A stretch of 64,000 nt of DNA from an uncultured Lachnospiraceae bacterium. Its GTDB lineage: Bacteria; Bacillota; Clostridia; Lachnospirales; Lachnospiraceae. Positions 1 through 64,000 of the stretch are shown one piece after another; the first letter of the stretch is position 1; every line of letters starts with the position of its first letter. Position numbers and translations under genes: made by a program. The stretch is taken from assembly GCA_902774915.1 (NCBI GenBank), contig CACYKH010000003.1:1-64000 (forward strand). The letters run 5' to 3'. The notes under the pieces are model-generated. The model did no database searches, was not told where the DNA came from, and worked only from the letters and a program-made list of their open reading frames with translations.

Positions 1-327
1 GTAGAAACCTGTACACTCAAGTACTACATCTACACCAATCTCTCCCCATGGAAGCTCGTTAGCGTCTGCCTTAGCATAGATCTGAAGTGTCTTGCCATCA
101 ACAGTGATTGTGTTAGCATCATCATCAGCCTCAACTGTATGAAGATTCTCGCCGATCTTTCCAGCGTATCCACCCTGTGCTGTATCATACTTCAGAAGGT
201 GAGCAAGCATTGAAGGCTTTGTAAGATCGTTGATTGCAACTACCTCATATCCCTCAGCGCCGAACATCTGTCTGAATGCAAGACGTCCAATACGTCCAAA
301 TCCATTAATCGCTACTTTTACTGCCAT
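1..327 (-). CDS. gap: Glyceraldehyde-3-phosphate dehydrogenase, N-terminal part (cut by window edge)
   Basis: The 109 visible codons begin [20 protein letters not shown], the classic NAD-binding GxGRIGR start of GAPDH, and continue through [20 protein letters not shown] and a [10 protein letters not shown] segment before leaving the window. The enzyme oxidises glyceraldehyde-3-phosphate to 1,3-bisphosphoglycerate in cytoplasmic glycolysis. The start is firm: ATG at 327 follows a strong cttaggagg Shine-Dalgarno site at the expected distance. The catalytic Cys region lies outside the window. A good sigma-A-type promoter lies about 80-110 bp upstream, so gap is probably expressed from its own promoter. 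The gene upstream runs divergently. Confidence 0.96.
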
Positions 328-409
328 TTTGTAAATCCTCCTAAGATTTTATTATATTGATGAATGCCGGCAGATAATGAATCAAACCAGCTAAACATTC
401 TGCCTTAAT

Positions 410-438
410 ATAATAACTTTTTTTAGGTCTTATTTCAA
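410..438 (-). promoter_or_regulatory. Predicted sigma-A promoter of gap
   Basis: On the minus strand, TTGAAA (-35) is followed after 17 nt by TATTAT (-10). An imperfect inverted repeat (ggcaga...tctgcc, about 370-404) lies in the 5' leader between the promoter and the ribosome binding site. Predicted from sequence only. Confidence 0.6.
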
Positions 439-573
439 GACTGGATTTACCAATTTCGGTAAAATAAATAGCATTTTTCACGAATTATTTTGTTTAAATT
501 GCACTTAGTTTTCTGTAATAAATTTATGTCAACTAATATTCCCAACTTTCAACTAGAGCAAACTTCACATATA

Positions 574-582
574 TGGTAGAAT
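574..582 (+). promoter_or_regulatory. Extended -10 element upstream of the PHP phosphoesterase
   Basis: TGGTAGAAT fits an extended -10 (TGn plus TAGAAT) 33 nt before the ATG. No convincing -35 is present at 17 nt spacing. Confidence 0.35.
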
Positions 583-615
583 AAGTCACTAGGGACAGAT
601 TATGAGGTTAGTATA

Positions 616-1479
616 ATGAAAGTAAGAACGGATTATCATTTACACTCGCAGTTTTCGAGTGATTGTGAAACAGATATATATGAAATAGTAAAGACGGCTC
701 AGGAAAAGGGGCTTAGTTCTTTATGCTTTACGGATCATAATGATCTGGATTTTCCTGATACTCTTGAAAAGATAAAGTTTGATCTGGACATTACGAATTA
801 TATCGATACTCTTTCAAAGCTCCGCGAGGAATATAAGGATAGTTTTGATATAAGGATTGGTGTTGAGCAGGGACTGATGCCTTCTACATGCGAAGCCCTG
901 AGTAATTATTCCAAAGAGCATAGTGGACTGGACTTTATCATCTGCTCTTCTCACGTAGTAGACGGGATGGACCCTTACTATCCAGAAGGCTGGAAAAATC
1001 CTGATGGAAGTTATAAGGATGAGAACGAATTATATACTAAGTATTTTGAAGACATGCTTTATATAGTAAAGAATTTTAATGACTATAATGTTTATGGTCA
1101 TATGGATTATATCTTCCGCTATGGTCCTGACAAAAAAGAAGGTTTTAAAAAGGTCACGAATGAAATATTTTGTAACCTCTACTTTCCTAAGTATAAAGAT
1201 GTAATCGCCGAGATACTAAAAACAATAATAGAAAATGGCAAGGGAATTGAAATAAATACCGGAAGTCTTTACAGAGGTATGGACTATGCCCATCCTCATA
1301 TCGAAATCCTTAAGCTTTACAGGGACTTGGGTGGTGAGATTCTGACCTTCGGAAGCGATGCTCATGACCTTGAGCATATAGGCTACAAAATTGAAGAAGC
1401 TGCCGAATTGGCAAAGTCCATAAATTTTAAAGCTTATTGCACATTCAAAGATTTAAAACCAGCATTTCACGATCTATAA
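616..1479 (+). CDS. PHP-domain phosphoesterase, histidinol-phosphatase (HisJ/HisK)-like
   Basis: This 287-residue protein starts with the PHP metal motif DYHLHSQFSSDC (HxH) and has FTDHNDLDFP, a conserved central His (ICSSHVVD), YGHMDYI and a late GSDAHD motif, which together make the trinuclear metal site of the PHP superfamily. The length and the GVEQG-like segment fit the HisJ/HisK histidinol-phosphate phosphatases (L-histidinol phosphate to histidinol, cytoplasmic His synthesis). No other his gene is nearby, so the substrate is inferred; other phosphate monoesters are possible. The gene stands alone on the plus strand, divergent from gap, and ends at a bidirectional terminator facing the kinase operon. 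Confidence 0.78.
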   Translation: MKVRTDYHLHSQFSSDCETDIYEIVKTAQEKGLSSLCFTDHNDLDFPDTLEKIKFDLDITNYIDTLSKLREEYKDSFDIRIGVEQGLMPSTCEALSNYSKEHSGLDFIICSSHVVDGMDPYYPEGWKNPDGSYKDENELYTKYFEDMLYIVKNFNDYNVYGHMDYIFRYGPDKKEGFKKVTNEIFCNLYFPKYKDVIAEILKTIIENGKGIEINTGSLYRGMDYAHPHIEILKLYRDLGGEILTFGSDAHDLEHIGYKIEEAAELAKSINFKAYCTFKDLKPAFHDL

Positions 1480-1485
1480 AAATCA

Positions 1486-1510
1486 AGGGCATATCAAAAT
1501 GATATGCCCT
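1486..1510. terminator. Bidirectional intrinsic terminator
   Basis: A perfect 10-bp stem, agggcatatc/gatatgccct, with loop aaaat is flanked by A-rich and T-rich runs. It lies between two convergent genes and can serve both. Confidence 0.85.
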
Positions 1511-1515
1511 TTTCA

Positions 1516-4188
1516 TTATTCATCATTTACTACTGTTATGCTAAATGCGCCCGGTCCGAAACTTGTTGCTACAACTGGATTAGTCTGGACAAAGTAAATC
1601 TTTTTGAAATTATGCTTCTCTTTTATCAGGCTTTTAATATAATCAAGATCTTTCTTTGAAAGACCTACATAGTTCACAAAGACAACTTCTTCACTTAGAT
1701 TATTGTACATCAAAGCTTTATGAACAAATCTTTTCCACACTCTTTCCGATGATCCAAAGAGCATACCAGCCATTTCGATTTTTCCATTCTTTGTATAGGA
1801 GAATGGTCTCAGCATAAGTGACTTCATGAATCCTGCATAATTTGTGCTGACAAAACCAGCTCTTGCCAGATAATCCATGTTATCTATCATAATGCTATTC
1901 TTAATTCTTTCTTTTAGCTTGCCAAGTCTAAGTACAACTTCTTCAACACCCATACCAGCTTCTATCATACGGCAAGCAAAAATTGCCACAAGACCCTGAC
2001 CACTTCCCATATGACGACTATCAAATACAGTAACGTTATCAAAGGATTCAGCTGCTTCCATAGAATATTTGTATGGATGATGTTCCATGTCAGATGACAT
2101 TGTAATATGTATTATATTATTTGCTGTTGTAAGATTCTCAGCAAAGAATTTCTCATAATCATCCGGCTTTGGAGAACGGGTAACGACCTTATTATTAGGA
2201 TCAGCCATATATTCCATAAGACCTGTTGTATCTATATCAATACCCTCTCTGAACATACCTTCAGAAGTCTTGACCTTATGATTTATAACTGTAATCCTAT
2301 ACTTATCAAGTATTTCCTGAGTAAGATTACATGTACTTTCAGTAGTAATAGCAATCCTTCTCTTTCGCTGACTCTCCTGCATCATGGAGATTGCATCTCC
2401 AGTTTCAAGACCACTGGAATCTATAACACGGATAAGAGACTGAGGAAGCTGTCTAAATACTTCATTTTCAAGATCATTTCCGGTAACAGGCTTTACTACA
2501 TAACCATTAAAACCTTCTCTTGCATAGATAACTCGGTTCTCTTCACCGGCATTTGCTGTAAGAACAACAATACTTGTTTCCTTATTCTTTCCACCAACCT
2601 GATTACGAATATTTCTGAAACACTCCACTCCGTCCATTTCTGGCATCAGATGATCCATGAAAATAAGATTATATTCTTTATCCAGAGTTTTCTCTAAAGC
2701 CTCTACTCCGTTCTTCGCTGTGTCTATCTGAATCTTTGTATCACGAAGAAGCTTTGTAACAACAAGAAGGTTTGCTTCGTTATCATCAACCACAAGAAGC
2801 TTTGCATCTGGAGCTTCAAATTTATGATTATAGCTGGAGCGATTATGCACTCTATGCCTCTTTTCATAATCATATTCGCCAAGCTCTTTATCTGAATTAG
2901 CCTTCTGAGGAATCTCGATAATAAACGTAGAGCCCTTCGTATATACACTGTTAACAGTTACCTTACCACCCATCAGATCAAGGAACTGCTTAACAATAGA
3001 AAGACCAAGTCCTGTTCCTTCTATATGTTTCGTATTAGTCTCATCAACACGCTTAAATGCAGTAAAGAGATATGGAATGTCCTCTTTCTTGATACCCATA
3101 CCAGTATCTTCTACGGTATAGATCATATTAACAAGGCCATCATCCTTCTTTTCACATTCAACAGAAAGTGAAATGGAACCTTCTTTAGTATATTTAATCG
3201 CATTATTCAGGATATTCATAAGAATCTGTTTAATTCTTACTTCGTCTCCTCTAAGCTCAGTAGGGATATCCGGAGCAACATTTATATGGAAATCCAGATT
3301 CTTTTCCTTCGCACGCAGCCAGAGCATTCCAACGATTTCAGAAAGCATACTGCCTGTATTATATGGTTCTACAAGAATACGCATATCTCCAGCCTGGAAC
3401 TTGGACATGTCCAGAATATCGTTGATTGTATTAAGAAGCATTTTACTGGCAGCACGAATGTTAACAGCATCCTCAGCTATCTCGTCACTGATGTCCTCTC
3501 GCAAGATCATTTCATTGAGACCAATTATGGTATTAATAGGAGTACGAATTTCATGACTCATACTCGAGAAGAATCTATTCTGAGATGCAACAAGGCCTTC
3601 AATTTCCTTATTCTTTTCTTCGGAAATCTGCCTTTCTCGTTCTATCATATTATGCTGATTTGTAAGAATAAACGCAGTATTAAAACCAACAACGATAAGC
3701 GTTGTAAAGGAAATCAGATATGCTTCCAGATTTGTAAATTCAATCATGCTATTTTGAACAAAAGCACCGACAAAATATACAAAAACTCCAATAACTGCTA
3801 ATGCAGCGGTGAATAGCTTTTTCATAGTGTCAGTTTTTAGTCCAATATTTACTATAATAACAATATATAAAAACCAAATAGGGGCATCTCCCTTAATTCC
3901 GCCACCAATAAGAAAAATCACAGGGAAAAAGAAAGCACCTAATAAAATACAGATAATTATGGTTCCCAAATCAACTTTTTCAGAACGTGCCGTAAGAAAT
4001 CCTATTAAAGAAACAAGGGCAAAGGCAACAAAAACAACAGCGGTATTAAGGCTAAATCCACTGACTAATAATCTCACCAAAAAGGATACGAATAGAATTT
4101 CACAGGTTATGAGAATTTCAAAAACGTAAACTCTTACACGAAGATCAATGTTTTCATTTGTTGCAAATTTTTTTAGTCTACTAGGCAT
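1516..4188 (-). CDS. Membrane hybrid histidine kinase fused to a receiver and a C-terminal DegV (fatty-acid-binding) domain
   Basis: 890 residues. Residues 20-175 hold about six hydrophobic segments (a membrane sensor with little extracellular part). A short coiled coil (180-200) leads to HisKA with phospho-acceptor His212 (SHEIRTP), then HATPase with N box (NILNNAIKY, about 325), DTGMG (361) and GTGLGLS (391). A receiver follows at about 462-580, with phospho-acceptor Asp512 (FMDHLMPEMDG) and Lys566. Residues 611-890 are a complete DegV/EDD-type domain: ITTESTCNL start, VVTRSPKPDDY (like TSQPS), VFDSRHMGSGQG, YLARAGFVS and a terminal SFGPGAFS. DegV proteins bind fatty acids, and FakB members present them to FakA kinase. 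The His that usually precedes GPG appears to be Ser here, so a sensing or output role is more likely than FakB catalysis. Its start overlaps the upstream kinase gene by 16 nt, implying translational coupling. Confidence 0.9.
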   Translation of the reverse strand: MPSRLKKFATNENIDLRVRVYVFEILITCEILFVSFLVRLLVSGFSLNTAVVFVAFALVSLIGFLTARSEKVDLGTIIICILLGAFFFPVIFLIGGGIKGDAPIWFLYIVIIVNIGLKTDTMKKLFTAALAVIGVFVYFVGAFVQNSMIEFTNLEAYLISFTTLIVVGFNTAFILTNQHNMIERERQISEEKNKEIEGLVASQNRFFSSMSHEIRTPINTIIGLNEMILREDISDEIAEDAVNIRAASKMLLNTINDILDMSKFQAGDMRILVEPYNTGSMLSEIVGMLWLRAKEKNLDFHINVAPDIPTELRGDEVRIKQILMNILNNAIKYTKEGSISLSVECEKKDDGLVNMIYTVEDTGMGIKKEDIPYLFTAFKRVDETNTKHIEGTGLGLSIVKQFLDLMGGKVTVNSVYTKGSTFIIEIPQKANSDKELGEYDYEKRHRVHNRSSYNHKFEAPDAKLLVVDDNEANLLVVTKLLRDTKIQIDTAKNGVEALEKTLDKEYNLIFMDHLMPEMDGVECFRNIRNQVGGKNKETSIVVLTANAGEENRVIYAREGFNGYVVKPVTGNDLENEVFRQLPQSLIRVIDSSGLETGDAISMMQESQRKRRIAITTESTCNLTQEILDKYRITVINHKVKTSEGMFREGIDIDTTGLMEYMADPNNKVVTRSPKPDDYEKFFAENLTTANNIIHITMSSDMEHHPYKYSMEAAESFDNVTVFDSRHMGSGQGLVAIFACRMIEAGMGVEEVVLRLGKLKERIKNSIMIDNMDYLARAGFVSTNYAGFMKSLMLRPFSYTKNGKIEMAGMLFGSSERVWKRFVHKALMYNNLSEEVVFVNYVGLSKKDLDYIKSLIKEKHNFKKIYFVQTNPVVATSFGPGAFSITVVNDE

Positions 4189-6770
4189 AATATCTTCTCT
4201 CCCAAAGACTTAAAAATATCAAGCACTCGAACATGATTCTCCTCTATATAAGAAGCATCCTCATCATGTGCAGCTTTCTCAAGCTTAAGTGCATCCTCTG
4301 TAATATCAGGTCTTGCACCGATCATCTTAGATGAACTTTTCATGGCATGAATGATAATTTCATATTCCTTCCAGTTCTTCTCTTCAAAGAAATTATTTAA
4401 TTTAGTAACCTTACCATCCATTTCAGATGCAAACTGTAGTAGTACGTCATGATACAGATCTGGATCGCCACCAAGGAAGATTAGCGCTCTATCCATATCG
4501 ACATCTATCTTTGCGAGTTCATTCTTTAAGAACTCCGCATCATTTGATCCTGATGATGAACCATCGTCCGGACCAAACTCAAGAACCTCATCATCACTCG
4601 TAGCATCAAATTCCAGAACTTCGTCATCAACTGAAGCCTCAAACTCTAGAACTTCATCTTCAACTGATGCATCAGTCACATTTGCTTCTTTAGTTTCAGG
4701 AACCTCATCTTCTTTATTTACAAAAGAAATTGAATTCTTAGGAAGCAATCTCTTAAGCGTTCTTTCAAGCTCTTCTATTTCAATAGGCTTACTTACAAAG
4801 CCATCAAATCCCTCTGACAAGAACATCTGCTTAGCAGAGCTCATGGCATTTGCAGTAAGAGCAACAACAGGAATCTCCCGATTCAGTCCCTTTACATCAG
4901 AACGAATTTTCTTCATTGCTTCAACACCATCCATATTTCCCATCATATGGTCCATAAAGATGATATCGTACCTATGGTCTCTACATAGATCAATAGACTC
5001 CTGGCCCGAAGTTGCAGTACTGACTTCCATTCCATATCTCTTAAGAATGCTCTTCGCAACTATCAGATTCATTGGCTCATCGTCTACTACAAGAGCATGA
5101 ACATCTGTAACGCGTAATGTGTCCCCAGGCTCTTTATTAGATTTAAGACCACTATTAAGAATAGAAACAATAGGAAAAGCGTAGAATGGTTTTGTAGATA
5201 AACGAACCTTTGAATTCTTTGGAAGTTCAAATCCAGGTTCAGAAATAACTACAACCGATATATTATCTGCAATTGATTCAATATATTCTCTGTCAGAAAC
5301 ATACTCATTATCATTAATAAGAAGATGTGTAAGGTTAGCACTGCTTACAACCTTCTTAAGAGACTCAATGCTCTCAACTCTATGCATCTCAACACCCAGT
5401 CCCTTTGTAATAGATAAAGACTGTGAATTGTAATAATCTCTTACTACCGGATTAGATATATTATCAAACTTAAGATATGCAGCCAGATTAATCTCTCCCG
5501 GCTTAGAAACCGACATACAACTACTTGGTTCAACTACTGCCATTGGAAGACTAACCCTTACAGTTGTTCCAACCTCTGGTTTACTATTAATAGTCATGAA
5601 ACCACCAAGAAGAGAAACAAAACCGGATACTATAGAAAGTCCAAGGCCCAGTCCACTACCAACTCTGGCTCTTCCCGAATCTGACTGATAGAACCTCTCA
5701 TAAATCAGTTCCAGTTCTTCCTCATTCATTCCTATTCCTGTGTCAGAAACTTGGATAAACAGGTTAACTCCATAACCCTGAAGTTCAGAAGAAAGCTTTA
5801 AGAAAACACCACCCTCACTTGTATACTTAAGTCCATTTGATACAAGAGCTTTAATTATCTTCTTAAGCTTTGTTACATCGCTATTCATAACAGCCGGAAT
5901 AGCAGGATCAATATCAATAACCAGCTCAACACCTGGTTTCATCATTTCACGAAGATCAGGCATGATATCATTTACTGCTGATGAAAGCATAAAGTCCTCA
6001 CTATTTTTAACGATATTACCTCTATCAATCTCAGAGAAATCAAGAATATCGCCAATCTGATCTGATACACGATTACCAGCCTTGCGAACCTCTTCCATAT
6101 CCTTTTTTACTTCTGGATTTTCTTCCTTATCAATACAAATACCAGAAAGACCAATGATGGCATTTACAGGTGTACGTATCTCATGGGATACATTTGCCAG
6201 GAAATCATTCAGTCTTTCTGTAGATTCGGTGAGCTCATCAATCTCCTCCTTTGAGGAACGGATTACTTCACCCCAGTTATCAATTATTGTTTTCAGGAAA
6301 TATGCCAGCATTGTGATTACAGAATAATGCATGGTAATGCGGCAGATATCGATAACACCAAAATGAACACCATTATAGACCATCTCTGTCAGGTCATATG
6401 TCATTGTGATGTAATATGTAATCTGACACAGAGTAAGAAGTGGCTTAACTCCGGTCATAATGAAAAGCATCATAATAGCGGCCATAACTATGGCCAGATC
6501 GTAGGTACTAGTGCTGTGAATACCATAGATCAGATAATTACACATCATGATCATGGCTATGATCCACAGTCTTTGTATGTCTGAAAATAGAGATTTGATA
6601 TGTAGTATCCAGCAGCACGAAACTGCGACTGCAATCAACAAAAGAACCCATTTATCCCATCCAAGGAGAAATGTGATTATAACGTGCATCAAAGCAAATA
6701 TGGTATAGCCGACAACAAGGATAATGCGTCCTACATCGAACATTTCTTTTGTTTCTTTGTTAAACTCCAT
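4173..6770 (-). CDS. Membrane hybrid histidine kinase with receiver and HPt domain
   Basis: 865 residues. Residues 14-160 form about five to six membrane segments. HisKA has His196 (SHEIRTP); HATPase shows NGLKYT (312), DTGIGM (343) and GSGLGLGLS (371). A receiver-like stretch at about 430-545 lacks a clear phospho-acceptor Asp (LLINDNEY) and looks degenerate. The true receiver (about 556-675) has Asp607 (FMDHMMGNMDG) and Lys661. An acidic linker with three near-copies of DEVLEF (705-732) leads to a C-terminal HPt domain with His808 (HAMKSSSKM). The protein therefore carries all modules of a His-Asp-His phosphorelay, and the HPt could phosphorylate the receivers of the REC-GGDEF-REC protein encoded 30 nt upstream. 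The ribosome binding site is weak (ggggttt). Confidence 0.9.
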   Translation of the reverse strand: MEFNKETKEMFDVGRIILVVGYTIFALMHVIITFLLGWDKWVLLLIAVAVSCCWILHIKSLFSDIQRLWIIAMIMMCNYLIYGIHSTSTYDLAIVMAAIMMLFIMTGVKPLLTLCQITYYITMTYDLTEMVYNGVHFGVIDICRITMHYSVITMLAYFLKTIIDNWGEVIRSSKEEIDELTESTERLNDFLANVSHEIRTPVNAIIGLSGICIDKEENPEVKKDMEEVRKAGNRVSDQIGDILDFSEIDRGNIVKNSEDFMLSSAVNDIMPDLREMMKPGVELVIDIDPAIPAVMNSDVTKLKKIIKALVSNGLKYTSEGGVFLKLSSELQGYGVNLFIQVSDTGIGMNEEELELIYERFYQSDSGRARVGSGLGLGLSIVSGFVSLLGGFMTINSKPEVGTTVRVSLPMAVVEPSSCMSVSKPGEINLAAYLKFDNISNPVVRDYYNSQSLSITKGLGVEMHRVESIESLKKVVSSANLTHLLINDNEYVSDREYIESIADNISVVVISEPGFELPKNSKVRLSTKPFYAFPIVSILNSGLKSNKEPGDTLRVTDVHALVVDDEPMNLIVAKSILKRYGMEVSTATSGQESIDLCRDHRYDIIFMDHMMGNMDGVEAMKKIRSDVKGLNREIPVVALTANAMSSAKQMFLSEGFDGFVSKPIEIEELERTLKRLLPKNSISFVNKEDEVPETKEANVTDASVEDEVLEFEASVDDEVLEFDATSDDEVLEFGPDDGSSSGSNDAEFLKNELAKIDVDMDRALIFLGGDPDLYHDVLLQFASEMDGKVTKLNNFFEEKNWKEYEIIIHAMKSSSKMIGARPDITEDALKLEKAAHDEDASYIEENHVRVLDIFKSLGEKILCLVD

Positions 6771-6800
6771 ACAAACCCCAAAAAACTAAAACTAATAGTT

Positions 6801-8609
6801 TTATTCCTCATCCTCAAGACTCTTAGGTCTTCTATATCTTTTTCTGAGTGACGTAAGCTCAAGAACGTGATTCACTCTGGCTTTAAGCACCTCTTCTTTA
6901 TATGGCTTCTTAATGAAATCCATAACGCCCTTTGAAAGCGCTTTAACTTCAACCTCATCACTAAGTCCATCAGATAAAAGAACAACAGGAACTCTACTGA
7001 TATCATCGCCAACTTCTTTCAGCTTTTCCAAAACATCAAATCCATTCATATCTGGCATATTGAAATCGAGGAGAATGAGTTCCGGAACCTTTTCAACTGA
7101 GCGAGCATAATCAAAGAATGCCGCGCAATTATCAAAGCTATGAACAGTAATTCCAAACTTGCTAAGAACATTTGCTATAAATGTTCTATCAGGTTCAGTT
7201 GCTTCAACAAGAGCAACATCTGCAGTAGCATTTACTGGAGAAATACCATTATCATTTCTAACAAACTTAAAATCATAGTTTATAACAACAGCAGATTTAT
7301 CCAAATTTGTTTCAGACAAGGAATTATAGGATTCATTCCAATCATCAATAACATTATTGATAACCCTGGTTACAAACTCTTCACGAATATCAGTAAGCAG
7401 AATGTAATATTGATTATATCTGCTTCTAGTAAGAAGATCAGATTTACGAAGAGATTCTCTTATATGATTACCAAATTCATCGCAGCAATTCTTATAACAC
7501 TCTGCATCAGCACCTTCGGCCTGTTCCAATGTAAAAAGAACTTTACAGGAATTGATGTTATTTCTAAGAAAATATCTGGTTGTATAACGGAATACATAGG
7601 AAAAAGCTTCCATATCCAGCTGCATCGCCACATTTGGAATATTTCTCTCACCCATTATTTCAGATAATGTATTTATATCCTGAACATCAGACTCATCTTC
7701 TGTATCAAAAAGGTCAGAAGAATAAACCGAACAACCATGTTTTCCATTCTTCTTAACTATATAAAGACATTTATCAGCAAGCTTTAGCAGTGAATTATAA
7801 TCATTACCATGTTTAGGAACCATGATGGCTCCAACTGATGTACCAAGAGGAATATTCATGTCCTCTCCCATCATTTCCTTGGCTGATTTAAGAAGTTTTT
7901 CATTTAACTGCCTGGTGATATCTTCAACTGTTTCTTCATCCTCAACTCCGCGACAGAAAGAAACGAATTCATCTCCACCAATACGTCCATACTTACTTCC
8001 CTGAGGAACTGTCTCTCGGATTATATTTGCAAAAGAAATAAGAACCTTATCTCCCATCTCATGACCGTAAATATCATTAACAAGCTTAAAGGAATCCAGG
8101 TCAATCATCATAAGACAGCCACTCTTTTCAACACACATCTTAGAAAGAGCTGTACTAGTAGCAGCCTTATTCAAAAACCCGGTAAGCTTATCTAGAGTAG
8201 CTTCACTCTTAAGAGATTTCATCTCCGACTGCATTGATATAACATTATCTATACGACGAAGCAGAACATCAGGGTTAAAAGGCTTTCTGACAAAATCAGA
8301 AACACCAACCTCAAAGCCTTTAGTCTCTGTTCCAGACTTCTCGTCTGCCGTAAGGAAAATAACAGGAGTTTCATTAAGTTCCTTTTCTTTTTCCAATTCA
8401 CGGAGCTTTTCCAAAGTTTCAAACCCGTCCATTTCAGGCATCATAATATCAAGAAGAATAAGATCCGGAGCCCCATTCTCAGATATATAATTTATTAATG
8501 CCTTTCCAGACTTAAGAGCTGTAACCCTCATATTGTTTTTGCTGAGAATACTTCCTGCAACCTTCAGATTAGCAGTGTCATCATCAACAACCATTATCCA
8601 TTTTGCCAT
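6801..8609 (-). CDS. Response regulator diguanylate cyclase (REC-GGDEF-degenerate GGDEF-REC)
   Basis: 602 residues from the ATG at 8609; a TTG four codons' length upstream is too close to the GAGAGG ribosome binding site. The first receiver (1-125) has DDD at 9-11, Asp54 and Lys109. The GGDEF domain has an intact active site at 211-215, so it should make c-di-GMP from GTP. The RxxD inhibitory site is absent (PQGS in its place). Residues about 325-455 resemble a second GGDEF domain whose signature has decayed to RYNQYYI. A second receiver ends the protein (about 463-585), with Asp515 (LLDFNMPDMNG) and Lys563 but no acidic pair at its start (EATEPD). It is first in the three-gene signalling operon, with no terminator before the hybrid kinase gene. 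Confidence 0.9.
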   Translation of the reverse strand: MAKWIMVVDDDTANLKVAGSILSKNNMRVTALKSGKALINYISENGAPDLILLDIMMPEMDGFETLEKLRELEKEKELNETPVIFLTADEKSGTETKGFEVGVSDFVRKPFNPDVLLRRIDNVISMQSEMKSLKSEATLDKLTGFLNKAATSTALSKMCVEKSGCLMMIDLDSFKLVNDIYGHEMGDKVLISFANIIRETVPQGSKYGRIGGDEFVSFCRGVEDEETVEDITRQLNEKLLKSAKEMMGEDMNIPLGTSVGAIMVPKHGNDYNSLLKLADKCLYIVKKNGKHGCSVYSSDLFDTEDESDVQDINTLSEIMGERNIPNVAMQLDMEAFSYVFRYTTRYFLRNNINSCKVLFTLEQAEGADAECYKNCCDEFGNHIRESLRKSDLLTRSRYNQYYILLTDIREEFVTRVINNVIDDWNESYNSLSETNLDKSAVVINYDFKFVRNDNGISPVNATADVALVEATEPDRTFIANVLSKFGITVHSFDNCAAFFDYARSVEKVPELILLDFNMPDMNGFDVLEKLKEVGDDISRVPVVLLSDGLSDEVEVKALSKGVMDFIKKPYKEEVLKARVNHVLELTSLRKRYRRPKSLEDEE

Positions 8610-8658
8610 AAGCAAATACCTCTCAAACTTATGTAACTATTAAGTATATATGTATCTT

Positions 8659-10323
8659 CTACTTATTGAATAATGTTGAGAAAATACCTCGGCCAAGACT
8701 TGCTCCCAGGTTTCCACCAAGAGTCTTTCCAAATTTACCGAATTTACCACCAACAGTCTTACCTACTTCTCGGCCAACTGTGCCTGTGATAGAATTTCCA
8801 ACCGATTTAGCTGCTCGTTTTTTAGCAGCCTCTTCTTTATCCTTTTCTCTCTGAGCAGCCTTAGCTTCCTGTTCAGCCTTTCTAGCCGCTTCTCTTTCTT
8901 CTCTTTCCTTCTGCTTAGCTGCTTCTTTTTCTTCTTTCTCTCGCTGTTTTTCAGCTTCAGCTTCTTCCTTTTCACGCTGCTTTTCAGCCTCAGCCTCTTC
9001 CTTCTCCTTAGCAAGAGCTTCAGCTTCTTCTATTCCTCTTCTCTCAAGGAATTCAAAAGCAGAATCAGGATCCACAGCTTCTGCATATTTGCTGTAGCAG
9101 ATGCTGGACTTTATGAGTGTATCTCTCTGACTGTCAGAAATCGAACCAAAGTTTGACTGTGTTGGAAGTATATAAACCTTTTCAGCCATAGTAGGAATAC
9201 CATCATCTCCAAGGAATGAAATAACAGCCTCTCCAGTTCCAAGTGCAAGAATTGTTTCGTATGTATCAAAAGCAGGGTTCTCTCTAAAGGACTCTGCAGC
9301 AGCCTTTACTGACTTCTGATCTGAAGGAGTGTAAGCACGAAGTCCATGTTCTATCTTGTTTCCTAGCTGAGCAAGCACTCCATCAGGAATATCCCTTGGA
9401 TTCTGAGTACAGAAATAAACTCCAACACCCTTTGATCTGATAAGCTTAACAACCTGCTCTATTTTTTCAAGAAGAGCTTTAGGTGCATCCTTAAATAACA
9501 GATGTGCCTCATCAAAGAAAAATACCATCTTTGGCTTATCCATATCTCCTACCTCTGGCAGTCTCTCAAATAGCTCTGACAGAAGATAAAGAAGGAAGGT
9601 TGAATAAAGCTTTGAATTATTAATAAGACTGGAGCTGTCCAGTACATTGATCATTCCCTTGCCGCCATCACCAAATGTAAAGAAATCCATAATGTTAACA
9701 GCTGGCTCACCAAAGAACTTATCTCCACCTGCAACCTCAAGAGCTACAAGAGCTCTAACTATAGCAGCTATTGACTGAGGACTCATCTTTCCATACTGAG
9801 CTTCAAACTCTGCATTATGGTCTGAAACATAGTTCAGCATAGCCTTAAGATCCTTAGTATCTATAAGGAGTAGGTTATTATCATCTGCAATTTTAAATAC
9901 GATTGAAAGAATATCTGACTGGAGTTCATTTAGCTCCATTAGACGTGATAAAAGAAGGGGCCCTATCTCAGTAATTGTAGTTCTGAGAGTAACACCCTTA
10001 TCCCCATAAATATCCCAAAGAGTTACAGGATATCCCTTATATTCGAAACCGGCATCCGCAAGACCGAACCTCTTAATTCTCTCCTGCATATTTTCACTGT
10101 CATCACCAGGAATACTAATGCCAGCTATATCTCCTTTGACATCGGCCATAAAAACAGGCACACCCATATCTGAAAAGCTCTCTGCAAGAACCTTCAGAGT
10201 TACAGTCTTTCCTGTTCCTGTAGCACCTGCTACAAGGCCATGACGATTTGCCATCTTAGGAAGTAGACAAATCTTATCTCCATTATCATTAATACCTACC
10301 CAAACATTACCTTCGTTATACAT
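8659..10323 (-). CDS. HerA-like / DUF853 family ATPase
   Basis: 554 residues. The Walker A motif is GATGTGKT near the N-terminus, Walker B is VFFFDEAHLLF (about 265), and CTQNPRDIP (about 304) is the arginine/sensor region typical of the FtsK-HerA superfamily. The order of motifs and the ending GKTVGGKFGKFGKTLGGNLG match the DUF853 (YjgR-type) bacterial HerA relatives, whose function is not established; DNA or protein pumping is assumed from the fold. Residues about 425-510 are a highly charged Glu/Lys/Ala coiled coil inserted before the glycine-rich tail. It lies upstream of the signalling operon with a 49-nt gap and no clear terminator, so read-through is possible. Start supported by ggaaggggt. 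Confidence 0.85.
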   Translation of the reverse strand: MYNEGNVWVGINDNGDKICLLPKMANRHGLVAGATGTGKTVTLKVLAESFSDMGVPVFMADVKGDIAGISIPGDDSENMQERIKRFGLADAGFEYKGYPVTLWDIYGDKGVTLRTTITEIGPLLLSRLMELNELQSDILSIVFKIADDNNLLLIDTKDLKAMLNYVSDHNAEFEAQYGKMSPQSIAAIVRALVALEVAGGDKFFGEPAVNIMDFFTFGDGGKGMINVLDSSSLINNSKLYSTFLLYLLSELFERLPEVGDMDKPKMVFFFDEAHLLFKDAPKALLEKIEQVVKLIRSKGVGVYFCTQNPRDIPDGVLAQLGNKIEHGLRAYTPSDQKSVKAAAESFRENPAFDTYETILALGTGEAVISFLGDDGIPTMAEKVYILPTQSNFGSISDSQRDTLIKSSICYSKYAEAVDPDSAFEFLERRGIEEAEALAKEKEEAEAEKQREKEEAEAEKQREKEEKEAAKQKEREEREAARKAEQEAKAAQREKDKEEAAKKRAAKSVGNSITGTVGREVGKTVGGKFGKFGKTLGGNLGASLGRGIFSTLFNK

Positions 10324-10341
10324 GCTAAACCCCTTCCGATA

Positions 10342-10563
10342 CTATTTATCTTCTCCAAACTTTTGCCTGCGTCTCAAAAACTCATATTGTGTTTCTATAA
10401 TATCAGTTTCTTCCCCGGGACCAGGCTCAATCCTCATAGTATCTTTATTATACTTAAGCAACCTACCACAATAATAACAATGTCCGGGGCTTTTATCAAT
10501 ATTTATCCTCATGCGATTATGACAATCCGGACACATTACATCGACTAGATTTTTATCTAACAT
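10342..10563 (-). CDS. Small zinc-ribbon protein
   Basis: 73 residues with two Cys pairs, CPDCH and CYYCG, about 17 residues apart, as in a treble-clef or rubredoxin-like zinc ribbon; the rest is polar. It sits 18 nt upstream of the HerA-like gene and is probably co-transcribed. No specific function can be assigned. Confidence 0.7.
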   Translation of the reverse strand: MLDKNLVDVMCPDCHNRMRINIDKSPGHCYYCGRLLKYNKDTMRIEPGPGEETDIIETQYEFLRRRQKFGEDK

Positions 10564-10580
10564 AGTTTAATCCTCATAGA

Positions 10581-11189
10581 TTATTTTATATTAATTCCAT
10601 AACCAGCCAGATCATCCAAAAGCTGATCATAACCCTTAAACAAAATAGCTGTCATACCATATGAATTAGCAGCATCTATATTAACCTGTCTGTCATCAAC
10701 GAAAATGCACTCTTCTAATTTAATTCCAAACCTTGATTCCAGCAATCTATATATAGGTTCATCAGGTTTTGTAACATGCTCATATGCAGAAATGATATGA
10801 CCATCCGTCAGAGGCAGAAACTTGAATGTAGGCCAATGAAGCTCTGCAGTCTCCTTAGGATAATTAGAAAGAATGTATACTCCGAATCCCTGATCTTTAA
10901 TACTCTTTATAAGACCAGGAGCATAATCATATTCACAGACTATATCCTTTATATTATCCCAGAACTTTAGAATCTGTTCCTTATACTGAGGAAACGCCTC
11001 TGTAAAAGTATCAATTCCGTCCTGATGACATTTCACACCGAGATCAAGTTCATGCCAGAACTCTGTTTCCACAATATTCTTAGATAAGAATTCTACACAT
11101 TCCTCATCAAATCCCAGGTCTCTCATCAAATCCCTATATCTGAAGTCAACCAGTACATCACCTACATCAAATACTACATTTTTAATCAT
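10581..11189 (-). CDS. HAD-superfamily hydrolase (YihX-like)
   Basis: 202 residues from the ATG at 11189; an upstream in-frame GTG overlaps the ribosome binding site (gtggagtg) and is rejected. Motif I is VFDVGDVLVDF, with nucleophile Asp; the residue two positions on is Gly, as in YihX-type sugar phosphatases rather than the usual Asp. Motif II is ILSNYPKE and motif IV is IFVDDRQVNIDAA. A helical cap lies between motifs I and II. Expected reaction: hydrolysis of a small phosphorylated metabolite in the cytoplasm; glucose-1-phosphate is the YihX substrate but is not proven here. It is 18 nt upstream of the zinc-ribbon gene. Confidence 0.82.
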   Translation of the reverse strand: MIKNVVFDVGDVLVDFRYRDLMRDLGFDEECVEFLSKNIVETEFWHELDLGVKCHQDGIDTFTEAFPQYKEQILKFWDNIKDIVCEYDYAPGLIKSIKDQGFGVYILSNYPKETAELHWPTFKFLPLTDGHIISAYEHVTKPDEPIYRLLESRFGIKLEECIFVDDRQVNIDAANSYGMTAILFKGYDQLLDDLAGYGINIK

Positions 11190-11220
11190 AAAACACTCCA
11201 CAATAATTATTTAAATCAAA

Positions 11221-12396
11221 CTATTCGCCGAAGGTTTGGAGAATATCATAAACATCCAGGTTAATAATATCCTCCGGCTTATATGTTTTCTCACCATTTC
11301 TCGGACCAAGAACATAAATAGGTTCTTTATTATTTGTCTCTTCTTCTGAATCAGATTCAGTTGCAAGAGTTCCATTATGTTTATTATATTCTATATCATA
11401 ATCTTCTTTCGTTATGCCTTCCTTACGAAAACTAAATGAGAGTCTACAATCCTTTGGAGCATAAATAATAATTACCTCCTGAGTCGAATCAACACCTTCA
11501 TATTTAACACTACCATCTTCATTCTCTGTTTTTTCAACGTCAGCATTAGAATGACTGGTTTCGGCAATTGCAACGCCGACTTTATAGGATTCACCACTAT
11601 ATTCAATATCCGTATAATTCATGTTTTCCAAGAAAAAAGCATCATCTCTGGCTTCGGCATCACCTTCAGAAGCAACACTTTCGTAATTAGTTATTTCTCC
11701 ATCATCAACTGTACTTAAGTCCAGTGCATTTTCTGTACAAATAATCCCAGTATTGTAATCAACTATTTCAGGAAGATCTAAATAATTAGTATAATAATAC
11801 TTATCAGGATATCCATGATCTGTTACTTCAATCGGTATATCGAAGTTAAAATAAATCTTAGTTATTTCGTATCCCTCTTCTTCGGCATCTGTAGATGTTG
11901 CATATGTGACTTTAATATCCGTTTCGTGCTCCGTAACTTCAAGCTGATTACTCTCCACGCGATCAAAGAAATCATCACTACCAACTAAAAATGTATATAC
12001 TCCATTATGCAGAGTTTCTTGACAATCAGAATATATCATATTGTTTTCTTCGTAATATGGAACAAGCACCACTTCTTCGGTTGTAGCCTCTGTCGTCGCC
12101 TCTGTAGAGGCTTCAGTTGTTTCTTCTGTTGTGGCCTCGGTTGTATACTCAGCTCTTTCTTCGGGTTTCTTATTAAGAAGGACCACCGCCGCAATAATAA
12201 CACCTACCAGCATTACAGATAATGCTGCTATTATTGCAATCAGTAGTCCATTATTATTATTTCCAGTCTGTCCAGCTACAGGTTGACTCTGTTGTTGAAT
12301 ATTCTGTTGCTGTGGCTGGTAAACTATTTTTGCACCACAATACTCACAGAATAAAGCGCCATTTGTTACATCATTTCCGCAATTTGTACACTTCAT
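11221..12396 (-). CDS. Zinc-ribbon, single-pass membrane protein with Thr/Glu-rich stalk
   Basis: 391 residues from the ATG at 12396, chosen because ttggagggt upstream is the ribosome binding site. An N-terminal zinc ribbon (CTNCGNDV...CEYCGAK) is followed by a Gln-rich segment, a membrane helix (about residues 49-73), a TTEATTE-type stalk (about 83-108) and an external domain of about 280 residues rich in acidic residues and Tyr. This zinc_ribbon_2-TM-external layout is common among unstudied Lachnospiraceae envelope proteins. The ectodomain was not recognised. The promoter at 12432-12460 fits this gene as first of a leftward unit. Confidence 0.75.
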   Translation of the reverse strand: MKCTNCGNDVTNGALFCEYCGAKIVYQPQQQNIQQQSQPVAGQTGNNNNGLLIAIIAALSVMLVGVIIAAVVLLNKKPEERAEYTTEATTEETTEASTEATTEATTEEVVLVPYYEENNMIYSDCQETLHNGVYTFLVGSDDFFDRVESNQLEVTEHETDIKVTYATSTDAEEEGYEITKIYFNFDIPIEVTDHGYPDKYYYTNYLDLPEIVDYNTGIICTENALDLSTVDDGEITNYESVASEGDAEARDDAFFLENMNYTDIEYSGESYKVGVAIAETSHSNADVEKTENEDGSVKYEGVDSTQEVIIIYAPKDCRLSFSFRKEGITKEDYDIEYNKHNGTLATESDSEEETNNKEPIYVLGPRNGEKTYKPEDIINLDVYDILQTFGE

Positions 12397-12431
12397 ATAG
12401 TTACCCTCCAATCCAGCAAAAACTTATACTT

Positions 12432-12460
12432 ATTTTATCAAAAAAGAAAATATATAACAA
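12432..12460 (-). promoter_or_regulatory. Predicted sigma-A promoter of the zinc-ribbon membrane protein
   Basis: Minus strand TTGTTA, 17 nt, TAAAAT with an extended TGn just before the -10. It is divergent from the next promoter. Confidence 0.5.
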
Positions 12461-12466
12461 TGTACT

Positions 12467-12495
12467 TTAATTTAGTGCCTGGTATATGTTAAAAT
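12467..12495 (+). promoter_or_regulatory. Possible promoter of the LacI-sensor diguanylate cyclase
   Basis: TGTTAAAAT is an extended -10; the -35 at the right distance (TTAATT) is weak. It lies 48 nt before the start codon. Confidence 0.35.
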
Positions 12496-12542
12496 GAGCT
12501 TAGTAGGAACTTATGTGTTTTTGTTAGTACTACGGAGTTTAT

Positions 12543-14387
12543 ATGGCAATAAAAAACATCGTTGCAGTTGTTTGTGGAATGGATGAAGAATATCCTTTCC
12601 AGATCATTCAGGGAATAAATGATTATGCCAGGGAACATTCTATCAATGTTTCTTATTTTGCTGCTTTCGGTGGTATAGTTGACAGCGAAGACTTTGATAA
12701 CGGCGAATATAGCATTTATAATCTGCCGGACTATTCTAAATTCGATGGTGCACTTCTGCTCACCAATACTTTTTCCAATCCAGAAGTTAGAAATAAGATT
12801 ATAGATAAAGTGAAGGCAGCTGACCTCCCTTCAGTAATTTTTGAATGCAAGGATTACGAAGAATTCTATGATATCAGCATCAATAACTATTCTGTTATGA
12901 AGAAGCTGGTCAATCACCTTATTAAAGAACATGGTGCAAAAGTATTCAATTTTATCTCTGGTCCTTCAGCAAATCCAGAGGCAAAAGAAAGATATAGAGC
13001 ATTTAGAGATGCATTAAAAGAAAATGGCATTGAATTTGATGAAGAAAACCGTTTTCATCAGGGACATTTCAGAAGCTATGACGGAGTTAAGGCAATTGAG
13101 AATTTCGAAAAATCCGGTATGAGCATGCCAGATGCATTCGTCTGTGCTAATGACAGTATGGCCCTCACAGCCATGAGCCGCCTTCAGGATATGGGATATA
13201 AAATCCCGGATGATGTTATAATCACAGGTTTTGATTATACTTTCAATGCCCGTTTCTCCAGCCCGGTTCTTACAACTGTAAAACGACCTCTTTACTATTC
13301 CGGAACGAAAGCATGTTCATTACTAGATGAAATTACAGATGGAAAAGATATTCCAAGAAGCACAAGCCTTGAGGCAATACCAGTACTTACCGAAAGCTGT
13401 GGGTGTACTGAATTAGATGAAGATGACATCCGAGATTTTAAAAGAAGTACTTTCCAGCGCTTTGAACGTTCATATGCGCATATTCATATGCTTAATCGCC
13501 TGATAGCCGGTCTGGCTGGTTCAGAAAATATAAATGAATGCGTGGATTCAATTGAACAAATGCTCAGAATGATAAATTGTTCTCACTTCAATCTTTGTCT
13601 TGTAAAAGACTGGGAGCATACATACAATACAATCGATGTAGAAAACGGGGAGAATACATATCCTCCGCTTATGACTGCCCCACTTGTATGGGACAGCGGA
13701 GTTAGAAGGACTGTAAAACAGTTCCCAAGTAAAAGACTTTTCCCTGAGCCATTTACAACTGGTGGTAATATAAGTTACTTCATACCACTCCACTTTAACC
13801 AAAGGTGTTTGGGATATTATATCTTTATAAATAACGATTTTCCTATTCAGAGTATACTCTGTCACACCATGACCATGAGTATAGGAAATGCTATCGAAAA
13901 CATTTCAAAGCTGAATGTTTTGGATCCACTTACAAAGATTTATAATAGAAATGGATTCAATAAGAACGCGGAGTTTATCTTTAAAGAATGTGCCAACGAG
14001 CGCAGGCCTCTATCCATCTGCTTCATAGATATGGATGGCCTGAAGAAAATCAATGATACCTACGGACATAAGGAAGGCGATTTCGCCATTAAGAGTCTCG
14101 CAAGCGCTATCGAATCAGCTTGTGGTTCAGTAGATGTATGCGGCAGGTTTGGCGGCGACGAATTTGTAGCTGTGGGTCGTGGATTTGGATTTATAAAGAA
14201 ATTTACAAACAAACTTACCACTAAATTGGAAGAAATAAATGAGGAATCTGGCAAGCCTTATAAAATAGAAGCAAGTGTGGGTTATATATCCACAACCCCA
14301 CTCAGATCCGATTCCTTGTTCGATCTTATAGAACAGGCTGATAAAAAAATGTATGAAGTAAAGAAAGAAAAATACAGTAAACAGTAA
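12543..14387 (+). CDS. Soluble LacI-type sugar-binding-like sensor fused to a GGDEF diguanylate cyclase
   Basis: 614 residues, no signal peptide and no membrane segment. Residues 1-285 are a periplasmic-binding-protein fold of the LacI/GalR type: VAVVCGMDEEYPFQIIQGI, FNFISGPSANPEAKERYRAF, DAFVCANDSMALTAMSRLQD and IITGFDYTFNARFSSPVLTTV. The LacI helix-turn-helix that normally precedes this fold is absent. Residues about 300-440 look like a GAF-type domain. The GGDEF domain (about 450-610) has its active site at 537-541; the RxxD inhibitory site is missing Arg (GSVD). I infer a cytoplasmic sensor that couples a small ligand, perhaps a sugar, to c-di-GMP synthesis. It is a single plus-strand gene ending at a terminator shared with metA. 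Confidence 0.87.
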   Translation: MAIKNIVAVVCGMDEEYPFQIIQGINDYAREHSINVSYFAAFGGIVDSEDFDNGEYSIYNLPDYSKFDGALLLTNTFSNPEVRNKIIDKVKAADLPSVIFECKDYEEFYDISINNYSVMKKLVNHLIKEHGAKVFNFISGPSANPEAKERYRAFRDALKENGIEFDEENRFHQGHFRSYDGVKAIENFEKSGMSMPDAFVCANDSMALTAMSRLQDMGYKIPDDVIITGFDYTFNARFSSPVLTTVKRPLYYSGTKACSLLDEITDGKDIPRSTSLEAIPVLTESCGCTELDEDDIRDFKRSTFQRFERSYAHIHMLNRLIAGLAGSENINECVDSIEQMLRMINCSHFNLCLVKDWEHTYNTIDVENGENTYPPLMTAPLVWDSGVRRTVKQFPSKRLFPEPFTTGGNISYFIPLHFNQRCLGYYIFINNDFPIQSILCHTMTMSIGNAIENISKLNVLDPLTKIYNRNGFNKNAEFIFKECANERRPLSICFIDMDGLKKINDTYGHKEGDFAIKSLASAIESACGSVDVCGRFGGDEFVAVGRGFGFIKKFTNKLTTKLEEINEESGKPYKIEASVGYISTTPLRSDSLFDLIEQADKKMYEVKKEKYSKQ

Positions 14388-14397
14388 CCTTTCAAAA

Positions 14398-14422
14398 AAG
14401 AGCAGGCTTTAAGCCTGCTCTT
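14398..14422. terminator. Bidirectional intrinsic terminator between the LacI-GGDEF gene and metA
   Basis: The stem gagcaggct/agcctgctc is extended by flanking A/T pairs from a six-A run. It overlaps the last codons of metA on the minus strand. Confidence 0.75.
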
Positions 14423-15350
14423 CGTTATTTTCAATAGTTCTGGATGTCCAGTCATATGGTGTACTCTGATATACGTAATAATTAAGCCAATTTGTATAAA
14501 GAGTATTTGCATGACATCTCCAGGATTTAACCGGTGCCTTATTAGGATTATCATCAGGATAATAATTAACAGGGATTTCAGGATCAATACCCTTACCTAA
14601 ATCTCTATGATATTCCTGATCAAGAGTAAGTGTATCGTATTCAGGATGGCCTGTTACGAAAATATTCTTTCCGCCATCACCAACGATAATATAAGGGCCG
14701 CACATAACTGAATCTGCTAGTATTACAAGGTTTGGATTATTTCTAACTGCAGATGCATCTATACCTGTATATCTTGAATGTGGTGCAAGGAAGGTATCAT
14801 CAAATCCTCGAACCAGCTCCTGACTCTTATGCATTGTATGATGCTCATAAATTCCTGAAAGCTTTTTAGGAAGCTCATACTTATTAATTCCATAATGATA
14901 ATAAAGACCAGCCTGAGCACCCCAGCAAATATGGAATGTAGAAGTAACATTTTCAGAAGCCCAGTCCATTATCTTAGTAAGCTCTCCCCAGTATTCAACC
15001 TCTTCGAAATCCATCTTCTCTACAGGCGCACCAGTGATTATCATTCCATCCCACTTATGCTTTCTTACTTCTTTAAAGCTTGAATAGAACTTTTCAAGAT
15101 GCTCTCTTGAAGTATGTTTTGATTCATAAGACATTGTTCTTACGAATTTAATATTAACCTGAAGGGGTGTATTTGAAAGACTTCTAAGCAACTGAAGCTC
15201 AGTATCTTCCTTAAGGGGCATTAAGTTCAGAATAAGAATATCAATAGGACGTATGTCCTGACTATTGGAACGGTTCTCGTCCATTACAAAGATATTCTCT
15301 TCCTCAAGTATTTGTTTTACAGGTAAGTCATTGTCTATTCTAATCGGCAT
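14409..15350 (-). CDS. metA: Homoserine O-acyltransferase (MetA family), predicted acetyl-CoA specific
   Basis: 313 residues, full length. The start MPIRIDNDLPVKQILEEENI is diagnostic of MetA. The catalytic nucleophile Cys142 (HICWGAQAG) and the His235/Glu237 pair (GHPEYD) fall at their standard positions. Residue 111 is Glu (GAPVEKMDFEE); family work shows Glu here favours acetyl-CoA and Gly favours succinyl-CoA, so O-acetylhomoserine is the likely product despite the common name homoserine succinyltransferase. This is the first committed step of Met synthesis, in the cytoplasm. The start overlaps the end of ligA by 11 nt, suggesting co-expression with ligA and perhaps rluF. No SAM riboswitch is visible. 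Confidence 0.95.
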   Translation of the reverse strand: MPIRIDNDLPVKQILEEENIFVMDENRSNSQDIRPIDILILNLMPLKEDTELQLLRSLSNTPLQVNIKFVRTMSYESKHTSREHLEKFYSSFKEVRKHKWDGMIITGAPVEKMDFEEVEYWGELTKIMDWASENVTSTFHICWGAQAGLYYHYGINKYELPKKLSGIYEHHTMHKSQELVRGFDDTFLAPHSRYTGIDASAVRNNPNLVILADSVMCGPYIIVGDGGKNIFVTGHPEYDTLTLDQEYHRDLGKGIDPEIPVNYYPDDNPNKAPVKSWRCHANTLYTNWLNYYVYQSTPYDWTSRTIENNEEQA

Positions 15351-17310
15351 TATATTTTCCCTCTTTAAACATTTCCTCTGTAATTATCGGTATTCCAAGA
15401 CTCTTCGCCTTCTTATTCTTTGAAGAGTTGGAATTGATATCGTTATTAATGAGACAGGTTGTCTTAGCACTAACACTTCCTGCAACCTTACCGCCTCTAT
15501 CTTCTATCTCTTTCTTAAGAGCATCTCTGTTGGGGTAAGTCTCGAGAGAACCTGTAATAACAAAGGTCATTCCCTCAAGATCCTGTTCAGCAGTATTCTC
15601 CTCAATAACAAACTCTATTTCGTTAAGAAGCCTTTCGACCTCTGTACGTTTTTCTTCATCGGCAAAGTACGCAGCAAAATCTCTTGCCAGCACATCACCC
15701 ACCTGGTCGATCTCCATCAGCTCCTCAGGCACAGCATCCATTATAGCACTAAAATCACTTTTATAGGCTTTAACAATTAATTTTGCATTTGCAACTCCAA
15801 AGCCAGATATTCCAAGGCCATAGAGGAACGCTGCCATGTCAGCCTTTCTGGAAGCATCAATCGCTTTGACCAGATTATCATAAGACTTTTCGCCGAATCC
15901 GTCCATAGTAACTATTACGTCCCTATGCTCAGCCAGATGATAAATATCAGAAAGCTTATGCAAAATGCCTGCTCCAATGAATCTCTCAATAGTCGCCTCT
16001 GACATGCCATCTATATTCATGGCATTTCTAGATACAAATAGTGAGAATAATTTTATATTCTTAGCTGGACAAGATGGGTTAATGCAATTAAGTGTCTCTG
16101 TCCCGTTCTCATTCTTAATTCGAGTCTCACCACCGCAGGCCGGACATTTATCAGGTATCTCAAAACGTCCTGACTTAGTAAGATTTTCAGAAATCTGAGG
16201 GATTATCATATTGGCTTTATATACCTTTATTGAATCCCCAATACCAAGCTGCATATCCTTCACATAGGTTATATTGTGAAGGCTGGCACGGCTTACATCT
16301 GTACCCTCAAGATCAACTGTATCGAATATGGCAACAGGATTAATAAGTCCTGTCCTAGATGGACTCCACTCAATTTCACGAAGTGTAGTCTGTGCCTCTT
16401 CATCTCTCCATTTAAATGCTATCGCATCTCTTGGGAACTTTGCTGTTGTTCCAAGGCTCTTTCCATAAGCTGTATCATCAAAGCTAAGCACCAGACCGTC
16501 TGTTGGAAAATCATTAGTCGGAATCTTGTTTGAGAACCACTGAACCATTTCAGGAAGAGTCTCAGCAGAAACCTCTTTATATTCTACAACATCAAATCCA
16601 AGACTACTGAGATATTCAAACCTCTTTTCGAAACTATTTTCAAAGCTGTCCATAAGCTCCTTATCCTCAGGTTCAACCATTGAGAATGCATAGAACCTGA
16701 CCGATCTCTCTGCAGTAATCTTACTATTTAGCTGTCTCACAGAACCACTGCATAGATTTCTCGGATTCTTGTATTTAGCATCAGCATCCACGATAGACGC
16801 ATTTATCTTTTCAAAATCAGAATAGGTGATAATAGCTTCGCCCCTGATAGTAAGCTTTCCCTTATAACTGATAGCTCTAGGAATATTTACAAATGTACGG
16901 GCATTGGCTGTAATTACCTCGCCTATCTCGCCATTACCACGAGTAACAGCCTTAACAAGCTTTCCATCTTCATATGTGAGAACAACAGTAAGGCCATCCA
17001 TCTTCCAGGAAAGAAGACCCTTATGATCACCCAGCCAGCTTACGAGTGCATCTACCTCTTTTGTCTTATCAAGAGAGAGCATTCGAGCAGGATGTTTTTC
17101 CTTTGGAAGCTCGCTCACAACCTCGTAACCTACATTCTGAGTTGGGCTGTTTGCGAGGATCATTCCTGTCTCGGCCTCAAGAGATGTAAGCTCATCATAA
17201 AGCTTGTCATATTCAAAATTACTCATAATCTCAACATCTTCAGCATAGTAGGCCTTGGATGCCTTGTTAAGTAACTCTACTAATTCTTTTATTCTTGCTA
17301 TCTTATCCAT
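15340..17310 (-). CDS. ligA: NAD-dependent DNA ligase, divergent LigA
   Basis: 656 residues with all LigA parts: domain Ia, adenylation domain with Lys103 (KMDG), OB fold, a four-Cys zinc finger (CPACGG...CINPSCPAK), helix-hairpin-helix region (DGFGEKSYDNL) and a C-terminal BRCT domain. It seals nicks using NAD+. Several residues differ from typical LigA: in domain Ia the equivalents of E. coli His23 and Asp32 (NMN contacts) are Tyr22 and Asn31, the Glu two before the active Lys is Ser, and TRGDG...GED is TRGNG...GEV. These changes suggest a divergent or secondary ligase; another LigA may exist elsewhere. It lies between rluF (59-nt gap) and metA (11-nt overlap). Confidence 0.9.
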   Translation of the reverse strand: MDKIARIKELVELLNKASKAYYAEDVEIMSNFEYDKLYDELTSLEAETGMILANSPTQNVGYEVVSELPKEKHPARMLSLDKTKEVDALVSWLGDHKGLLSWKMDGLTVVLTYEDGKLVKAVTRGNGEIGEVITANARTFVNIPRAISYKGKLTIRGEAIITYSDFEKINASIVDADAKYKNPRNLCSGSVRQLNSKITAERSVRFYAFSMVEPEDKELMDSFENSFEKRFEYLSSLGFDVVEYKEVSAETLPEMVQWFSNKIPTNDFPTDGLVLSFDDTAYGKSLGTTAKFPRDAIAFKWRDEEAQTTLREIEWSPSRTGLINPVAIFDTVDLEGTDVSRASLHNITYVKDMQLGIGDSIKVYKANMIIPQISENLTKSGRFEIPDKCPACGGETRIKNENGTETLNCINPSCPAKNIKLFSLFVSRNAMNIDGMSEATIERFIGAGILHKLSDIYHLAEHRDVIVTMDGFGEKSYDNLVKAIDASRKADMAAFLYGLGISGFGVANAKLIVKAYKSDFSAIMDAVPEELMEIDQVGDVLARDFAAYFADEEKRTEVERLLNEIEFVIEENTAEQDLEGMTFVITGSLETYPNRDALKKEIEDRGGKVAGSVSAKTTCLINNDINSNSSKNKKAKSLGIPIITEEMFKEGKYNAD

Positions 17311-17369
17311 ATTTATATACTGTTTCCAAACACCAAATATAATACTAATAATCTATATTCTTATAATAA

Positions 17370-18152
17370 TTAACTATAATCATTTCTACAAAGTCGGCGA
17401 AGAGTTGCCTCTTCATTCTTAGTCAGCTTCCTGTACTGTCCAGTAGGAAGATTTCCAAGACCGATATTCATAACGCGAACTCTCTTTAAGAAAGTAACTC
17501 TGTATCCAAAATGTTCGCACATTCTTCTAATCTGTCTGTTAATGCCCTCTGTAATAACAATCCTAAATGTATTCTTTCCAGTCTGCTCTACCTCGCACTT
17601 CTTGGTAATGCGGACCTTCTTTTCGGTATCATTATCCTCTAGAGCTGCTTCTCTGGATGGCTCAATCTCAAGTGGAACTCCTGCCATCATACCCTTAACA
17701 AAGCTGGCTGTAAGCGGCTTATCAACACGAACTACGTATTCCTTCTCATGATTATTACGAGCCTTCTGGATTGCATTTGCAAGCTCTCCATCATTTGTAA
17801 GAAGAATAAGACCTTGAGAATTCTTATCAAGACGGCCAACATAATAAAGCATATCAGGATAGTCGAGCTTTCTGAAAATGCTATCCTTATCGGCATCTTT
17901 AGAAGTACAAACGAGTCCCAGCGGCTTATTATATGCAAGGATAACTCTTTCTTTCTCATCATTCGAAATGGTCTCACCTTTATAAGAAACCTTGTCACCA
18001 GGCATTACCTTTGCGCCACTTTCTGCAGGGCGTCCATTAATAAGAACCTCTCCTCGTTCTATAGCTTCATCAGCTTTTCTACGGGACAGAACTCCAGCCT
18101 GACTGAGATATTTATTTATTCTAATTCCTTCTTGTTCCAAAGAATATCTCAC
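17370..18152 (-). CDS. rluF: Pseudouridine synthase of the RsuA/RluB/RluF family
   Basis: 260 residues. An S4 RNA-binding domain (RINKYLSQAGVLSRRKADEAIERGEVLING) precedes the catalytic domain with Asp in VGRLDKNSQGLILLTNDGEL. The downstream RNNHEKEYVVRVDKP and INRQIRRMCEHFGYRV segments match RluF, which modifies 23S rRNA (U2604 in E. coli numbering), better than RluB or RsuA; the exact target is inferred. It is probably first in a rluF-ligA-metA unit, divergent from the Lrp-like regulator. Confidence 0.85.
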   Translation of the reverse strand: MRYSLEQEGIRINKYLSQAGVLSRRKADEAIERGEVLINGRPAESGAKVMPGDKVSYKGETISNDEKERVILAYNKPLGLVCTSKDADKDSIFRKLDYPDMLYYVGRLDKNSQGLILLTNDGELANAIQKARNNHEKEYVVRVDKPLTASFVKGMMAGVPLEIEPSREAALEDNDTEKKVRITKKCEVEQTGKNTFRIVITEGINRQIRRMCEHFGYRVTFLKRVRVMNIGLGNLPTGQYRKLTKNEEATLRRLCRNDYS

Positions 18153-18376
18153 CTTTCAATCATATCTTAAAAATATATCACTATTCTAATGTTAATTCAA
18201 GCAACTCAAGATTTCATTATTCTGTAATCAATTCAAGAAAGGCGTTAAAACCCACCTCTCTTCTTAAAATAATTAAAAATTTTCCATCTATACTTAATAT
18301 TATTAAAATAATAGTGGAATTTTCCTTAACAAAGGTTTATAATGCAAAGGTACTTTATAGATATGGAGAATTAATT

Positions 18377-18838
18377 ATGGATAAAATAGATATAAAGCTA
18401 ATCACATTACTTCAGGAGAATGCAAGATATCCACTTAAATATCTGGCAGAGAAGGTTGAACTTTCCTCTCCTGCAGTTTCAGCAAGAATAGAAAGACTTG
18501 AGAATCAGGGAATACTCACTGGCTACCATGCCAATCTGGATCCCATCTCTCTTGGATATCATATAACTGCTTTTATAAATCTTACATTAGAGCCACATCA
18601 GAAAACAGAGTTCTACCCATTTATTGAATCCTGTCCAAATGTCCTCGAATGTAATTGTGTAACAGGAAATTATTCAATGCTTATCAAGGTATGCTTCCCA
18701 AGCACCCAGGAGCTGGATGTTTTCATCGGAAAGCTTCAGACCTATGGAAAGACTGAAACTCAGATAGTCTTCTCCACTCCTGTTCCTACAAGAGGAATTG
18801 ATATATCAGTATTAGATAAAGAAAGCACCACCAATTAA
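18377..18838 (+). CDS. Lrp/AsnC-family transcriptional regulator
   Basis: 153 residues from MDKIDIKLITLLQENARYPL; the ATG at 18377 has a good ggag site, and an in-frame ATG 63 nt upstream has none. Residues 1-60 are the AsnC-type helix-turn-helix (LKYLAEKVELSSPAVSARIERLENQGILTGY, split around the recognition helix) and residues 65-140 the RAM/ACT-like effector domain (ECNCVTGNYSMLIKVCF). Such proteins form octamers that sense amino acids. A TATAAT at 18338-18343 may be its -10. The gene stands alone and its target is unknown. Confidence 0.9.
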   Translation: MDKIDIKLITLLQENARYPLKYLAEKVELSSPAVSARIERLENQGILTGYHANLDPISLGYHITAFINLTLEPHQKTEFYPFIESCPNVLECNCVTGNYSMLIKVCFPSTQELDVFIGKLQTYGKTETQIVFSTPVPTRGIDISVLDKESTTN

Positions 18839-18856
18839 TGGTGATGCTTTTTTTTA
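18822..18856 (+). terminator. Intrinsic terminator of the Lrp-like gene
   Basis: The stem aaagcaccacca/tggtgatgcttt has one mismatch and a 5-nt loop, and is followed by a run of T residues. It spans the stop codon. Confidence 0.8.
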
Positions 18857-19480
18857 TTCTTCAGTCTCTTTCTTTGTGAATATGGTATCATGCCCACTCT
18901 TATTATGGAAAATCAGCTTACCGCCCTTAATCTCATAATCAACTTCAGTAGTTTCACCTGTCTTATCAAGAGTACAATAAAGATTTCCATTCTTAATCTC
19001 ATATGTACCAGTTGATGTAAAATAGAGAAGTCCACTTACATAAGAGTCAGCCTGCATTGTTCCGTCTTCTCTGAAAGTGAATTCACGGGTCTCATCCTTA
19101 AGAATTGAATTGTCGTCCTTTGTAAGCTTATATTCCCAAACACCTACAATAGAAGCATTCTTTTTTCTAAGAGCGAAAATACCACCGATAAGAAGCAGAA
19201 CAGCCAGGATAATAAGTGCTGAAACAACTATTACAGGAGATTTCTTCTTAACAGGCTTCTTCTTGCCCTTCTTTTTCTTTTCTGTATCCTTAGTATCCTT
19301 TTCCTTTTTTTCTTTATCTTTCTTATCTTCTTTTTTAGACTTTTTATCGTCTTTCTTAGATTCTTCGGTTACCTCTTTTACTTCCTCTTCAACCTTATCT
19401 TCAACTTTCTCCATGATATCGCTGATTGGATCTGCAATATCTTCAATCTTCTCGTCTGTCTTTTCTTCAACCTGTCCCAT
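18854..19480 (-). CDS. Single-pass membrane protein with Lys/Glu-rich cytoplasmic tail and lipocalin-like ectodomain
   Basis: 208 residues. Residues 1-75 are extremely rich in Lys, Glu and Asp (KKDDKKSKKEDKKDKEKKEK) and probably form a charged disordered or helical tail. A membrane helix follows at about 83-105, then an external domain of about 95 residues (VGVWEYKLTKDD...REFTFREDGTM...GTYEIKNGNLYCTL) with the beta-strand pattern of the lipocalin-like/DUF5640 repeat seen in many Clostridia surface proteins. It may be co-transcribed with the next gene upstream (42-nt gap). Function unknown. Confidence 0.7.
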   Translation of the reverse strand: MGQVEEKTDEKIEDIADPISDIMEKVEDKVEEEVKEVTEESKKDDKKSKKEDKKDKEKKEKDTKDTEKKKKGKKKPVKKKSPVIVVSALIILAVLLLIGGIFALRKKNASIVGVWEYKLTKDDNSILKDETREFTFREDGTMQADSYVSGLLYFTSTGTYEIKNGNLYCTLDKTGETTEVDYEIKGGKLIFHNKSGHDTIFTKKETEE

Positions 19481-19522
19481 TATAATTTCTCCTCTGAATT
19501 ATTAAGCCAATCTATTTATATA

Positions 19523-20149
19523 CTAGTTATTAAGTCTTTCTATGAATTCCTTGAATGCAGGATCCTGCTCAGCGCATTTATCCTCATCCTCTTTAACCAT
19601 TCTGTAAAGCTCCTGAATATCAGTTGTTCTATTAACCTTTTCCATATATTCAACAACTTCTTCACTATGCATAGAGTTATCTATAAGATACTCTCCGTCC
19701 TTCTTAACTACATAGTAAGGTCCGAGCATATCAAGCGGAGTTGATTCAATGCTTACAATAGAGATATTTGAAACTGCATAAACTATTGTAGAATCCTCAT
19801 CAAGTCCATTAACTGTATAGCAATTGATATTGTTATAATTTGTAATGATCTTGGACTGACTCTGGATATTAGTCATATTATTGAACTGAGATGGATTAGT
19901 TACACAAGATTTAAGCGTATCCTGATCACATCTTGCCATTGCATTAAGGTATGTAATGATAAGAGCATTAATATCCTGGTTAGCATTTGTCTGATATGAG
20001 AACTTAGTTGTGAAACCAAGATCCTCTTCAATGACATCACGCTTCTGATATGTAATATATCCGAAGGTTCCTAATGTCACTATAAACAGGAACCAAATAA
20101 CCAGAAGAAGCTTTTTTAACTTAACCTCTTTTTTTCTATCTCTTGCCAT
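19523..20149 (-). CDS. Membrane-anchored protein of unknown function
   Basis: 208 residues. A basic N-terminus (MARDRKKEVKLKKLLL) leads to one membrane helix (about 13-32), followed by an external region with ITYLNAMARCDQDTLKSCV, VNGLDEDSTIVYAVSNI and PYYVVKKDGEYLIDNS. The pattern of a long helix followed by strands is reminiscent of NTF2-like domains, but I do not assign it. Start supported by ggagaatgaaag. It lies just downstream of the hairpin array and tRNA-Arg. Confidence 0.65.
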   Translation of the reverse strand: MARDRKKEVKLKKLLLVIWFLFIVTLGTFGYITYQKRDVIEEDLGFTTKFSYQTNANQDINALIITYLNAMARCDQDTLKSCVTNPSQFNNMTNIQSQSKIITNYNNINCYTVNGLDEDSTIVYAVSNISIVSIESTPLDMLGPYYVVKKDGEYLIDNSMHSEEVVEYMEKVNRTTDIQELYRMVKEDEDKCAEQDPAFKEFIERLNN

Positions 20150-20187
20150 CTTTCATTCTCCTATTAATCATAATGCATTCAGATACA

Positions 20188-20344
20188 CGATTTTTGACCT
20201 CGCGAAAAATCGAGCACTATTGGCACAATAATCTTGCGTTGCAAGATTATTATTCTGCTTCGCAGAATTACTGTGCTTCGCACAGTGTGTCCTCACTTCG
20301 TTCGGATGCTCGATTTTTTACTACGCAAAAAATCGAGCACTATT
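20188..20344. repeat. Array of five inverted repeats bounded by a 17-bp direct repeat
   Basis: Five consecutive palindromes fill the space between the tRNA and the next gene: cgattttt/aaaaatcg (20188-20212), aataatcttgc/gcaagattatt (20227-20251), attctgc/gcagaat (20252-20268), actgtgc/gcacagt (20270-20286) and gctcgatttttt/aaaaaatcgagc (20308-20338). The 17-mer aaaaatcgagcactatt occurs at 20205-20221 and 20328-20344, its second copy ending exactly on the tRNA 3' nucleotide. On the minus strand this is the tRNA 3' trailer, so the last hairpin may act in termination or processing. No coding potential is evident. Confidence 0.75.
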
Positions 20345-20415
20345 ACACCAGGCGAGAATCGAACTCGCGCACGCGGCTCCGGAGGCCACTGCTCTATCCA
20401 CTGAGCTACTGGTGC
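20344..20415 (-). tRNA. tRNA-Arg (anticodon CCG)
   Basis: The reverse complement folds as a 72-nt cloverleaf: acceptor gcaccag/ctggtgt (with G-T at the first pair), D stem gctc/gagc, anticodon stem gtggc/gccgc with loop ctccgga (anticodon CCG, Arg), 4-nt variable loop, T stem gcgag/ctcgc with loop ttcgatt, and discriminator A. The CCA end is not encoded. It reads the CGG codon. Confidence 0.95.
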
Positions 20416-20422
20416 CTAAAAA

Positions 20423-21295
20423 CTAAACTTCTGAAGCAACCTTAATATCTCGGGATATCTGACTGGTTAGTTCATCAAGACCTGAAAATTTCATCTCCGG
20501 TCTTATAAATCTATCTAATGCAACTGAAACCTTTGATCCATATATATCCTCATTAAAGTCATATATGAAGGTTTCTATTGTAGCAGCATCTCCATCATCG
20601 ATAGATGGTCTGATGCCAATATTCGTAATACTCTTATACTCCTTTACCTCACCGGACTCTTCAAGTATCAAAGAACGGCTGGCATAAACACCAAAGGCAG
20701 GAAGTATTTTCTTTTCGTCGGCTTTTAGATTGATTGTTGGATAACCCAGGCTTCTGCCAAGCTTTTTTCCTCCCTGCACCATACCGGTAATTGCAAATGG
20801 GCGGCCAAGAAGTTTCTGGGCAGATTGCATTTCCCCTTTATCCAGAAAAGCTCTGATACGGGAGGAACTTACGATCTCGCCATCAATCTCCAGCTTATCT
20901 ATTACTTCTGTCTCAAATCCAAATTCCTTACCCAGCTGGATGAGAGTATCGGTATCACCCGCTCTGTTATATCCGAATCTGAAATCAGAACCAACAGCTA
21001 TATATTTTACATCAAATCTATCAATAAGTATATCCCTAACAAAATCTTCAGGACTCATTCTGGCAAGTTCTGGCGTAAATTCAAGCTTTTCAAGACTATT
21101 TATACTTGGATAATGCTCTCTTATAAAGCTTTCATTTTCATCATCTGAAAAGATACATGTATCATTTATCACAAGCTTCAAACAAACAGCCTTTAGCCCC
21201 TTATCACTTGCCTCTTTGGTTATTCTATTTAGAAGAACCTGATGTCCCAAATGGAAACCATTAAACTTTCCAATAGTTATAGCAGATCCACTCAT
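20423..21295 (-). CDS. ribF: Bifunctional riboflavin kinase / FAD synthetase
   Basis: 290 residues. The N-terminal FAD synthetase has the nucleotidyltransferase motif IGKFNGFHLGHQ, YIAVGSDFRFGYNRAGD and SSSRIRAFL; the C-terminal riboflavin kinase has GRPFAITGMVQGGKKLGRSLGYPTINL. It converts riboflavin to FMN and FAD in the cytoplasm. The FNGFHLGHQ version of FDGVHLGHQ is slightly unusual. The start overlaps the truB stop by 4 nt (ATGA). It is the last gene of the nusA-infB operon. No FMN riboswitch is present. Confidence 0.93.
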   Translation of the reverse strand: MSGSAITIGKFNGFHLGHQVLLNRITKEASDKGLKAVCLKLVINDTCIFSDDENESFIREHYPSINSLEKLEFTPELARMSPEDFVRDILIDRFDVKYIAVGSDFRFGYNRAGDTDTLIQLGKEFGFETEVIDKLEIDGEIVSSSRIRAFLDKGEMQSAQKLLGRPFAITGMVQGGKKLGRSLGYPTINLKADEKKILPAFGVYASRSLILEESGEVKEYKSITNIGIRPSIDDGDAATIETFIYDFNEDIYGSKVSVALDRFIRPEMKFSGLDELTSQISRDIKVASEV

Positions 21296-22230
21296 AGCAT
21301 TTTATATACCTTGAAATCATTTTTATTCTTATCGTAGGAATAAAGTGCCTTTAATTCGGTACCTTCATATATCCTGATAAAGGATGCATTCTTAACGTCA
21401 GACTCTTCAGCATAATCCAGGTCAGACTCTTTCAGTCTGTTTCCGTTAGCCAGAAGCTTTTGGCCACTTGGCTTAACCTCGGCCTTTGGAACGTCACTTA
21501 AAAGCTTATCCATTGGAAGAACTGTCTCTTCAAGCTTACCTGAATCCTTAAGCTTCTGAAGATCGTCCAGACGGTATCCATCCTTATAATTCATACCACT
21601 TACTTCGTCTCTCAGGAGAGCGGACATTGTGGCATATGTGCCCAGCATATCACCCATATCTCTTATAAGACTTCTGATATAGGTTCCTTTTGAGCATTCA
21701 ACTGCAAATTTAACAGTCAAATCATTTAAATTTGTTTCGAGAATATCCAGCTTATAAATCTCAATAGGTCTTTCTTCTCTTTCGATAACCTGACCTGCGC
21801 GGGCATATTCATAAAGCTTCTTGCCATTAACTTTAATGGCTGAATACATTGGAGGTATCTGCATTGAATTACCAAGGAATTCAGATGCTACCTCAGTAGC
21901 CCTTGCTCTAAAGGATTCTTCAGAACCCATATAGGCCAGAGACCTAAGATATTCATCTTTATATTTGCCGATTACATTTCCTGTTACATCATCAGTATCG
22001 GTGGATATTCCCAGCTTCATAGTTGCTATATATTGTTTTTTACTAGTAAGAATAAGGTCAGAAAGCTTTGTTGCCTGTCCAAGGCACACTATTAGCACAC
22101 CCTCAGCCATAGGATCCAGCGTACCGGTGTGTCCCACCTTCTTTTGTCCATAAATACCACGCAGCTTTGCAACCACATCATGGGATGTAAAACCCTGTTC
22201 TTTATATATATTAACTATTCCACTATACAT
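21292..22230 (-). CDS. truB: tRNA pseudouridine-55 synthase
   Basis: 312 residues. It opens with GIVNIYKEQGFTSHDVVAKLR and has the catalytic Asp in KKVGHTGTLDPMAEGVL; IPPMYSAIKVNGKKLYEYAR and CSKGTYIRSLIRDMG complete the TruB pattern. It modifies U55 in the T loop of tRNAs. The C-terminal part (about 240-312) is a small extension of PUA type. It sits between nrnA (13-nt gap) and ribF, the standard arrangement in Firmicutes. Confidence 0.96.
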   Translation of the reverse strand: MYSGIVNIYKEQGFTSHDVVAKLRGIYGQKKVGHTGTLDPMAEGVLIVCLGQATKLSDLILTSKKQYIATMKLGISTDTDDVTGNVIGKYKDEYLRSLAYMGSEESFRARATEVASEFLGNSMQIPPMYSAIKVNGKKLYEYARAGQVIEREERPIEIYKLDILETNLNDLTVKFAVECSKGTYIRSLIRDMGDMLGTYATMSALLRDEVSGMNYKDGYRLDDLQKLKDSGKLEETVLPMDKLLSDVPKAEVKPSGQKLLANGNRLKESDLDYAEESDVKNASFIRIYEGTELKALYSYDKNKNDFKVYKML

Positions 22231-22243
22231 TAATGTCTTCCAG

Positions 22244-23221
22244 TTATTTAGAATCTAATTGTTTTTTTACAAGCTCGACTACCTTATCGAGTGTCTCCTG
22301 ATAATCTTTCTTGCATTCAAAGCCAGCAGCCCTGATGTGGCCACCGCCACCAAAGGAACATGCAATCTCGCTTACATCTACCGTACTCTTGGAACGAAGG
22401 CTGAACTTGTATGTAGCCTTTGTCAGCTGGTATGCGAAGATAGCTACTTCAACACCATCTGTAAGTCTCAACTGTTCAACTATACCTTCAGTATCCATGT
22501 TAGTACATTTAAGTTCTTTAAACAGTTCCTTAGTAATGAGACCAGTTATAATGCGTCCTTCATCGAGAAGCTGTGACTCAAGAAGAACTCTTGCCATAAG
22601 CTGATTCTGCTTATATGTCTTCTTGTAGAATGTCTCATCGATAATGAAATCTGGCTTAACGCCCTTCTCTATCAGAAGTCCGGCAAGCTCCATAGTCTTG
22701 CGAGTAGTACTTGAGTACTTGAAAACTCCTGTATCATGGATCATTCCGAGATAAAGACAATTAGCAGTTTTCTCGCTGATCTTGTCCACATCTATGAGGT
22801 CACAAAGAGCCTCACAGGCACTTGAAGCATTACCATCCACATAGCATAGATCACCAAAGCCAGGATTACTAACATGATGGTCAATGCAAACTGTAGAAAT
22901 AGCACTATTATAGATATCTGCAAACTGACCTAAACGGTCCATATCAGATACATCAATGGAAATTGCAAGGTCATACCGCTCATCTGTTGGTTCATGTTTC
23001 ACCTTTCTTGAGCCTGAAAGAAACTTAAAGCTCGAAGAAAAGGCTTCGTCATAAACATGAACTGTCTTACCCTTGTAATTATCACATATATAGTTATATA
23101 AACCTAAATTTGAGCCAATACAGTCACCATCAGGATGCATATGCCCAATAATGGCAATAGTATTTGCGCTAGAAATCATCTGATGTAGCTTTTTAGATTT
23201 CTTTATAATGTCACCAGCCAT
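22244..23221 (-). CDS. nrnA: DHH-family phosphoesterase: nanoRNase / pAp phosphatase
   Basis: 325 residues. DHH motifs HMHPDGDCIGSN, SIDVSDMDRLG and CIDHHVSN bind two Mn ions, and the C-terminal DHHA1 domain ends with SFGGGGHIRAAGFE. NrnA degrades 2-5 nt RNA fragments and 3'-phosphoadenosine-5'-phosphate. The position between rbfA and truB is typical for Clostridia. The start is ATG with an aaagga site; the gap to rbfA is 16 nt. Confidence 0.93.
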   Translation of the reverse strand: MAGDIIKKSKKLHQMISSANTIAIIGHMHPDGDCIGSNLGLYNYICDNYKGKTVHVYDEAFSSSFKFLSGSRKVKHEPTDERYDLAISIDVSDMDRLGQFADIYNSAISTVCIDHHVSNPGFGDLCYVDGNASSACEALCDLIDVDKISEKTANCLYLGMIHDTGVFKYSSTTRKTMELAGLLIEKGVKPDFIIDETFYKKTYKQNQLMARVLLESQLLDEGRIITGLITKELFKELKCTNMDTEGIVEQLRLTDGVEVAIFAYQLTKATYKFSLRSKSTVDVSEIACSFGGGGHIRAAGFECKKDYQETLDKVVELVKKQLDSK

Positions 23222-23237
23222 TGCTATCCTTTCTGAA

Positions 23238-23615
23238 TTACTCCTCCGAATCCTCTTCGGAAGTGTTCCCCATTATATCGTCAATCTTCTTAGTCATCAT
23301 TACACCATATTCAATGGATTTATCCAGCTTGAACTCTATTTCTGGTGTGTATCTAAGGTTAAGTGACTCAGCAAGTCTTTTACGGATGAACCCATTAGCG
23401 CTGTTTAAGCCCTTAATAGTATTCTCCCCGTCCTCTTCAGAGCCAAGTACAGAAATATAGCACTTGCACTCCTTAAGGTCATTGGTTACATCACACTTAA
23501 CTACAGATACCAGAGAGCTTACTCTGGGATCCTTGATCTCGAATTCTATAAGATGACTAATAACTCTTTGAACGTCGCTATTAACGCGACCTCCTCTGTT
23601 ACTTTTACCTCTCAT
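23238..23615 (-). CDS. rbfA: Ribosome-binding factor A
   Basis: 125 residues, normal length. RVNSDVQRVISHLIEFEIKDPRVSSLVSVVKCDVTNDLKECKCY (split here only by length) carries the KH-type fold signature, and IKGLNSANGFIRKRLAESLNLRYTPEIEF the conserved second half. RbfA assists 30S maturation at the 5' end of 16S rRNA. Its ATG overlaps the infB TAA by one base (TAATG), indicating coupled translation. Confidence 0.95.
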   Translation of the reverse strand: MRGKSNRGGRVNSDVQRVISHLIEFEIKDPRVSSLVSVVKCDVTNDLKECKCYISVLGSEEDGENTIKGLNSANGFIRKRLAESLNLRYTPEIEFKLDKSIEYGVMMTKKIDDIMGNTSEEDSEE

Positions 23616-26359
23616 TAATCTCTTGGCACCTCAACCATTTTGTAGACTTCAATTGTATCATTTTCTCTAACATCATTAAAGTCTTCGAATACGATACCAC
23701 ACTCATATCCAGCCTTAACTTCCTTAGCATCATCGTTGAATCTCTTAAGAGATGCAATCTTACCATCCCAGATCTGCTCGCCATCTCTTGAAATTCTTGC
23801 AGATGCAGCTCTCTCAATAGCTCCATCCTCAACAAATGTACCAGCGATAGTTCCAACGCCTGAAGCCTTGAATGTCTGACGGATAACACCATGACCGATA
23901 ACCTTCTCCTCAAAGATAGGATCAAGCATACCCTTCATAGCTGACTCGATATCGTCTATAGCATTGTAGATAACCTTATACAGTCTGATATCAACCTTCT
24001 CAGAATCTGCCAGCTGCTTAGCCATTGGCTCTGGACGAACGTTAAATCCGATAATAATGGCATCTGATGCACCAGCAAGTGTTACGTCGGACTCATTAAT
24101 AGCACCAACACCTGAGTGAATACACTTAATAAGGATTTCATCATTTGAAAGCTTGAGAAGACTCTGCTTCAGAGCCTCAACTGAACCCTGAACGTCAGCC
24201 TTGATAATGATATTAAGTTCCTTAAGAGTACCCTCCTGCATCTGACTGAAGATGTCATCAAGAGACATCTTAGCTTTTGTTTCAGCAATAAGGTTTTCTT
24301 TTCCTCTAGTTACGAATGCATCGCTGATATTTCTAGCTTCCTTCTCGGAATCTGTAGCGATGAATATTTCACCTGTATTAGGAACGGTTGAAAGACCGAT
24401 TACCTCAACAGGCATTGAAGGAGTTGCCTCCTTAAGTGCTCTTTGCTTATCGTCTGTCATTGCTCTTACACGACCGTGAGATTCACCAATGGCGATGAAA
24501 TCTCCAACCTTAAGAGTACCCTTCTGAACAAGAAGTGTTGCAACAGCACCACGACCCTTATCCAGCTTAGCCTCGATGACAATACCTCTAGCCTTACGCT
24601 TTGGATTAGCCTTGAGCTCAAGGATATCACTTGTAAGAAGAATCATCTCGAGAAGGTTATCAATACCTTCATGACTCTTAGCTGATACAGGTGCAAATAC
24701 TGTATTTCCACCCCAGTCCTCAGAAATAAGACCATACTCAACAAGCTCCTGCTTAACTCTTTCAATGTTAGCACTTGGCTTATCAATCTTATTAACAGCA
24801 ACGATAATTTCAACTCCTGCAGCCTTGGCATGGTTAATAGCCTCAACTGTCTGTGGCATAACACCATCATCAGCAGCTACAACAAGGATAGCGATATCTG
24901 TTGCCATAGCACCACGAAGTCTCATAGCTGTAAATGCCTCATGACCAGGTGTATCCAGGAATGTTATGTTCTTTCCATTAGCCTTAACTGTATAAGCACC
25001 GATATGCTGTGTAATACCACCAGCCTCGCCTTCAGTAACGCTTGTCTTTCTGATAGCATCAAGAAGGGAAGTTTTACCATGGTCAACGTGACCCATAACG
25101 CAGACTACTGGAGGTCTCTCAACAAGTGAATCTTCAGGATCCTCAATATCCTTAAGGGCCTCCTCTACGATATCAACCTTAACTTCCTGCTCACAGATAA
25201 TATTGTATTCAAGAGCTATAAGCTCAGCCTCTTCATATGAAAGCTCAGTATTTACTGTATACATCTTTCCTTCCATGAAGAGCTTCTTAATAAGCGCATT
25301 TACTGGCTGCTTAATCTTAGCAGCAAACTCACTAAGTGTAAGAGACTCTGGAAGAGTTACTGTCTTAATTGTCTCTTCTTCCTTCTTCTCCTGCTTCTTA
25401 GGCTTCTTCTTTCTCTCATGAGTCATCTCGTCCATATCACGGAAGTCATTCTTCTTAGAACGTTTTTCCTCACGTCTTGAACGTGATTCCTTGTTCTCTC
25501 TACGAGCTTCCTTCTCTTTATCCTTGGACTTATCACCCTTACGTCCTGAAGATCTCTTCTTGTTTTCTTCAGGAGCTGGAGCAGCAGCCTCATTCTTAGC
25601 TGGCTTTGGACGTCTTGATGGCTTATCTGAAGACTTATCAGATGATTTATCAGATGACTTCTCTGAGGACTTGGAATCACTCTTTGCAGTCTTCTTTGTA
25701 TCTGCTGGCTTAGCTGTCTTAGCAGCTGGCTTTTCCTCGCTCTTCTCAGCGGTCTTCTCTGCAGCCTTTGCAGTAGCCTCTTCAGCAGCTTTCTTCTCAG
25801 CAGCTTTCTTCTCAGCAGCCTTCTTTGCAGCTGCTTCCTTTTCAGCCTCAATCTGCTCTACAGGTACTGTCTTAACCTCTTTGATTTCCTCAGTACCATC
25901 TTCATTCTTCTTCTTGATTACCTTCTTAACGACCTTAACAGTCTTAACAACCTTCTTCTTAGCTGCTTCTTCCTCAGCAGCCTTTGCAGCTGCCTCTTTC
26001 TTCTTCAGACCATCTGGCTTATCCTTTGGACCCTCACCTGGACGAGGAAGAGATCTTTTAACTGTACGCTTTGTAGCAGTCTTCTTCTCATCCTTTGAGT
26101 CAGCTGACTTAGAAGATGCACTCTTTGCTGCAGGCTTTTTAGCTGCTGGCTTAGCAGCAGGCGCCTTAGCTGGTGCAGCCTTCTTAGGCATTGACTTACC
26201 AGTGATCATCATCTTTGCATATTCCATGAGTTCGTCGTCGATTTCGGTGGACATCTTAAGTCCATCTCTCTTCTTACTAAGAACTCTGATTATATCGTTT
26301 GCAGTAACCTGTCTTCCTGTTTCTTTTGTAAGTTCTTTCGCGTAATTAAATATTTTCAT
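23615..26359 (-). CDS. infB: Translation initiation factor IF-2
   Basis: 914 residues. The first about 330 residues are low-complexity and rich in Ala, Lys, Glu and Ser (IF2-N helix plus a long flexible linker). The G domain has G1 [23 protein letters not shown] and [11 protein letters not shown], followed by domains II, III and IV with the fMet-tRNA-binding C-terminus ([21 protein letters not shown]). It recruits initiator tRNA to the 30S subunit. The start overlaps the upstream YlxR-YlxQ gene by 4 nt and follows ggaggtaacga. The long open frame antisense to the linker is a composition artefact. Confidence 0.97.
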
Positions 26360-26919
26360 TCGTTACCTCCAAATCGTGTAATAAACTGAGTACCAAAGCT
26401 TTCATCCTTGATCGCTATAACAGAACGTTCAGCCTTTCCTATCATTCTTCCAAGCTCTTCCTTCTCGCCATAGATAGTAAAAGGTACTTCATAGAAATGA
26501 CATTTGTCTTCGAACTTCTTTCTGGTATTATCAGATGCATCCTCGGCGATAATCACAAAGAAAGCATCTCCCTTATGAATGGCTTCTTCACATTGATATT
26601 CACCAGCGGCAACCCTACCGGCCTTCATAGCAATTGACAGAAGTTGCAGCTTACTCTTTTCCATATCGGCCAGACATGCTGCTTTGGTTTCATCATCAAT
26701 CAGACCATTCTCAAATGCCTGCTCTATGCATTTTTTGTTTCTGCATATATATGCGCCTCTGCCTTTCTGCTTTCCAGAATCATCCTTAACAACACCATTT
26801 ATTTCAGTGTTTCTTCCGGAAATGACTATCCTGGTCATTTCTCCTTTAGGCTTCTCCTGTTCACAGCAGACACATTTACGCATAGGTACGCGACCAACAT
26901 TCTTTTTCTTTGTACTCAA
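26356..26919 (-). CDS. YlxR-YlxQ fusion: RNA-binding YlxR domain plus L7Ae-like domain
   Basis: 187 residues. Residues about 9-80 are YlxR (DUF448): [22 protein letters not shown], then [20 protein letters not shown]. Residues about 93-180 match the L7Ae/YlxQ fold: [69 protein letters not shown]. In Bacillus these are two adjacent genes, ylxR and ylxQ, between nusA and infB; here they are one reading frame in the same place. Both are expected to bind structured RNA. Start supported by aggaaaaga. Confidence 0.88.
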
Positions 26920-26938
26920 TGCTAATCTTTTCCTCTAA

Positions 26939-28168
26939 TTATTCTTCTTCTGTGTCATCAGCTGACTCCTCAGCCTCAGACTCTTCTCCCTCTGATTCTT
27001 CAGTAACTTCTTCAGTCTCTTCACTTTCAAGCTCTTCGATAGCAGCACTAACTTCCTCATCAGTTACTGTGCCATCTTCTTCTTCAACTTCTTCGTACTC
27101 TTCGTAATCTTCCTCGTAGTACTCTTCCTCTTCTTCAGCCTGACTTTCACTCTTGATATCAATCTTGTAATCTGTAAGTCTTGCTGCAAGACGAGCATTC
27201 TGACCTTCCTTACCAATGGCAAGTGAAAGCTTCTCATCAGGAACTACAACTCTGGCAATTCTCTCTTCCTCATCAACCTCAACTGAAACAACAGGTGATG
27301 GACGGAGTGCATTTTCAATAAATACTGCAGGATCCTCATCCCACTCTATAACATCAATCTTTTCGCCGCCGAGATCATCAACCACGTTGTTGATACGAAC
27401 ACTGTTAAGACCTACACAAGCTCCAACAGCATCAACATCAGGGTCATTTGACCATACAGCAAGCTTAGAACGTGAACCAGCCTCACGAGAAATACTCATG
27501 ATCTCAACTGTACCATCAGCAATCTCTGTAACCTCACGTTCAAAAAGCTTCTTAACAAATTCAGGGTGTGTACGAGAAGTAATGATGCGGAATCCGCCCT
27601 TCTCACTCTCCTTAACACCAACAATGTAAAGCTTAATGCGATCGCCTGGGCGGAATCTCTCGCCTGGGATCATCTCTCTTGATGAAAGGATTGTATCTGT
27701 CTTGTTATCCAGATTAATGCTGAGGTTATAACCTACATTTCTCTGAACGATACCTGTAATGATTGTCTTCTCCTTATCCTTGAAGTAATCATATACAGCC
27801 TTTCTCTCATTCTCCTTAATATTCTGAAGAATGATTCCTCTTGCCTTCTGAGCCGCAATACGACCAAAATCAAGAGTCTTGATCTCACACTCTACGAAAT
27901 CGTTGATCTCGCAGTCTGGATCAATGTGCTTTGCATCCTCGATAAGGATGTCTGTGTTAGGATCGTTGATCTCATCAACTACCTGCTTTGGAGCAGTAAC
28001 TGTAATGTCACCTGTCTCAGGATCCATGTGTACATTAACTGCGTCCTTTCCGAAGTCACGCTCGCAAGCTGAAACGATAGCCTTCTCAATAGAATCTATC
28101 ATCAGTTCCTTGCTGATGTTCTTCTCCTTTTCTAACATGTTGAGTGCTGCAATTATATCTGTCATCAT
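26939..28168 (-). CDS. nusA: Transcription termination/antitermination factor NusA
   Basis: 409 residues. N-terminal polymerase-binding domain (IIAALNMLEKEKNISKELMIDSIEKAI), S1 domain (about 135-200, ITGIVQRNVGYNLSINLDN) and two KH domains (GACVGLNSVRINNVVDDLGGEKIDVIEW, split from VSLAIGKEGQNARLAARLTDYKIDI by about 55 residues) are complete. The last about 65 residues are almost wholly acidic with Tyr, an unusually strong acidic tail. It controls pausing, termination and rRNA antitermination. Start codons ATGATG follow ggaggat; either may be used. Confidence 0.97.
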   Translation of the reverse strand: MMTDIIAALNMLEKEKNISKELMIDSIEKAIVSACERDFGKDAVNVHMDPETGDITVTAPKQVVDEINDPNTDILIEDAKHIDPDCEINDFVECEIKTLDFGRIAAQKARGIILQNIKENERKAVYDYFKDKEKTIITGIVQRNVGYNLSINLDNKTDTILSSREMIPGERFRPGDRIKLYIVGVKESEKGGFRIITSRTHPEFVKKLFEREVTEIADGTVEIMSISREAGSRSKLAVWSNDPDVDAVGACVGLNSVRINNVVDDLGGEKIDVIEWDEDPAVFIENALRPSPVVSVEVDEEERIARVVVPDEKLSLAIGKEGQNARLAARLTDYKIDIKSESQAEEEEEYYEEDYEEYEEVEEEDGTVTDEEVSAAIEELESEETEEVTEESEGEESEAEESADDTEEE

Positions 28169-28232
28169 ATCCTCCTTATAATGAATATTTGCTATTTACA
28201 ATGACTATTTATATAAACTGACTAGCAGTTTT

Positions 28233-28694
28233 TTACTCCTCATACTCAAGTCTAACACTTGAAACATTTTCTCTGCTCAGGCTCACATCTTCACCATCAA
28301 CATCAATAGTGATCATCTCAGGACTAAAATCCTTAAGCCTTCCAATATGCTCCTTGCCGCCATGATCAGCCTTATAAAGCTTAATGCGGATTAGCTTACC
28401 AATGCTCTTTTCGAACTCCTTGTCTTTCTTAAGCTTTCTTGTAAGACCTGGGGAACTAACCTCTAGTATATAGGCCTCCTCAATAAAGTCTTCAGCATCC
28501 AGCTTTTCATTAAGAGCTCTTGTAACCGTAACACAGTCATCAATGTTTACTCCATCAGGCTTATCTATATAAACCCTGAGGTAGTAATCAGAACCTTCCT
28601 TCACATACTCCACATCCCAAAGATCAAGACCTTCAGCTTCGATGATCGGAAGTACCAGAGACTCTGTTCTCTCTTCAACTTCTGTTCTTTTCAC
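28233..28694 (-). CDS. rimP: Ribosome maturation factor RimP
   Basis: 153 residues. LVLPIIEAEGLDLWDVEYVKEGSDYYLRVYIDKP (in two parts around WDVEYV), DDCVTVTRALNEKLD and YILEVSSPGLTRKLKKDKEF are the RimP hallmark; a small SH3-like C-terminal domain follows. It is needed for 30S assembly. The start is a GTG 7 nt after aaaggag. It is first in the rimP-nusA-ylxRQ-infB-rbfA-nrnA-truB-ribF operon. Confidence 0.95.
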   Translation of the reverse strand: MKRTEVEERTESLVLPIIEAEGLDLWDVEYVKEGSDYYLRVYIDKPDGVNIDDCVTVTRALNEKLDAEDFIEEAYILEVSSPGLTRKLKKDKEFEKSIGKLIRIKLYKADHGGKEHIGRLKDFSPEMITIDVDGEDVSLSRENVSSVRLEYEE

Positions 28695-28757
28695 TTTCGA
28701 CTCCTTTTCTTAGCATTCGCGCAGAGGAACCTTGATTCGCCTTCGCACAAAAGCAAA

Positions 28758-28782
28758 GTGGATTCGGAACTTCCGAACCCAC
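28758..28782 (-). terminator. Leader hairpin of the rimP-nusA operon, possible attenuator
   Basis: On the minus strand a 12-bp stem (gtgggttcggaa/ttccgaatccac, one G-U pair, 1-nt centre) is followed by tttgctttt, as in an intrinsic terminator. It lies in the 5' leader, 30-50 nt after the predicted promoter and 64 nt before rimP, so it may attenuate the operon that encodes NusA. Confidence 0.5.
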
Positions 28783-28810
28783 TCTAGTAATCATTTATTA
28801 AGTTACGTGT

Positions 28811-28838
28811 ATTGTAGCACAAATCCGCTAAAATGCAA
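28811..28838 (-). promoter_or_regulatory. Predicted promoter of the rimP-nusA-infB operon
   Basis: Minus strand TTGCAT, 16 nt, TACAAT with an extended TGC directly before the -10. It lies 117-144 nt upstream of rimP. Confidence 0.65.
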
Positions 28839-28879
28839 GCTTTTTTATCAACTTTTCAGTAAAATAGGCACTTTGACTA

Positions 28880-29641
28880 TTATTCGCTGATACTACCAAG
28901 ATTTTCAGTCACTTTTTTATAATCATAATAATAAGTCAGATCTACAACTCTATTACTCTCTTTACTAACTATTACCACGAGACAATCATTATTCTTCTCA
29001 TTATAGTAATAATAAGCATCTGACTTACCACCAGTCATATCACTTAGAATAGACATGGCACCATCTGCTTCAAAAGTCATATCTCTGTCCGCATCAACCT
29101 CTGGATCATTTATACCAACATTGTAGAAACGATACTTTCTGCTGGATGTATTTATACCCATCTGTTTACCATTTATATAAATGATATTCAGATCACCGCC
29201 AGAACGAACTGTAACCGTACCATTTGAATACTGCTGAACAGACTTAACCTTTGCCTCATTGTCAGTGAATTCAATCTTCATATCCTTAGCAAGCTCATCC
29301 TCTGTCATGGTAAGCTTATTGGTTATATCCTTACCACTGGAGCCAACCAGATACTGAGTTCCTTTATAAATACCAAATGCTACCAGGATTAGAATAATTC
29401 CTGTAATTGTCAGCGAAATGATCTTTCTCTTCTGTCTGCCGGAATTAACCCCAGTACTTTCATCAGACATCATTGTAGGACCTATATATGTAGGAAGATC
29501 ATTAATCTTATCTATATCTACAGTTCTGTCACCAATACTACCACGGAACTTATTATCATCCGCTCTTTCCTCTTCAAATCCAGGAGATGTATTCTCTCCA
29601 TTTCTTGGATTATCCGGATCCTGTTTCAATTGAATTGCCAT
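28880..29641 (-). CDS. Single-pass membrane protein of unknown function
   Basis: 253 residues. The polar N-terminal 75 residues include PTYIGPTMMSDES; a membrane helix lies at about 76-98, and an external domain of about 150 residues (VTVRSGGDLNIIYINGKQMG, RDMTFEADGAMSILSDMTGG, CLVVIVSKESNRVVDLTYYY) follows. The ectodomain looks mainly beta and is not recognised. It lies downstream of the M24 peptidase gene with a 95-bp gap. Start ATG follows ggagtgagtgaaag. Confidence 0.62.
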   Translation of the reverse strand: MAIQLKQDPDNPRNGENTSPGFEEERADDNKFRGSIGDRTVDIDKINDLPTYIGPTMMSDESTGVNSGRQKRKIISLTITGIILILVAFGIYKGTQYLVGSSGKDITNKLTMTEDELAKDMKIEFTDNEAKVKSVQQYSNGTVTVRSGGDLNIIYINGKQMGINTSSRKYRFYNVGINDPEVDADRDMTFEADGAMSILSDMTGGKSDAYYYYNEKNNDCLVVIVSKESNRVVDLTYYYDYKKVTENLGSISE

Positions 29642-29736
29642 CTTTCACTCACTCCTTATAAACAACTGAAGCTATTCTAACACATCTGATATTAAATAAT
29701 CCTTAAATTAGTATTAATTCTTCTAAATTTCACAAT

Positions 29737-30846
29737 TTATAATTCTATAAGTTCCTTAGGTGAATGAGCAAGTGGTTCACAACCATCAGCTGTAATAAGA
29801 ATCATATCCTCTATACGCACACCAAACTTGCCCGGAAGATAGATTCCCGGTTCATCAGTAAGAATCATATTTGGAGCAAGTATGGTGGTGTCCTTGGTGT
29901 TAAAAGCTGGCCTCTCATGAATGTAAAGACCAACTGAGTGTCCTAGCCCATGACCAAAATAATCACCATATCCCTGATTAGCTATGTAGTCTCTGGCTAT
30001 CTTATCCACGTTCTTACACATAAGACCAGCCCTCACGCTATCAAGTACCGCAAGCTGAGCCGAAAGAACTATATTATAAACCTTCTTCTGTTCATCACTA
30101 GCCTTACCAATACAAACAGTCCTTGTCATATCCGAACAATAACCTTTATAAATACAGCCAAAGTCCATGGTGAGAAAATCACCATTCTCCAGTTTCTTCT
30201 CAGTAGGAACTGCATGAGGCATGGAAGAATTAACACCCGAAGCAGCAATAGTCTCAAAAGAGAATCCCTCAGCCCCGTGCCTTTTCATACTGTACTCAAG
30301 CTCGGCTGCAACCTCAAGCTCAGTCATTCCAGGCCTAAGAACCTTAAGAACATCCTCAAACGCCAGATCCCCAATATGCTCCGCCTGTCTCAGTAGCTCA
30401 ACTTCTTCATCGCTCTTTATCTGCCTAGGCTCATAGAGTGCATTTCCCATTGAAAGAAGAACTATCGGCTCATCCATAAATTCATTTGAGCACCACTTCT
30501 CAAACTTCATATAATCAGCATAAGAAATACCCTGATCCTCAAAACCAAGCTTCCTAACATTCTCACCCTTAACAATCTCAACAAAATGCTCCGAAGCAGA
30601 CTTCTTTGCATTAAACTCTCTAACCTCAAAATCACTGGCCTTCTGTGCCGCCTCTGTATACCTCGAGTCTGTGAGGATTATATTCTTATTCGCCGTCACG
30701 ACAGCAAACCCCTCGCCACCAAACCCAGTGTAATAAATCAAACTGTGATGATCTGTTATTAGCAAACCATCTAAATTTAAATCATTTAGTACTTTTCTTA
30801 ATACTTCAATTTTATTCATATCATTCATATCTTTCATTCTATCCAT
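29737..30846 (-). CDS. M24-family Xaa-Pro aminopeptidase
   Basis: 369 residues. An N-terminal creatinase-type domain (about 10-135) is followed by the pita-bread peptidase with all five metal ligands in context: MDFGCIYKGYCSDMTRT (two Asp), GHGLGHSVGLYIHE (His), LTDEPGIYLPG (Glu) and VRIEDM (Glu). It removes N-terminal residues before Pro, in the cytoplasm. The start is uncertain: four ATG codons lie within the first 11 codons and none has a good ribosome binding site; the first is given here. Confidence 0.9.
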   Translation of the reverse strand: MDRMKDMNDMNKIEVLRKVLNDLNLDGLLITDHHSLIYYTGFGGEGFAVVTANKNIILTDSRYTEAAQKASDFEVREFNAKKSASEHFVEIVKGENVRKLGFEDQGISYADYMKFEKWCSNEFMDEPIVLLSMGNALYEPRQIKSDEEVELLRQAEHIGDLAFEDVLKVLRPGMTELEVAAELEYSMKRHGAEGFSFETIAASGVNSSMPHAVPTEKKLENGDFLTMDFGCIYKGYCSDMTRTVCIGKASDEQKKVYNIVLSAQLAVLDSVRAGLMCKNVDKIARDYIANQGYGDYFGHGLGHSVGLYIHERPAFNTKDTTILAPNMILTDEPGIYLPGKFGVRIEDMILITADGCEPLAHSPKELIEL

Positions 30847-30912
30847 ATTTTTAAGTATTAATACTTTTATGTTTTGTTTTTTTGTGTTTTTTTGCTTAAT
30901 CTTTTTGTATTA

Positions 30913-31176
30913 TGGGCTAAACTCACTTGTTTTCTCTACTCAGTCACCCCTTTTTCTGAAATCAGCAAATAAAACACCTTATCAACTACCACCTTTGGGC
31001 TTTATAAGTATATATTCTATAAGAGTCACCCGTCAAATGCTAATTTACGGGTGACTACTTTCTGAAGAATTGTATTTCAGCCCAATCGTAGCTAAATCAG
31101 ACTAAAAACTGTCTAATATAGCATATAAAATATCGGAAACGGGTGACTAGATTTTGTGAAATAGCATTTCAGCCCA
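30913..31176. repeat. Four copies of a GGGTGACT...AGCCCA module in an intergenic region
   Basis: The 466 bp between the M24 peptidase start (30846) and tsf (31313) hold no gene I can support. Within it are two direct 38-bp copies with 30/38 identity (31047-31084 and 31139-31176), both beginning acgggtgacta and ending atttcagccca, and two more diverged copies in the opposite orientation (30949 back to 30913, and 31033 back to 30996), each GGGTGACT followed by about 28 nt and AGCCCA. The inner inverted pair makes a hairpin, agtcacccgt/acgggtgact (31024-31056). The rest is AT-rich. It could be an operator array, small RNA or mobile palindrome. Confidence 0.65.
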
Positions 31177-31260
31177 TAAACTAGAAAAATAGCTACAAGA
31201 CACAAAACATAGCAAATACAAAACACTTAAAATTTAAAACACTGCTAAATACAACAAAAA

Positions 31261-31284
31261 GGGCTATGGAATTCTCCATAGCCC
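31261..31284 (-). terminator. Intrinsic terminator of rpsB-tsf
   Basis: A perfect 10-bp stem, gggctatgga/tccatagccc, with loop attc; on the minus strand it is followed by tttttgttgt. Confidence 0.85.
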
Positions 31285-31312
31285 TATAAAAACTTCTTAT
31301 ATAATCGCGGGT

Positions 31313-32413
31313 TTACTGACCCATCTGAGCAGCAACCTCAGCAGCGAAGTCTTCGTTCTTCTTCTCAAGACCTTCACCAGTCTCAAATCTGATAAAGCTC
31401 TTTATTGCGAAGTTTGCACCAGTCTCCTTAGCAACCTTCTCAACATACTGCTTAACATTTTCCTTATCCTCAGCCTTTACATAAGCCTGATCTACAAGGC
31501 AGATCTCCTTAAGGTGCTTAGCAAAACGTCCCTCAACAAGACCAGCAAAAATCTTATTCTCAAGATACTCATCTTTATGAGCAGCTGCGATATCTCTAAG
31601 AACCTGAACTCCCTCATCTGAAAGGAAGTTAAAGAGGAACTTGTTGTTCTTCTGCTCTTCATAAGCAGCCTTATCCTCATCTGACCACTTACCAGACTCA
31701 ATTGCCTCAGTAATAACTCCGTTAAGGATTGGCTTTGGAAGTGAAGCTGGATCAGCAAGTGAGCTGTCTACAACGATTTCCTTCTCCTTAGCAAGTGTAT
31801 CAGCTGAGATTTCATCTCTTGATACATACTGAGGATTCATAGCAGCGATCTGCATAGCTACGTTGTTCATAGCTTCCTTGATAGCATCACTATTGTTATC
31901 GCACTGAGCCTCTACAAGAACACCAATCTTACCACCCATGTGGATGTAAGATACAATAGCATCTCCTGTAAGCTTCTCAAAACGACGAATTGTAAGGTTC
32001 TCACCAATCTTAGCAACCATAGCCTTGTGATACTCTTCTACAGTTGATGATGGCTCGATATCAGATGTAGCAGCCATGAAAGCAGCCATATCTGCATAGT
32101 TACCATTGTTGATCTGTGTTGCAAGACCATTTACATATGTCTGGAATACTTCGTTCTTAGCAACGAAGTCTGTCTCTGAGTTAACCTCGATAATTGTTGC
32201 TGTCTTAGCATCATCTGAAAGAACTGTTGCTACAATACCTTCTGCTGCAATTCTACCAGCCTTCTTCTCTGCTGTAGCAAGACCCTTCTTACGAAGGAAC
32301 TCAACAGCTGCATCAAAATCGCCGTCTGTCTCTGTAAGAGCCTTCTTACAGTCCATCATACCAGCGCCTGTCATTTCTCTAAGTTTCTTAACATCTGCTG
32401 CTGTAATAGCCAT
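31313..32413 (-). CDS. tsf: Elongation factor Ts with an enlarged C-terminal region
   Basis: 366 residues, about 55 longer than usual for this group. MAITAADVKKLREMTGAGMMDCKKAL starts the UBA-like domain in two recognisable blocks, and SETDFVAKNEVF is the EF-Tu contact motif. The usual short linker after SRDEISADTLAKEKEIV is replaced by an extra stretch (about 222-280, including ESGKWSDEDKAAYEEQKNNK) before the conserved KEICLVDQAYVKAEDKENVKQYV. EF-Ts exchanges GDP on EF-Tu. It follows rpsB by 24 nt, the normal operon. Confidence 0.94.
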   Translation of the reverse strand: MAITAADVKKLREMTGAGMMDCKKALTETDGDFDAAVEFLRKKGLATAEKKAGRIAAEGIVATVLSDDAKTATIIEVNSETDFVAKNEVFQTYVNGLATQINNGNYADMAAFMAATSDIEPSSTVEEYHKAMVAKIGENLTIRRFEKLTGDAIVSYIHMGGKIGVLVEAQCDNNSDAIKEAMNNVAMQIAAMNPQYVSRDEISADTLAKEKEIVVDSSLADPASLPKPILNGVITEAIESGKWSDEDKAAYEEQKNNKFLFNFLSDEGVQVLRDIAAAHKDEYLENKIFAGLVEGRFAKHLKEICLVDQAYVKAEDKENVKQYVEKVAKETGANFAIKSFIRFETGEGLEKKNEDFAAEVAAQMGQ

Positions 32414-32437
32414 TTCTATATCCTCCTATTATTTAGA

Positions 32438-33199
32438 TTACTCTGCGTCTTCTTCTACTTCTTCAACTTCTTCTACGATCTCTTCTACGATCTCAACTTC
32501 TTCCTCAACATCATCTGAGCCTTCACCAGCCTCGATAACTGCATCAGCAAGTTTAGATACGATAAGCTTAACCGCACGAATAGCATCATCATTACCTGGG
32601 ATTACATAGTCAAGGTCATCAGGATCGCAGTTTGTATCAGCAATACCGATAAGAGGAATTCCAAGTGCATGTGCCTCCTGTACGCAGATTCTCTCCTTGT
32701 GAGGATCTACTACGAAAATAATGTCAGGGAGTCTCTTCATGTTCTCGATACCACCAAGGTTCTTCTGAAGTTTCTCCATCTCTTTCTTAATGTTTACAAC
32801 TTCTTTCTTAGGAAGTACATCGAAAGTACCATCTTCTTCCATCTTCTTATACTTCTTAAGAGTCTCAATTCTTGACTGGATAGTCTTGAAGTTTGTGAGC
32901 ATACCACCAAGCCATCTCTGGTTTACGAAGTACATACCACATCTCTCAGCCTCAGACTGGATTGAATCCTGAGCCTGCTTCTTAGTACCTACAAAGAGAA
33001 CTGTTCCACCGTTAGCAACTGTATCAAATACAGCCTTATAAGCCTCATCCATCTTACCAACTGTCTTCTGAAGGTCGATGATGTGGATGTTGTTACGCTC
33101 TGTGTAGATGTACTCATCCATCTTAGGGTTCCATCTTCTTGTCTGGTGACCGAAGTGAACACCTGCCTCAAGTAACTGTTTCATTGAAATAACGCTCAT
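32438..33199 (-). CDS. rpsB: Ribosomal protein uS2
   Basis: 253 residues from [20 protein letters not shown]; the ATG at 33199 has the excellent site aggaggtgtaat, and the in-frame ATG 57 nt upstream is rejected. [47 protein letters not shown] and [22 protein letters not shown] (in two parts) are diagnostic of uS2. The C-terminal about 20 residues are almost all Glu and Val. First gene of rpsB-tsf. Confidence 0.97.
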
Positions 33200-33343
33200 A
33201 TTACACCTCCTGGTTTCTTCTTCTGTGGACTCCTCTTTAAACATGTAAACCGCCATAGGTTTATCCTACTGAGCAAGCGGCACCGAACTGTTTAAAATCC
33301 ACATGTTTATTTTTCTGGCTTTAGGCATAGTTTTCCTAAGGCC
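33200..33343 (-). promoter_or_regulatory. Structured rpsB 5' leader
   Basis: Two stem-loops lie between the promoter and rpsB: ggctttagg/cctaaggcc (33317-33343, 9 bp with one G-U) and taaacc/ggttta (33246-33263). Autoregulation of rpsB by S2 through its leader is known in some bacteria; whether this leader works that way is inference. Confidence 0.4.
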
Positions 33344-33352
33344 GCAATGGGT

Positions 33353-33381
33353 ATAATAACATAAGAAAACCCCTATTGCAA
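33353..33381 (-). promoter_or_regulatory. Predicted rpsB promoter
   Basis: Minus strand TTGCAA, 17 nt, TATTAT with extended TGT. It overlaps the terminator of the upstream gene. Confidence 0.55.
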
Positions 33382-33389
33382 GGGGTTTC
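33366..33389 (-). terminator. Intrinsic terminator after the MltG-domain stalk protein
   Basis: Stem aaacccct/aggggttt with a 6-nt loop, followed on the minus strand by ttttctta. Confidence 0.75.
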
Positions 33390-33418
33390 TTAATGGTTTT
33401 TATATTATTTTTCTGGGA

Positions 33419-33979
33419 TTATTTACCCTGAGTTGTAAGTATCTTTGCAATCTCCTCTTTTGTTGCACCCTCTTTAAACTCGAATGTACCAACATGAAGG
33501 TTAGATGCATAGTCCTTCTTAATAAGCCACTCATTAAACTCTGTAGCTGACTTAACAAGTCCGGCATCTTCAAGGAGAGATGAAATCTGCTCTGAAGACA
33601 TACCAGATGTAACTGTTATGCTCTTCTTTCCGTTAGACTTCTTTTCTTCTTCTGTAGTAGCCTCTGTTGTCTTCTCCTCAGTAGTAGCTTCTGTTGTAGC
33701 CTCTGTTGTTTCCTCAGTGGTTTCCTCTGTAGTAGCTTCTGTTGTTTCTTCCTCAGTTGTCGCCTCAGTAGTAGCTTCCGTTGTTGCCTCAGTTGTAGCT
33801 TCAGTAGTTTCCTCTACAGTAGTAACCTCTTCTGTTGTTGTCTCTTCTTCTGTTGTTGCCTCAGTAACTACATCGCCAGTAATCTCTTCTAAAGTTGGTG
33901 CTGGAGCAATCGCATACATTATACCTGCACCGATAACAAGACCAATACCAATGCCTCTTAACATATATCTCTTATTCAT
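33419..33979 (-). CDS. Membrane protein with Thr/Glu stalk and a lone MltG-type LysM-like domain
   Basis: 186 residues. An N-terminal membrane helix (about 8-27, GIGIGLVIGAGIMYAIA) is followed by a low-complexity stalk at about 38-112 made of ATTE/TTEE units. Residues about 120-185 (ITVTSGMSSEQISSLLEDAG, FNEWLIKKDYASNLHVGTFEF, GATKEEIAKILTTQ) resemble the LysM-like N-terminal domain of the endolytic transglycosylase MltG, but the catalytic domain is missing altogether. It could bind the cell wall or partner with a glycan enzyme. It lies 3 nt downstream of the DUF6115-like gene. Confidence 0.72.
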   Translation of the reverse strand: MNKRYMLRGIGIGLVIGAGIMYAIAPAPTLEEITGDVVTEATTEEETTTEEVTTVEETTEATTEATTEATTEATTEEETTEATTEETTEETTEATTEATTEEKTTEATTEEEKKSNGKKSITVTSGMSSEQISSLLEDAGLVKSATEFNEWLIKKDYASNLHVGTFEFKEGATKEEIAKILTTQGK

Positions 33980-33982
33980 TTC

Positions 33983-35041
33983 TTACTCTCCCTGCTGTTT
34001 ATCTATAATGGCTTTAACTTCACCAACGCCAATGTTCAGTACCTTAGAAATCTCTATTAAACTGAAGCCTGCATTATACATTTCCATTACATTTCCAGCT
34101 GTATCACCGTCAGTAAGATTTATTCCCTTATCATCAAGAAGGTCGTTAATGTCATCTGGAGTCTCAACCTTGGAAGCTTCTTCTTTGACTTCTTCCTTAA
34201 CTTCCTCAGCAGCCTTTTCAGCCTTCTCCTGAACTTCTTCTACAGACTTGGCTGCTTCCTGCTTCTTATCCTTCTTGTTCTTCTTGTCTCTCTTTTTATT
34301 CTTCTTGCCAAACTTGGAGCTCTTTTCCTGCTCAGCAATCTCATCCTTGTTTACATACTCAACAGGTCCCTTAAGGATTTCTGTCTCGCCTTCGCTATCA
34401 TTATTAACAGGTGCTGCCTCTGGAGCCTGTGCTTTCTCTTGAGCTGGTGCAGCAGCCTTCTGCTCAGCTGCGAACTTCTCAAGTTCAGCCTTCTGCTCAG
34501 ATGCCAGTTTCTCAAGCTCAGCTTTCTTAGCATCAAGCTTAGCATCTATTTCGCCAATCTCAGCCTTAAGCTTTTCAAGACCTTCCTTGTATTCGTCGAT
34601 AACCTTGAGAGAAGCTTTCATATCCTTCTCCTTGTCACCAACCTTCTTGTAAAGTTCTTCAAGCTCAGCCTTGTTCTTATTAATATCCTCTGTTACTTCA
34701 TTGTAATACTTCTCAAGCTTCTGTGTATCTTCAGTAGCTCTCTCATCTATCTTTCCAATATTCTCGGAAACCTTATCTGCAACTACCTTGTCGCTCTTCT
34801 TTACTTCCTCGTCGATCATCTTGGAAACGCTATCACCAACAGTCTTCTTAGCTGAGTTCTTGCTGTACTCCCTGATGTGATTATCAACCAGCTTATTGAG
34901 ATGCTTCTTATCAGCATCTGTCAGCTCTGTCTTGATATTAGGATTAACCTTTTCCTCTTCTTTGTCGTCTGGTGTTAAAACGAAGCTAATAATTATTGCG
35001 ATAATACCAACAATTATTAATACAATAGCAGTTGTAGTCAT
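33983..35041 (-). CDS. Membrane-anchored coiled-coil protein with C-terminal helix-turn-helix-like segment (DUF6115-like)
   Basis: 352 residues. A membrane helix at 4-23 (AIVLIIVGIIAIIISFVL), then a long coiled coil (about 60-195, heptad-rich Lys/Glu/Leu), an Ala/Pro/Glu linker, a basic patch KFGKKNKKRDKKNKKDKK and a C-terminal NVMEMYNAGFSLIEISKVLNIGVGEVKAIID, which looks like a degenerate helix-turn-helix and is the family mark. Members are found across Clostridia without known function. The basic patch could contact nucleic acid or lipid head groups. Likely co-transcribed with the stalk protein downstream. Confidence 0.72.
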   Translation of the reverse strand: MTTTAIVLIIVGIIAIIISFVLTPDDKEEEKVNPNIKTELTDADKKHLNKLVDNHIREYSKNSAKKTVGDSVSKMIDEEVKKSDKVVADKVSENIGKIDERATEDTQKLEKYYNEVTEDINKNKAELEELYKKVGDKEKDMKASLKVIDEYKEGLEKLKAEIGEIDAKLDAKKAELEKLASEQKAELEKFAAEQKAAAPAQEKAQAPEAAPVNNDSEGETEILKGPVEYVNKDEIAEQEKSSKFGKKNKKRDKKNKKDKKQEAAKSVEEVQEKAEKAAEEVKEEVKEEASKVETPDDINDLLDDKGINLTDGDTAGNVMEMYNAGFSLIEISKVLNIGVGEVKAIIDKQQGE

Positions 35042-35158
35042 ACCTCATACCCCTTTAATTAAATAAAAAATGTAGCAGAACTACTTTACATAATGTAGTT
35101 CCGCTACATATAATACCACAAAATATAGAAAATAAAAACTAATTTTTTACTATATTTA

Positions 35159-37219
35159 TTATTCTTCTGGCTGAGCCTCAATATATCCACATTCATTATC
35201 TGAACATGCAATCTTCTTACCCTTTATAACCATGTATTTACCGCACTTAGGACATTTCTTTTCAACAAGTCTGTTCCATGAAGTAAACTGGCACTCTGGA
35301 TAATTAATACATCCATAGAATGGACGACCCTTACGAGTTATCTTTCTAACTATATCACCACCACAATCTGGACAGGTAACACCAATCTTCTCATAGTATG
35401 GCTTTGTATTTCTACAATTAGGGAAGTTAGGACATGCAAGGAACTTACCATAGGAACCGTACTTGATAACCATACGAGCTCCACACTCCTCACAAATCTC
35501 ATCACTCTCCTCATCTGCAATCTTAATCTTCTCAAGATTCTCAGATGCATGCTTAATCTCATCCTCAAGATCTGGATAGAAGTTTCTTACAACAACCTTC
35601 CAGTCTGTCTTTCCTTCACCAATGCTATCCAGAAGAGTTTCCATATTGGCTGTGAAGTCAATATCAACTATCTCAGGAAATGCAGTCTCCATTACATTGT
35701 TAACTGCCTGACCGAGCTCTGTTATATAAAGATTCTTCTGTTCCTTAACAATATATCTACGGTTAAGAAGAAGTGAAATAGTTGGAGCATATGTTGAAGG
35801 ACGTCCTATACCGTTCTCCTCCATAGTTCTAACTAGAAGAGACTCTGTATAGTGAGCAGGTGGCTCAGTGAAATGCTGAGTTGTCTCAATGTCCTCACAC
35901 TCAAGCTTATCGCCCTTTTCGATTCCGCTAAGGTTAACCTTATTCTTAACCTTCTCTTCCTCTGCATTATAAACATTCTGATAACCAGCAAATGTTACTG
36001 TACTGCTTGAAGCCTTGAATGTCTCACCTGCAGCTGTAAGTGTAACTGTAAATATGCTGTACTGAGCTGGTTTCATTCTGCTTCCTACAAATCTCTCATA
36101 GATAAGCTTATATAGCTTATACTGCTCAGTTGAAACCTTACCCTTTATAGAAGCTGGAGTGATTGTCACATCTGTTGGTCTAATAGCCTCATGTGCATCC
36201 TGAATATTCTTAGCCTTACTATCCTGAGCAGAAGCTTCCTTATCAGCCTCATACTCCGCTCCAAAATTCTCTCTTATATATTCTCTAACTCTTGCATCTG
36301 CCTCTTCGGAGATACGAGTAGAATCAGTTCTGAGGTATGTAATAAGACCTACAGTACCCAGTCCCTTAATCTCAACACCTTCATAAAGCTGCTGAGCAAC
36401 TCTCATTGTCTTAGATGTAGAGAAATTAATTCTGCTGGATGCAGTCTGCTGCAGAGTACTTGTTGTAAATGGTACTGGCGCCTTCTTACTTCGGGAAGTA
36501 GTCTTGATATCTGTAACTATAAAGTCCGCTCCCATCAGCTTCTTCTTAAGAGCCTCAGCGTCACTGCCTGTATTTATATCCTTCTTAAGATCAAACTTAA
36601 CTGTCTGCTTCTGACCTGGCACCTTAATGTCAGCAACCAGTGTCCAGTATTCATTTGGAATGAATGCCTCAATCTCCTTCTCTCTGTCAGAGATCATCTT
36701 GAGAGCAACTGACTGTACTCTACCTGCAGAAAGACTCTTCTTGCCAAGCTTCTCCCAAAGGAGTGGGCTTATCTCATAACCCACAAGTCTGTCAACGACA
36801 CGTCTTGCCTGCTGCGCATCCACAAGGTCCATATCAATGCTTCGCGCATTCTTAAGGGAAGTCTTAACCGCTCCCTTTGTGATTTCGTTAAATGCAATCC
36901 TCTTGAAATTCTTATCCTCCAGCTTAAGAGCTACTGAAAGATGATAAGAAATTGCCTCACCCTCTCGGTCCGGGTCAGTTGCGAGATAAACATAGTCAGC
37001 CTTCTTAGAAGCCTTCTTAAGAGAACTGAGAAGTTCACCCTTACCTCTTATAGTTATATAATGAGGCTCGTAATCATTTTCTATATCTATACCCATACTA
37101 CTCTTAGGAAGATCACGGATATGTCCCTCTGATGCGATAACATCGTAATTCTTACCTAAGAATTTCTTTATTGTTTTAGCCTTTGTAGGCGACTCGACAA
37201 TGACTAAATTCTTTGCCAT
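35159..37219 (-). CDS. topA: DNA topoisomerase I
   Basis: 686 residues from MAKNLVIVESPTKAKTIKKF; the ATG at 37219 follows ggaggag, and an in-frame ATG 63 nt upstream is rejected. TOPRIM residues (VESP, DPDREGEAI), the active Tyr in VGLITYLRTDSTRIS, and three C-terminal four-Cys zinc fingers (CEECGARM...; CPDCGGD...; CPKCGKYM...) are all present. It relaxes negative supercoils. Size and layout are typical of Firmicutes TopA. It lies downstream of comM and dprA. Confidence 0.96.
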   Translation of the reverse strand: MAKNLVIVESPTKAKTIKKFLGKNYDVIASEGHIRDLPKSSMGIDIENDYEPHYITIRGKGELLSSLKKASKKADYVYLATDPDREGEAISYHLSVALKLEDKNFKRIAFNEITKGAVKTSLKNARSIDMDLVDAQQARRVVDRLVGYEISPLLWEKLGKKSLSAGRVQSVALKMISDREKEIEAFIPNEYWTLVADIKVPGQKQTVKFDLKKDINTGSDAEALKKKLMGADFIVTDIKTTSRSKKAPVPFTTSTLQQTASSRINFSTSKTMRVAQQLYEGVEIKGLGTVGLITYLRTDSTRISEEADARVREYIRENFGAEYEADKEASAQDSKAKNIQDAHEAIRPTDVTITPASIKGKVSTEQYKLYKLIYERFVGSRMKPAQYSIFTVTLTAAGETFKASSSTVTFAGYQNVYNAEEEKVKNKVNLSGIEKGDKLECEDIETTQHFTEPPAHYTESLLVRTMEENGIGRPSTYAPTISLLLNRRYIVKEQKNLYITELGQAVNNVMETAFPEIVDIDFTANMETLLDSIGEGKTDWKVVVRNFYPDLEDEIKHASENLEKIKIADEESDEICEECGARMVIKYGSYGKFLACPNFPNCRNTKPYYEKIGVTCPDCGGDIVRKITRKGRPFYGCINYPECQFTSWNRLVEKKCPKCGKYMVIKGKKIACSDNECGYIEAQPEE

Positions 37220-37270
37220 TTTCTCCTCCAGATCAATACTTTTACTTAATCCCCAATCAACTGATTCGAC

Positions 37271-37299
37271 ACTATACACCAAAAAATTTTCAAAATCAA
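37271..37299 (-). promoter_or_regulatory. Predicted topA promoter
   Basis: Minus strand TTGATT, 17 nt, TATAGT, about 50 nt before the topA start codon. Confidence 0.5.
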
Positions 37300-37331
37300 G
37301 AAAATATTTTTTGCCCTCCAGTGAAAAAGAA

Positions 37332-38489
37332 TCAGCCTTTCAGGATGTAATAACCCTTTTCAACTGTCGTCACAAGGTCTTTTTTACATAGTTCATCCAG
37401 TATATGAATCGTCTCTCCAATAGCCATATGATTATGCCGTATAATGTCATCTATAAAGGTTGGCTCGTATCCAAGAATACCTATGATACTCTTCTCAGTA
37501 GCAGATAGTCCCGCCAGATTTTTCTCTTTTTTCTTACCCCTTGAACTCCTCTTTGGAAGAAAGCTTTCATTAAATATATCCTTAATGATATCCGACGGTG
37601 AATCCACAAGAGCCGCTCCCTGTTTTATTATGCTATTAACCCCTCTAGACATTACGTCCGATGCCCTGCCCGGGATGCCATAAATACTCTTTCCCTGTTC
37701 CAAGGCATAGTCGGCAGTAATGAGTGTTCCACTCCTGAGAGCAGCCTCAACCAGAAGGAGTCCATCTGAAAGACCGCTAATTATTCTGTTCCTCATGGGA
37801 AAGTTTTTAGAAACATGTGCAGTGCCGGGTTCATATTCAGAAATAAGCAGATGATTCTCGGATATCTCCTGATAAAGATCAATATTCACCTGAGGATAAC
37901 ATATGTCCACTCCGCCACCTAAAACCGCTATAGTTTTACCTCCCGAATCTATAGCCGCCTTGTGAGCTTTAGAGTCTATACCATAGGCCATACCGCTTAC
38001 TATGACTATACCTCTGGATGTAAGTTCGCTCACGAACTCTTCTGTCTCCATCACTCCATAAAATGTAGGCCGCCTGCTTCCTACCACGCCAAGAGTATGA
38101 GGCTCCCTGGTTATATCGAGATTCCCTTTATAATATAGAGCGATAGGCATATCCTTCAGTTCTCTGAGCCTTATAGGAAAATCCTCATCAATAGGGGTTG
38201 TATATTTAATATTTTTATATATACAGGTCTTCTCGTGATTCTCGTACCACTCCTCGATATTCTGATTTCTAATCTCCTCACCGGTACTGTCTTTTATTAC
38301 CTTGGACTCAATAAGACTGTTCCTTATCTCCTCGCTCTCATATATATTTTCAACCACGCCTACCGGATCACCAAACAGCTTATAAAGATTCTTCAGATCG
38401 CATGTTCTAAAGGTGGTTAGATGATTAAGCCATATGTATGCAATACGCATCTTTTCCTCATGACTGGCAGCCAGTTTATCAAGTATCAT
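37332..38489 (-). CDS. dprA: DNA-processing protein DprA
   Basis: 385 residues. An N-terminal SAM-like region is followed by the Rossmann-like ssDNA-binding core: GVVGSRRPTFYGVMETEEFV, IVSGMAYGIDSKAHKAAIDSGGKTIAVLGGGVDICYP (in overlapping blocks), FPMRNRIISGLSDGLLLVEA and GSLITADYALEQG-type motif (here GTLITADYALEQG). A winged-helix domain ends the protein (IDDIIRHNHMAIGETIHILDELC). DprA loads RecA on incoming single strands in transformation. The start overlaps comM by 4 nt. Confidence 0.94.
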   Translation of the reverse strand: MILDKLAASHEEKMRIAYIWLNHLTTFRTCDLKNLYKLFGDPVGVVENIYESEEIRNSLIESKVIKDSTGEEIRNQNIEEWYENHEKTCIYKNIKYTTPIDEDFPIRLRELKDMPIALYYKGNLDITREPHTLGVVGSRRPTFYGVMETEEFVSELTSRGIVIVSGMAYGIDSKAHKAAIDSGGKTIAVLGGGVDICYPQVNIDLYQEISENHLLISEYEPGTAHVSKNFPMRNRIISGLSDGLLLVEAALRSGTLITADYALEQGKSIYGIPGRASDVMSRGVNSIIKQGAALVDSPSDIIKDIFNESFLPKRSSRGKKKEKNLAGLSATEKSIIGILGYEPTFIDDIIRHNHMAIGETIHILDELCKKDLVTTVEKGYYILKG

Positions 38490-40027
38490 ATAAAGGTCCC
38501 CCTTTCTACAGTTTCATTCCTATAGAAGATGGCTTCCTCTATATCAGATGGTCTTATCTCTTCCCTGTCTTCTACATCCGCTATCGTCCTGACAAGTTTC
38601 ATTATCCTATAATATCCACGCGCAGAAACATCGCTATTTTCGAAGAAGTCTCTTAACAGATCTTCTTCCGATTTACTTAGCTTTATATATGTAGAGATTT
38701 TTCCTTGAGGGAGCTCGGAATTAAATAAAAAGTCTTCATTTTTATAGCGTATCCTCTGTCTTTCTCTTGCATTTTGGATTATCTCTCTTGCCTCAGCAGA
38801 GCTTATACCCCTCTCTAGACTGAATATGTCACTATACTTAACCGGACTAACCTCAAGGCGAAGGTCAATACGGTCCATAATAGGATGGCTTATTCTGTTC
38901 TGATAGTTATATATTTCCCTTGATGTACATTTACACTTCTTCCTATCCGGATAGAATCCACAAGGACAGTTGTTCCTGGCAGAAACCAGCATAAAGCGGG
39001 CTGGGAATGTAAGGCTGGCTTTAGCCCTGGAAATACTAACAATATGATCCTCCATAGGCATTCTGAGACTCTCAATTATATTTCGCCCGAACTCTGGGAA
39101 TTCATCCAGGAAAAGAACTCCTCCTGTTGCAAGGCTTACCTCTCCTGGTTTAGGAACATGCCCTCCTCCCAGAAGTGCTACCTGGGATATATTCTGGTTA
39201 AGACTTCTGAATGGCCTGGTATTTACATATTTCATTTTTTCATTCAGAAGACCAGCCACACTATAGATCTTTGTCAACTCCATACTCTCCTCATGAGTTA
39301 GAGGCGGCATTATGCTTGGAATGCATTTGGCTATCATGGATTTACCGGAACCCGCTGCTCCGGTCATTATGATATTGTGAAAACCGGATACCGCTATTAT
39401 GATGCCACGCTTAAGGCTATCCTGGCCCTTTACATCGGCAAGGTCATTTTGATAGAAAACCTCAGGCTCTTCTTCAGTGTTTTTATAAGGAGTGGACCAC
39501 TTCCCAGAAGAAAGCATTTCAATAATATCCTCAAAGGAATTTACGGGAATAATGTCCACGCCCTTCACAAAGGATGCCTCATCTGCATTCTTCTCAGGCA
39601 GGACCACACGCCGAATGCCTTCCTTCGGGGCGTAATCAACTATAGGAAGCACGCCCTTAACAGGCAGAACTCTTCCATCAAGACCCAGCTCGCCTATAAA
39701 GAGAGTCTCCTCCAGATCCTTAAACATATTGTTAGTAACGGGAATATCCTCCATTGAAATGAGGATTCCAAGAGCAATGGCCATGTCGTAGCCTGCTCCA
39801 TCTTTTCGGATGTCCGCTGGGGACAGATTGACAGTTATCCTGCGGGATGGCATGCTGTAGCCCAGATTTTTCAGAGCAGTACGAACCCTCTCGCCAGCCT
39901 CCTTTACGGAAGACGCAAGATAACCAACTAGACTTAGCCCTGGAAGTCCGGAACTGATATCTGTTTCGACGGTAACTATCATTCCATCTATTCCAAGAGC
40001 TGTACCACTATAGATTTTACTATACAC
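38486..40027 (-). CDS. comM: ComM/YifB-type AAA+ ATPase (Mg-chelatase-like)
   Basis: 513 residues. The N-terminal Lon-like domain (SGLPGLSLVGYLASSVKEAGERV, ITVNLSPADIRKDGAGYDMAIALG) precedes an AAA+ domain with Walker A GAAGSGKSM and Walker B GGVLFLDEFPEF, a Cys cluster (CPCGFYPDRKKCKC) and a C-terminal Mg-chelatase helical domain (ARGYYRIMKLVRTIADVE). In transformable bacteria ComM is a branch-migration helicase that aids uptake of heterologous DNA. The start is GTG with aaaggagc, which can pair with an upstream gctcc. Coupled with dprA. Confidence 0.93.
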   Translation of the reverse strand: MYSKIYSGTALGIDGMIVTVETDISSGLPGLSLVGYLASSVKEAGERVRTALKNLGYSMPSRRITVNLSPADIRKDGAGYDMAIALGILISMEDIPVTNNMFKDLEETLFIGELGLDGRVLPVKGVLPIVDYAPKEGIRRVVLPEKNADEASFVKGVDIIPVNSFEDIIEMLSSGKWSTPYKNTEEEPEVFYQNDLADVKGQDSLKRGIIIAVSGFHNIIMTGAAGSGKSMIAKCIPSIMPPLTHEESMELTKIYSVAGLLNEKMKYVNTRPFRSLNQNISQVALLGGGHVPKPGEVSLATGGVLFLDEFPEFGRNIIESLRMPMEDHIVSISRAKASLTFPARFMLVSARNNCPCGFYPDRKKCKCTSREIYNYQNRISHPIMDRIDLRLEVSPVKYSDIFSLERGISSAEAREIIQNARERQRIRYKNEDFLFNSELPQGKISTYIKLSKSEEDLLRDFFENSDVSARGYYRIMKLVRTIADVEDREEIRPSDIEEAIFYRNETVERGTFI

Positions 40028-40030
40028 TAA

Positions 40031-40055
40031 TGCTCCTTTCAGCCTCCACGGAGCA
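40031..40055 (-). promoter_or_regulatory. Hairpin sequestering the comM ribosome binding site
   Basis: On the minus strand tgctcc at 40055-40050 pairs with ggagca at 40036-40031, and ggag is the Shine-Dalgarno site of the comM GTG start. A 13-nt loop separates them. This could lower or condition comM-dprA translation. Confidence 0.45.
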
Positions 40056-40178
40056 GTACATATTTAGATTCTAATAAGGCATTCTCGAAGATGCAATCAA
40101 AAAATGCCTGGAATTGTTAAACTTTTGTGAAAAGCGCAACAAATCCAAGCATTTCTCTAGATTATGTAAACTAATATT

Positions 40179-41144
40179 CTAGTAATTAAAATAAACAAGA
40201 TCATCAGCTGCTGGTCCTGTGACTGCAACACTGGTTGCTTCTATAACCGGACCCTCACCCTGGAACTCAGGATAGAATTCTTTCTTGATAGTTCCTTCTA
40301 CTATAATCCAGTCTCTGTCCTTCAGCTTATTAGCTCTACCATAGTATGTCTTGAAACCAATAAATGCTATATCGTCAGCACAGCATGTCATGGCAAATCT
40401 TCCAGGTACGAATTCATTGTCCTTGTAATTAGAAGGTCTGTGAGCCTGAGCCTTGAATTTAATCTTCTTGCCAACATACTTATCAGGATTATCAGCGGCA
40501 TCAATATAGAATATGCCGAAGTCCTCTTCCTCAAGAACAATCTCTGGCTGATTAATATCATAAGGAAGAATAATCTCCTCATCACTCTGCATTGGCTTTC
40601 CAGATTTATCCTCAAAGATAACCTGAGCACGTCTGTTAACGGCACGGATACTGCGTCTATATTCAGCAGTCTTAGTATTTTCGTCGCATCTGTTGAAGAT
40701 TATCATATCTGCGTTTCGAAGCTGATCCATCATGATCTTCTTCATGTTATTAACATAGAGATCAAAGGTGGTTGCATCTACAAACGAAATAACCTGAACA
40801 ACAGTCCAGCCCATAGGAACCTTCACCTGGAAAAGCTTATCCAGTTCCCACATACCATTATACTCTACGATTACATTTTCAGGATTGTACTTACGACCAA
40901 GTTCAAGAAGATAATCCTCTGTGAGTTTTTCATCATCTATAAACTCAAGATGAATATTCTCCTTCTCAAGCTCTGCAACGTCGTACTCAACCTCACCCTC
41001 CTCGCAAGCAAGGAGAAGTGTTGGTGTACTCTCTGTAAATCCCTGAGCGAGTAAAGTATCTATCGCAAATGTTGTTTTACCACTTCCCAGAAATCCCATA
41101 AAAACATAAACTGGAATTTCCTTAATCTGTTCCTTATTAAACAT
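40179..41144 (-). CDS. G3E (COG0523) GTPase with YcgQ/DUF1980-type C-terminal domain
   Basis: 321 residues. Residues 1-195 are a G3E P-loop GTPase: Walker A GFLGSGKTTFAIDTLL, NVIVEYNGMWELDKLF, MIIFNRCDENTKTAE. The CxCC metal-binding motif of most metallochaperone G3E proteins is absent (CEEGEVEYD at the equivalent place). Residues about 205-321 (VGKKIKFKAQAHRPSNYKD, RFAMTCCADDIAFIGF, WIIVEGTIKKEF) resemble the C-terminal domain of YcgQ/TIGR03943 proteins, which normally pair with a permease, YcgR. I infer a role in metal or cofactor handling together with the G3E protein encoded 24 nt upstream. Confidence 0.8.
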   Translation of the reverse strand: MFNKEQIKEIPVYVFMGFLGSGKTTFAIDTLLAQGFTESTPTLLLACEEGEVEYDVAELEKENIHLEFIDDEKLTEDYLLELGRKYNPENVIVEYNGMWELDKLFQVKVPMGWTVVQVISFVDATTFDLYVNNMKKIMMDQLRNADMIIFNRCDENTKTAEYRRSIRAVNRRAQVIFEDKSGKPMQSDEEIILPYDINQPEIVLEEEDFGIFYIDAADNPDKYVGKKIKFKAQAHRPSNYKDNEFVPGRFAMTCCADDIAFIGFKTYYGRANKLKDRDWIIVEGTIKKEFYPEFQGEGPVIEATSVAVTGPAADDLVYFNY

Positions 41145-41168
41145 ATGAATATCCCCGTTGACTTATTT

Positions 41169-42299
41169 TTATAATCCAAATAATTCTGCTATTTTATTCT
41201 CGTCTAGTTTGCTTCCAATAACGCAAAGCTTTCCTGTGTAGTCTGGTGAGCCTTCGCGTACTTCGTACTCGCCTGGTACAAGGTCGAATTCCTGCCAGTT
41301 GCCATCTTTATCTGGAACAATTCCCTTGGCACGGAGGATTATACCGAACTCGTTATCTTCTTCTACAGAAAGCTTGTCGAGAATCTCTTTTAATTCATCA
41401 GCGCTGTATTTATGAGCTGTCTCTTTACCCCAGCTTGTGAATACTTCGTCAGCATCATGATGATGGTGATGATGTCCGCAACTGCAAACTCCATTCTCAT
41501 CGTAGTGATGTTCATGGTGTTCGTGATCATGATCGTGATGATGCTCATGCTCATCGTGATCATGGTGATGATGTTCATGTTCGTCATGATCGTGGTGATG
41601 CTCATGCTCGTCGTGGTCATGGTCGTGATGATGGTGGTGATGATGTTCTTCGTCATCTACCGCTGGATCATATTTGAAATTCTTCATTATATCTTCTATT
41701 GAAGATGAATGCTCCATAGCATCAAGAATAATATCTCCAGAAATTGTATCCCAAGGTGTTGTGATTATTCTAGCCTCAGCATTATGCTCTTTGATCATAT
41801 CTACAGCAACCAGAAGCTTATCCTCATCCACATTCTGTGTACGGCTGAGAACTACAGTTCCGCAAGCCTCTATCTGATTAAGGAAGAACTCACCAAAGTT
41901 CTTGATATACATCTTAGCCTTAGTAACATCAACTACAGTTGTTGCACTGTTAAGAGCTATTTCTACATTCTCTCCAGCCTTCTGAATAGCCTTGATAACA
42001 TCACTCAGCTTACCAACGCCAGATGGCTCAATGATAACTCTGTCTGGATGATAATCATTTACAACCTGCTTAAGAGCCTCACCGAAATCACCAACAAGTG
42101 AGCAGCAGATGCATCCCTGATTCATCTCTGTAATGTTAACTCCGGCATCCTTAAGGAAACCGCCATCAATACCAATCTCACCGAACTCATTTTCGATAAG
42201 CACAACCTGCTCATCCTTAAAAGATTCGCCGATGAGTTTTTTGATCAGAGTTGTTTTACCAGCTCCGAGAAATCCTGAAATAATATCAATTTTTGTCAT
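41169..42299 (-). CDS. G3E (CobW/ZNG1-like) metallochaperone GTPase with His-rich region
   Basis: 376 residues from MTKIDIISGFLGAGKTTLIK; the ATG at 42299 follows ggaggaaa, and the in-frame start 15 nt upstream overlaps that site. Walker A GFLGAGKT, metal motif GCICCSL and IIEPSGVGKLSDVI are standard for COG0523. Residues about 217-290 are dominated by His with Asp/Glu (repeats of HHDHDEHEHH plus CSCGHHHHHH), an evident Zn or Ni reservoir. A CobW C-terminal domain follows (GIILRAKGIVPDKDGNWQEFDLVPGEYEV in two parts). Zn delivery to client proteins is the likely role. No Zur box was identified. Confidence 0.9.
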   Translation of the reverse strand: MTKIDIISGFLGAGKTTLIKKLIGESFKDEQVVLIENEFGEIGIDGGFLKDAGVNITEMNQGCICCSLVGDFGEALKQVVNDYHPDRVIIEPSGVGKLSDVIKAIQKAGENVEIALNSATTVVDVTKAKMYIKNFGEFFLNQIEACGTVVLSRTQNVDEDKLLVAVDMIKEHNAEARIITTPWDTISGDIILDAMEHSSSIEDIMKNFKYDPAVDDEEHHHHHHHDHDHDEHEHHHDHDEHEHHHHDHDEHEHHHDHDHEHHEHHYDENGVCSCGHHHHHHDADEVFTSWGKETAHKYSADELKEILDKLSVEEDNEFGIILRAKGIVPDKDGNWQEFDLVPGEYEVREGSPDYTGKLCVIGSKLDENKIAELFGL

Positions 42300-42380
42300 C
42301 TCTTTTTCCTCCATGTATATATTTTTTCCTAACTACTATTCTATCAAACGTGTCAAGACAAAGGACACGACCTATCATAT

Positions 42381-42437
42381 ACAAGGGACGCTTCTCCATT
42401 ATGGACTAATAATCCATAACAAAGAACCGTCCCCTGT
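42381..42437. repeat. REP/MITE-like imperfect palindrome
   Basis: 57 bp that fold almost end to end: outer arms acaagggacg/cgtcccctgt (42381-42390, 42428-42437), a middle part with mostly paired bases, and inner arms around tatggac...tccata. GGGGACGGTTC-type ends are reminiscent of REP elements mobilised by RAYT transposases, though no transposase is in the window. It lies between glgB and the His-rich GTPase gene and may also act as a terminator. Confidence 0.55.
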
Positions 42438-42463
42438 TTTGTTATTAACCTGTAAGTGCAGGC

Positions 42464-44662
42464 TTATTTCTTTTTAAAGATTGAGATTGAAAGCGCTGGA
42501 ACAGTAACTGAAATGTAATTAGCTCTGTCATCTACCTTACCAGCCTTTGACTGCTTAACAACCTTATTGTTATGGCCTTCACCACCAAACTTAGGAAGGT
42601 CGCTGGAGAATATCTCCTTCCACTTTCCTGCGCTTGGAACAGCCAGCTTATAATTCTTTGCATCAACTGGTGTGAAGTTACAGATGATAACAAGTGTATC
42701 CTCTTCCTTCTCACCACGTCTCTCAAATGAAATGATAGACCTGTTGGCATCGTTCGCATTTATCCATGCAAAGCCATCTGAATCATTATCCTTCTCATAA
42801 AGAGCAGGCTCTGTCTTATAAAGCTTATTCAGCTCCTTAACATAGTCTCTGATGCAGTTATGTGCATCGAATTCAAACAGTGACCAGTCAAGCTCCTCTG
42901 ATTCGCTGAATTCCTTCATCTGAGCAAATTCCTGTCCCATGAACAGAAGCTTCTTACCAGGATGTGTAGCCATATATCCATAAGCTGCACGAAGATTTGA
43001 GAATTTATCCTCATAACCACCCGGCATCTTCTCTATCATCGAACGCTTCTCATGAACAACCTCATCATGAGAAAGAACAAGAATAAAGTTCTCGCTGTAA
43101 GCATATACCATGCTAAATGTCAGCTCATTGTGATGATATTTTCTATATAATGGATCAAGGCTGATGTAATTCAGGAAATCATTCATCCAGCCCATATTCC
43201 ACTTAAAGTCAAATCCAAGTCCGCCATCCTCAACTCTGTGAGTCATCATTGGCCATGCTGTAGATTCCTCAGCAATCATCATAACCTGTGGGAACAGCTC
43301 ATTCATCTTGTTATTAAGCTCTTTGATGAATTCTACTGCTTCAAGGTTCTCATTTCCACCGAACTTATTAGGTCTCCACTCACCACCCTGACGTCCATAG
43401 TCAAGATAAAGCATTGAAGCAACAGCGTCCATGCGGATGCCATCTACATGGTACTTATCTGCCCAATAGAGTGCATTTGCTATGAGGAAGTTACGAACCT
43501 CATTGCGACCATAATCAAATATATAAGTTCCCCAATGAGGATGCTCTCCTCTAAGTGGATCTGCATTTTCATAAAGTGGTGTACCATCAAATCTTCCAAG
43601 TCCGTGATCGTCCTTAGGGAAATGCGCTGGTACCCAGTCGATTATTACGCCAAGTCCCTGCTCATGCATGTAATCAACGAAATACATGAAATCTGTTGGC
43701 TTACCATATCTGGAAGTTGGTGCATAATAACCAGTTACCTGATATCCCCATGAAGGGTCATATGGATGCTCCATAATAGGCATAAGCTCTACATGAGTAT
43801 ATCCCATTTCCTTCATATATTTTGAAAGTGCTCTTGCTATCTCGCGATAGTTCAGGAACTCTCTTCCATCATCAGGTCTCTTCCAGGATCCAAGATGAAC
43901 CTCATAAATATTCATAGGAGATTTCTTAAGGCTCTTCTTATCTCTGGCCTTCATCCACTCATCGTCCTTCCACTTGTAATCAAGCTTTGTAACGCGAGTT
44001 GCATTAGCTGGACGAGTTTCAGACATAACTCCATAAGGATCGCTCTTCATGAAGACTTCGCCAGTCTTAGATCTTATCTCATATTTATAAATTTCATCTT
44101 CAAAATCACCAGGAATGAAAAGTTCGAAAATACCGGAATAATCCAGCTTTCTCATCTGATATCTACGACCATCCCAGTTGTTGAAGTTACCAACAACTGA
44201 AACTCTTTCAGCGTTTGGAGCCCATACAGCAAACAGAGTTCCAAGAACTCCGTCAACTTCCATTGGATGAGAACCAAGCTTATCGTAAATATTATAATGG
44301 ATACCCTCATTGAAATCGCAGATATCTACTGGATCAATGACTGGGTCAAATGTATATGGGTCAATGAAAGACTCTTCATGACCATCTAAGAACTTAGCTT
44401 TTACTCTATACTCAAATGCCTTCTTATCTTTAAGTCTTATAGAGAAAAAGCCGTCATATCTATCTGAAATTAAGGAATAAGTTTTACCTTCTGCGATGTC
44501 GGTAATCTTAACAACCTTTGCGTCTGGCAAAAAAACATTAACAAAAACATCATCAATACATTCATGAATTCCCAGCAGATGATGTGGGTTGTCATGCCTT
44601 GCCTCAGTAAGGGCTTCAACCTCCATCCAATTTATTGCAAATACAGCTTTTCTTCTAGTCAT
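42464..44662 (-). CDS. glgB: 1,4-alpha-glucan branching enzyme
   Basis: About 732 residues from MTRRKAVFAINWMEVEALTE. The ATG at 44662 has gaggac upstream; an alternative ATG at 44719 (MGYTKEY) follows aaggtaa, but TTGCAA-18-TATACT there looks like a promoter, so I prefer the later start. A CBM48 domain (LGTLFAVWAPNAERVSVVGNFN in part) precedes the GH13 barrel with HVELMPIMEHP, DGIRMDAVASM (nucleophile Asp), MIAEESTAWP (acid/base Glu) and VLSHDEVVHEK (Asp). It makes alpha-1,6 branches in glycogen. No other glg gene is adjacent. Confidence 0.92.
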   Translation of the reverse strand: MTRRKAVFAINWMEVEALTEARHDNPHHLLGIHECIDDVFVNVFLPDAKVVKITDIAEGKTYSLISDRYDGFFSIRLKDKKAFEYRVKAKFLDGHEESFIDPYTFDPVIDPVDICDFNEGIHYNIYDKLGSHPMEVDGVLGTLFAVWAPNAERVSVVGNFNNWDGRRYQMRKLDYSGIFELFIPGDFEDEIYKYEIRSKTGEVFMKSDPYGVMSETRPANATRVTKLDYKWKDDEWMKARDKKSLKKSPMNIYEVHLGSWKRPDDGREFLNYREIARALSKYMKEMGYTHVELMPIMEHPYDPSWGYQVTGYYAPTSRYGKPTDFMYFVDYMHEQGLGVIIDWVPAHFPKDDHGLGRFDGTPLYENADPLRGEHPHWGTYIFDYGRNEVRNFLIANALYWADKYHVDGIRMDAVASMLYLDYGRQGGEWRPNKFGGNENLEAVEFIKELNNKMNELFPQVMMIAEESTAWPMMTHRVEDGGLGFDFKWNMGWMNDFLNYISLDPLYRKYHHNELTFSMVYAYSENFILVLSHDEVVHEKRSMIEKMPGGYEDKFSNLRAAYGYMATHPGKKLLFMGQEFAQMKEFSESEELDWSLFEFDAHNCIRDYVKELNKLYKTEPALYEKDNDSDGFAWINANDANRSIISFERRGEKEEDTLVIICNFTPVDAKNYKLAVPSAGKWKEIFSSDLPKFGGEGHNNKVVKQSKAGKVDDRANYISVTVPALSISIFKKK

Positions 44663-44745
44663 AAAATTAGTCCTCATTCCCTTTTCACACGAAATAATAT
44701 ACTCTTTAGTATACCCCATTTTATTACCTTCTTGCAAGGAAAACC

Positions 44746-45978
44746 CTATATTTCATGAATGAAGATACCACTGCGGAGTTTTGGCTCGAACCATGTAGAT
44801 TTTGGTGGCATAAGAAGTCCAGCATCAGCCACTTCAAAGAGCTCATTTATTGATGTTGGATACATAGAAAATGCCAGCTCCATGTCTGTATGGCATCTTC
44901 TCTCAAGCTCGCCAAGTCCTCTGATTCCACCTACGAAATCAATTCGCTTGTCTGTACGTGGGTCCTCAATACCAAGAATTGGTGTGAGAACATAATCCTG
45001 AAGCAGTGAAACATCAAGTCCTGCGACTGGATCATCACTTTTCAGATCATCATTTATAGTAAGTTTATACCATTTGTCATCAAGGAACATGCCAAATGTA
45101 CCCTTATCAACTGGTTGGAACTGCTCACTTACTTCATCTATCTCAAAGGCCTGTGAAAGCTGACTCATAAATGCTTCCTTTTCAAGACCATTTAAATCCT
45201 TAATTACTCTGTTGTATGGAAGGATTTCAAGCTCGCTCTCAGGGAAAAGAACCGAAAGGAAGAAGTTGAAGTCCTCGTCACCAGTAAATCCAGGATTCTC
45301 TTCTCTCTTCTTAAGTCCTACCTTAACAGCAGATGCTGCTCTATGATGTCCGTCAGCTATGTAAATTCTATTTTCTGCGTCAAACTCTGAGCGGATAGTC
45401 TCAATGTCAGAAGGATCACTTATAAGCCATACATTATGTACTACCCCATCGTCAGCAGTAAAGCCATATGTCTTCTCACCCTGCTTAACCTTTGAAACGA
45501 TAGAATTGATAACATCTCTATCTCTATAAGCAAGGAATATAGGACCTGTCTGAGCATTGCAGTTATAGATATGATTTATTCTATCCTGTTCTTTTGCAGC
45601 AAGTGTATTCTCGTGCTTCTTGATGGTTCCATCGATATAATCATCAACAGAAACAACTGCAACGATACCTGTCTGTGAACGACCATTCATAATGAGCTCA
45701 TAGATATAATATACAGGCTCCTCGTCATGAATGTATGTTCCATTTGACATATCTTCATGCAGCATCTCATTAGCTTTGTCATAAACCTCCTGAGCATACA
45801 TATCCTGAGTCTCAGGGAACTGTGTCTCAGGTCTGTCAATTCTAAGAAAACTCTTTGGATGCTCATCAACAAAAGCTTTAGCCTCTGCTCTTTTATAAAC
45901 ATCATATGGAAGTGCGGCCACATCGCTTACCACATCTTTGTTAGGTCTAAATGCAGCGAAAGGTAGTACTTTTGACAT
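44746..45978 (-). CDS. DUF1015 family protein (ParB/SerK-like DGHHR motif)
   Basis: 410 residues. VLPFAAFRPNKDVVSDVAALPYDV starts in the manner of all DUF1015 proteins (first block LPFAAFRP), with YIYELIMNGRSQTGIVAVVS, HENTLAAKEQDRINH, GPIFLAYRD and IYIADGHHRAASAVKVG. The ADGHHR motif resembles that in ParB/sulfiredoxin-fold free-serine kinases. DUF1015 genes commonly lie beside serA and serC, as here. No serB is seen in the window. A role in serine/phosphoserine metabolism is inferred, not shown. Start supported by aggaggcataaa. Confidence 0.85.
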   Translation of the reverse strand: MSKVLPFAAFRPNKDVVSDVAALPYDVYKRAEAKAFVDEHPKSFLRIDRPETQFPETQDMYAQEVYDKANEMLHEDMSNGTYIHDEEPVYYIYELIMNGRSQTGIVAVVSVDDYIDGTIKKHENTLAAKEQDRINHIYNCNAQTGPIFLAYRDRDVINSIVSKVKQGEKTYGFTADDGVVHNVWLISDPSDIETIRSEFDAENRIYIADGHHRAASAVKVGLKKREENPGFTGDEDFNFFLSVLFPESELEILPYNRVIKDLNGLEKEAFMSQLSQAFEIDEVSEQFQPVDKGTFGMFLDDKWYKLTINDDLKSDDPVAGLDVSLLQDYVLTPILGIEDPRTDKRIDFVGGIRGLGELERRCHTDMELAFSMYPTSINELFEVADAGLLMPPKSTWFEPKLRSGIFIHEI

Positions 45979-46003
45979 TTTATGCCTCCTATTTTAAACA
46001 CAA

Positions 46004-46037
46004 AGATACATCCAGGGAAAAAATCCTGGATGTATCT
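46004..46037 (-). terminator. Intrinsic terminator after the small P-loop kinase
   Basis: A 13-bp stem, agatacatccagg/cctggatgtatct, with an 8-nt A-rich loop; on the minus strand it is followed by ttgtgttt. Confidence 0.7.
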
Positions 46038-46051
46038 AATAATCTTGTTAT

Positions 46052-46624
46052 TTATCCACGAATAAAGTTAACTGCCTGTCCAATGGACTCATCAAACTCA
46101 TCATCGCTGGAATTCTTAAATACAAAAAGCTCTGGAACATTTTCAGGTGGATCATAATCCTGAGTAGCAACATACTCATCCCAATGCTCTATCTTCCAAG
46201 TATCACGCTCTGAATTACGAGCAACCATTCTCTGACGAACAACTTCAATATCAGTATGAACCCAGATAATGCAAAGCTCAGCATTCTTAATAGCGAGTTT
46301 CTTGCGCATAGCAGCAAGCCATTCCTGACTTCTTACTTCTTTCTTGAATGGTGCATTTATAAGAACAGTGTCATTATAATTAAGCGCATTCATAGCAACC
46401 TCAAGGATAGCATCGTACTCTGCATCTCTGATGTGCTCATGGAAGAAATCTGATGATCTGTCAAATGGTTCTCCAGCAACCTTATAAATCTGCTTAGAAA
46501 GAACAATCAGGTCATCCTTATCAAGATAAACACAGTTATTAAGTGCTCTTGCAAGATTTTTTGTAACGAATGTCTTACCACATGCCGGTGGCGATGTAAC
46601 AAGAATCAGCTTTTTCTTTGCCAT
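46052..46624 (-). CDS. Small P-loop kinase-like ATPase (AAA_33 type)
   Basis: 190 residues. LILVTSPPACGKTFVTKNLA is a Walker A with an unusual SPPACGKT; VYLDKDDLIVLSKQI, INAPFKKEVRSQEWL and CIIWVHTDIEVVRQRMVARNSERDTWKI (in two parts) follow the layout of small-molecule kinases and zeta-toxin-like ATPases, with Arg-rich lid. The substrate is unknown. It lies upstream of DUF1015 and downstream of asd, both with terminator-like hairpins between, so it may be its own unit. Start has caaggagggtaaa. Confidence 0.75.
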   Translation of the reverse strand: MAKKKLILVTSPPACGKTFVTKNLARALNNCVYLDKDDLIVLSKQIYKVAGEPFDRSSDFFHEHIRDAEYDAILEVAMNALNYNDTVLINAPFKKEVRSQEWLAAMRKKLAIKNAELCIIWVHTDIEVVRQRMVARNSERDTWKIEHWDEYVATQDYDPPENVPELFVFKNSSDDEFDESIGQAVNFIRG

Positions 46625-46709
46625 TTTACCCTCCTTGGCAAAATCAAGATATGATCTTGAAAATGTCGGTTTGTTATATCCCCCGATAAATACTCACCAA
46701 CAAAATGCA

Positions 46710-47795
46710 TTATTTTTTTGTTATATAACCCTTAGCTGTAAGAAGCTCTGCACAAAGTACGGCTCCACCTGCAGCACCACGGATTGTATTGTGTGAAAGA
46801 CCAACGAACTTGTAGTCGAAAAGGCTATCTTCTCTAAGTCTTCCCATGGAAACGCCCATGCCGTGCTCATAATCAACATCAGCCTGAACCTGAGGTCTGT
46901 TATCCTCTTCCATGTAACGAATGAACTGCTTTGGTGCTGATGGAAGATCTAACTTCTGAGGCTCACCACTGAAGCTTTCCCACTTTTCAATGATCTGCTC
47001 TTTAGTTGGCTTCTTTCCAAAGTTAACGAAAACAGTTGCTGTATGTCCGTAAAGAACTGGAACTCTGATACACTGAGCTGTAATCTTTGGAGCGTCAGGA
47101 TTGAGCTTAATCTCGCCATCCTCAACCTTACCCCAGATACGAAGTGGCTCTTTCTCAGACTTCTCTTCTTCACCACCGATATAAGGGATGATATTCTCTA
47201 CCATCTCTGGCCAATCCTTGAAGTTCTTTCCAGCACCAGAAATTGCCTGGTATGTTGAAACTACAACTTCCTTTGGCTCAAACTCTTTAAGAGCAAAAAG
47301 TGCAGGAGCATAAGACTGGATTGAACAGTTAGGCTTTACAGCAATAAATCCTCTCTTTGTTCCAAGTCTCTTTCTCTGAGCCTCGATAACTTCGAAATGC
47401 TCTGGGTTAAGCTCAGGCACTACCATAGGAACATCAGGTGTCCATCTATGTGCACTATTGTTAGAAACAACTGGAGTCTCTGTCTTAGCATAAGCCTCCT
47501 CGATAGCCTTAATCTCATCTTTAGACATATCAACTGCACTAAATACAAAATCAACGCCACTAGCTATTTCTTCTACTTCATTTACATTTTTAAGTACAAG
47601 GTCAGCAACTGACTCAGGAATTGGATTATCCATCTTCCATCTGCCTTCTACTGCCTCACTATATTTCTTACCAGCGCTACGTGGGGATGCAGCTACCGTA
47701 ACTACGTCGAACCATGGATGGTTATTAAGAAGGTCGATAAATCTCTGACCTACCATACCCGTAGCACCAAGAATTCCTACTCTTAGTTTTTCCAT
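46710..47795 (-). CDS. asd: Aspartate-semialdehyde dehydrogenase (archaeal/fungal type)
   Basis: 361 residues. GILGATGMVGQRFIDLLNNHPWF binds NADP; the catalytic Cys is in VKPNCSIQSYAPAL, and KPNCS followed by IQ marks the archaeal/fungal subgroup rather than the enterobacterial one. YQAISGAGKNFKDWPEM and the C-terminal VGLSHNTIRGAAGGAVLCAELL are conserved. It reduces aspartyl phosphate to aspartate semialdehyde, feeding Lys, Thr and Met (see metA). Start has aagaggaaaataat. The gap to serA upstream is 42 nt. Confidence 0.95.
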   Translation of the reverse strand: MEKLRVGILGATGMVGQRFIDLLNNHPWFDVVTVAASPRSAGKKYSEAVEGRWKMDNPIPESVADLVLKNVNEVEEIASGVDFVFSAVDMSKDEIKAIEEAYAKTETPVVSNNSAHRWTPDVPMVVPELNPEHFEVIEAQRKRLGTKRGFIAVKPNCSIQSYAPALFALKEFEPKEVVVSTYQAISGAGKNFKDWPEMVENIIPYIGGEEEKSEKEPLRIWGKVEDGEIKLNPDAPKITAQCIRVPVLYGHTATVFVNFGKKPTKEQIIEKWESFSGEPQKLDLPSAPKQFIRYMEEDNRPQVQADVDYEHGMGVSMGRLREDSLFDYKFVGLSHNTIRGAAGGAVLCAELLTAKGYITKK

Positions 47796-47837
47796 ATTAT
47801 TTTCCTCTTATATATTTACTACGATATACGTATTTCT

Positions 47838-49001
47838 TTACTTAACAACTCTTACTCTGATAACACCATCAATTGCTTCAAGCTCAGATACCATGTTTGC
47901 AGCATCTGGTGTATCAACGTCAAGGATTGTATATGCATAGTCACCACGTGACTTGCTAACCATATCAGGAACATTAATTCCAGCCTTTGAGAATGCGCCA
48001 GTGAACTGTGTAAGCATGTTAGGGATGTTCTTATGACATACTGTAATACGTCCTGCTGATGAAGGAACACCTGCATCACACTTAGGATAGTTAACTGAGT
48101 TAACAACATTACCATTCTCAATGAAATCTCTGATCTCGTTAACTGCCATAACTGCACAGTTATCTTCTGACTCAGCTGTTGAAGCTCCAAGGTGAGGTGT
48201 ACAGATAACGCCCTCGTGACCAACTACTGTTGGGTTAGCGAAGTCTGTTACATAACGATGTACCTTACCAGCATCAATAGCCTTCATAAGAGCTGGCTCA
48301 TCAACAAGGATATCTCTAGCGTAGTTAAGAATAACTACTCCGTCCTTCATCATTGAGATAGCTTCTTCATTAATCATTCCCTTAGTTGCATCCATAAGTG
48401 GAACGTGAATTGTAATGTAATCACACTCTGAATAGATGTCATTTACATTCTTGATGTGCTTAACTGACTTAGAAAGGTTCCAAGCTGCATCTACTGATAC
48501 AAATGGGTCATAACCCAAAACTTCCATTCCAAGGTGTACAGCAGCATTTGCAACTCTACATCCGATAGCACCAAGTCCGATAACACCAAGCTTCTTGCCC
48601 TGAATCTCATTTCCGGCATAAAGCTTCTTCTGCTTCTCAGCTGTCTTAGCAATGTTATCATCATCCTTATCTTCAACAACCCAGTTAGCACCAGCAACGA
48701 TATCACGTGATCCAAGAAGAAGACCAGCAATAACAAGCTCCTTAACACCGTTAGCATTTGCACCAGGTGTATTGAATACTACAATACCCTTCTCAGCAAA
48801 TGCATCAAGTGGGATGTTATTTACACCAGCACCAGCTCTTGCAACTGCAAGAAGTGAATCTGGAACTTCAAGCTCGTGCATTGAAGCACTACGTACGAGG
48901 ACTGCATCAGCCTCGTTTAAGTTATCTGTCATTTCATAGCTTGCATCGAACAGGTCTGTTCCACACTTAGCTATTGGGTTTAAGCAATTAATCTTAGCCA
49001 T
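47838..49001 (-). CDS. serA: D-3-phosphoglycerate dehydrogenase
   Basis: 387 residues. LGVIGLGAIGCRVANAAVHLGMEVLGYDPF is the NAD-binding fold (GxGxxG); catalytic Arg, Glu and His lie in the LVRSASMHELE, FANPTVVGHEGVICTPHLGAST region. The last about 70 residues are an ACT domain (MLTQFTGAFSKAGINVPDMVSKSRGDYAYTILDVD in two parts), consistent with Ser feedback. The substrate-binding N-terminus is short, as in other Clostridia. It is coupled to serC through a one-base stop/start overlap. Confidence 0.94.
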   Translation of the reverse strand: MAKINCLNPIAKCGTDLFDASYEMTDNLNEADAVLVRSASMHELEVPDSLLAVARAGAGVNNIPLDAFAEKGIVVFNTPGANANGVKELVIAGLLLGSRDIVAGANWVVEDKDDDNIAKTAEKQKKLYAGNEIQGKKLGVIGLGAIGCRVANAAVHLGMEVLGYDPFVSVDAAWNLSKSVKHIKNVNDIYSECDYITIHVPLMDATKGMINEEAISMMKDGVVILNYARDILVDEPALMKAIDAGKVHRYVTDFANPTVVGHEGVICTPHLGASTAESEDNCAVMAVNEIRDFIENGNVVNSVNYPKCDAGVPSSAGRITVCHKNIPNMLTQFTGAFSKAGINVPDMVSKSRGDYAYTILDVDTPDAANMVSELEAIDGVIRVRVVK

Positions 49002-50089
49002 TATGCGTTCTCCTCCTCAAACTTCTTCATAAACTCAACGAGCTTCTCAACACCTTCGATTGGCATTGCATTGTAGATAGAAGCACGCATACCACCAACT
49101 GATCTGTGACCCTTAAGGTTAACAAATCCAGCCTCAGTAGCCTCTTTAACAAACTTAGCTTCAAGATCAGCATCATGGTTTCTTGTAACGAAAGGAACGT
49201 TCATAAGTGATCTATCCTTCTCTACTACTGTTCCCATGAACATCTTTGACTGATCAAGATAATCATAAAGGATCTTAGCCTTCTTCTCGTTATGAGCCTT
49301 CATAGCCTTAAGACCGCCCATTGACTTAACCCACTTGAATACAAGTCCACAGATGTAGATACCATAGCATGGAGGTGTATTGTAAAGTGAATCAGCATCA
49401 GCCTGAGTCTTATACTTAAGCATTGTAGGAACGAACTCTGGAAGATCATCACGGATGAGGTCCTCACGAACGATTACTACTACAACACCGGCAGGTCCAA
49501 CGTTCTTCTGAACACCGAAGAAGATAAGACCGTAATCTTCTACATTTACTGGCTGAGAAAGAATGTCAGATGACATATCAGCTACGAGAAGCTTACCCTT
49601 TGTATTTGGGAGCTCCTTAAATGTAGTTCCGTAAATTGTATTGTTATGACAAATGTATACATAATCAGCATCTTCTGAAATTGGAAGGTCTGAGCAATCA
49701 GGGATGTATGAGAATGTCTTGTCCTCTGATGAAGCGATCTTGTTAGCTGTACCATACTTCTGAGCTTCCTGCCAAGCCTTCTTAGCCCACTGACCTGTAA
49801 CGATGAAATCTGCAACACCGTTCTTCATAAGGTTCATAGGGATAGCCGCAAACTGCTGTGATGCTCCACCCTGAAGGAAAAGTACCTTATAGTTATCTGG
49901 GATATCCATAAGATCTCTGAGGTCTTTCTCTGCTTCTTTGATGATGTCATCATAAACCTTTGATCTGTGAGACATCTCCATTACAGACTGACCACTTCCC
50001 TTATAGTCCAGCATCTCCTCTGCTGCCTGCTTAAGAACTACTTCTGGTAAAATAGAAGGTCCTGCTGAAAAGTTGTAAACTCTTGCCAT
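49001..50089 (-). CDS. serC: Phosphoserine aminotransferase
   Basis: 362 residues. YNFSAGPSILPEVVLKQAAEEM, MEMSHRSKVYDDII and VLFLQGGASQQFAAIPMNLM are SerC hallmarks; the PLP Lys is in IFFGVQKNVGPAGVVVV. It converts 3-phosphohydroxypyruvate and glutamate to phosphoserine. A good promoter lies 65-93 nt upstream, so serC-serA form a unit, perhaps continuing into asd. Confidence 0.96.
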   Translation of the reverse strand: MARVYNFSAGPSILPEVVLKQAAEEMLDYKGSGQSVMEMSHRSKVYDDIIKEAEKDLRDLMDIPDNYKVLFLQGGASQQFAAIPMNLMKNGVADFIVTGQWAKKAWQEAQKYGTANKIASSEDKTFSYIPDCSDLPISEDADYVYICHNNTIYGTTFKELPNTKGKLLVADMSSDILSQPVNVEDYGLIFFGVQKNVGPAGVVVVIVREDLIRDDLPEFVPTMLKYKTQADADSLYNTPPCYGIYICGLVFKWVKSMGGLKAMKAHNEKKAKILYDYLDQSKMFMGTVVEKDRSLMNVPFVTRNHDADLEAKFVKEATEAGFVNLKGHRSVGGMRASIYNAMPIEGVEKLVEFMKKFEEENA

Positions 50090-50153
50090 TTTATATTTCC
50101 TCCATTTATATAATTAAAATGTTTTAAATTTCAAAAGAATTTCACAATTCACT

Positions 50154-50182
50154 ATGATAAAGTTATTTCATGATTTTATCAA
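50154..50182 (-). promoter_or_regulatory. Predicted promoter of serC-serA
   Basis: Minus strand TTGATA, 17 nt, TATCAT: five of six matches in each box. Confidence 0.6.
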
Positions 50183-50186
50183 GGCG

Positions 50187-50215
50187 AAAATATTGCGAAA
50201 AATGTTCAATATTTT
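50187..50215 (-). terminator. AT-rich terminator downstream of ilvB
   Basis: Stem aaaatattg/caatatttt with an 11-nt loop, followed by tttt-containing sequence on the minus strand. Weak in GC, so moderate confidence. Confidence 0.45.
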
Positions 50216-50253
50216 GTTAATTTTGCCAATTTTCTTTGTTTTTGCTTCTTTTA

Positions 50254-51933
50254 CTACTTCTTAAGAGCATCTTCGGAATCAAAGCATGTCTCAATAGATG
50301 CACCAGGTGCAACCATTGGCCAAACCTTGTCATCCTCAGCTATCTGGCAGTCGATGAGGTAAGCGCCTTCGCCTTTGATAGCCTCTTTAAGAGCTTTTTC
50401 AAACTCAGCTACAGTCTTAACTGTATAGCCCTTAGCTCCCATTGCATCTGCAAGCTTAGCAAAATCTGTTTTATCTTCAAGAATAGTATTTGAATATCTC
50501 TTTCCATAGAAAAGAGTCTGCCATTGACGAACCATACCAAGAACATGGTTATTGATTACTACTTCTATTACATGAATATCTTCTCTGGCAGCTGTTGCCA
50601 TTTCATTCATGTTCATACGGAAGCATCCATCACCAGCGATATTGATAACAGTCTTATCTGGAGAACCAACCTTAGCACCGATTGCAGCGCCAAGTCCGTA
50701 TCCCATAGTTCCAAGACCACCTGATGAAAGGAAATGTCTAGGCTCTTTATACTTGTAGTACTGAGCTGCCCACATCTGATGCTGACCAACGTCTGTAGTG
50801 ATGATTGCATCTCCCTTTGTCTGCTCGTAAATCTTGTTGATAATTGCAGGTCCTGTAAGATGCTGCATGTCATACTCAAGAGGATTCTCAGCCATAAGGT
50901 CCTGAATCTCCTTGTTCCACTCAGGCTTCTTGGAAGCCTTTACTTTAGCATTCAGCTTCTTAAGGATTTCATTTGCATCACCGATAATCTTAGCATCAAC
51001 GTCGATGTTCTTATTTATCTCAGCTCTATCCACATCTATATGAAGAATTCTTGCATTCTTGGCAAATGTGCTCGCATCACCGATAACTCTGTCTGAGAAT
51101 CTTGCGCCTACAACGATAAGAAGGTCTGCTCTGTTAACTCCAAGGTTTGAAGTCTTAGTACCATGCATTCCGATCATACCAGTGTAGTTCTTTTTTGTTC
51201 CGTCAAATGCGCCCTTGCCCATAAGTGTATCGCATACAGGGGCATCTACCTTTTTAACGAGTTTAGCAAGCTCTGCTGAAGCGCCTGAAAGAGTTACGCC
51301 ACCACCAACTAAGAAGTAAGGCTTTTCGGAGTTGTTGATCATCTCAACGGCTTTCTCGATATCTGAATCCTTGATAGTCTCAGTGATTCTCTCAATTGGT
51401 TCAGGCTTCTTAGGTGTGTAGTCAGCCTTTGCTGCTGTAACATCCTTAGTGATATCAACAAGTACAGGACCTGGACGTCCAGTCTGTGCTATCTTGAATG
51501 CACGTCTTATTGTATCAGCAAGCTCATGTACATTCTTAACGATGAAGCTGTGCTTTGTAACAGGCATAACAACACCTGCTATATCAACCTCCTGGAAGCT
51601 GTCCTTTCCAAGCATAGCTACACCAACGTTAGCTGTAATTGCTACTACAGGGATAGAATCCATATATGCTGTAGCTATTCCTGTTACAAGGTTTGTTGCA
51701 CCAGGACCGGATGTTGCCATACAAACACCAACCTTACCTGTTGCTCTTGCGTATCCATCTGCAGCGTGGCTTGCGCCCTGCTCATGAGATGTCAATACGT
51801 GATGTATTTCATTTGAGTGCTTATAAAGCTCATCATAAACATTAAGAATTGTACCTCCTGGATAACCAAATACGGTATCAACTCCCTGTTCCTTTAAACA
51901 TTCTATAACAATCTGTGAACCAGTTAATTGCAT
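50254..51933 (-). CDS. ilvB: Acetolactate synthase, large (catalytic) subunit
   Basis: 559 residues. The catalytic Glu is in TSHEQGASHAADGYARATGK, and the ThDP motif is GDGCFRMNMNEMATAAREDI...NNHVLGM. FQEVDIAGVVMPVTKHSF and RPGPVLVDITKDV match biosynthetic AHAS rather than catabolic AlsS. It condenses pyruvate (or pyruvate and 2-oxobutyrate) for Val, Leu and Ile. No ilvN regulatory subunit or ilvC lies beside it; they must be elsewhere. It follows ilvD by 15 nt. Confidence 0.95.
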   Translation of the reverse strand: MQLTGSQIVIECLKEQGVDTVFGYPGGTILNVYDELYKHSNEIHHVLTSHEQGASHAADGYARATGKVGVCMATSGPGATNLVTGIATAYMDSIPVVAITANVGVAMLGKDSFQEVDIAGVVMPVTKHSFIVKNVHELADTIRRAFKIAQTGRPGPVLVDITKDVTAAKADYTPKKPEPIERITETIKDSDIEKAVEMINNSEKPYFLVGGGVTLSGASAELAKLVKKVDAPVCDTLMGKGAFDGTKKNYTGMIGMHGTKTSNLGVNRADLLIVVGARFSDRVIGDASTFAKNARILHIDVDRAEINKNIDVDAKIIGDANEILKKLNAKVKASKKPEWNKEIQDLMAENPLEYDMQHLTGPAIINKIYEQTKGDAIITTDVGQHQMWAAQYYKYKEPRHFLSSGGLGTMGYGLGAAIGAKVGSPDKTVINIAGDGCFRMNMNEMATAAREDIHVIEVVINNHVLGMVRQWQTLFYGKRYSNTILEDKTDFAKLADAMGAKGYTVKTVAEFEKALKEAIKGEGAYLIDCQIAEDDKVWPMVAPGASIETCFDSEDALKK

Positions 51934-51948
51934 ATTATTTTCTCCTTG

Positions 51949-53619
51949 TTATTTAGTAGGTATCTCGAGGATAGCTCCGCGGTTACCAGATGTAACCATG
52001 GATGCGTAGCGTGCAAGGTAACCAGTTGTGACCTTAGGCTCACGTGGAGTCCATGCAGCTTTACGCTTAGCTAATTCCTCATCACTTACCTTAAGTGTGA
52101 TGGAATAATTATTGATATCGATTTCAATCATATCGCCTTCTTCTACAAGTGCGATAGGTCCGCCTACTGCTGCCTCTGGTGAAACATGGCCGATAGATGC
52201 GCCACGGCTTGCACCTGAGAAACGTCCGTCAGTAATAAGAGCAACTGTGCTTCCAAGTCCCATACCAGCAATAGCTGATGTTGGGTTAAGCATCTCTCTC
52301 ATACCAGGACCACCCTTAGGACCTTCGTAACGGATGACGACTACATCACCATCTACAATCTTTCCACCAAGGATAGCTGCGATTGCATCTTCCTCTGAAT
52401 CAAAGACTCGAGCTGGACCTTCATGCTTCAGCATCTCAGGAACAACTGCAGATCTCTTAACAACAGAACCGTCTGGAGCAAGATTACCCTTAAGTACTGC
52501 AAGACCACCTGTCTTTGAATATGGATTATCAGTAGGTCTGATGACCTCTGGATTTCTATTAACACTATTTTTAACTGCTTCACCGATAGTCTTACCAGTT
52601 ACAGTCATACAATCTTCATTTATAAGACCAAGGTCGCAAAGCTCTTTAACTACTGCATATACACCACCTGCCTCGTTAAGGTCTTCCATGTATGTAGGAC
52701 CTGCAGGTGCGAGGTGACAAAGGTTAGGTGTCTTCTCGCTGATAGGATTTGCAAATGAGATATCAAAGTCAAATCCAATCTCATGTGCGATTGCTGGTAA
52801 ATGAAGCATTGAGTTTGTTGAGCAACCAAGTGCCATATCTACTGTAAGAGCGTTCAGGATAGCATCTTTTGTGATGATATCACGTGGACGGATATTCTTC
52901 TCAAGCATATCCATTACAGCGTATCCTGCCTTCTTAGCAAGACGGAGTCTCTCTGAATAAACTGCAGGAATTGTTCCGTTTCCAGGAAGTCCCATACCAA
53001 GTACCTCTGTCAGACAATTCATTGAGTTAGCTGTGTACATACCTGAACATGAACCACAGGTTGGACACACCTTCTCTTCGAACTCAAGTACTTCAGCATC
53101 ATCGATCTTACCAGCTGTACGCTCTCCTACAGCTTCGAACATAGAGGAAAGACTTCTCTTTCTTCCGTGGATGTGACCTGCAAGCATAGGACCACCAGAT
53201 ACGAATACTGTTGGTACATTTACTCTTGCTGCGGCCATAAGAAGACCTGGAACATTTTTATCACAGTTAGGTATCATTACAAGAGCATCAAACTGATGTG
53301 CAATCGCCATCGCCTCTGTGGAATCTGCGATAAGATCTCTTGTGACAAGGCTGTACTTCATACCAATATGTCCCATTGCAATACCATCGCAGACGGCGAT
53401 AGCTGGGAACATAACTGGTGTTCCACCTGCTTCAGCGACGCCAAGCTTGACGGCCTCTGCTATCTTATCGAGGTTCATATGTCCTGGAACGATCTCGTTG
53501 TAAGAACATACAATACCAACCATAGGCTTTCTGATTTCTTCTGCAGTATATCCAAGTGCGTTCAGAAGTGAACGAGCTGGTGCCTGCTGCAGACCACATT
53601 TCATATTATCACTCTGCAT
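51949..53619 (-). CDS. ilvD: Dihydroxy-acid dehydratase
   Basis: 556 residues. Fe-S ligands: [13 protein letters not shown] and [19 protein letters not shown]; further family motifs are [44 protein letters not shown] and YLARYASMV. It makes branched-chain 2-oxo acids in the cytoplasm. It is preceded by a small membrane protein gene (23 nt) and followed by ilvB. Confidence 0.96.
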
Positions 53620-53642
53620 AATTTTTAACTCCTTTTTTTATA

Positions 53643-54185
53643 TCAATATCTTTTATATTTTCTAAACTGATCAATGCTAGCGGCAAAGGCTATTATGCTG
53701 ATAAATGCTATAACACCCGATACTATTATCAACCAATGCAATTTTTCTTCAAGCCCCATAACACCTATAATTATAAAGGCTGCAAGACAAGCAATAAATA
53801 AAGTACCAGTAATTAACGCAGCAATTAGTCCCGTCCTGGCTTTAGGATGTGCCCCCTCTGAGGCAACACCTTTGCCATATCTACCCTGTCCCGAAGGAAG
53901 CAATTTCTCGAGACAACCTATCAGCTGATCATAATCATTTATATTTTTATCTATGTATATATATGAGGTTACTTCTTTACCAGCTTGATTTATAAAGTCA
54001 CACTCTACTGTCACTCTATCAAATTCCACCCTGATATCATGAACCTTTTTGATAGGACAACCAAGTTCTTTTTCTTTCAAATATACATATAAGTTTCCCA
54101 TATCATCCTCATAGAAGTGGTTAAGGCACGCCGCCGTATAGACATTATGCGGTCCTTCTAGCGGATAAGAAAACATTTTAGACAT
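53643..54185 (-). CDS. Two-TM membrane protein of unknown function within the leu/ilv operon
   Basis: 180 residues. The first about 105 residues are soluble (YTAACLNHFYEDDMGNLYVYLKEKE, VRVEFDRV-type strands, TSYIYIDKNINDYDQLIGCLE), followed by two membrane helices (about 117-140 and 149-170) and a short basic end. I do not recognise the family. It starts 15 nt after the original leuB stop and is 23 nt before ilvD, so it must be co-transcribed with them. Start ATG after ccggagcgtgat. Confidence 0.65.
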   Translation of the reverse strand: MSKMFSYPLEGPHNVYTAACLNHFYEDDMGNLYVYLKEKELGCPIKKVHDIRVEFDRVTVECDFINQAGKEVTSYIYIDKNINDYDQLIGCLEKLLPSGQGRYGKGVASEGAHPKARTGLIAALITGTLFIACLAAFIIIGVMGLEEKLHWLIIVSGVIAFISIIAFAASIDQFRKYKRY

Positions 54186-54200
54186 ATCACGCTCCGGTAA

Positions 54201-55288
54201 TTATACTCTCTCAGCTATGAGAGTTCCCATCTCATCGCATTTAACCTGGTCTTCGCCTGGCTTAGCGAGGTCGATAGTTCTGTATCCTTCTTCAAGAACT
54301 TTCTTCACAGCATTTTCTATCGCATCTGCCTCTTTGTCAAGGTCAAATGTAATGTATATCTTAGCATCATTGCTGCACTAAGAATAGTAGCGATAGGATT
54401 TGCAATGTTCTTTCCTGCTATATCAGGAGCTGATCCACCTGATGGCTCATAGAGACCAAACTTTGTCTCATTCAGAGATGCAGATGGAAGCATTCCGATA
54501 GAACCTGTAATCTGTGAAGCCTCATCTGAAAGGATGTCTCCGAACATATTCTCTGTAAGAACTACATCGAACTGAGCAGGATCCTTAACAAGCTGCATAG
54601 CTGCATTATCTACGAGCATTACTCCATACTCTACTTCTGGGTAATCCTTTGCTACTTCGTCAGTAACCTTTCTCCAAAGTCTGGAGCTGTCGAGGACATT
54701 TGCCTTGTCAATAAGTGTTACCTTCTTGCGACGCTTCATAGCGATATCAAATGATTTGATAGCTATTCTTCTTATTTCGTTCTCGTTATAGGAAAGTGTA
54801 TCGACGGCTGTCATTACACCATCAATCTCTTTTGTATATCTCTCACCGAAATAAAGACCACCTGTAAGCTCGCGCATCATCATCATATCGAAGCCCTTCT
54901 CAGCAACTTCCTTCTTAAGTGGGCAAGCTTCTGATAATTCTGGGTAAAGATATGCAGGTCTCAGGTTTGCAAAAAGCTTGAGAGCCTTGCGGATTCCAAG
55001 AAGTCCAGCTTCTGGTCTCTTTTCTGGTGGAAGCTTATACCAAGGAGATGTCTGTGTGTTACCACCGATAGAGCCCATAAGGACCGCATCCTTGGACTTA
55101 GCTATCTCGATTGTCTCCTCTGTAAGTGGAACACCATTCACATCGATTGAACATCCACCCATAAGGAGCTGTTCGTAATTAAATGTGTGTCCGTACTTCT
55201 CTCCGATTGCATCCAGAACCTTCATAGCCTCTGTGACTATTTCTGGACCAATACCGTCACCCTTGATGACACCGATATTACATATCAT
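54201..55288 (-). pseudogene. leuB: 3-isopropylmalate dehydrogenase with a 5-bp frameshifting duplication
   Basis: The first 315 or so codons are a normal Leu[113 protein letters not shown] and [12 protein letters not shown]. After AAMMLRY the frame shifts and stops at 54317, giving 323 residues with a foreign tail ([12 protein letters not shown]). The other frame carries on with the expected end ([18 protein letters not shown]...CDEMGTLIAERV) to a stop at 54201. The cause is a tandem aatgt-aatgt at 54346-54355; removing one copy restores exactly 360 codons. The lost 38 residues include the last helices of the fold, so activity is doubtful. Confidence 0.9.
54346..54355. repeat. 5-bp tandem duplication inside leuB
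   Basis: aatgt occurs twice in direct tandem. A single copy restores the standard LeuB reading frame. Such short tandem repeats can expand or contract by slippage. Confidence 0.9.
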
Positions 55289-55348
55289 TTCGTTTTCCTC
55301 TTTTCTATATTAGTAGATTTTTATTAAGTATTTTATTTATCTTGTTTA

Positions 55349-56233
55349 TTAATCTTCCTTTTCTTCAGGAACCAGATTGAACTCATATGGATTGCCATAT
55401 GCTACCAAAGTAAGCTTTTCTCCGTCTCTATCATTTACGAAGTAACCATATAGGCTTGTGGTTATCTGCTCATCTTCGTCATATTCTGCTTTCTTACCAT
55501 AATGAACTTCTTCTTCATTAGTAAGAGCAATACATACCAGGTTTTCTCTAGTGGCACCATATTGAGGATTTTCCATCTCTACTAAATCATCATTGGTAAT
55601 CTTATCTTTTACCTCAGAATCATTTAAAAGATAATCCGCAGCATCATCTCCTACATAAAGCTTAAATGTGCCACTGTAATAATCGCCATCCTTATTATCA
55701 CCATCTCTGTACCAGATAAATGTATTATCGGGTTCTGCGATTATTAAGGCTGTATCATTAAGACCAACCCAGTCATAAGAAGTAAAGTATTCTTTATCAA
55801 ATCCCTTATCTTCATCTTCGTCTTTATCTTTATCTTCATCTTTTTCTTTTGATGATGAATGCGATGAACTACTTTCAAAATCTTTATCATCAGCTTTGCC
55901 GATAAATGCAATAAAAAGTATGACTGCTATTAGAAGAAGACTTCCAAGTCCTACCGATAGCCCGATAATCAGCCCTTTAAGACTCTTTTTCTGAACCGGT
56001 GGTTGAACAGGCTGACCGTTTATCAAGTACCCATGCTGATATCCCTGGTTGTACCCCTGGTTCATCTGTTGAGGATAACCTTGGTTGTATCCTTGATTTT
56101 GTTGCTGTGGGTAGCCTTGGTTGTACCCTTGATTCAGTTGTTGCGGATACCCTTGCTGTGGATATCCCTGCTGATTTGGATAGCCTTGCTGGTTTGGATA
56201 ACCCTGGTTTCCCGGATATTGCCCTTGATTCAT
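55349..56233 (-). CDS. Membrane protein with Tyr/Gln/Asn/Gly/Pro repeat N-terminus
   Basis: 294 residues. Residues 1-80 are low-complexity repeats of the form NQGYPQQ / NQGYNQGYPQQ, prion-like in composition and predicted cytoplasmic. A membrane helix lies at about 86-110 (LIIGLSVGLGSLLLIAVILFI), then an acidic linker (KEKDEDKDKDEDEDKG) and an external domain of about 140 residues (YDWVGLNDTALIIAEPDNTFIWY, GTFKLYVGDDAADYLL). Function unknown; the ectodomain is not recognised. It lies between leuD and leuB in the leu operon. Start ATG follows aggagagagg. Confidence 0.68.
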   Translation of the reverse strand: MNQGQYPGNQGYPNQQGYPNQQGYPQQGYPQQLNQGYNQGYPQQQNQGYNQGYPQQMNQGYNQGYQHGYLINGQPVQPPVQKKSLKGLIIGLSVGLGSLLLIAVILFIAFIGKADDKDFESSSSHSSSKEKDEDKDKDEDEDKGFDKEYFTSYDWVGLNDTALIIAEPDNTFIWYRDGDNKDGDYYSGTFKLYVGDDAADYLLNDSEVKDKITNDDLVEMENPQYGATRENLVCIALTNEEEVHYGKKAEYDEDEQITTSLYGYFVNDRDGEKLTLVAYGNPYEFNLVPEEKED

Positions 56234-56258
56234 ACCTCTCTCCTATAAATAAGTCACA

Positions 56259-56305
56259 GGGCTCGACTCGGTACGAGTCGTGTCGATTCCTCTGGAATCG
56301 AGCCC
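56259..56305 (-). repeat. Three-way-junction palindrome in the leu operon
   Basis: Outer arms gggctcga/tcgagccc enclose two smaller hairpins, gactcg/cgagtc (loop gta) and gattcc/ggaatc (loop tct), so the 47 nt can fold as a compact cloverleaf-like element. It lies 26 nt upstream of the repeat-protein gene, in the transcribed leu operon, and has no U-run, so it is more likely a processing, stability or translation element than a terminator. Confidence 0.6.
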
Positions 56306-56328
56306 AGAGATCTGACCCCACTATCTTA

Positions 56329-56892
56329 TTATGTTTCTACTTTGTATTTCTTGGATTGTGGGATGGCATCGATATAAACTGCAAGTGGTGGAACTATTAC
56401 TGTGATGATAGTTATATAATCGAGTGCATTTCCACTATTAAACAACTTAATGAATGCTTCCATTCCTCTGTTCTTATTATTGATCAGCTCTGTCATATTG
56501 TAGACAATCTGGCTGTAATAATATGTTCTTCCGAAATATACTATTAATACAATAACGAATAGAACAATAACCCAGGTTGACATCTTGTAGCCACAGAAGA
56601 ACTTAAATGCCAAAACTGTAGCTACTAGGCGAATTATCATAATTGCCATAGCAGAACCAATATATGCCCCCACACTAGGAACGCGTGTAGTAAAAATTGG
56701 AAGAAAGTACTCGAGGAGCGCTCCACCAATTGCTACCAGGCATCCCATAAATTGTCTGCCTCTTCCTATCTCTTCTATCCTATTGGAAACAACTAGTCCA
56801 ATAATGATCGTTAATAAGCAGATAAAAAATCCAGGATAATTAAACAATGCAAAATTTTTAATCAATACTAAATATTTTAAAACAACTTCCAT
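56329..56892 (-). CDS. Five-TM membrane protein of unknown function
   Basis: 187 residues, mostly hydrophobic, with about five membrane helices (15-35, 47-67, 73-100, 105-125, 155-175) and few charged residues between them. No recognised motif. It lies directly downstream of leuD (43-nt gap) and shares the strand. The ribosome binding site is weak (gagagttgggg), so the start is less certain. Confidence 0.6.
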   Translation of the reverse strand: MEVVLKYLVLIKNFALFNYPGFFICLLTIIIGLVVSNRIEEIGRGRQFMGCLVAIGGALLEYFLPIFTTRVPSVGAYIGSAMAIMIIRLVATVLAFKFFCGYKMSTWVIVLFVIVLIVYFGRTYYYSQIVYNMTELINNKNRGMEAFIKLFNSGNALDYITIITVIVPPLAVYIDAIPQSKKYKVET

Positions 56893-56934
56893 AATCGTAA
56901 CCCCAACTCTCTTTTACAAGAGAAACAATATGCC

Positions 56935-57426
56935 TTAATCTTCTTTTGCGTTAATAGAGTTGATAAGGCCTCCACTTGTAATGATATTCTGCATAAATGG
57001 AGGGAAAGCCTGTCCCTGATACTTCTTTCCTGTTGTAAGGTCTGTGATCTCGCCTGTATCGAAGTTTACTTCAACCTCGTCCTCAGCCTTAATCTCTTCA
57101 CTTGCTTCCTTACACTCAAGGATAGGAAGTCCAATGTTAATACTATTTCTATAGAAGATTCTTGCAAAAGACTCAGCGATAACGCATGAAATACCTGAAG
57201 CCTTAATAGCTATTGGAGCATGCTCTCTGGAAGAACCACAACCGAAGTTCTTACCAGCAACCATAATGTCGCCGTCCTTTACTCTGTTAACAAAATCTTT
57301 ATCAATATCTTCCATACAGTTCTTTGCCAGCTCAGCTGGGTCTGCTGTATTAAGATATCTTGCTGGGATGATAACATCTGTATCTACATTATCACCATAT
57401 CTATGTACTGTACCATGTGCTTTCAT
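56935..57426 (-). CDS. leuD: 3-isopropylmalate dehydratase, small subunit
   Basis: 163 residues, the short bacterial/archaeal type. [21 protein letters not shown] and [45 protein letters not shown] (several blocks) carry the swivelling-domain signature. With LeuC it isomerises 2-isopropylmalate to 3-isopropylmalate. It follows leuC by 41 nt. Confidence 0.96.
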
Positions 57427-57467
57427 GTCTATCTTCCTTTCAATATACTCATTATCTGTTCTGTGTT

Positions 57468-58751
57468 TTAAAGATCCTCTGGACTGGAAATCTTACCAGT
57501 GATTGCTGATGCTGCAGCAACTGCTGGGCTCGCCAGATAAATCTCTGAATCGATTGCACCCATACGTCCGATGAAATTACGGTTTGTAGTTGAAACCGCT
57601 CTCTCTCCATGAGCAAGGATTCCCATATGTCCACCAAGACATGGTCCACAAGTTGGAGTACTTACGATTGCGCCTGCATCTATAAAGATTTCTGTCAGAC
57701 CTTCGCGAAGCATCTGCTTGTAGATTTCCTGAGTTCCAGGAATAACGATAACTCTCAGCCAGTCTGCAACCTTACGACCATTCATAATGTCAGCTGCAAT
57801 ACGCATATCATCTATACGTCCATTTGTACATGAACCGATAACAACCTGATCAATCTCAATATCACCTTCTGCGTGAATCTCATCGATTGTCTTTGTATTT
57901 TCAGGAAGATGAGGAAATGCAATCGTAGGACGAAGTGAACCAAGATCAATCTCTATAACCTCGTCATAGTCAGCATCTTCATCTGCCTCATAAACTGTAT
58001 ATTCGTTATTAGCAAACTTCTCAGGTGCATGCTCTTTCATGTATTCAAGTGTAAGGTCATCAACTGGGAATATGCCGTTCTTAGCACCAGCTTCAATAGC
58101 CATATTTGCTATAGTAAATCTGTCATCCATTGTAAGTGACTTAACGCCCTCACCAACGAACTCCATTGATTTATATCTGGCACCATCAACGCCGATCATT
58201 CCAATGATATGAAGTATCAGGTCCTTACCACTTGTCCACTCTGCCTTCTCACCCTTAAGTACAAACTTAATAGCTGAAGGAACTTTGAACCAGGCCTTAC
58301 CTGTTACCATACCGGCTGCCATATCTGTTGAACCAACACCTGTTGAAAAAGCACCAAGTGCTCCATATGTACAAGTATGTGAGTCAGCACCTATGCAGGT
58401 ATTACCTGCAACAATAAGTCCTTTTTCTGGAAGGAGTGCATGCTCAATACCCATCTGTCCTACATCAAAATAATTAACAATGTTGTTAGCCTTAGAGAAA
58501 TCTCTAACCTGCTTAACATGCTCTGCACTCTTAATATCCTTATTAGGGGTAAAGTGATCCATAACAAGTGCAATTTTTGTATTGTCAAATACTGTTTTCT
58601 TCTTAAACTTGTCAAGCTCATTAATTGCAACTGGAGTTGTAACATCATTACCAAGTACCAGATCCAGAGATGCCTCGATCAGGTCCCCAGCCTTTACACT
58701 CTCAAGTCCTGCATGAGCGGCAAGAATTTTTTGTGTCATTGTCATTCCCAT
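57468..58751 (-). CDS. leuC: 3-isopropylmalate dehydratase, large subunit
   Basis: 427 residues from [16 protein letters not shown]; the ATG at 58751 follows ggaggaaataaac, and the in-frame start 15 nt upstream is part of that site. The [4Fe-4S] ligands are in [12 protein letters not shown] and [44 protein letters not shown] (in blocks) is typical. It is first in the leuCD operon. No leuA lies in the window, and no T-box leader is seen in the 89-nt upstream region. Confidence 0.96.
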
Positions 58752-58816
58752 GTTTATTTCCTCCATATAATTATCCTATTAAATATAAGGATAGTATTAG
58801 GTCATAGATAAAGGAC

Positions 58817-58845
58817 ATTTTATCACATATTATGCCCATTATCAA
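58817..58845 (-). promoter_or_regulatory. Predicted promoter of the leuCD-leuB-ilvDB operon
   Basis: Minus strand TTGATA, 17 nt, TAAAAT with extended TGA. A small hairpin, tatcct/aggata, lies in the leader just before the leuC ribosome binding site. Confidence 0.65.
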
Positions 58846-58897
58846 AAAAAATTATTACCTATTATAACAATTTACAATAAGTAATAATTTTTTTGAT
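58841..58897. terminator. AT-rich terminator after glnN
   Basis: Long stem atcaaaaaaa(a)ttattac/gtaataattttttt-gat around a 22-nt AT-rich loop; A and T runs at the base give U-runs in either direction. It touches the leuC promoter. Confidence 0.6.
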
Positions 58898-58914
58898 CTA
58901 CAAAGTATAATTTA

Positions 58915-61014
58915 TTAATTTACACTGAAAAGAAGCTGTCCGTAGCTTGGGAATGGCCAGTCTCTCTGGGATGTGAGCATCTCGGCCTCATCTACGTATT
59001 TTCTAAGTTCATCCATAGCTGGCAGAAGCTCATCTCTTACGAATGCTGAGCTAACGAAAATGTCATCTAATGTCTTGAACTTAGCAAGGGCATCTTCAAG
59101 ATTAATAACTGCATCCATTATGAAGTCTGTAAGCTCTGAAAGTCTCTCCATTGTAGAAACCTCATACTTGCACTTCACATTCTCGCTTACCTGTCTCATA
59201 AGAACTGTTGTCTGAGAAAGTCTGTAGAGATATCTCTCTATAGCAGGCAGGTAATTCTTACGTACCATATCAACCATTGTAAGACCTTCAATGTTTACAG
59301 TCTTTACATAGTTCTCCAGCATTATCTCACAACGGCTCTTAACCTCAGCCTCTGTAAATACCTTATGTTTAATAAGCATATCTACATTCTTCTTATCAAG
59401 AAGCTTTGGCATAGCATCTGCAGTTGTCTTAAGGTTAGAAAGACCTCTTACTTCTGTAGCTTCCTTAACCCACTCTTCTCCGTATCCATTTCCATCGAAA
59501 AGAATACGCTGATGTTCAGTTATAACTCGTTTTATAAGATCATGAAGTTCAGTCTCGAAATCCTGTGCACCTTCAAGCTCATCAGCATACTGACGAAGGC
59601 TTTCAGCAACAGCTGCATTAAGCATGATGTTACAGCATGCAATACTGTTGGATGATCCCAGGGATCTGAACTCGAATTTATTACCTGTAAATGCAAATGG
59701 TGATGTTCTGTTTCTATCAGTTGTATCTCTGAAGAATCTTGGAAGTGAATGCACTCCAAGCTTCATCTTCACTTCTTCTGTTCCCTTGTATGGCTTATCT
59801 TCCTTGATTGCCTCAAGGATAGCTGAAAGCTCTTCGCCAAGGAATACAGAAATAATTGCAGGAGGCGCCTCATCAGCACCAAGTCTGTGGTCATTACCTG
59901 CAGTAGCAACAGAAAGACGAAGGAGATCCTGATAATCATCTACTGCCTGGATGACGGCACATAGGAACAGCAGGAACTGTGCATTCTCATAAGGTGTCTT
60001 TCCAGGTGAAAGAAGGTTCACGCCTGTATCTGTTGTAATTGACCAGTTATTATGCTTTCCGGAACCGTTGACTCCGGCAAATGGCTTTTCATGTAGGAGA
60101 CATACAAGACCATGCTCGTTTGCCACCTTCTTCATAATTTCCATAGTCAGCTGATTTGAATCAGTTGCTACGTTTGTTGTTGAATAAATAGGTGCAAGCT
60201 CGTGCTGTGCAGGAGCCACCTCATTATGCTCTGTCTTTGCAAGGATACCAAGCTTCCAGAGTTCTTTGTTCAGATCTTCCATGAATGCACTGACTCGTGG
60301 CTTGATTACACCAAAGTAGTGATCATCCATTTCCTGTCCCTTTGGAGGCATAGCACCAAAAAGAGTTCTACCTGTATATTTAAGGTCAGGTCTCTTACTC
60401 CAAACGTCAGCATCTACAAGGAAGTATTCCTGCTCTGCTCCAACGCTTGTTCTGACATACTTTGCATCTGTACCAAATATCTTGAGTATTCTCATAGCCT
60501 GTCTGTTAATGGCCTGCATAGATCTAAGAAGTGGGGTCTTCTTATCCAGCGCTTCACCTGAGTAAGAACAGAAAGCTGTTGGAATGCAAAGTGTATGATC
60601 CTTGATAAATGCATAGGATGTTGGGTCCCATGCTGTATAACCTCTTGCTTCGAAGGTTGCACGAAGGCCACCTGAAGGGAATGATGAAGCATCAGGCTCA
60701 CCCTTAATAAGCTCCTTGCCTGAGAACTCCATGAGCACTCCACCATCTGGAGATGGTGTTATAAAACTATCATGCTTCTCAGCTGTGACACCAGTAAGTG
60801 GCTGGAACCAATGAGTGAAATGTGTTGCTCCATTTTCTATAGCCCAGTTCTTCATTTCCTCAGCTACAGCATCTGCAACTGCATCATCAAGACGAACATT
60901 CTCATCAATGGTCTTCTTGAGCTTAGCGTACACATCATCGGATAGTCTGGCTTTCATCACCTTATCATTAAAGACAAGAGATCCAAACATTTCAGGAATG
61001 TTAATGTTTTCCAT
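58915..61014 (-). CDS. glnN: Glutamine synthetase type III
   Basis: 699 residues, the GSIII size. It begins [77 protein letters not shown] (in blocks), [24 protein letters not shown] and [15 protein letters not shown] give the active site, and [15 protein letters not shown] the late substrate motif. It forms Gln from Glu, ammonia and ATP. GSIII is well known in Butyrivibrio and Bacteroides. It has its own promoter and sits alone between terminators. Confidence 0.96.
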
Positions 61015-61080
61015 AAATTTCCTCCATAATAAGATCCTTCAGCAATAAAGCTTCGGGATGACTTTTAAAAAACATTGTAA

Positions 61081-61109
61081 AGTATAGCACTCAAGCAGTT
61101 AAGCTTCAA
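61081..61109 (-). promoter_or_regulatory. Predicted glnN promoter
   Basis: Minus strand TTGAAG, 17 nt, TATACT with extended TGC, about 65 nt before the start codon. Confidence 0.6.
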
Positions 61110-61131
61110 CCCCATATTTACTTAATAAAAT

Positions 61132-61163
61132 AAAGGAAAGAAGCCTTTTAACTTCTTTCCTTT
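61132..61163 (-). terminator. Intrinsic terminator of the EAL-domain gene
   Basis: A 12-bp stem, aaaggaaagaag/cttctttccttt, with an 8-nt loop, followed on the minus strand by a TA-rich run. Confidence 0.75.
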
Positions 61164-61167
61164 TAGT

Positions 61168-63315
61168 TTACTTTGTCATTCTCTCGGTATAGTCATCTTT
61201 TGGCATTGGTTTTGCGTAGTAGTAACCTTGAATCATATCGCAACCCTGCTCAGCCAGGAAGTCTACCTGGCCCTTCTCCTCAACACCTTCTGCCACAGTT
61301 CTCATATTAAGACTCTTTGCAAGCTTGATAGCTTCGGATACTACAACCTCTCCTCTCTCGCCAGCATTTTCGCCTCTGAAGAATTCAGCATCCAGCTTCA
61401 GGATATCCAACGGCATGTCCTTAAGGGAATTAAGTGACGAGTAACCTGAACCAAAGTCGTCCATGGAAACTACAAAACCATAATTCTTTAATTTCTTGAT
61501 TGTCTCAATCATGGCATTCTTATCATCGAAGAATGCACTCTCGGTAAGCTCAATCTCGATCAGGTTATGAGGACATCCAGCATCATCTACCATATCTCTA
61601 ATCTGTTCTGCCAGATCATTCTCTGCAAAATGCGCTCTTGAAACATTAACTGAAACAGGAACACATTTATAGCCCTGATCCAGCCAGACCTTCTGATCCC
61701 TTGCCACATGAGAAATCATGTAGTGATCTATCTCGGTGATAAATCCATTCTTCTCGAAAAGAGGAATTATCCTGCCCGGAGTTACAAATCCATACTCTGG
61801 AGATTCCCATCTTATAAGCGCCTCCGCTCCACTAAGCTCATCTGTTCTAGGATTATATTTAGGCTGGTAATAAACCTTAAACTCTTCGTTTTTAAGAGCC
61901 GACCATTGATGTTCCTGAACTGTATCCAGCCACTTCTGATCTTCAAGAAGCTTATTATCAAAGAATTTAATTCCTGATTCATCTGAACCGCTAAGGGTTG
62001 ACCTTGCTGAACATGCATTGTTGTAATGCTGTTCAATACTTATATTCTTACGGCTGGCAGTCTTACCCTTCTCGTTCTTTGTGCTTGGAATAAGATCAAC
62101 GCCTATCTGGAATTTGAAATCATGGTCTCCACCAAGAGCCTCAAGTTTAGTTATAAGCTCGTGGAGTCGCATCTTCAGTTTATCTTCATCTTCATATTTC
62201 AGAAGGAGTGCAAAATTAGAAGTTGTGGCATGGGCCATCTTTTCCTTTGACTGTATTTCCCTCTGAATAGTCATATAGATTTTCGTAAGCATCTCTTCGC
62301 CATCCTTCACTGAATGACAAAGAGCATAATTTCTATAATTCTTAAACACAAGATTAGCTACAGCAAAATTCTCTTTAGCATTTCTTCTCTTTCTAAGAGT
62401 CTTCTCTCCATTGATCAGATACCACATCCAGTTACGTCCCTGAGTTGTAGCATCCAGGAAGAACAAACTCGTAAGTCTTGTCTGATGAACAATAGAAACG
62501 ATTACATTAACAAATAAAATAGTAACAATTATTGCAACCAAAATGATAACTGCTGCATAGATTTCCAGGAAAAGAATCACATCTCGCATATTCAGATTAA
62601 ACACTGCTTTTCCAATGAAATGCTCTCCGTCTTTTGTATCCACAGAAATCCATGCAGGAATTCCCATTGAATCTATCTTGTCTTTTGTATCTGCATTATT
62701 TGAATACTGAAAATATACTCCATTAGAATAATGAACAGTACTACTTCCCGTTTCATCTGATTCCTGACCTAGTTCATCTTTAAGTTCATCCTTCAGCTCA
62801 TCTTCATCAGTAGTTGAGATAACAAAACCGGTATCACCATTTTCATCACTTAGATAATTCTCGCCTATCCACTTAAAGACTTTGTTCGCTCTAAGTTTAA
62901 GATTATTGTTATTATCAATATATATCATGTCAGATTCCGCATCTTCTACAACATGATATTTCACATTTTCTTCAGATAAAATGACATCCGCTTCTTTAGT
63001 GCTTCTGGTATCTTCGCCCTTCTTATAGATGACAATTCCCGAATCGTCTGTTACCACGAAGTCCATATCACTTTCCTCGAGGATGGACTTAATATCATCA
63101 TTTTCTATTCCGCGCTCATAAATCTTGGATAATCTGACAACCTCATCATATCCATTTACAAACTTGGATTCCAGAATGTATTGAAGAAAGAATCCTGACA
63201 AAAACACCATCATAGCAACAAATAAAACTGTGAAAATTGTAAATGCTATTATGGAGCCCCATATATTATTCTTTTTTACTTTTCTATATAATTTCTGATT
63301 TTTATTCTTCGCCAT
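61168..63315 (-). CDS. Membrane sensor c-di-GMP phosphodiesterase (degenerate GGDEF plus EAL)
   Basis: 715 residues. Two membrane helices (20-46 and about 247-273) flank an external sensor of about 200 residues resembling a CACHE-type fold (MDFVVTDDSGIVIYKKGED, GTGFVIS-like GDTGFVISTTDEDE). Residues about 310-455 are a GGDEF-type domain without the motif (ATTSNFALLLKY in its place). The EAL domain (468-715) is intact: EAL at 498-500, VNVSRAHF, ELTESAFF, DDFGSGYSS (619-) and KLDAEFF. It should hydrolyse c-di-GMP to pGpG, opposing the two cyclases in the window. Start supported by cgggaggccata. Confidence 0.92.
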   Translation of the reverse strand: MAKNKNQKLYRKVKKNNIWGSIIAFTIFTVLFVAMMVFLSGFFLQYILESKFVNGYDEVVRLSKIYERGIENDDIKSILEESDMDFVVTDDSGIVIYKKGEDTRSTKEADVILSEENVKYHVVEDAESDMIYIDNNNNLKLRANKVFKWIGENYLSDENGDTGFVISTTDEDELKDELKDELGQESDETGSSTVHYSNGVYFQYSNNADTKDKIDSMGIPAWISVDTKDGEHFIGKAVFNLNMRDVILFLEIYAAVIILVAIIVTILFVNVIVSIVHQTRLTSLFFLDATTQGRNWMWYLINGEKTLRKRRNAKENFAVANLVFKNYRNYALCHSVKDGEEMLTKIYMTIQREIQSKEKMAHATTSNFALLLKYEDEDKLKMRLHELITKLEALGGDHDFKFQIGVDLIPSTKNEKGKTASRKNISIEQHYNNACSARSTLSGSDESGIKFFDNKLLEDQKWLDTVQEHQWSALKNEEFKVYYQPKYNPRTDELSGAEALIRWESPEYGFVTPGRIIPLFEKNGFITEIDHYMISHVARDQKVWLDQGYKCVPVSVNVSRAHFAENDLAEQIRDMVDDAGCPHNLIEIELTESAFFDDKNAMIETIKKLKNYGFVVSMDDFGSGYSSLNSLKDMPLDILKLDAEFFRGENAGERGEVVVSEAIKLAKSLNMRTVAEGVEEKGQVDFLAEQGCDMIQGYYYAKPMPKDDYTERMTK

Positions 63316-63432
63316 TTATGGCCTCCCGGGAATTAATTTCAAATCACAAATATATAATAACAGATTAAAATACAGATTGTATTAAATAAACCTTAAATCT
63401 ATATTAGTTTATATTTAAAATATTAAATGCCA

Positions 63433-64000
63433 TCACTTCAACTTTTTCATATCTTTAAGGAATTTGGAATCCGGCATAACTCCACCATATCTTACATCGT
63501 TATACATATCCGTAAGGGTATCTACTTCTTTTGGAAGGTTATCGCCCTCAGAATGATTCATCATGATAAGTATATCCTTGGTGGTGGCATTACGGTCTGG
63601 AACAAAGAAACGCTTAAACGCCTGAACTCTTGTTTTGTAAATTCTTCTGGCTTTGATATCAGGAGAGTTTCCTACCAGCTTATTCGGATCAACATATTTA
63701 TCTACCGAAAAGCCATGCCTTTTATTCTTGGAAATGTTTTCTACCAGATCATCATCTCTCATATTTCTCATAAGAAGAAGTCTTATCAGCCAGCTGAATA
63801 CTTTATAAAGCAAAAATACAACCAGCAAGATAATAAGAGCAGTCAGGATAAAATGGATTATCTTCGAAAGAAGACTCGCATCCGTAATATCCTTATAATA
63901 GACATTTGATCCAGTCATATTTCCTGGAAGCGACAGTCCTAAAAGGGTAAGTATAAGTTTTAATATGTTTATGATAATAAGGATTACAAACTTTGCAATT
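63433..64000 (-). CDS. Membrane protein with C-terminal DUF4129-like domain, 5' end beyond the window
   Basis: The frame is open to the window edge. The visible 188 codons include a first hydrophobic segment (FVILIIINILKLILTLLGL, encoded at 63935-63995), a second (about 63800-63870), and a soluble end RIYKTRVQAFKRFF...TTKDILIMM...LTDMYNDVRYGG, which has the DUF4129 pattern found at the C-terminus of many transglutaminase-associated membrane proteins. An internal ATG at 63918 has agga only 3 nt away, too close to be a good start, so I treat the gene as truncated by the window. Function unknown. Confidence 0.65.
   Translation of the reverse strand, partial: IAKFVILIIINILKLILTLLGLSLPGNMTGSNVYYKDITDASLLSKIIHFILTALIILLVVFLLYKVFSWLIRLLLMRNMRDDDLVENISKNKRHGFSVDKYVDPNKLVGNSPDIKARRIYKTRVQAFKRFFVPDRNATTKDILIMMNHSEGDNLPKEVDTLTDMYNDVRYGGVMPDSKFLKDMKKLK

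Follow-up and report, generated by a model that had tools for sequence, protein, structure and literature searches.

The window (the whole 64,000-nucleotide stretch of DNA that was analysed) carries close to its start a run of signalling genes on the minus strand, one of which encodes a hybrid histidine kinase (HK) whose receiver (REC) is followed by a DegV domain. An earlier annotation of this gene, here called the original prediction, contained neither its strand nor its overlapping HK-REC-HPt partner. The features of the locus are these:

1485..1511, no strand assigned: terminator-like inverted repeat with 12 bp arms and a 3-nt loop, between the DegV gene and a converging PHP gene
1516..4188, minus strand: HK-REC-DegV gene, 890 aa in a single unbroken frame
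1528..2358, minus strand: DegV domain, residues 611-887, placed by Pfam, residue alignment and predicted structure
2371..2451, minus strand: linker between REC and DegV, residues ~580-606, of which residues 597-606 have pLDDT < 50 in the REC-DegV model
2458..2796, minus strand: receiver (Response_reg), residues 465-577, Pfam 80.0 bits; phospho-acceptor D512 at 2653-2655
2902..3249, minus strand: HATPase_c, residues 314-429, Pfam 96.7 bits
3388..3582, minus strand: HisKA, residues 203-267, Pfam 56.9 bits; phospho-acceptor H212 at 3553-3555
3661..4143, minus strand: membrane region, residues 16-176, with 5-6 hydrophobic segments by hydropathy only
4173..6770, minus strand: partner hybrid kinase HK-REC-HPt, 865 aa; HPt-like His808 at 4347-4349
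6801..8615, minus strand: REC-GGDEF-REC response regulator, 604 aa, which precedes the partner in the same gene run

Pfam and NCBIfam matches confirm that membrane segments, HisKA, HATPase, receiver and a full DegV domain share one frame, as the original prediction had it. The DegV match extends over nearly the full length of its profile (PF02645, 143.1 bits against a cut-off of 27, profile positions 1-278 of 280) and is seconded by TIGR00762 (156.2 bits, cut-off 99.7). The protein has the HisKA His, the ATP-binding boxes and the receiver Asp, Asp-Asp, Thr and Lys of a hybrid histidine kinase; His212 and Asp512, both correctly placed at the outset, do not vary across 36 aligned proteins, and neither do receiver residues D468, D469, T544 and K566 (two members of this alignment, L043 and L055, are without part of the N-terminal membrane region). 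No match to an Hpt domain was found by Pfam in the 890-residue protein at E 0.001.

The DegV domain is modelled with confidence (mean pLDDT 91.9, pTM 0.89) as a two-domain DegV fold. Foldseek ranks 1-45 for this model are all solved DegV/FakB chains, with TM 0.73-0.84 by query length; identity to FakB1 is ~22%. A model of REC and DegV together yields no fixed domain arrangement (pTM 0.65), with the linker partly at pLDDT < 50.

The 3' end of the partner gene and the DegV gene overlap by 16 bases in the window. The Pfam Hpt match in the window's partner scores 18.9 bits, under the 24.6 cut-off; the corresponding matches at L166 and L170 are above it, and the column of His808 is His in 87/87 distinct partner rows, the window's included. 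The fetched loci, without the window's, comprise 117 distinct HK-REC-DegV proteins (four of them open-ended); for 10 of these the DNA reaches less than 2 kb upstream, and the neighbour count rests on the other 107. An HK-REC-HPt gene lies immediately upstream, on the same strand, of 102 of these 107 genes, and overlaps in 60 of the 102. The remaining five all have an HPt-bearing gene nearby (judged by eye): in L135 the fused gene is split and sits behind an intact partner, in L106 and L157 the partner is in two ORFs, in L161 there is a 614-bp gap to the HPt-bearing gene, and L177 stands second in a tandem pair. An HPt domain, as a phosphorelay requires, is present in these modules, either within the DegV protein or in a neighbouring gene.

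The REC-GGDEF-REC regulator of the same run is a further feature that the original prediction did not contain. At other loci the partner has a GGDEF regulator immediately upstream in 21 of 39 cases with enough DNA, and none in 18. When the neighbourhood is widened to 6 kb, a REC-GGDEF or REC-HD gene is found at 23 of 42 signalling DegV loci (5-kb flanks), the other 19 being without one. These neighbours are REC-GGDEF proteins at L166, L170 and L181 and receivers with an HD domain at L165 and L173, the last two of which we read as HD-GYP enzymes. On these counts (18/39 and 19/42 without) a c-di-GMP output is not universal. Another HK-REC gene is nearby at 41 of the 42 signalling loci and at none of eight ordinary DegV loci, which also have no REC-GGDEF or REC-HD gene near them (0/8; the ordinary loci in this comparison are few). 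The signalling rows were initially collected through their similarity to the clade of the window's DegV, and most of the family loci fetched were high-scoring rows picked by hand, so these neighbour rates hold for this clade, not for all DegVs.

Close relatives of the window's DegV stand in a frame of at least 404 aa in 36 of 61 genus genomes, the window's own included (two of the 36 have two copies), and in the family sample a related DegV occupies a frame of more than 400 aa in no fewer than 67 of the 396 genomes; both long-frame counts were made by eye from tabulated rows. The genus loci fetched provide 38 ORFs, 35 of them 741-911 aa long and the other three 219-404 aa, two of these cut by contig ends. 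A named collection yields 356 relatives, of which 80 were kept, from Lachnospiraceae, Saccharofermentans and related MAGs with a few isolates, many of them labelled as coming from rumen or other ruminant gut. A complete HK-REC-DegV protein is present in 76 of these 80 loci; the remaining four are open at the 5' end. Sampling of the order (294 genomes) adds one genome from another family (G648, 924-aa frame) and sampling of the class (392 genomes) four genomes of a single genus, with frames of 908-917 aa. In the phylum sample of 398 genomes, 13 match at E 1e-60, three of them with frames of more than 400 aa, all in the window's family; no such frame was found outside that family in this sample, which also holds one frame of 397 aa (G1333).

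This distribution bears on whether the joined gene is an assembly or annotation artefact, or its DegV part a decaying pseudo-domain. Single broken copies do exist (L135, L066), but the long frame recurs in the genus and family genomes just counted and the dN/dS of DegV is below 0.21 in 8/8 pairs, and the chance that the gene arose in either way is negligible. The artefact reading in particular is refuted by conservation of the fusion in 36/61 genus genomes and in other assemblies: the fusion, for which a survey across Lachnospiraceae had been proposed, is real and conserved.

Sensory and input parts of proteins often evolve fast, and DegV dN/dS exceeds that of the HK in seven of the eight pairs, being below it in one. 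For the pairs of the window with L033 and L034 the values are 0.20 for DegV, 0.34-0.39 for the membrane part and 0.03-0.07 for HK and REC. As an argument for a sensory role these rates are weak, because DegV dN/dS is just 0.04-0.11 in six of the eight pairs, with a smaller gap to the HK or, in one pair, a value below it, and because dS itself often comes close to or exceeds 1, near saturation.

The signalling DegV domains form a clade of their own. In a 71-row tree 37 of them constitute one side of a branch with bootstrap/SH-aLRT of 100/100, the split from ordinary DegVs being present in all 200 bootstrap trees, and a 75-row quick tree has the identical split with support 100. (The trees include 23 of 114 HK-REC-DegV rows, hand-picked to span the group; the quick tree also has four long-branch rows that the bootstrap tree omits.)

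DegV proteins are known to carry lipid, FakB binding a single fatty acid in a tunnel, and their roles beyond FakA-dependent lipid uptake are poorly understood. In FakB1, according to excerpts of two reports (PMC8892158, PMC9136124), Thr62, Ser95, Ser171 and His270 constitute the network for the fatty acid carboxylate, Arg173 serves catalysis and acts as a latch, and Arg205 serves FakA and membrane docking. The window protein has T670, H703 (column unsure, on account of a loop-length difference) and A777 at the positions of T62, S95 and S171, and F779, F811 and S876 at those of R173, R205 and H270: T670 is all that is kept of the carboxylate network, and both arginines are gone. The original prediction had suspected Ser at the usual His site, which is Ser876, and had argued from it against ordinary FakB catalysis. 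The argument was right, since the residues for work with FakA are lost, and the loss (R205, R173 and H270) goes further than could then be seen.

Arg173 is kept in 9 of 114 HK-REC-DegV proteins (Gln in 91), Arg205 in none (Phe in 80), His270 in one (Asn in 87, Ser in 19), Ser95 in 15 (column unsure) and Thr/Ser62 in 30; Ser171 is mostly changed. The 24 ordinary DegVs kept (stand-alone ORFs of 260-360 aa matched by the A1 profile at E 1e-3 or better) have Arg173 in 24, Arg205 in 21 with Lys in the other 3, His270 in 22, Ser95 in 23 and Thr/Ser62 in 24. (Residue counts exclude ORFs cut by a locus end, with the exception of L158, as well as identical proteins and domain spans of less than 240 aa.) Arg or Lys at position 205 occurs in 0/130 of the whole clade as against 35/35 ordinary DegVs, and His270 in 1/130 as against 32/35. 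Of 30 positions at which ordinary DegVs are conserved, a scan of all columns finds that the clade has lost 8, five of which belong to the six residues of published function (P 0.002, a value that ignores shared descent; 0.001-0.03 at other thresholds). Other residues have become conserved in the clade, including T32, G35, F38, Y52, F73 and W211 (FakB1 numbering). The signature (no Arg or Lys at 205, and nearly always no H270) separated 130/130 signalling from 35/35 ordinary DegVs; it might be applied to other genomes and could keep annotators from giving the name FakB to free-standing signalling subunits.

These losses count heavily against the suggestion that the domain is a working FakB, merely tethered to a kinase and delivering fatty acid to FakA. 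The fold for this is present, and a single Dak2-domain match is found in the window's genome, its frame of 576 aa being FakA-like in length, but with F811 at R205, F779 at R173 and R/K205 in 0/130, and with a separate ordinary DegV in the genome (L072, whose signature TSGRRH is common among ordinary DegVs), such a role is very improbable. An ordinary FakB tethered by chance was likewise rejected on the loss of FakA-docking and catalytic residues. Since the genome has both a Dak2-domain protein and a DegV with the TSGRRH signature, normal Fak chemistry is likely to be served elsewhere.

DegV follows the receiver in most of the clade members sampled. In others, Pfam finds HK-REC-DegV-HPt (L154, L159), DegV-HPt (L181, and likewise L173, with Hpt below cut-off), DegV-HK-REC (L158, cut by a contig end) and DegV-dCache-HK-REC-HPt (L156), and with our own profiles there are six HK-REC-DegV-HPt, two DegV-HPt, one DegV-HK-REC and one DegV-HK-REC-HPt proteins. 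Whenever one protein contains both DegV and HPt, no HPt is detected in the hybrid kinase next to it (9/9 cases); the module thus tends to hold one HPt, of variable position. The clade also has free-standing DegVs, a form absent from the original prediction, which lie immediately behind HK-REC-HPt genes (L166, L167, L170, L190); the one at L165, whose gene overlaps that of an HK-REC protein, is perhaps the remnant of a broken fusion. S62 is retained in 6/6 and S95 in 5/6 of the six HK-REC-DegV-HPt proteins, and the five single-domain signalling DegVs have both T/S62 and S95 (5/5). With other architectures mostly keeping S/T62 and S95, it is in the HK-REC-DegV group that the head-group site is most altered.

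The variety of arrangements has to be weighed when the direction of control is considered. DegV might be an output, receiver phosphorylation switching its loading or release of lipid so that the kinase controls lipid traffic. A place behind the receiver, where DegV stands in most members, is the usual output position, and FakB1 R173A, as described in an excerpt of PMC9136124, is inactive with FakA and normal in fatty acid exchange, so that loss of R173 alone need not abolish binding. On the other hand, the FakA-docking residue is lost in 130/130, and it is by way of FakA that lipid is known to reach phospholipid; DegV is also found N-terminal to the HK (L158, L156) or beside the HPt (L173, L181); and a c-di-GMP-type regulator, a likelier output, is near 23/42 modules. 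DegV as output is therefore improbable. With FakA docking and catalysis residues gone, and with exchange intact in R173A, the simplest reading of the domain is that of a sensor or regulator.

It is conceivable, if unlikely, that DegV is a lipid-free protein-protein module that keeps its fold and acts only as a clamp between the two kinases or between REC and HPt. This would fit the change of carboxylate-network positions in most HK-REC-DegV proteins, the place of DegV beside an HPt (in cis or in the adjacent gene) and the rise of the clade-specific residues listed above. It fits less well with retention of S62/S95 in HK-REC-DegV-HPt and single-domain DegVs, which suggests that a pocket persists in part of the clade, and with the prediction of the domain as a complete lipid-carrier fold.

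The reading of DegV as a lipid-dependent regulator can be stated as follows. From loss of the features that serve an enzyme partner, together with membership in a conserved relay, the domain looks like a lipid carrier turned signalling part. Taken together, the kinases, the single HPt and the c-di-GMP-type regulators that are often nearby suggest that this is a phosphorelay whose transfer from receiver to HPt is gated by DegV. Two hybrid kinases from overlapping genes, HK-REC-HPt and HK-REC-DegV, would make up the module. Phosphate would pass from H212 of the DegV kinase to its own D512, then to the module's single HPt, which is located in the partner, and from there to the REC domain of the REC-GGDEF protein, the output component, changing c-di-GMP, which is the most likely output. 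The cytoplasmic DegV domain would be a former FakB-type carrier that no longer serves a fatty acid kinase and whose fold most likely still takes up a lipid or acyl ligand; depending on whether it is loaded or empty, the domain would gate phosphotransfer between REC and HPt, and lipid status would in this way tune c-di-GMP, making DegV an input rather than an output. That a FakB-like carrier became the regulatory subunit of a c-di-GMP phosphorelay, with lipid status gating the REC/HPt step, is a proposal to which we assign an even chance.

The original prediction of a lipid-responsive signalling protein is to this extent partly supported. Its signalling part stands and gains from the finding that DegV travels with phosphorelay parts in several arrangements; lipid sensing by the DegV domain is plausible, judged from sequence. 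Remodelling or loss of the head-group site (62, 95, 171 and 270 changed in most HK-REC-DegV proteins) suggests that free fatty acid is perhaps not the ligand, which may be a non-fatty-acid lipid, or there may be none; fatty acid as a certain ligand was not adopted, on account of the changed head-group residues.

More tentatively, at somewhat short of an even chance, the clade may represent a whole class of cytoplasmic lipid receptor derived from a fatty-acid carrier: a DegV/FakB-like protein that was recruited a single time, initially perhaps as an unfused subunit in an HK-REC-HPt phosphorelay, gave up its part in the work of fatty acid kinase, later entered four or more kinds of fusion (behind REC, ahead of HK, ahead of HPt, and between REC and HPt), and now couples lipid to c-di-GMP in rumen and gut Lachnospiraceae and Saccharofermentans-type bacteria. 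To our knowledge little is known of c-di-GMP inputs in gut and rumen anaerobes, and the clade points to a lipid-to-c-di-GMP route in these organisms. Its place inside a phosphorelay would give the DegV family a second, testable job.

Comparison with known systems begins with the FakB/DegV carriers themselves (S. aureus FakB1; PDB 5uto, 6mh9, 7scl), with which the window's domain shares its fold (TM ~0.8) and its profile family. FakB1 is a free carrier for FakA, whereas the DegV units described here are in or beside a phosphorelay, with R205 replaced in all of them and R173, H270 and S171 in most. The core of the module, HK-REC(-HPt), is that of BarA, TorS and ArcB, and for both window kinases the top two NCBIfam matches are those to BarA and TorS (all far under the equivalog cut-offs); we know of no DegV domain that is part of these families.

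The two proteins of the Rpf diffusible-signal-factor system offer a further likeness, RpfC being HK-REC-HPt and RpfG REC-HD-GYP; here, too, HK-REC-HPt genes occur with REC-HD or REC-GGDEF genes. RpfC of Xanthomonas is a membrane histidine kinase that responds to fatty acid, sensing it with a 22-residue N-terminal region (PMC5391125) and not with a DegV domain. The present module differs also in having two kinases, with HPt in the partner and not in the 890-residue protein.

According to PMC5539427, activity of the S. aureus SaeRS two-component system requires fatty acid kinase; that link, as described there, is between separate proteins, and here the DegV unit is physically within the relay. 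FakB4 is a DegV protein without a role in incorporation of exogenous fatty acid (PMC10138225), and PMC3146951 mentions DegV when it comments on the gene neighbours of hemolysin III. The open-access papers searched contained no account of a DegV that forms part of a phosphorelay. What is new here is an unfamiliar, probably lipid-binding subunit in a familiar phosphorelay.

The gene for the response regulator REC-GGDEF-REC has a HerA_C ATPase gene 43 bp upstream of it, and other genes of the c-di-GMP families are found elsewhere in the window:

8659-10323 (-), HerA_C ATPase
12543-14387 (+), single chain that joins a LacI-type periplasmic-binding domain (Peripla_BP_3) to GGDEF
61168-63315 (-), EAL-domain protein

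With the EAL gene, the families that make c-di-GMP (GGDEF) and break it (EAL) are therefore both represented in the window. Among the loci of relatives carrying related DegV domains, the ATPase is also kept upstream of the REC-GGDEF-REC gene in L033 and L034 (91% identical); different genes occupy this position in L035, L036 and L038. On the other side, in L047 and L049, the DegV gene is directly followed by genes (that for initiation factor IF-2 among them) whose window counterparts lie ~20 kb away from it, between 28694 and 20423.

The arrangement of the signalling genes themselves also varies. In L177 (6750-12139, -) a tandem pair of HK-REC-DegV genes stands behind a single HK-REC-HPt gene, and one member of this pair is the only one of the 130 clade members to keep the His at position 270 (FakB1 numbering). 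L156 (5807-10543, -) encodes DegV, a dCache sensor, HK, REC and HPt in a single chain of 1578 residues. L035 and L037 are nearly identical in their membrane and REC parts (dS 0.008 and 0.026, respectively), but their kinase parts are far diverged (dS 0.97), a contrast in substitution that looks as if recombination had exchanged the HK part.
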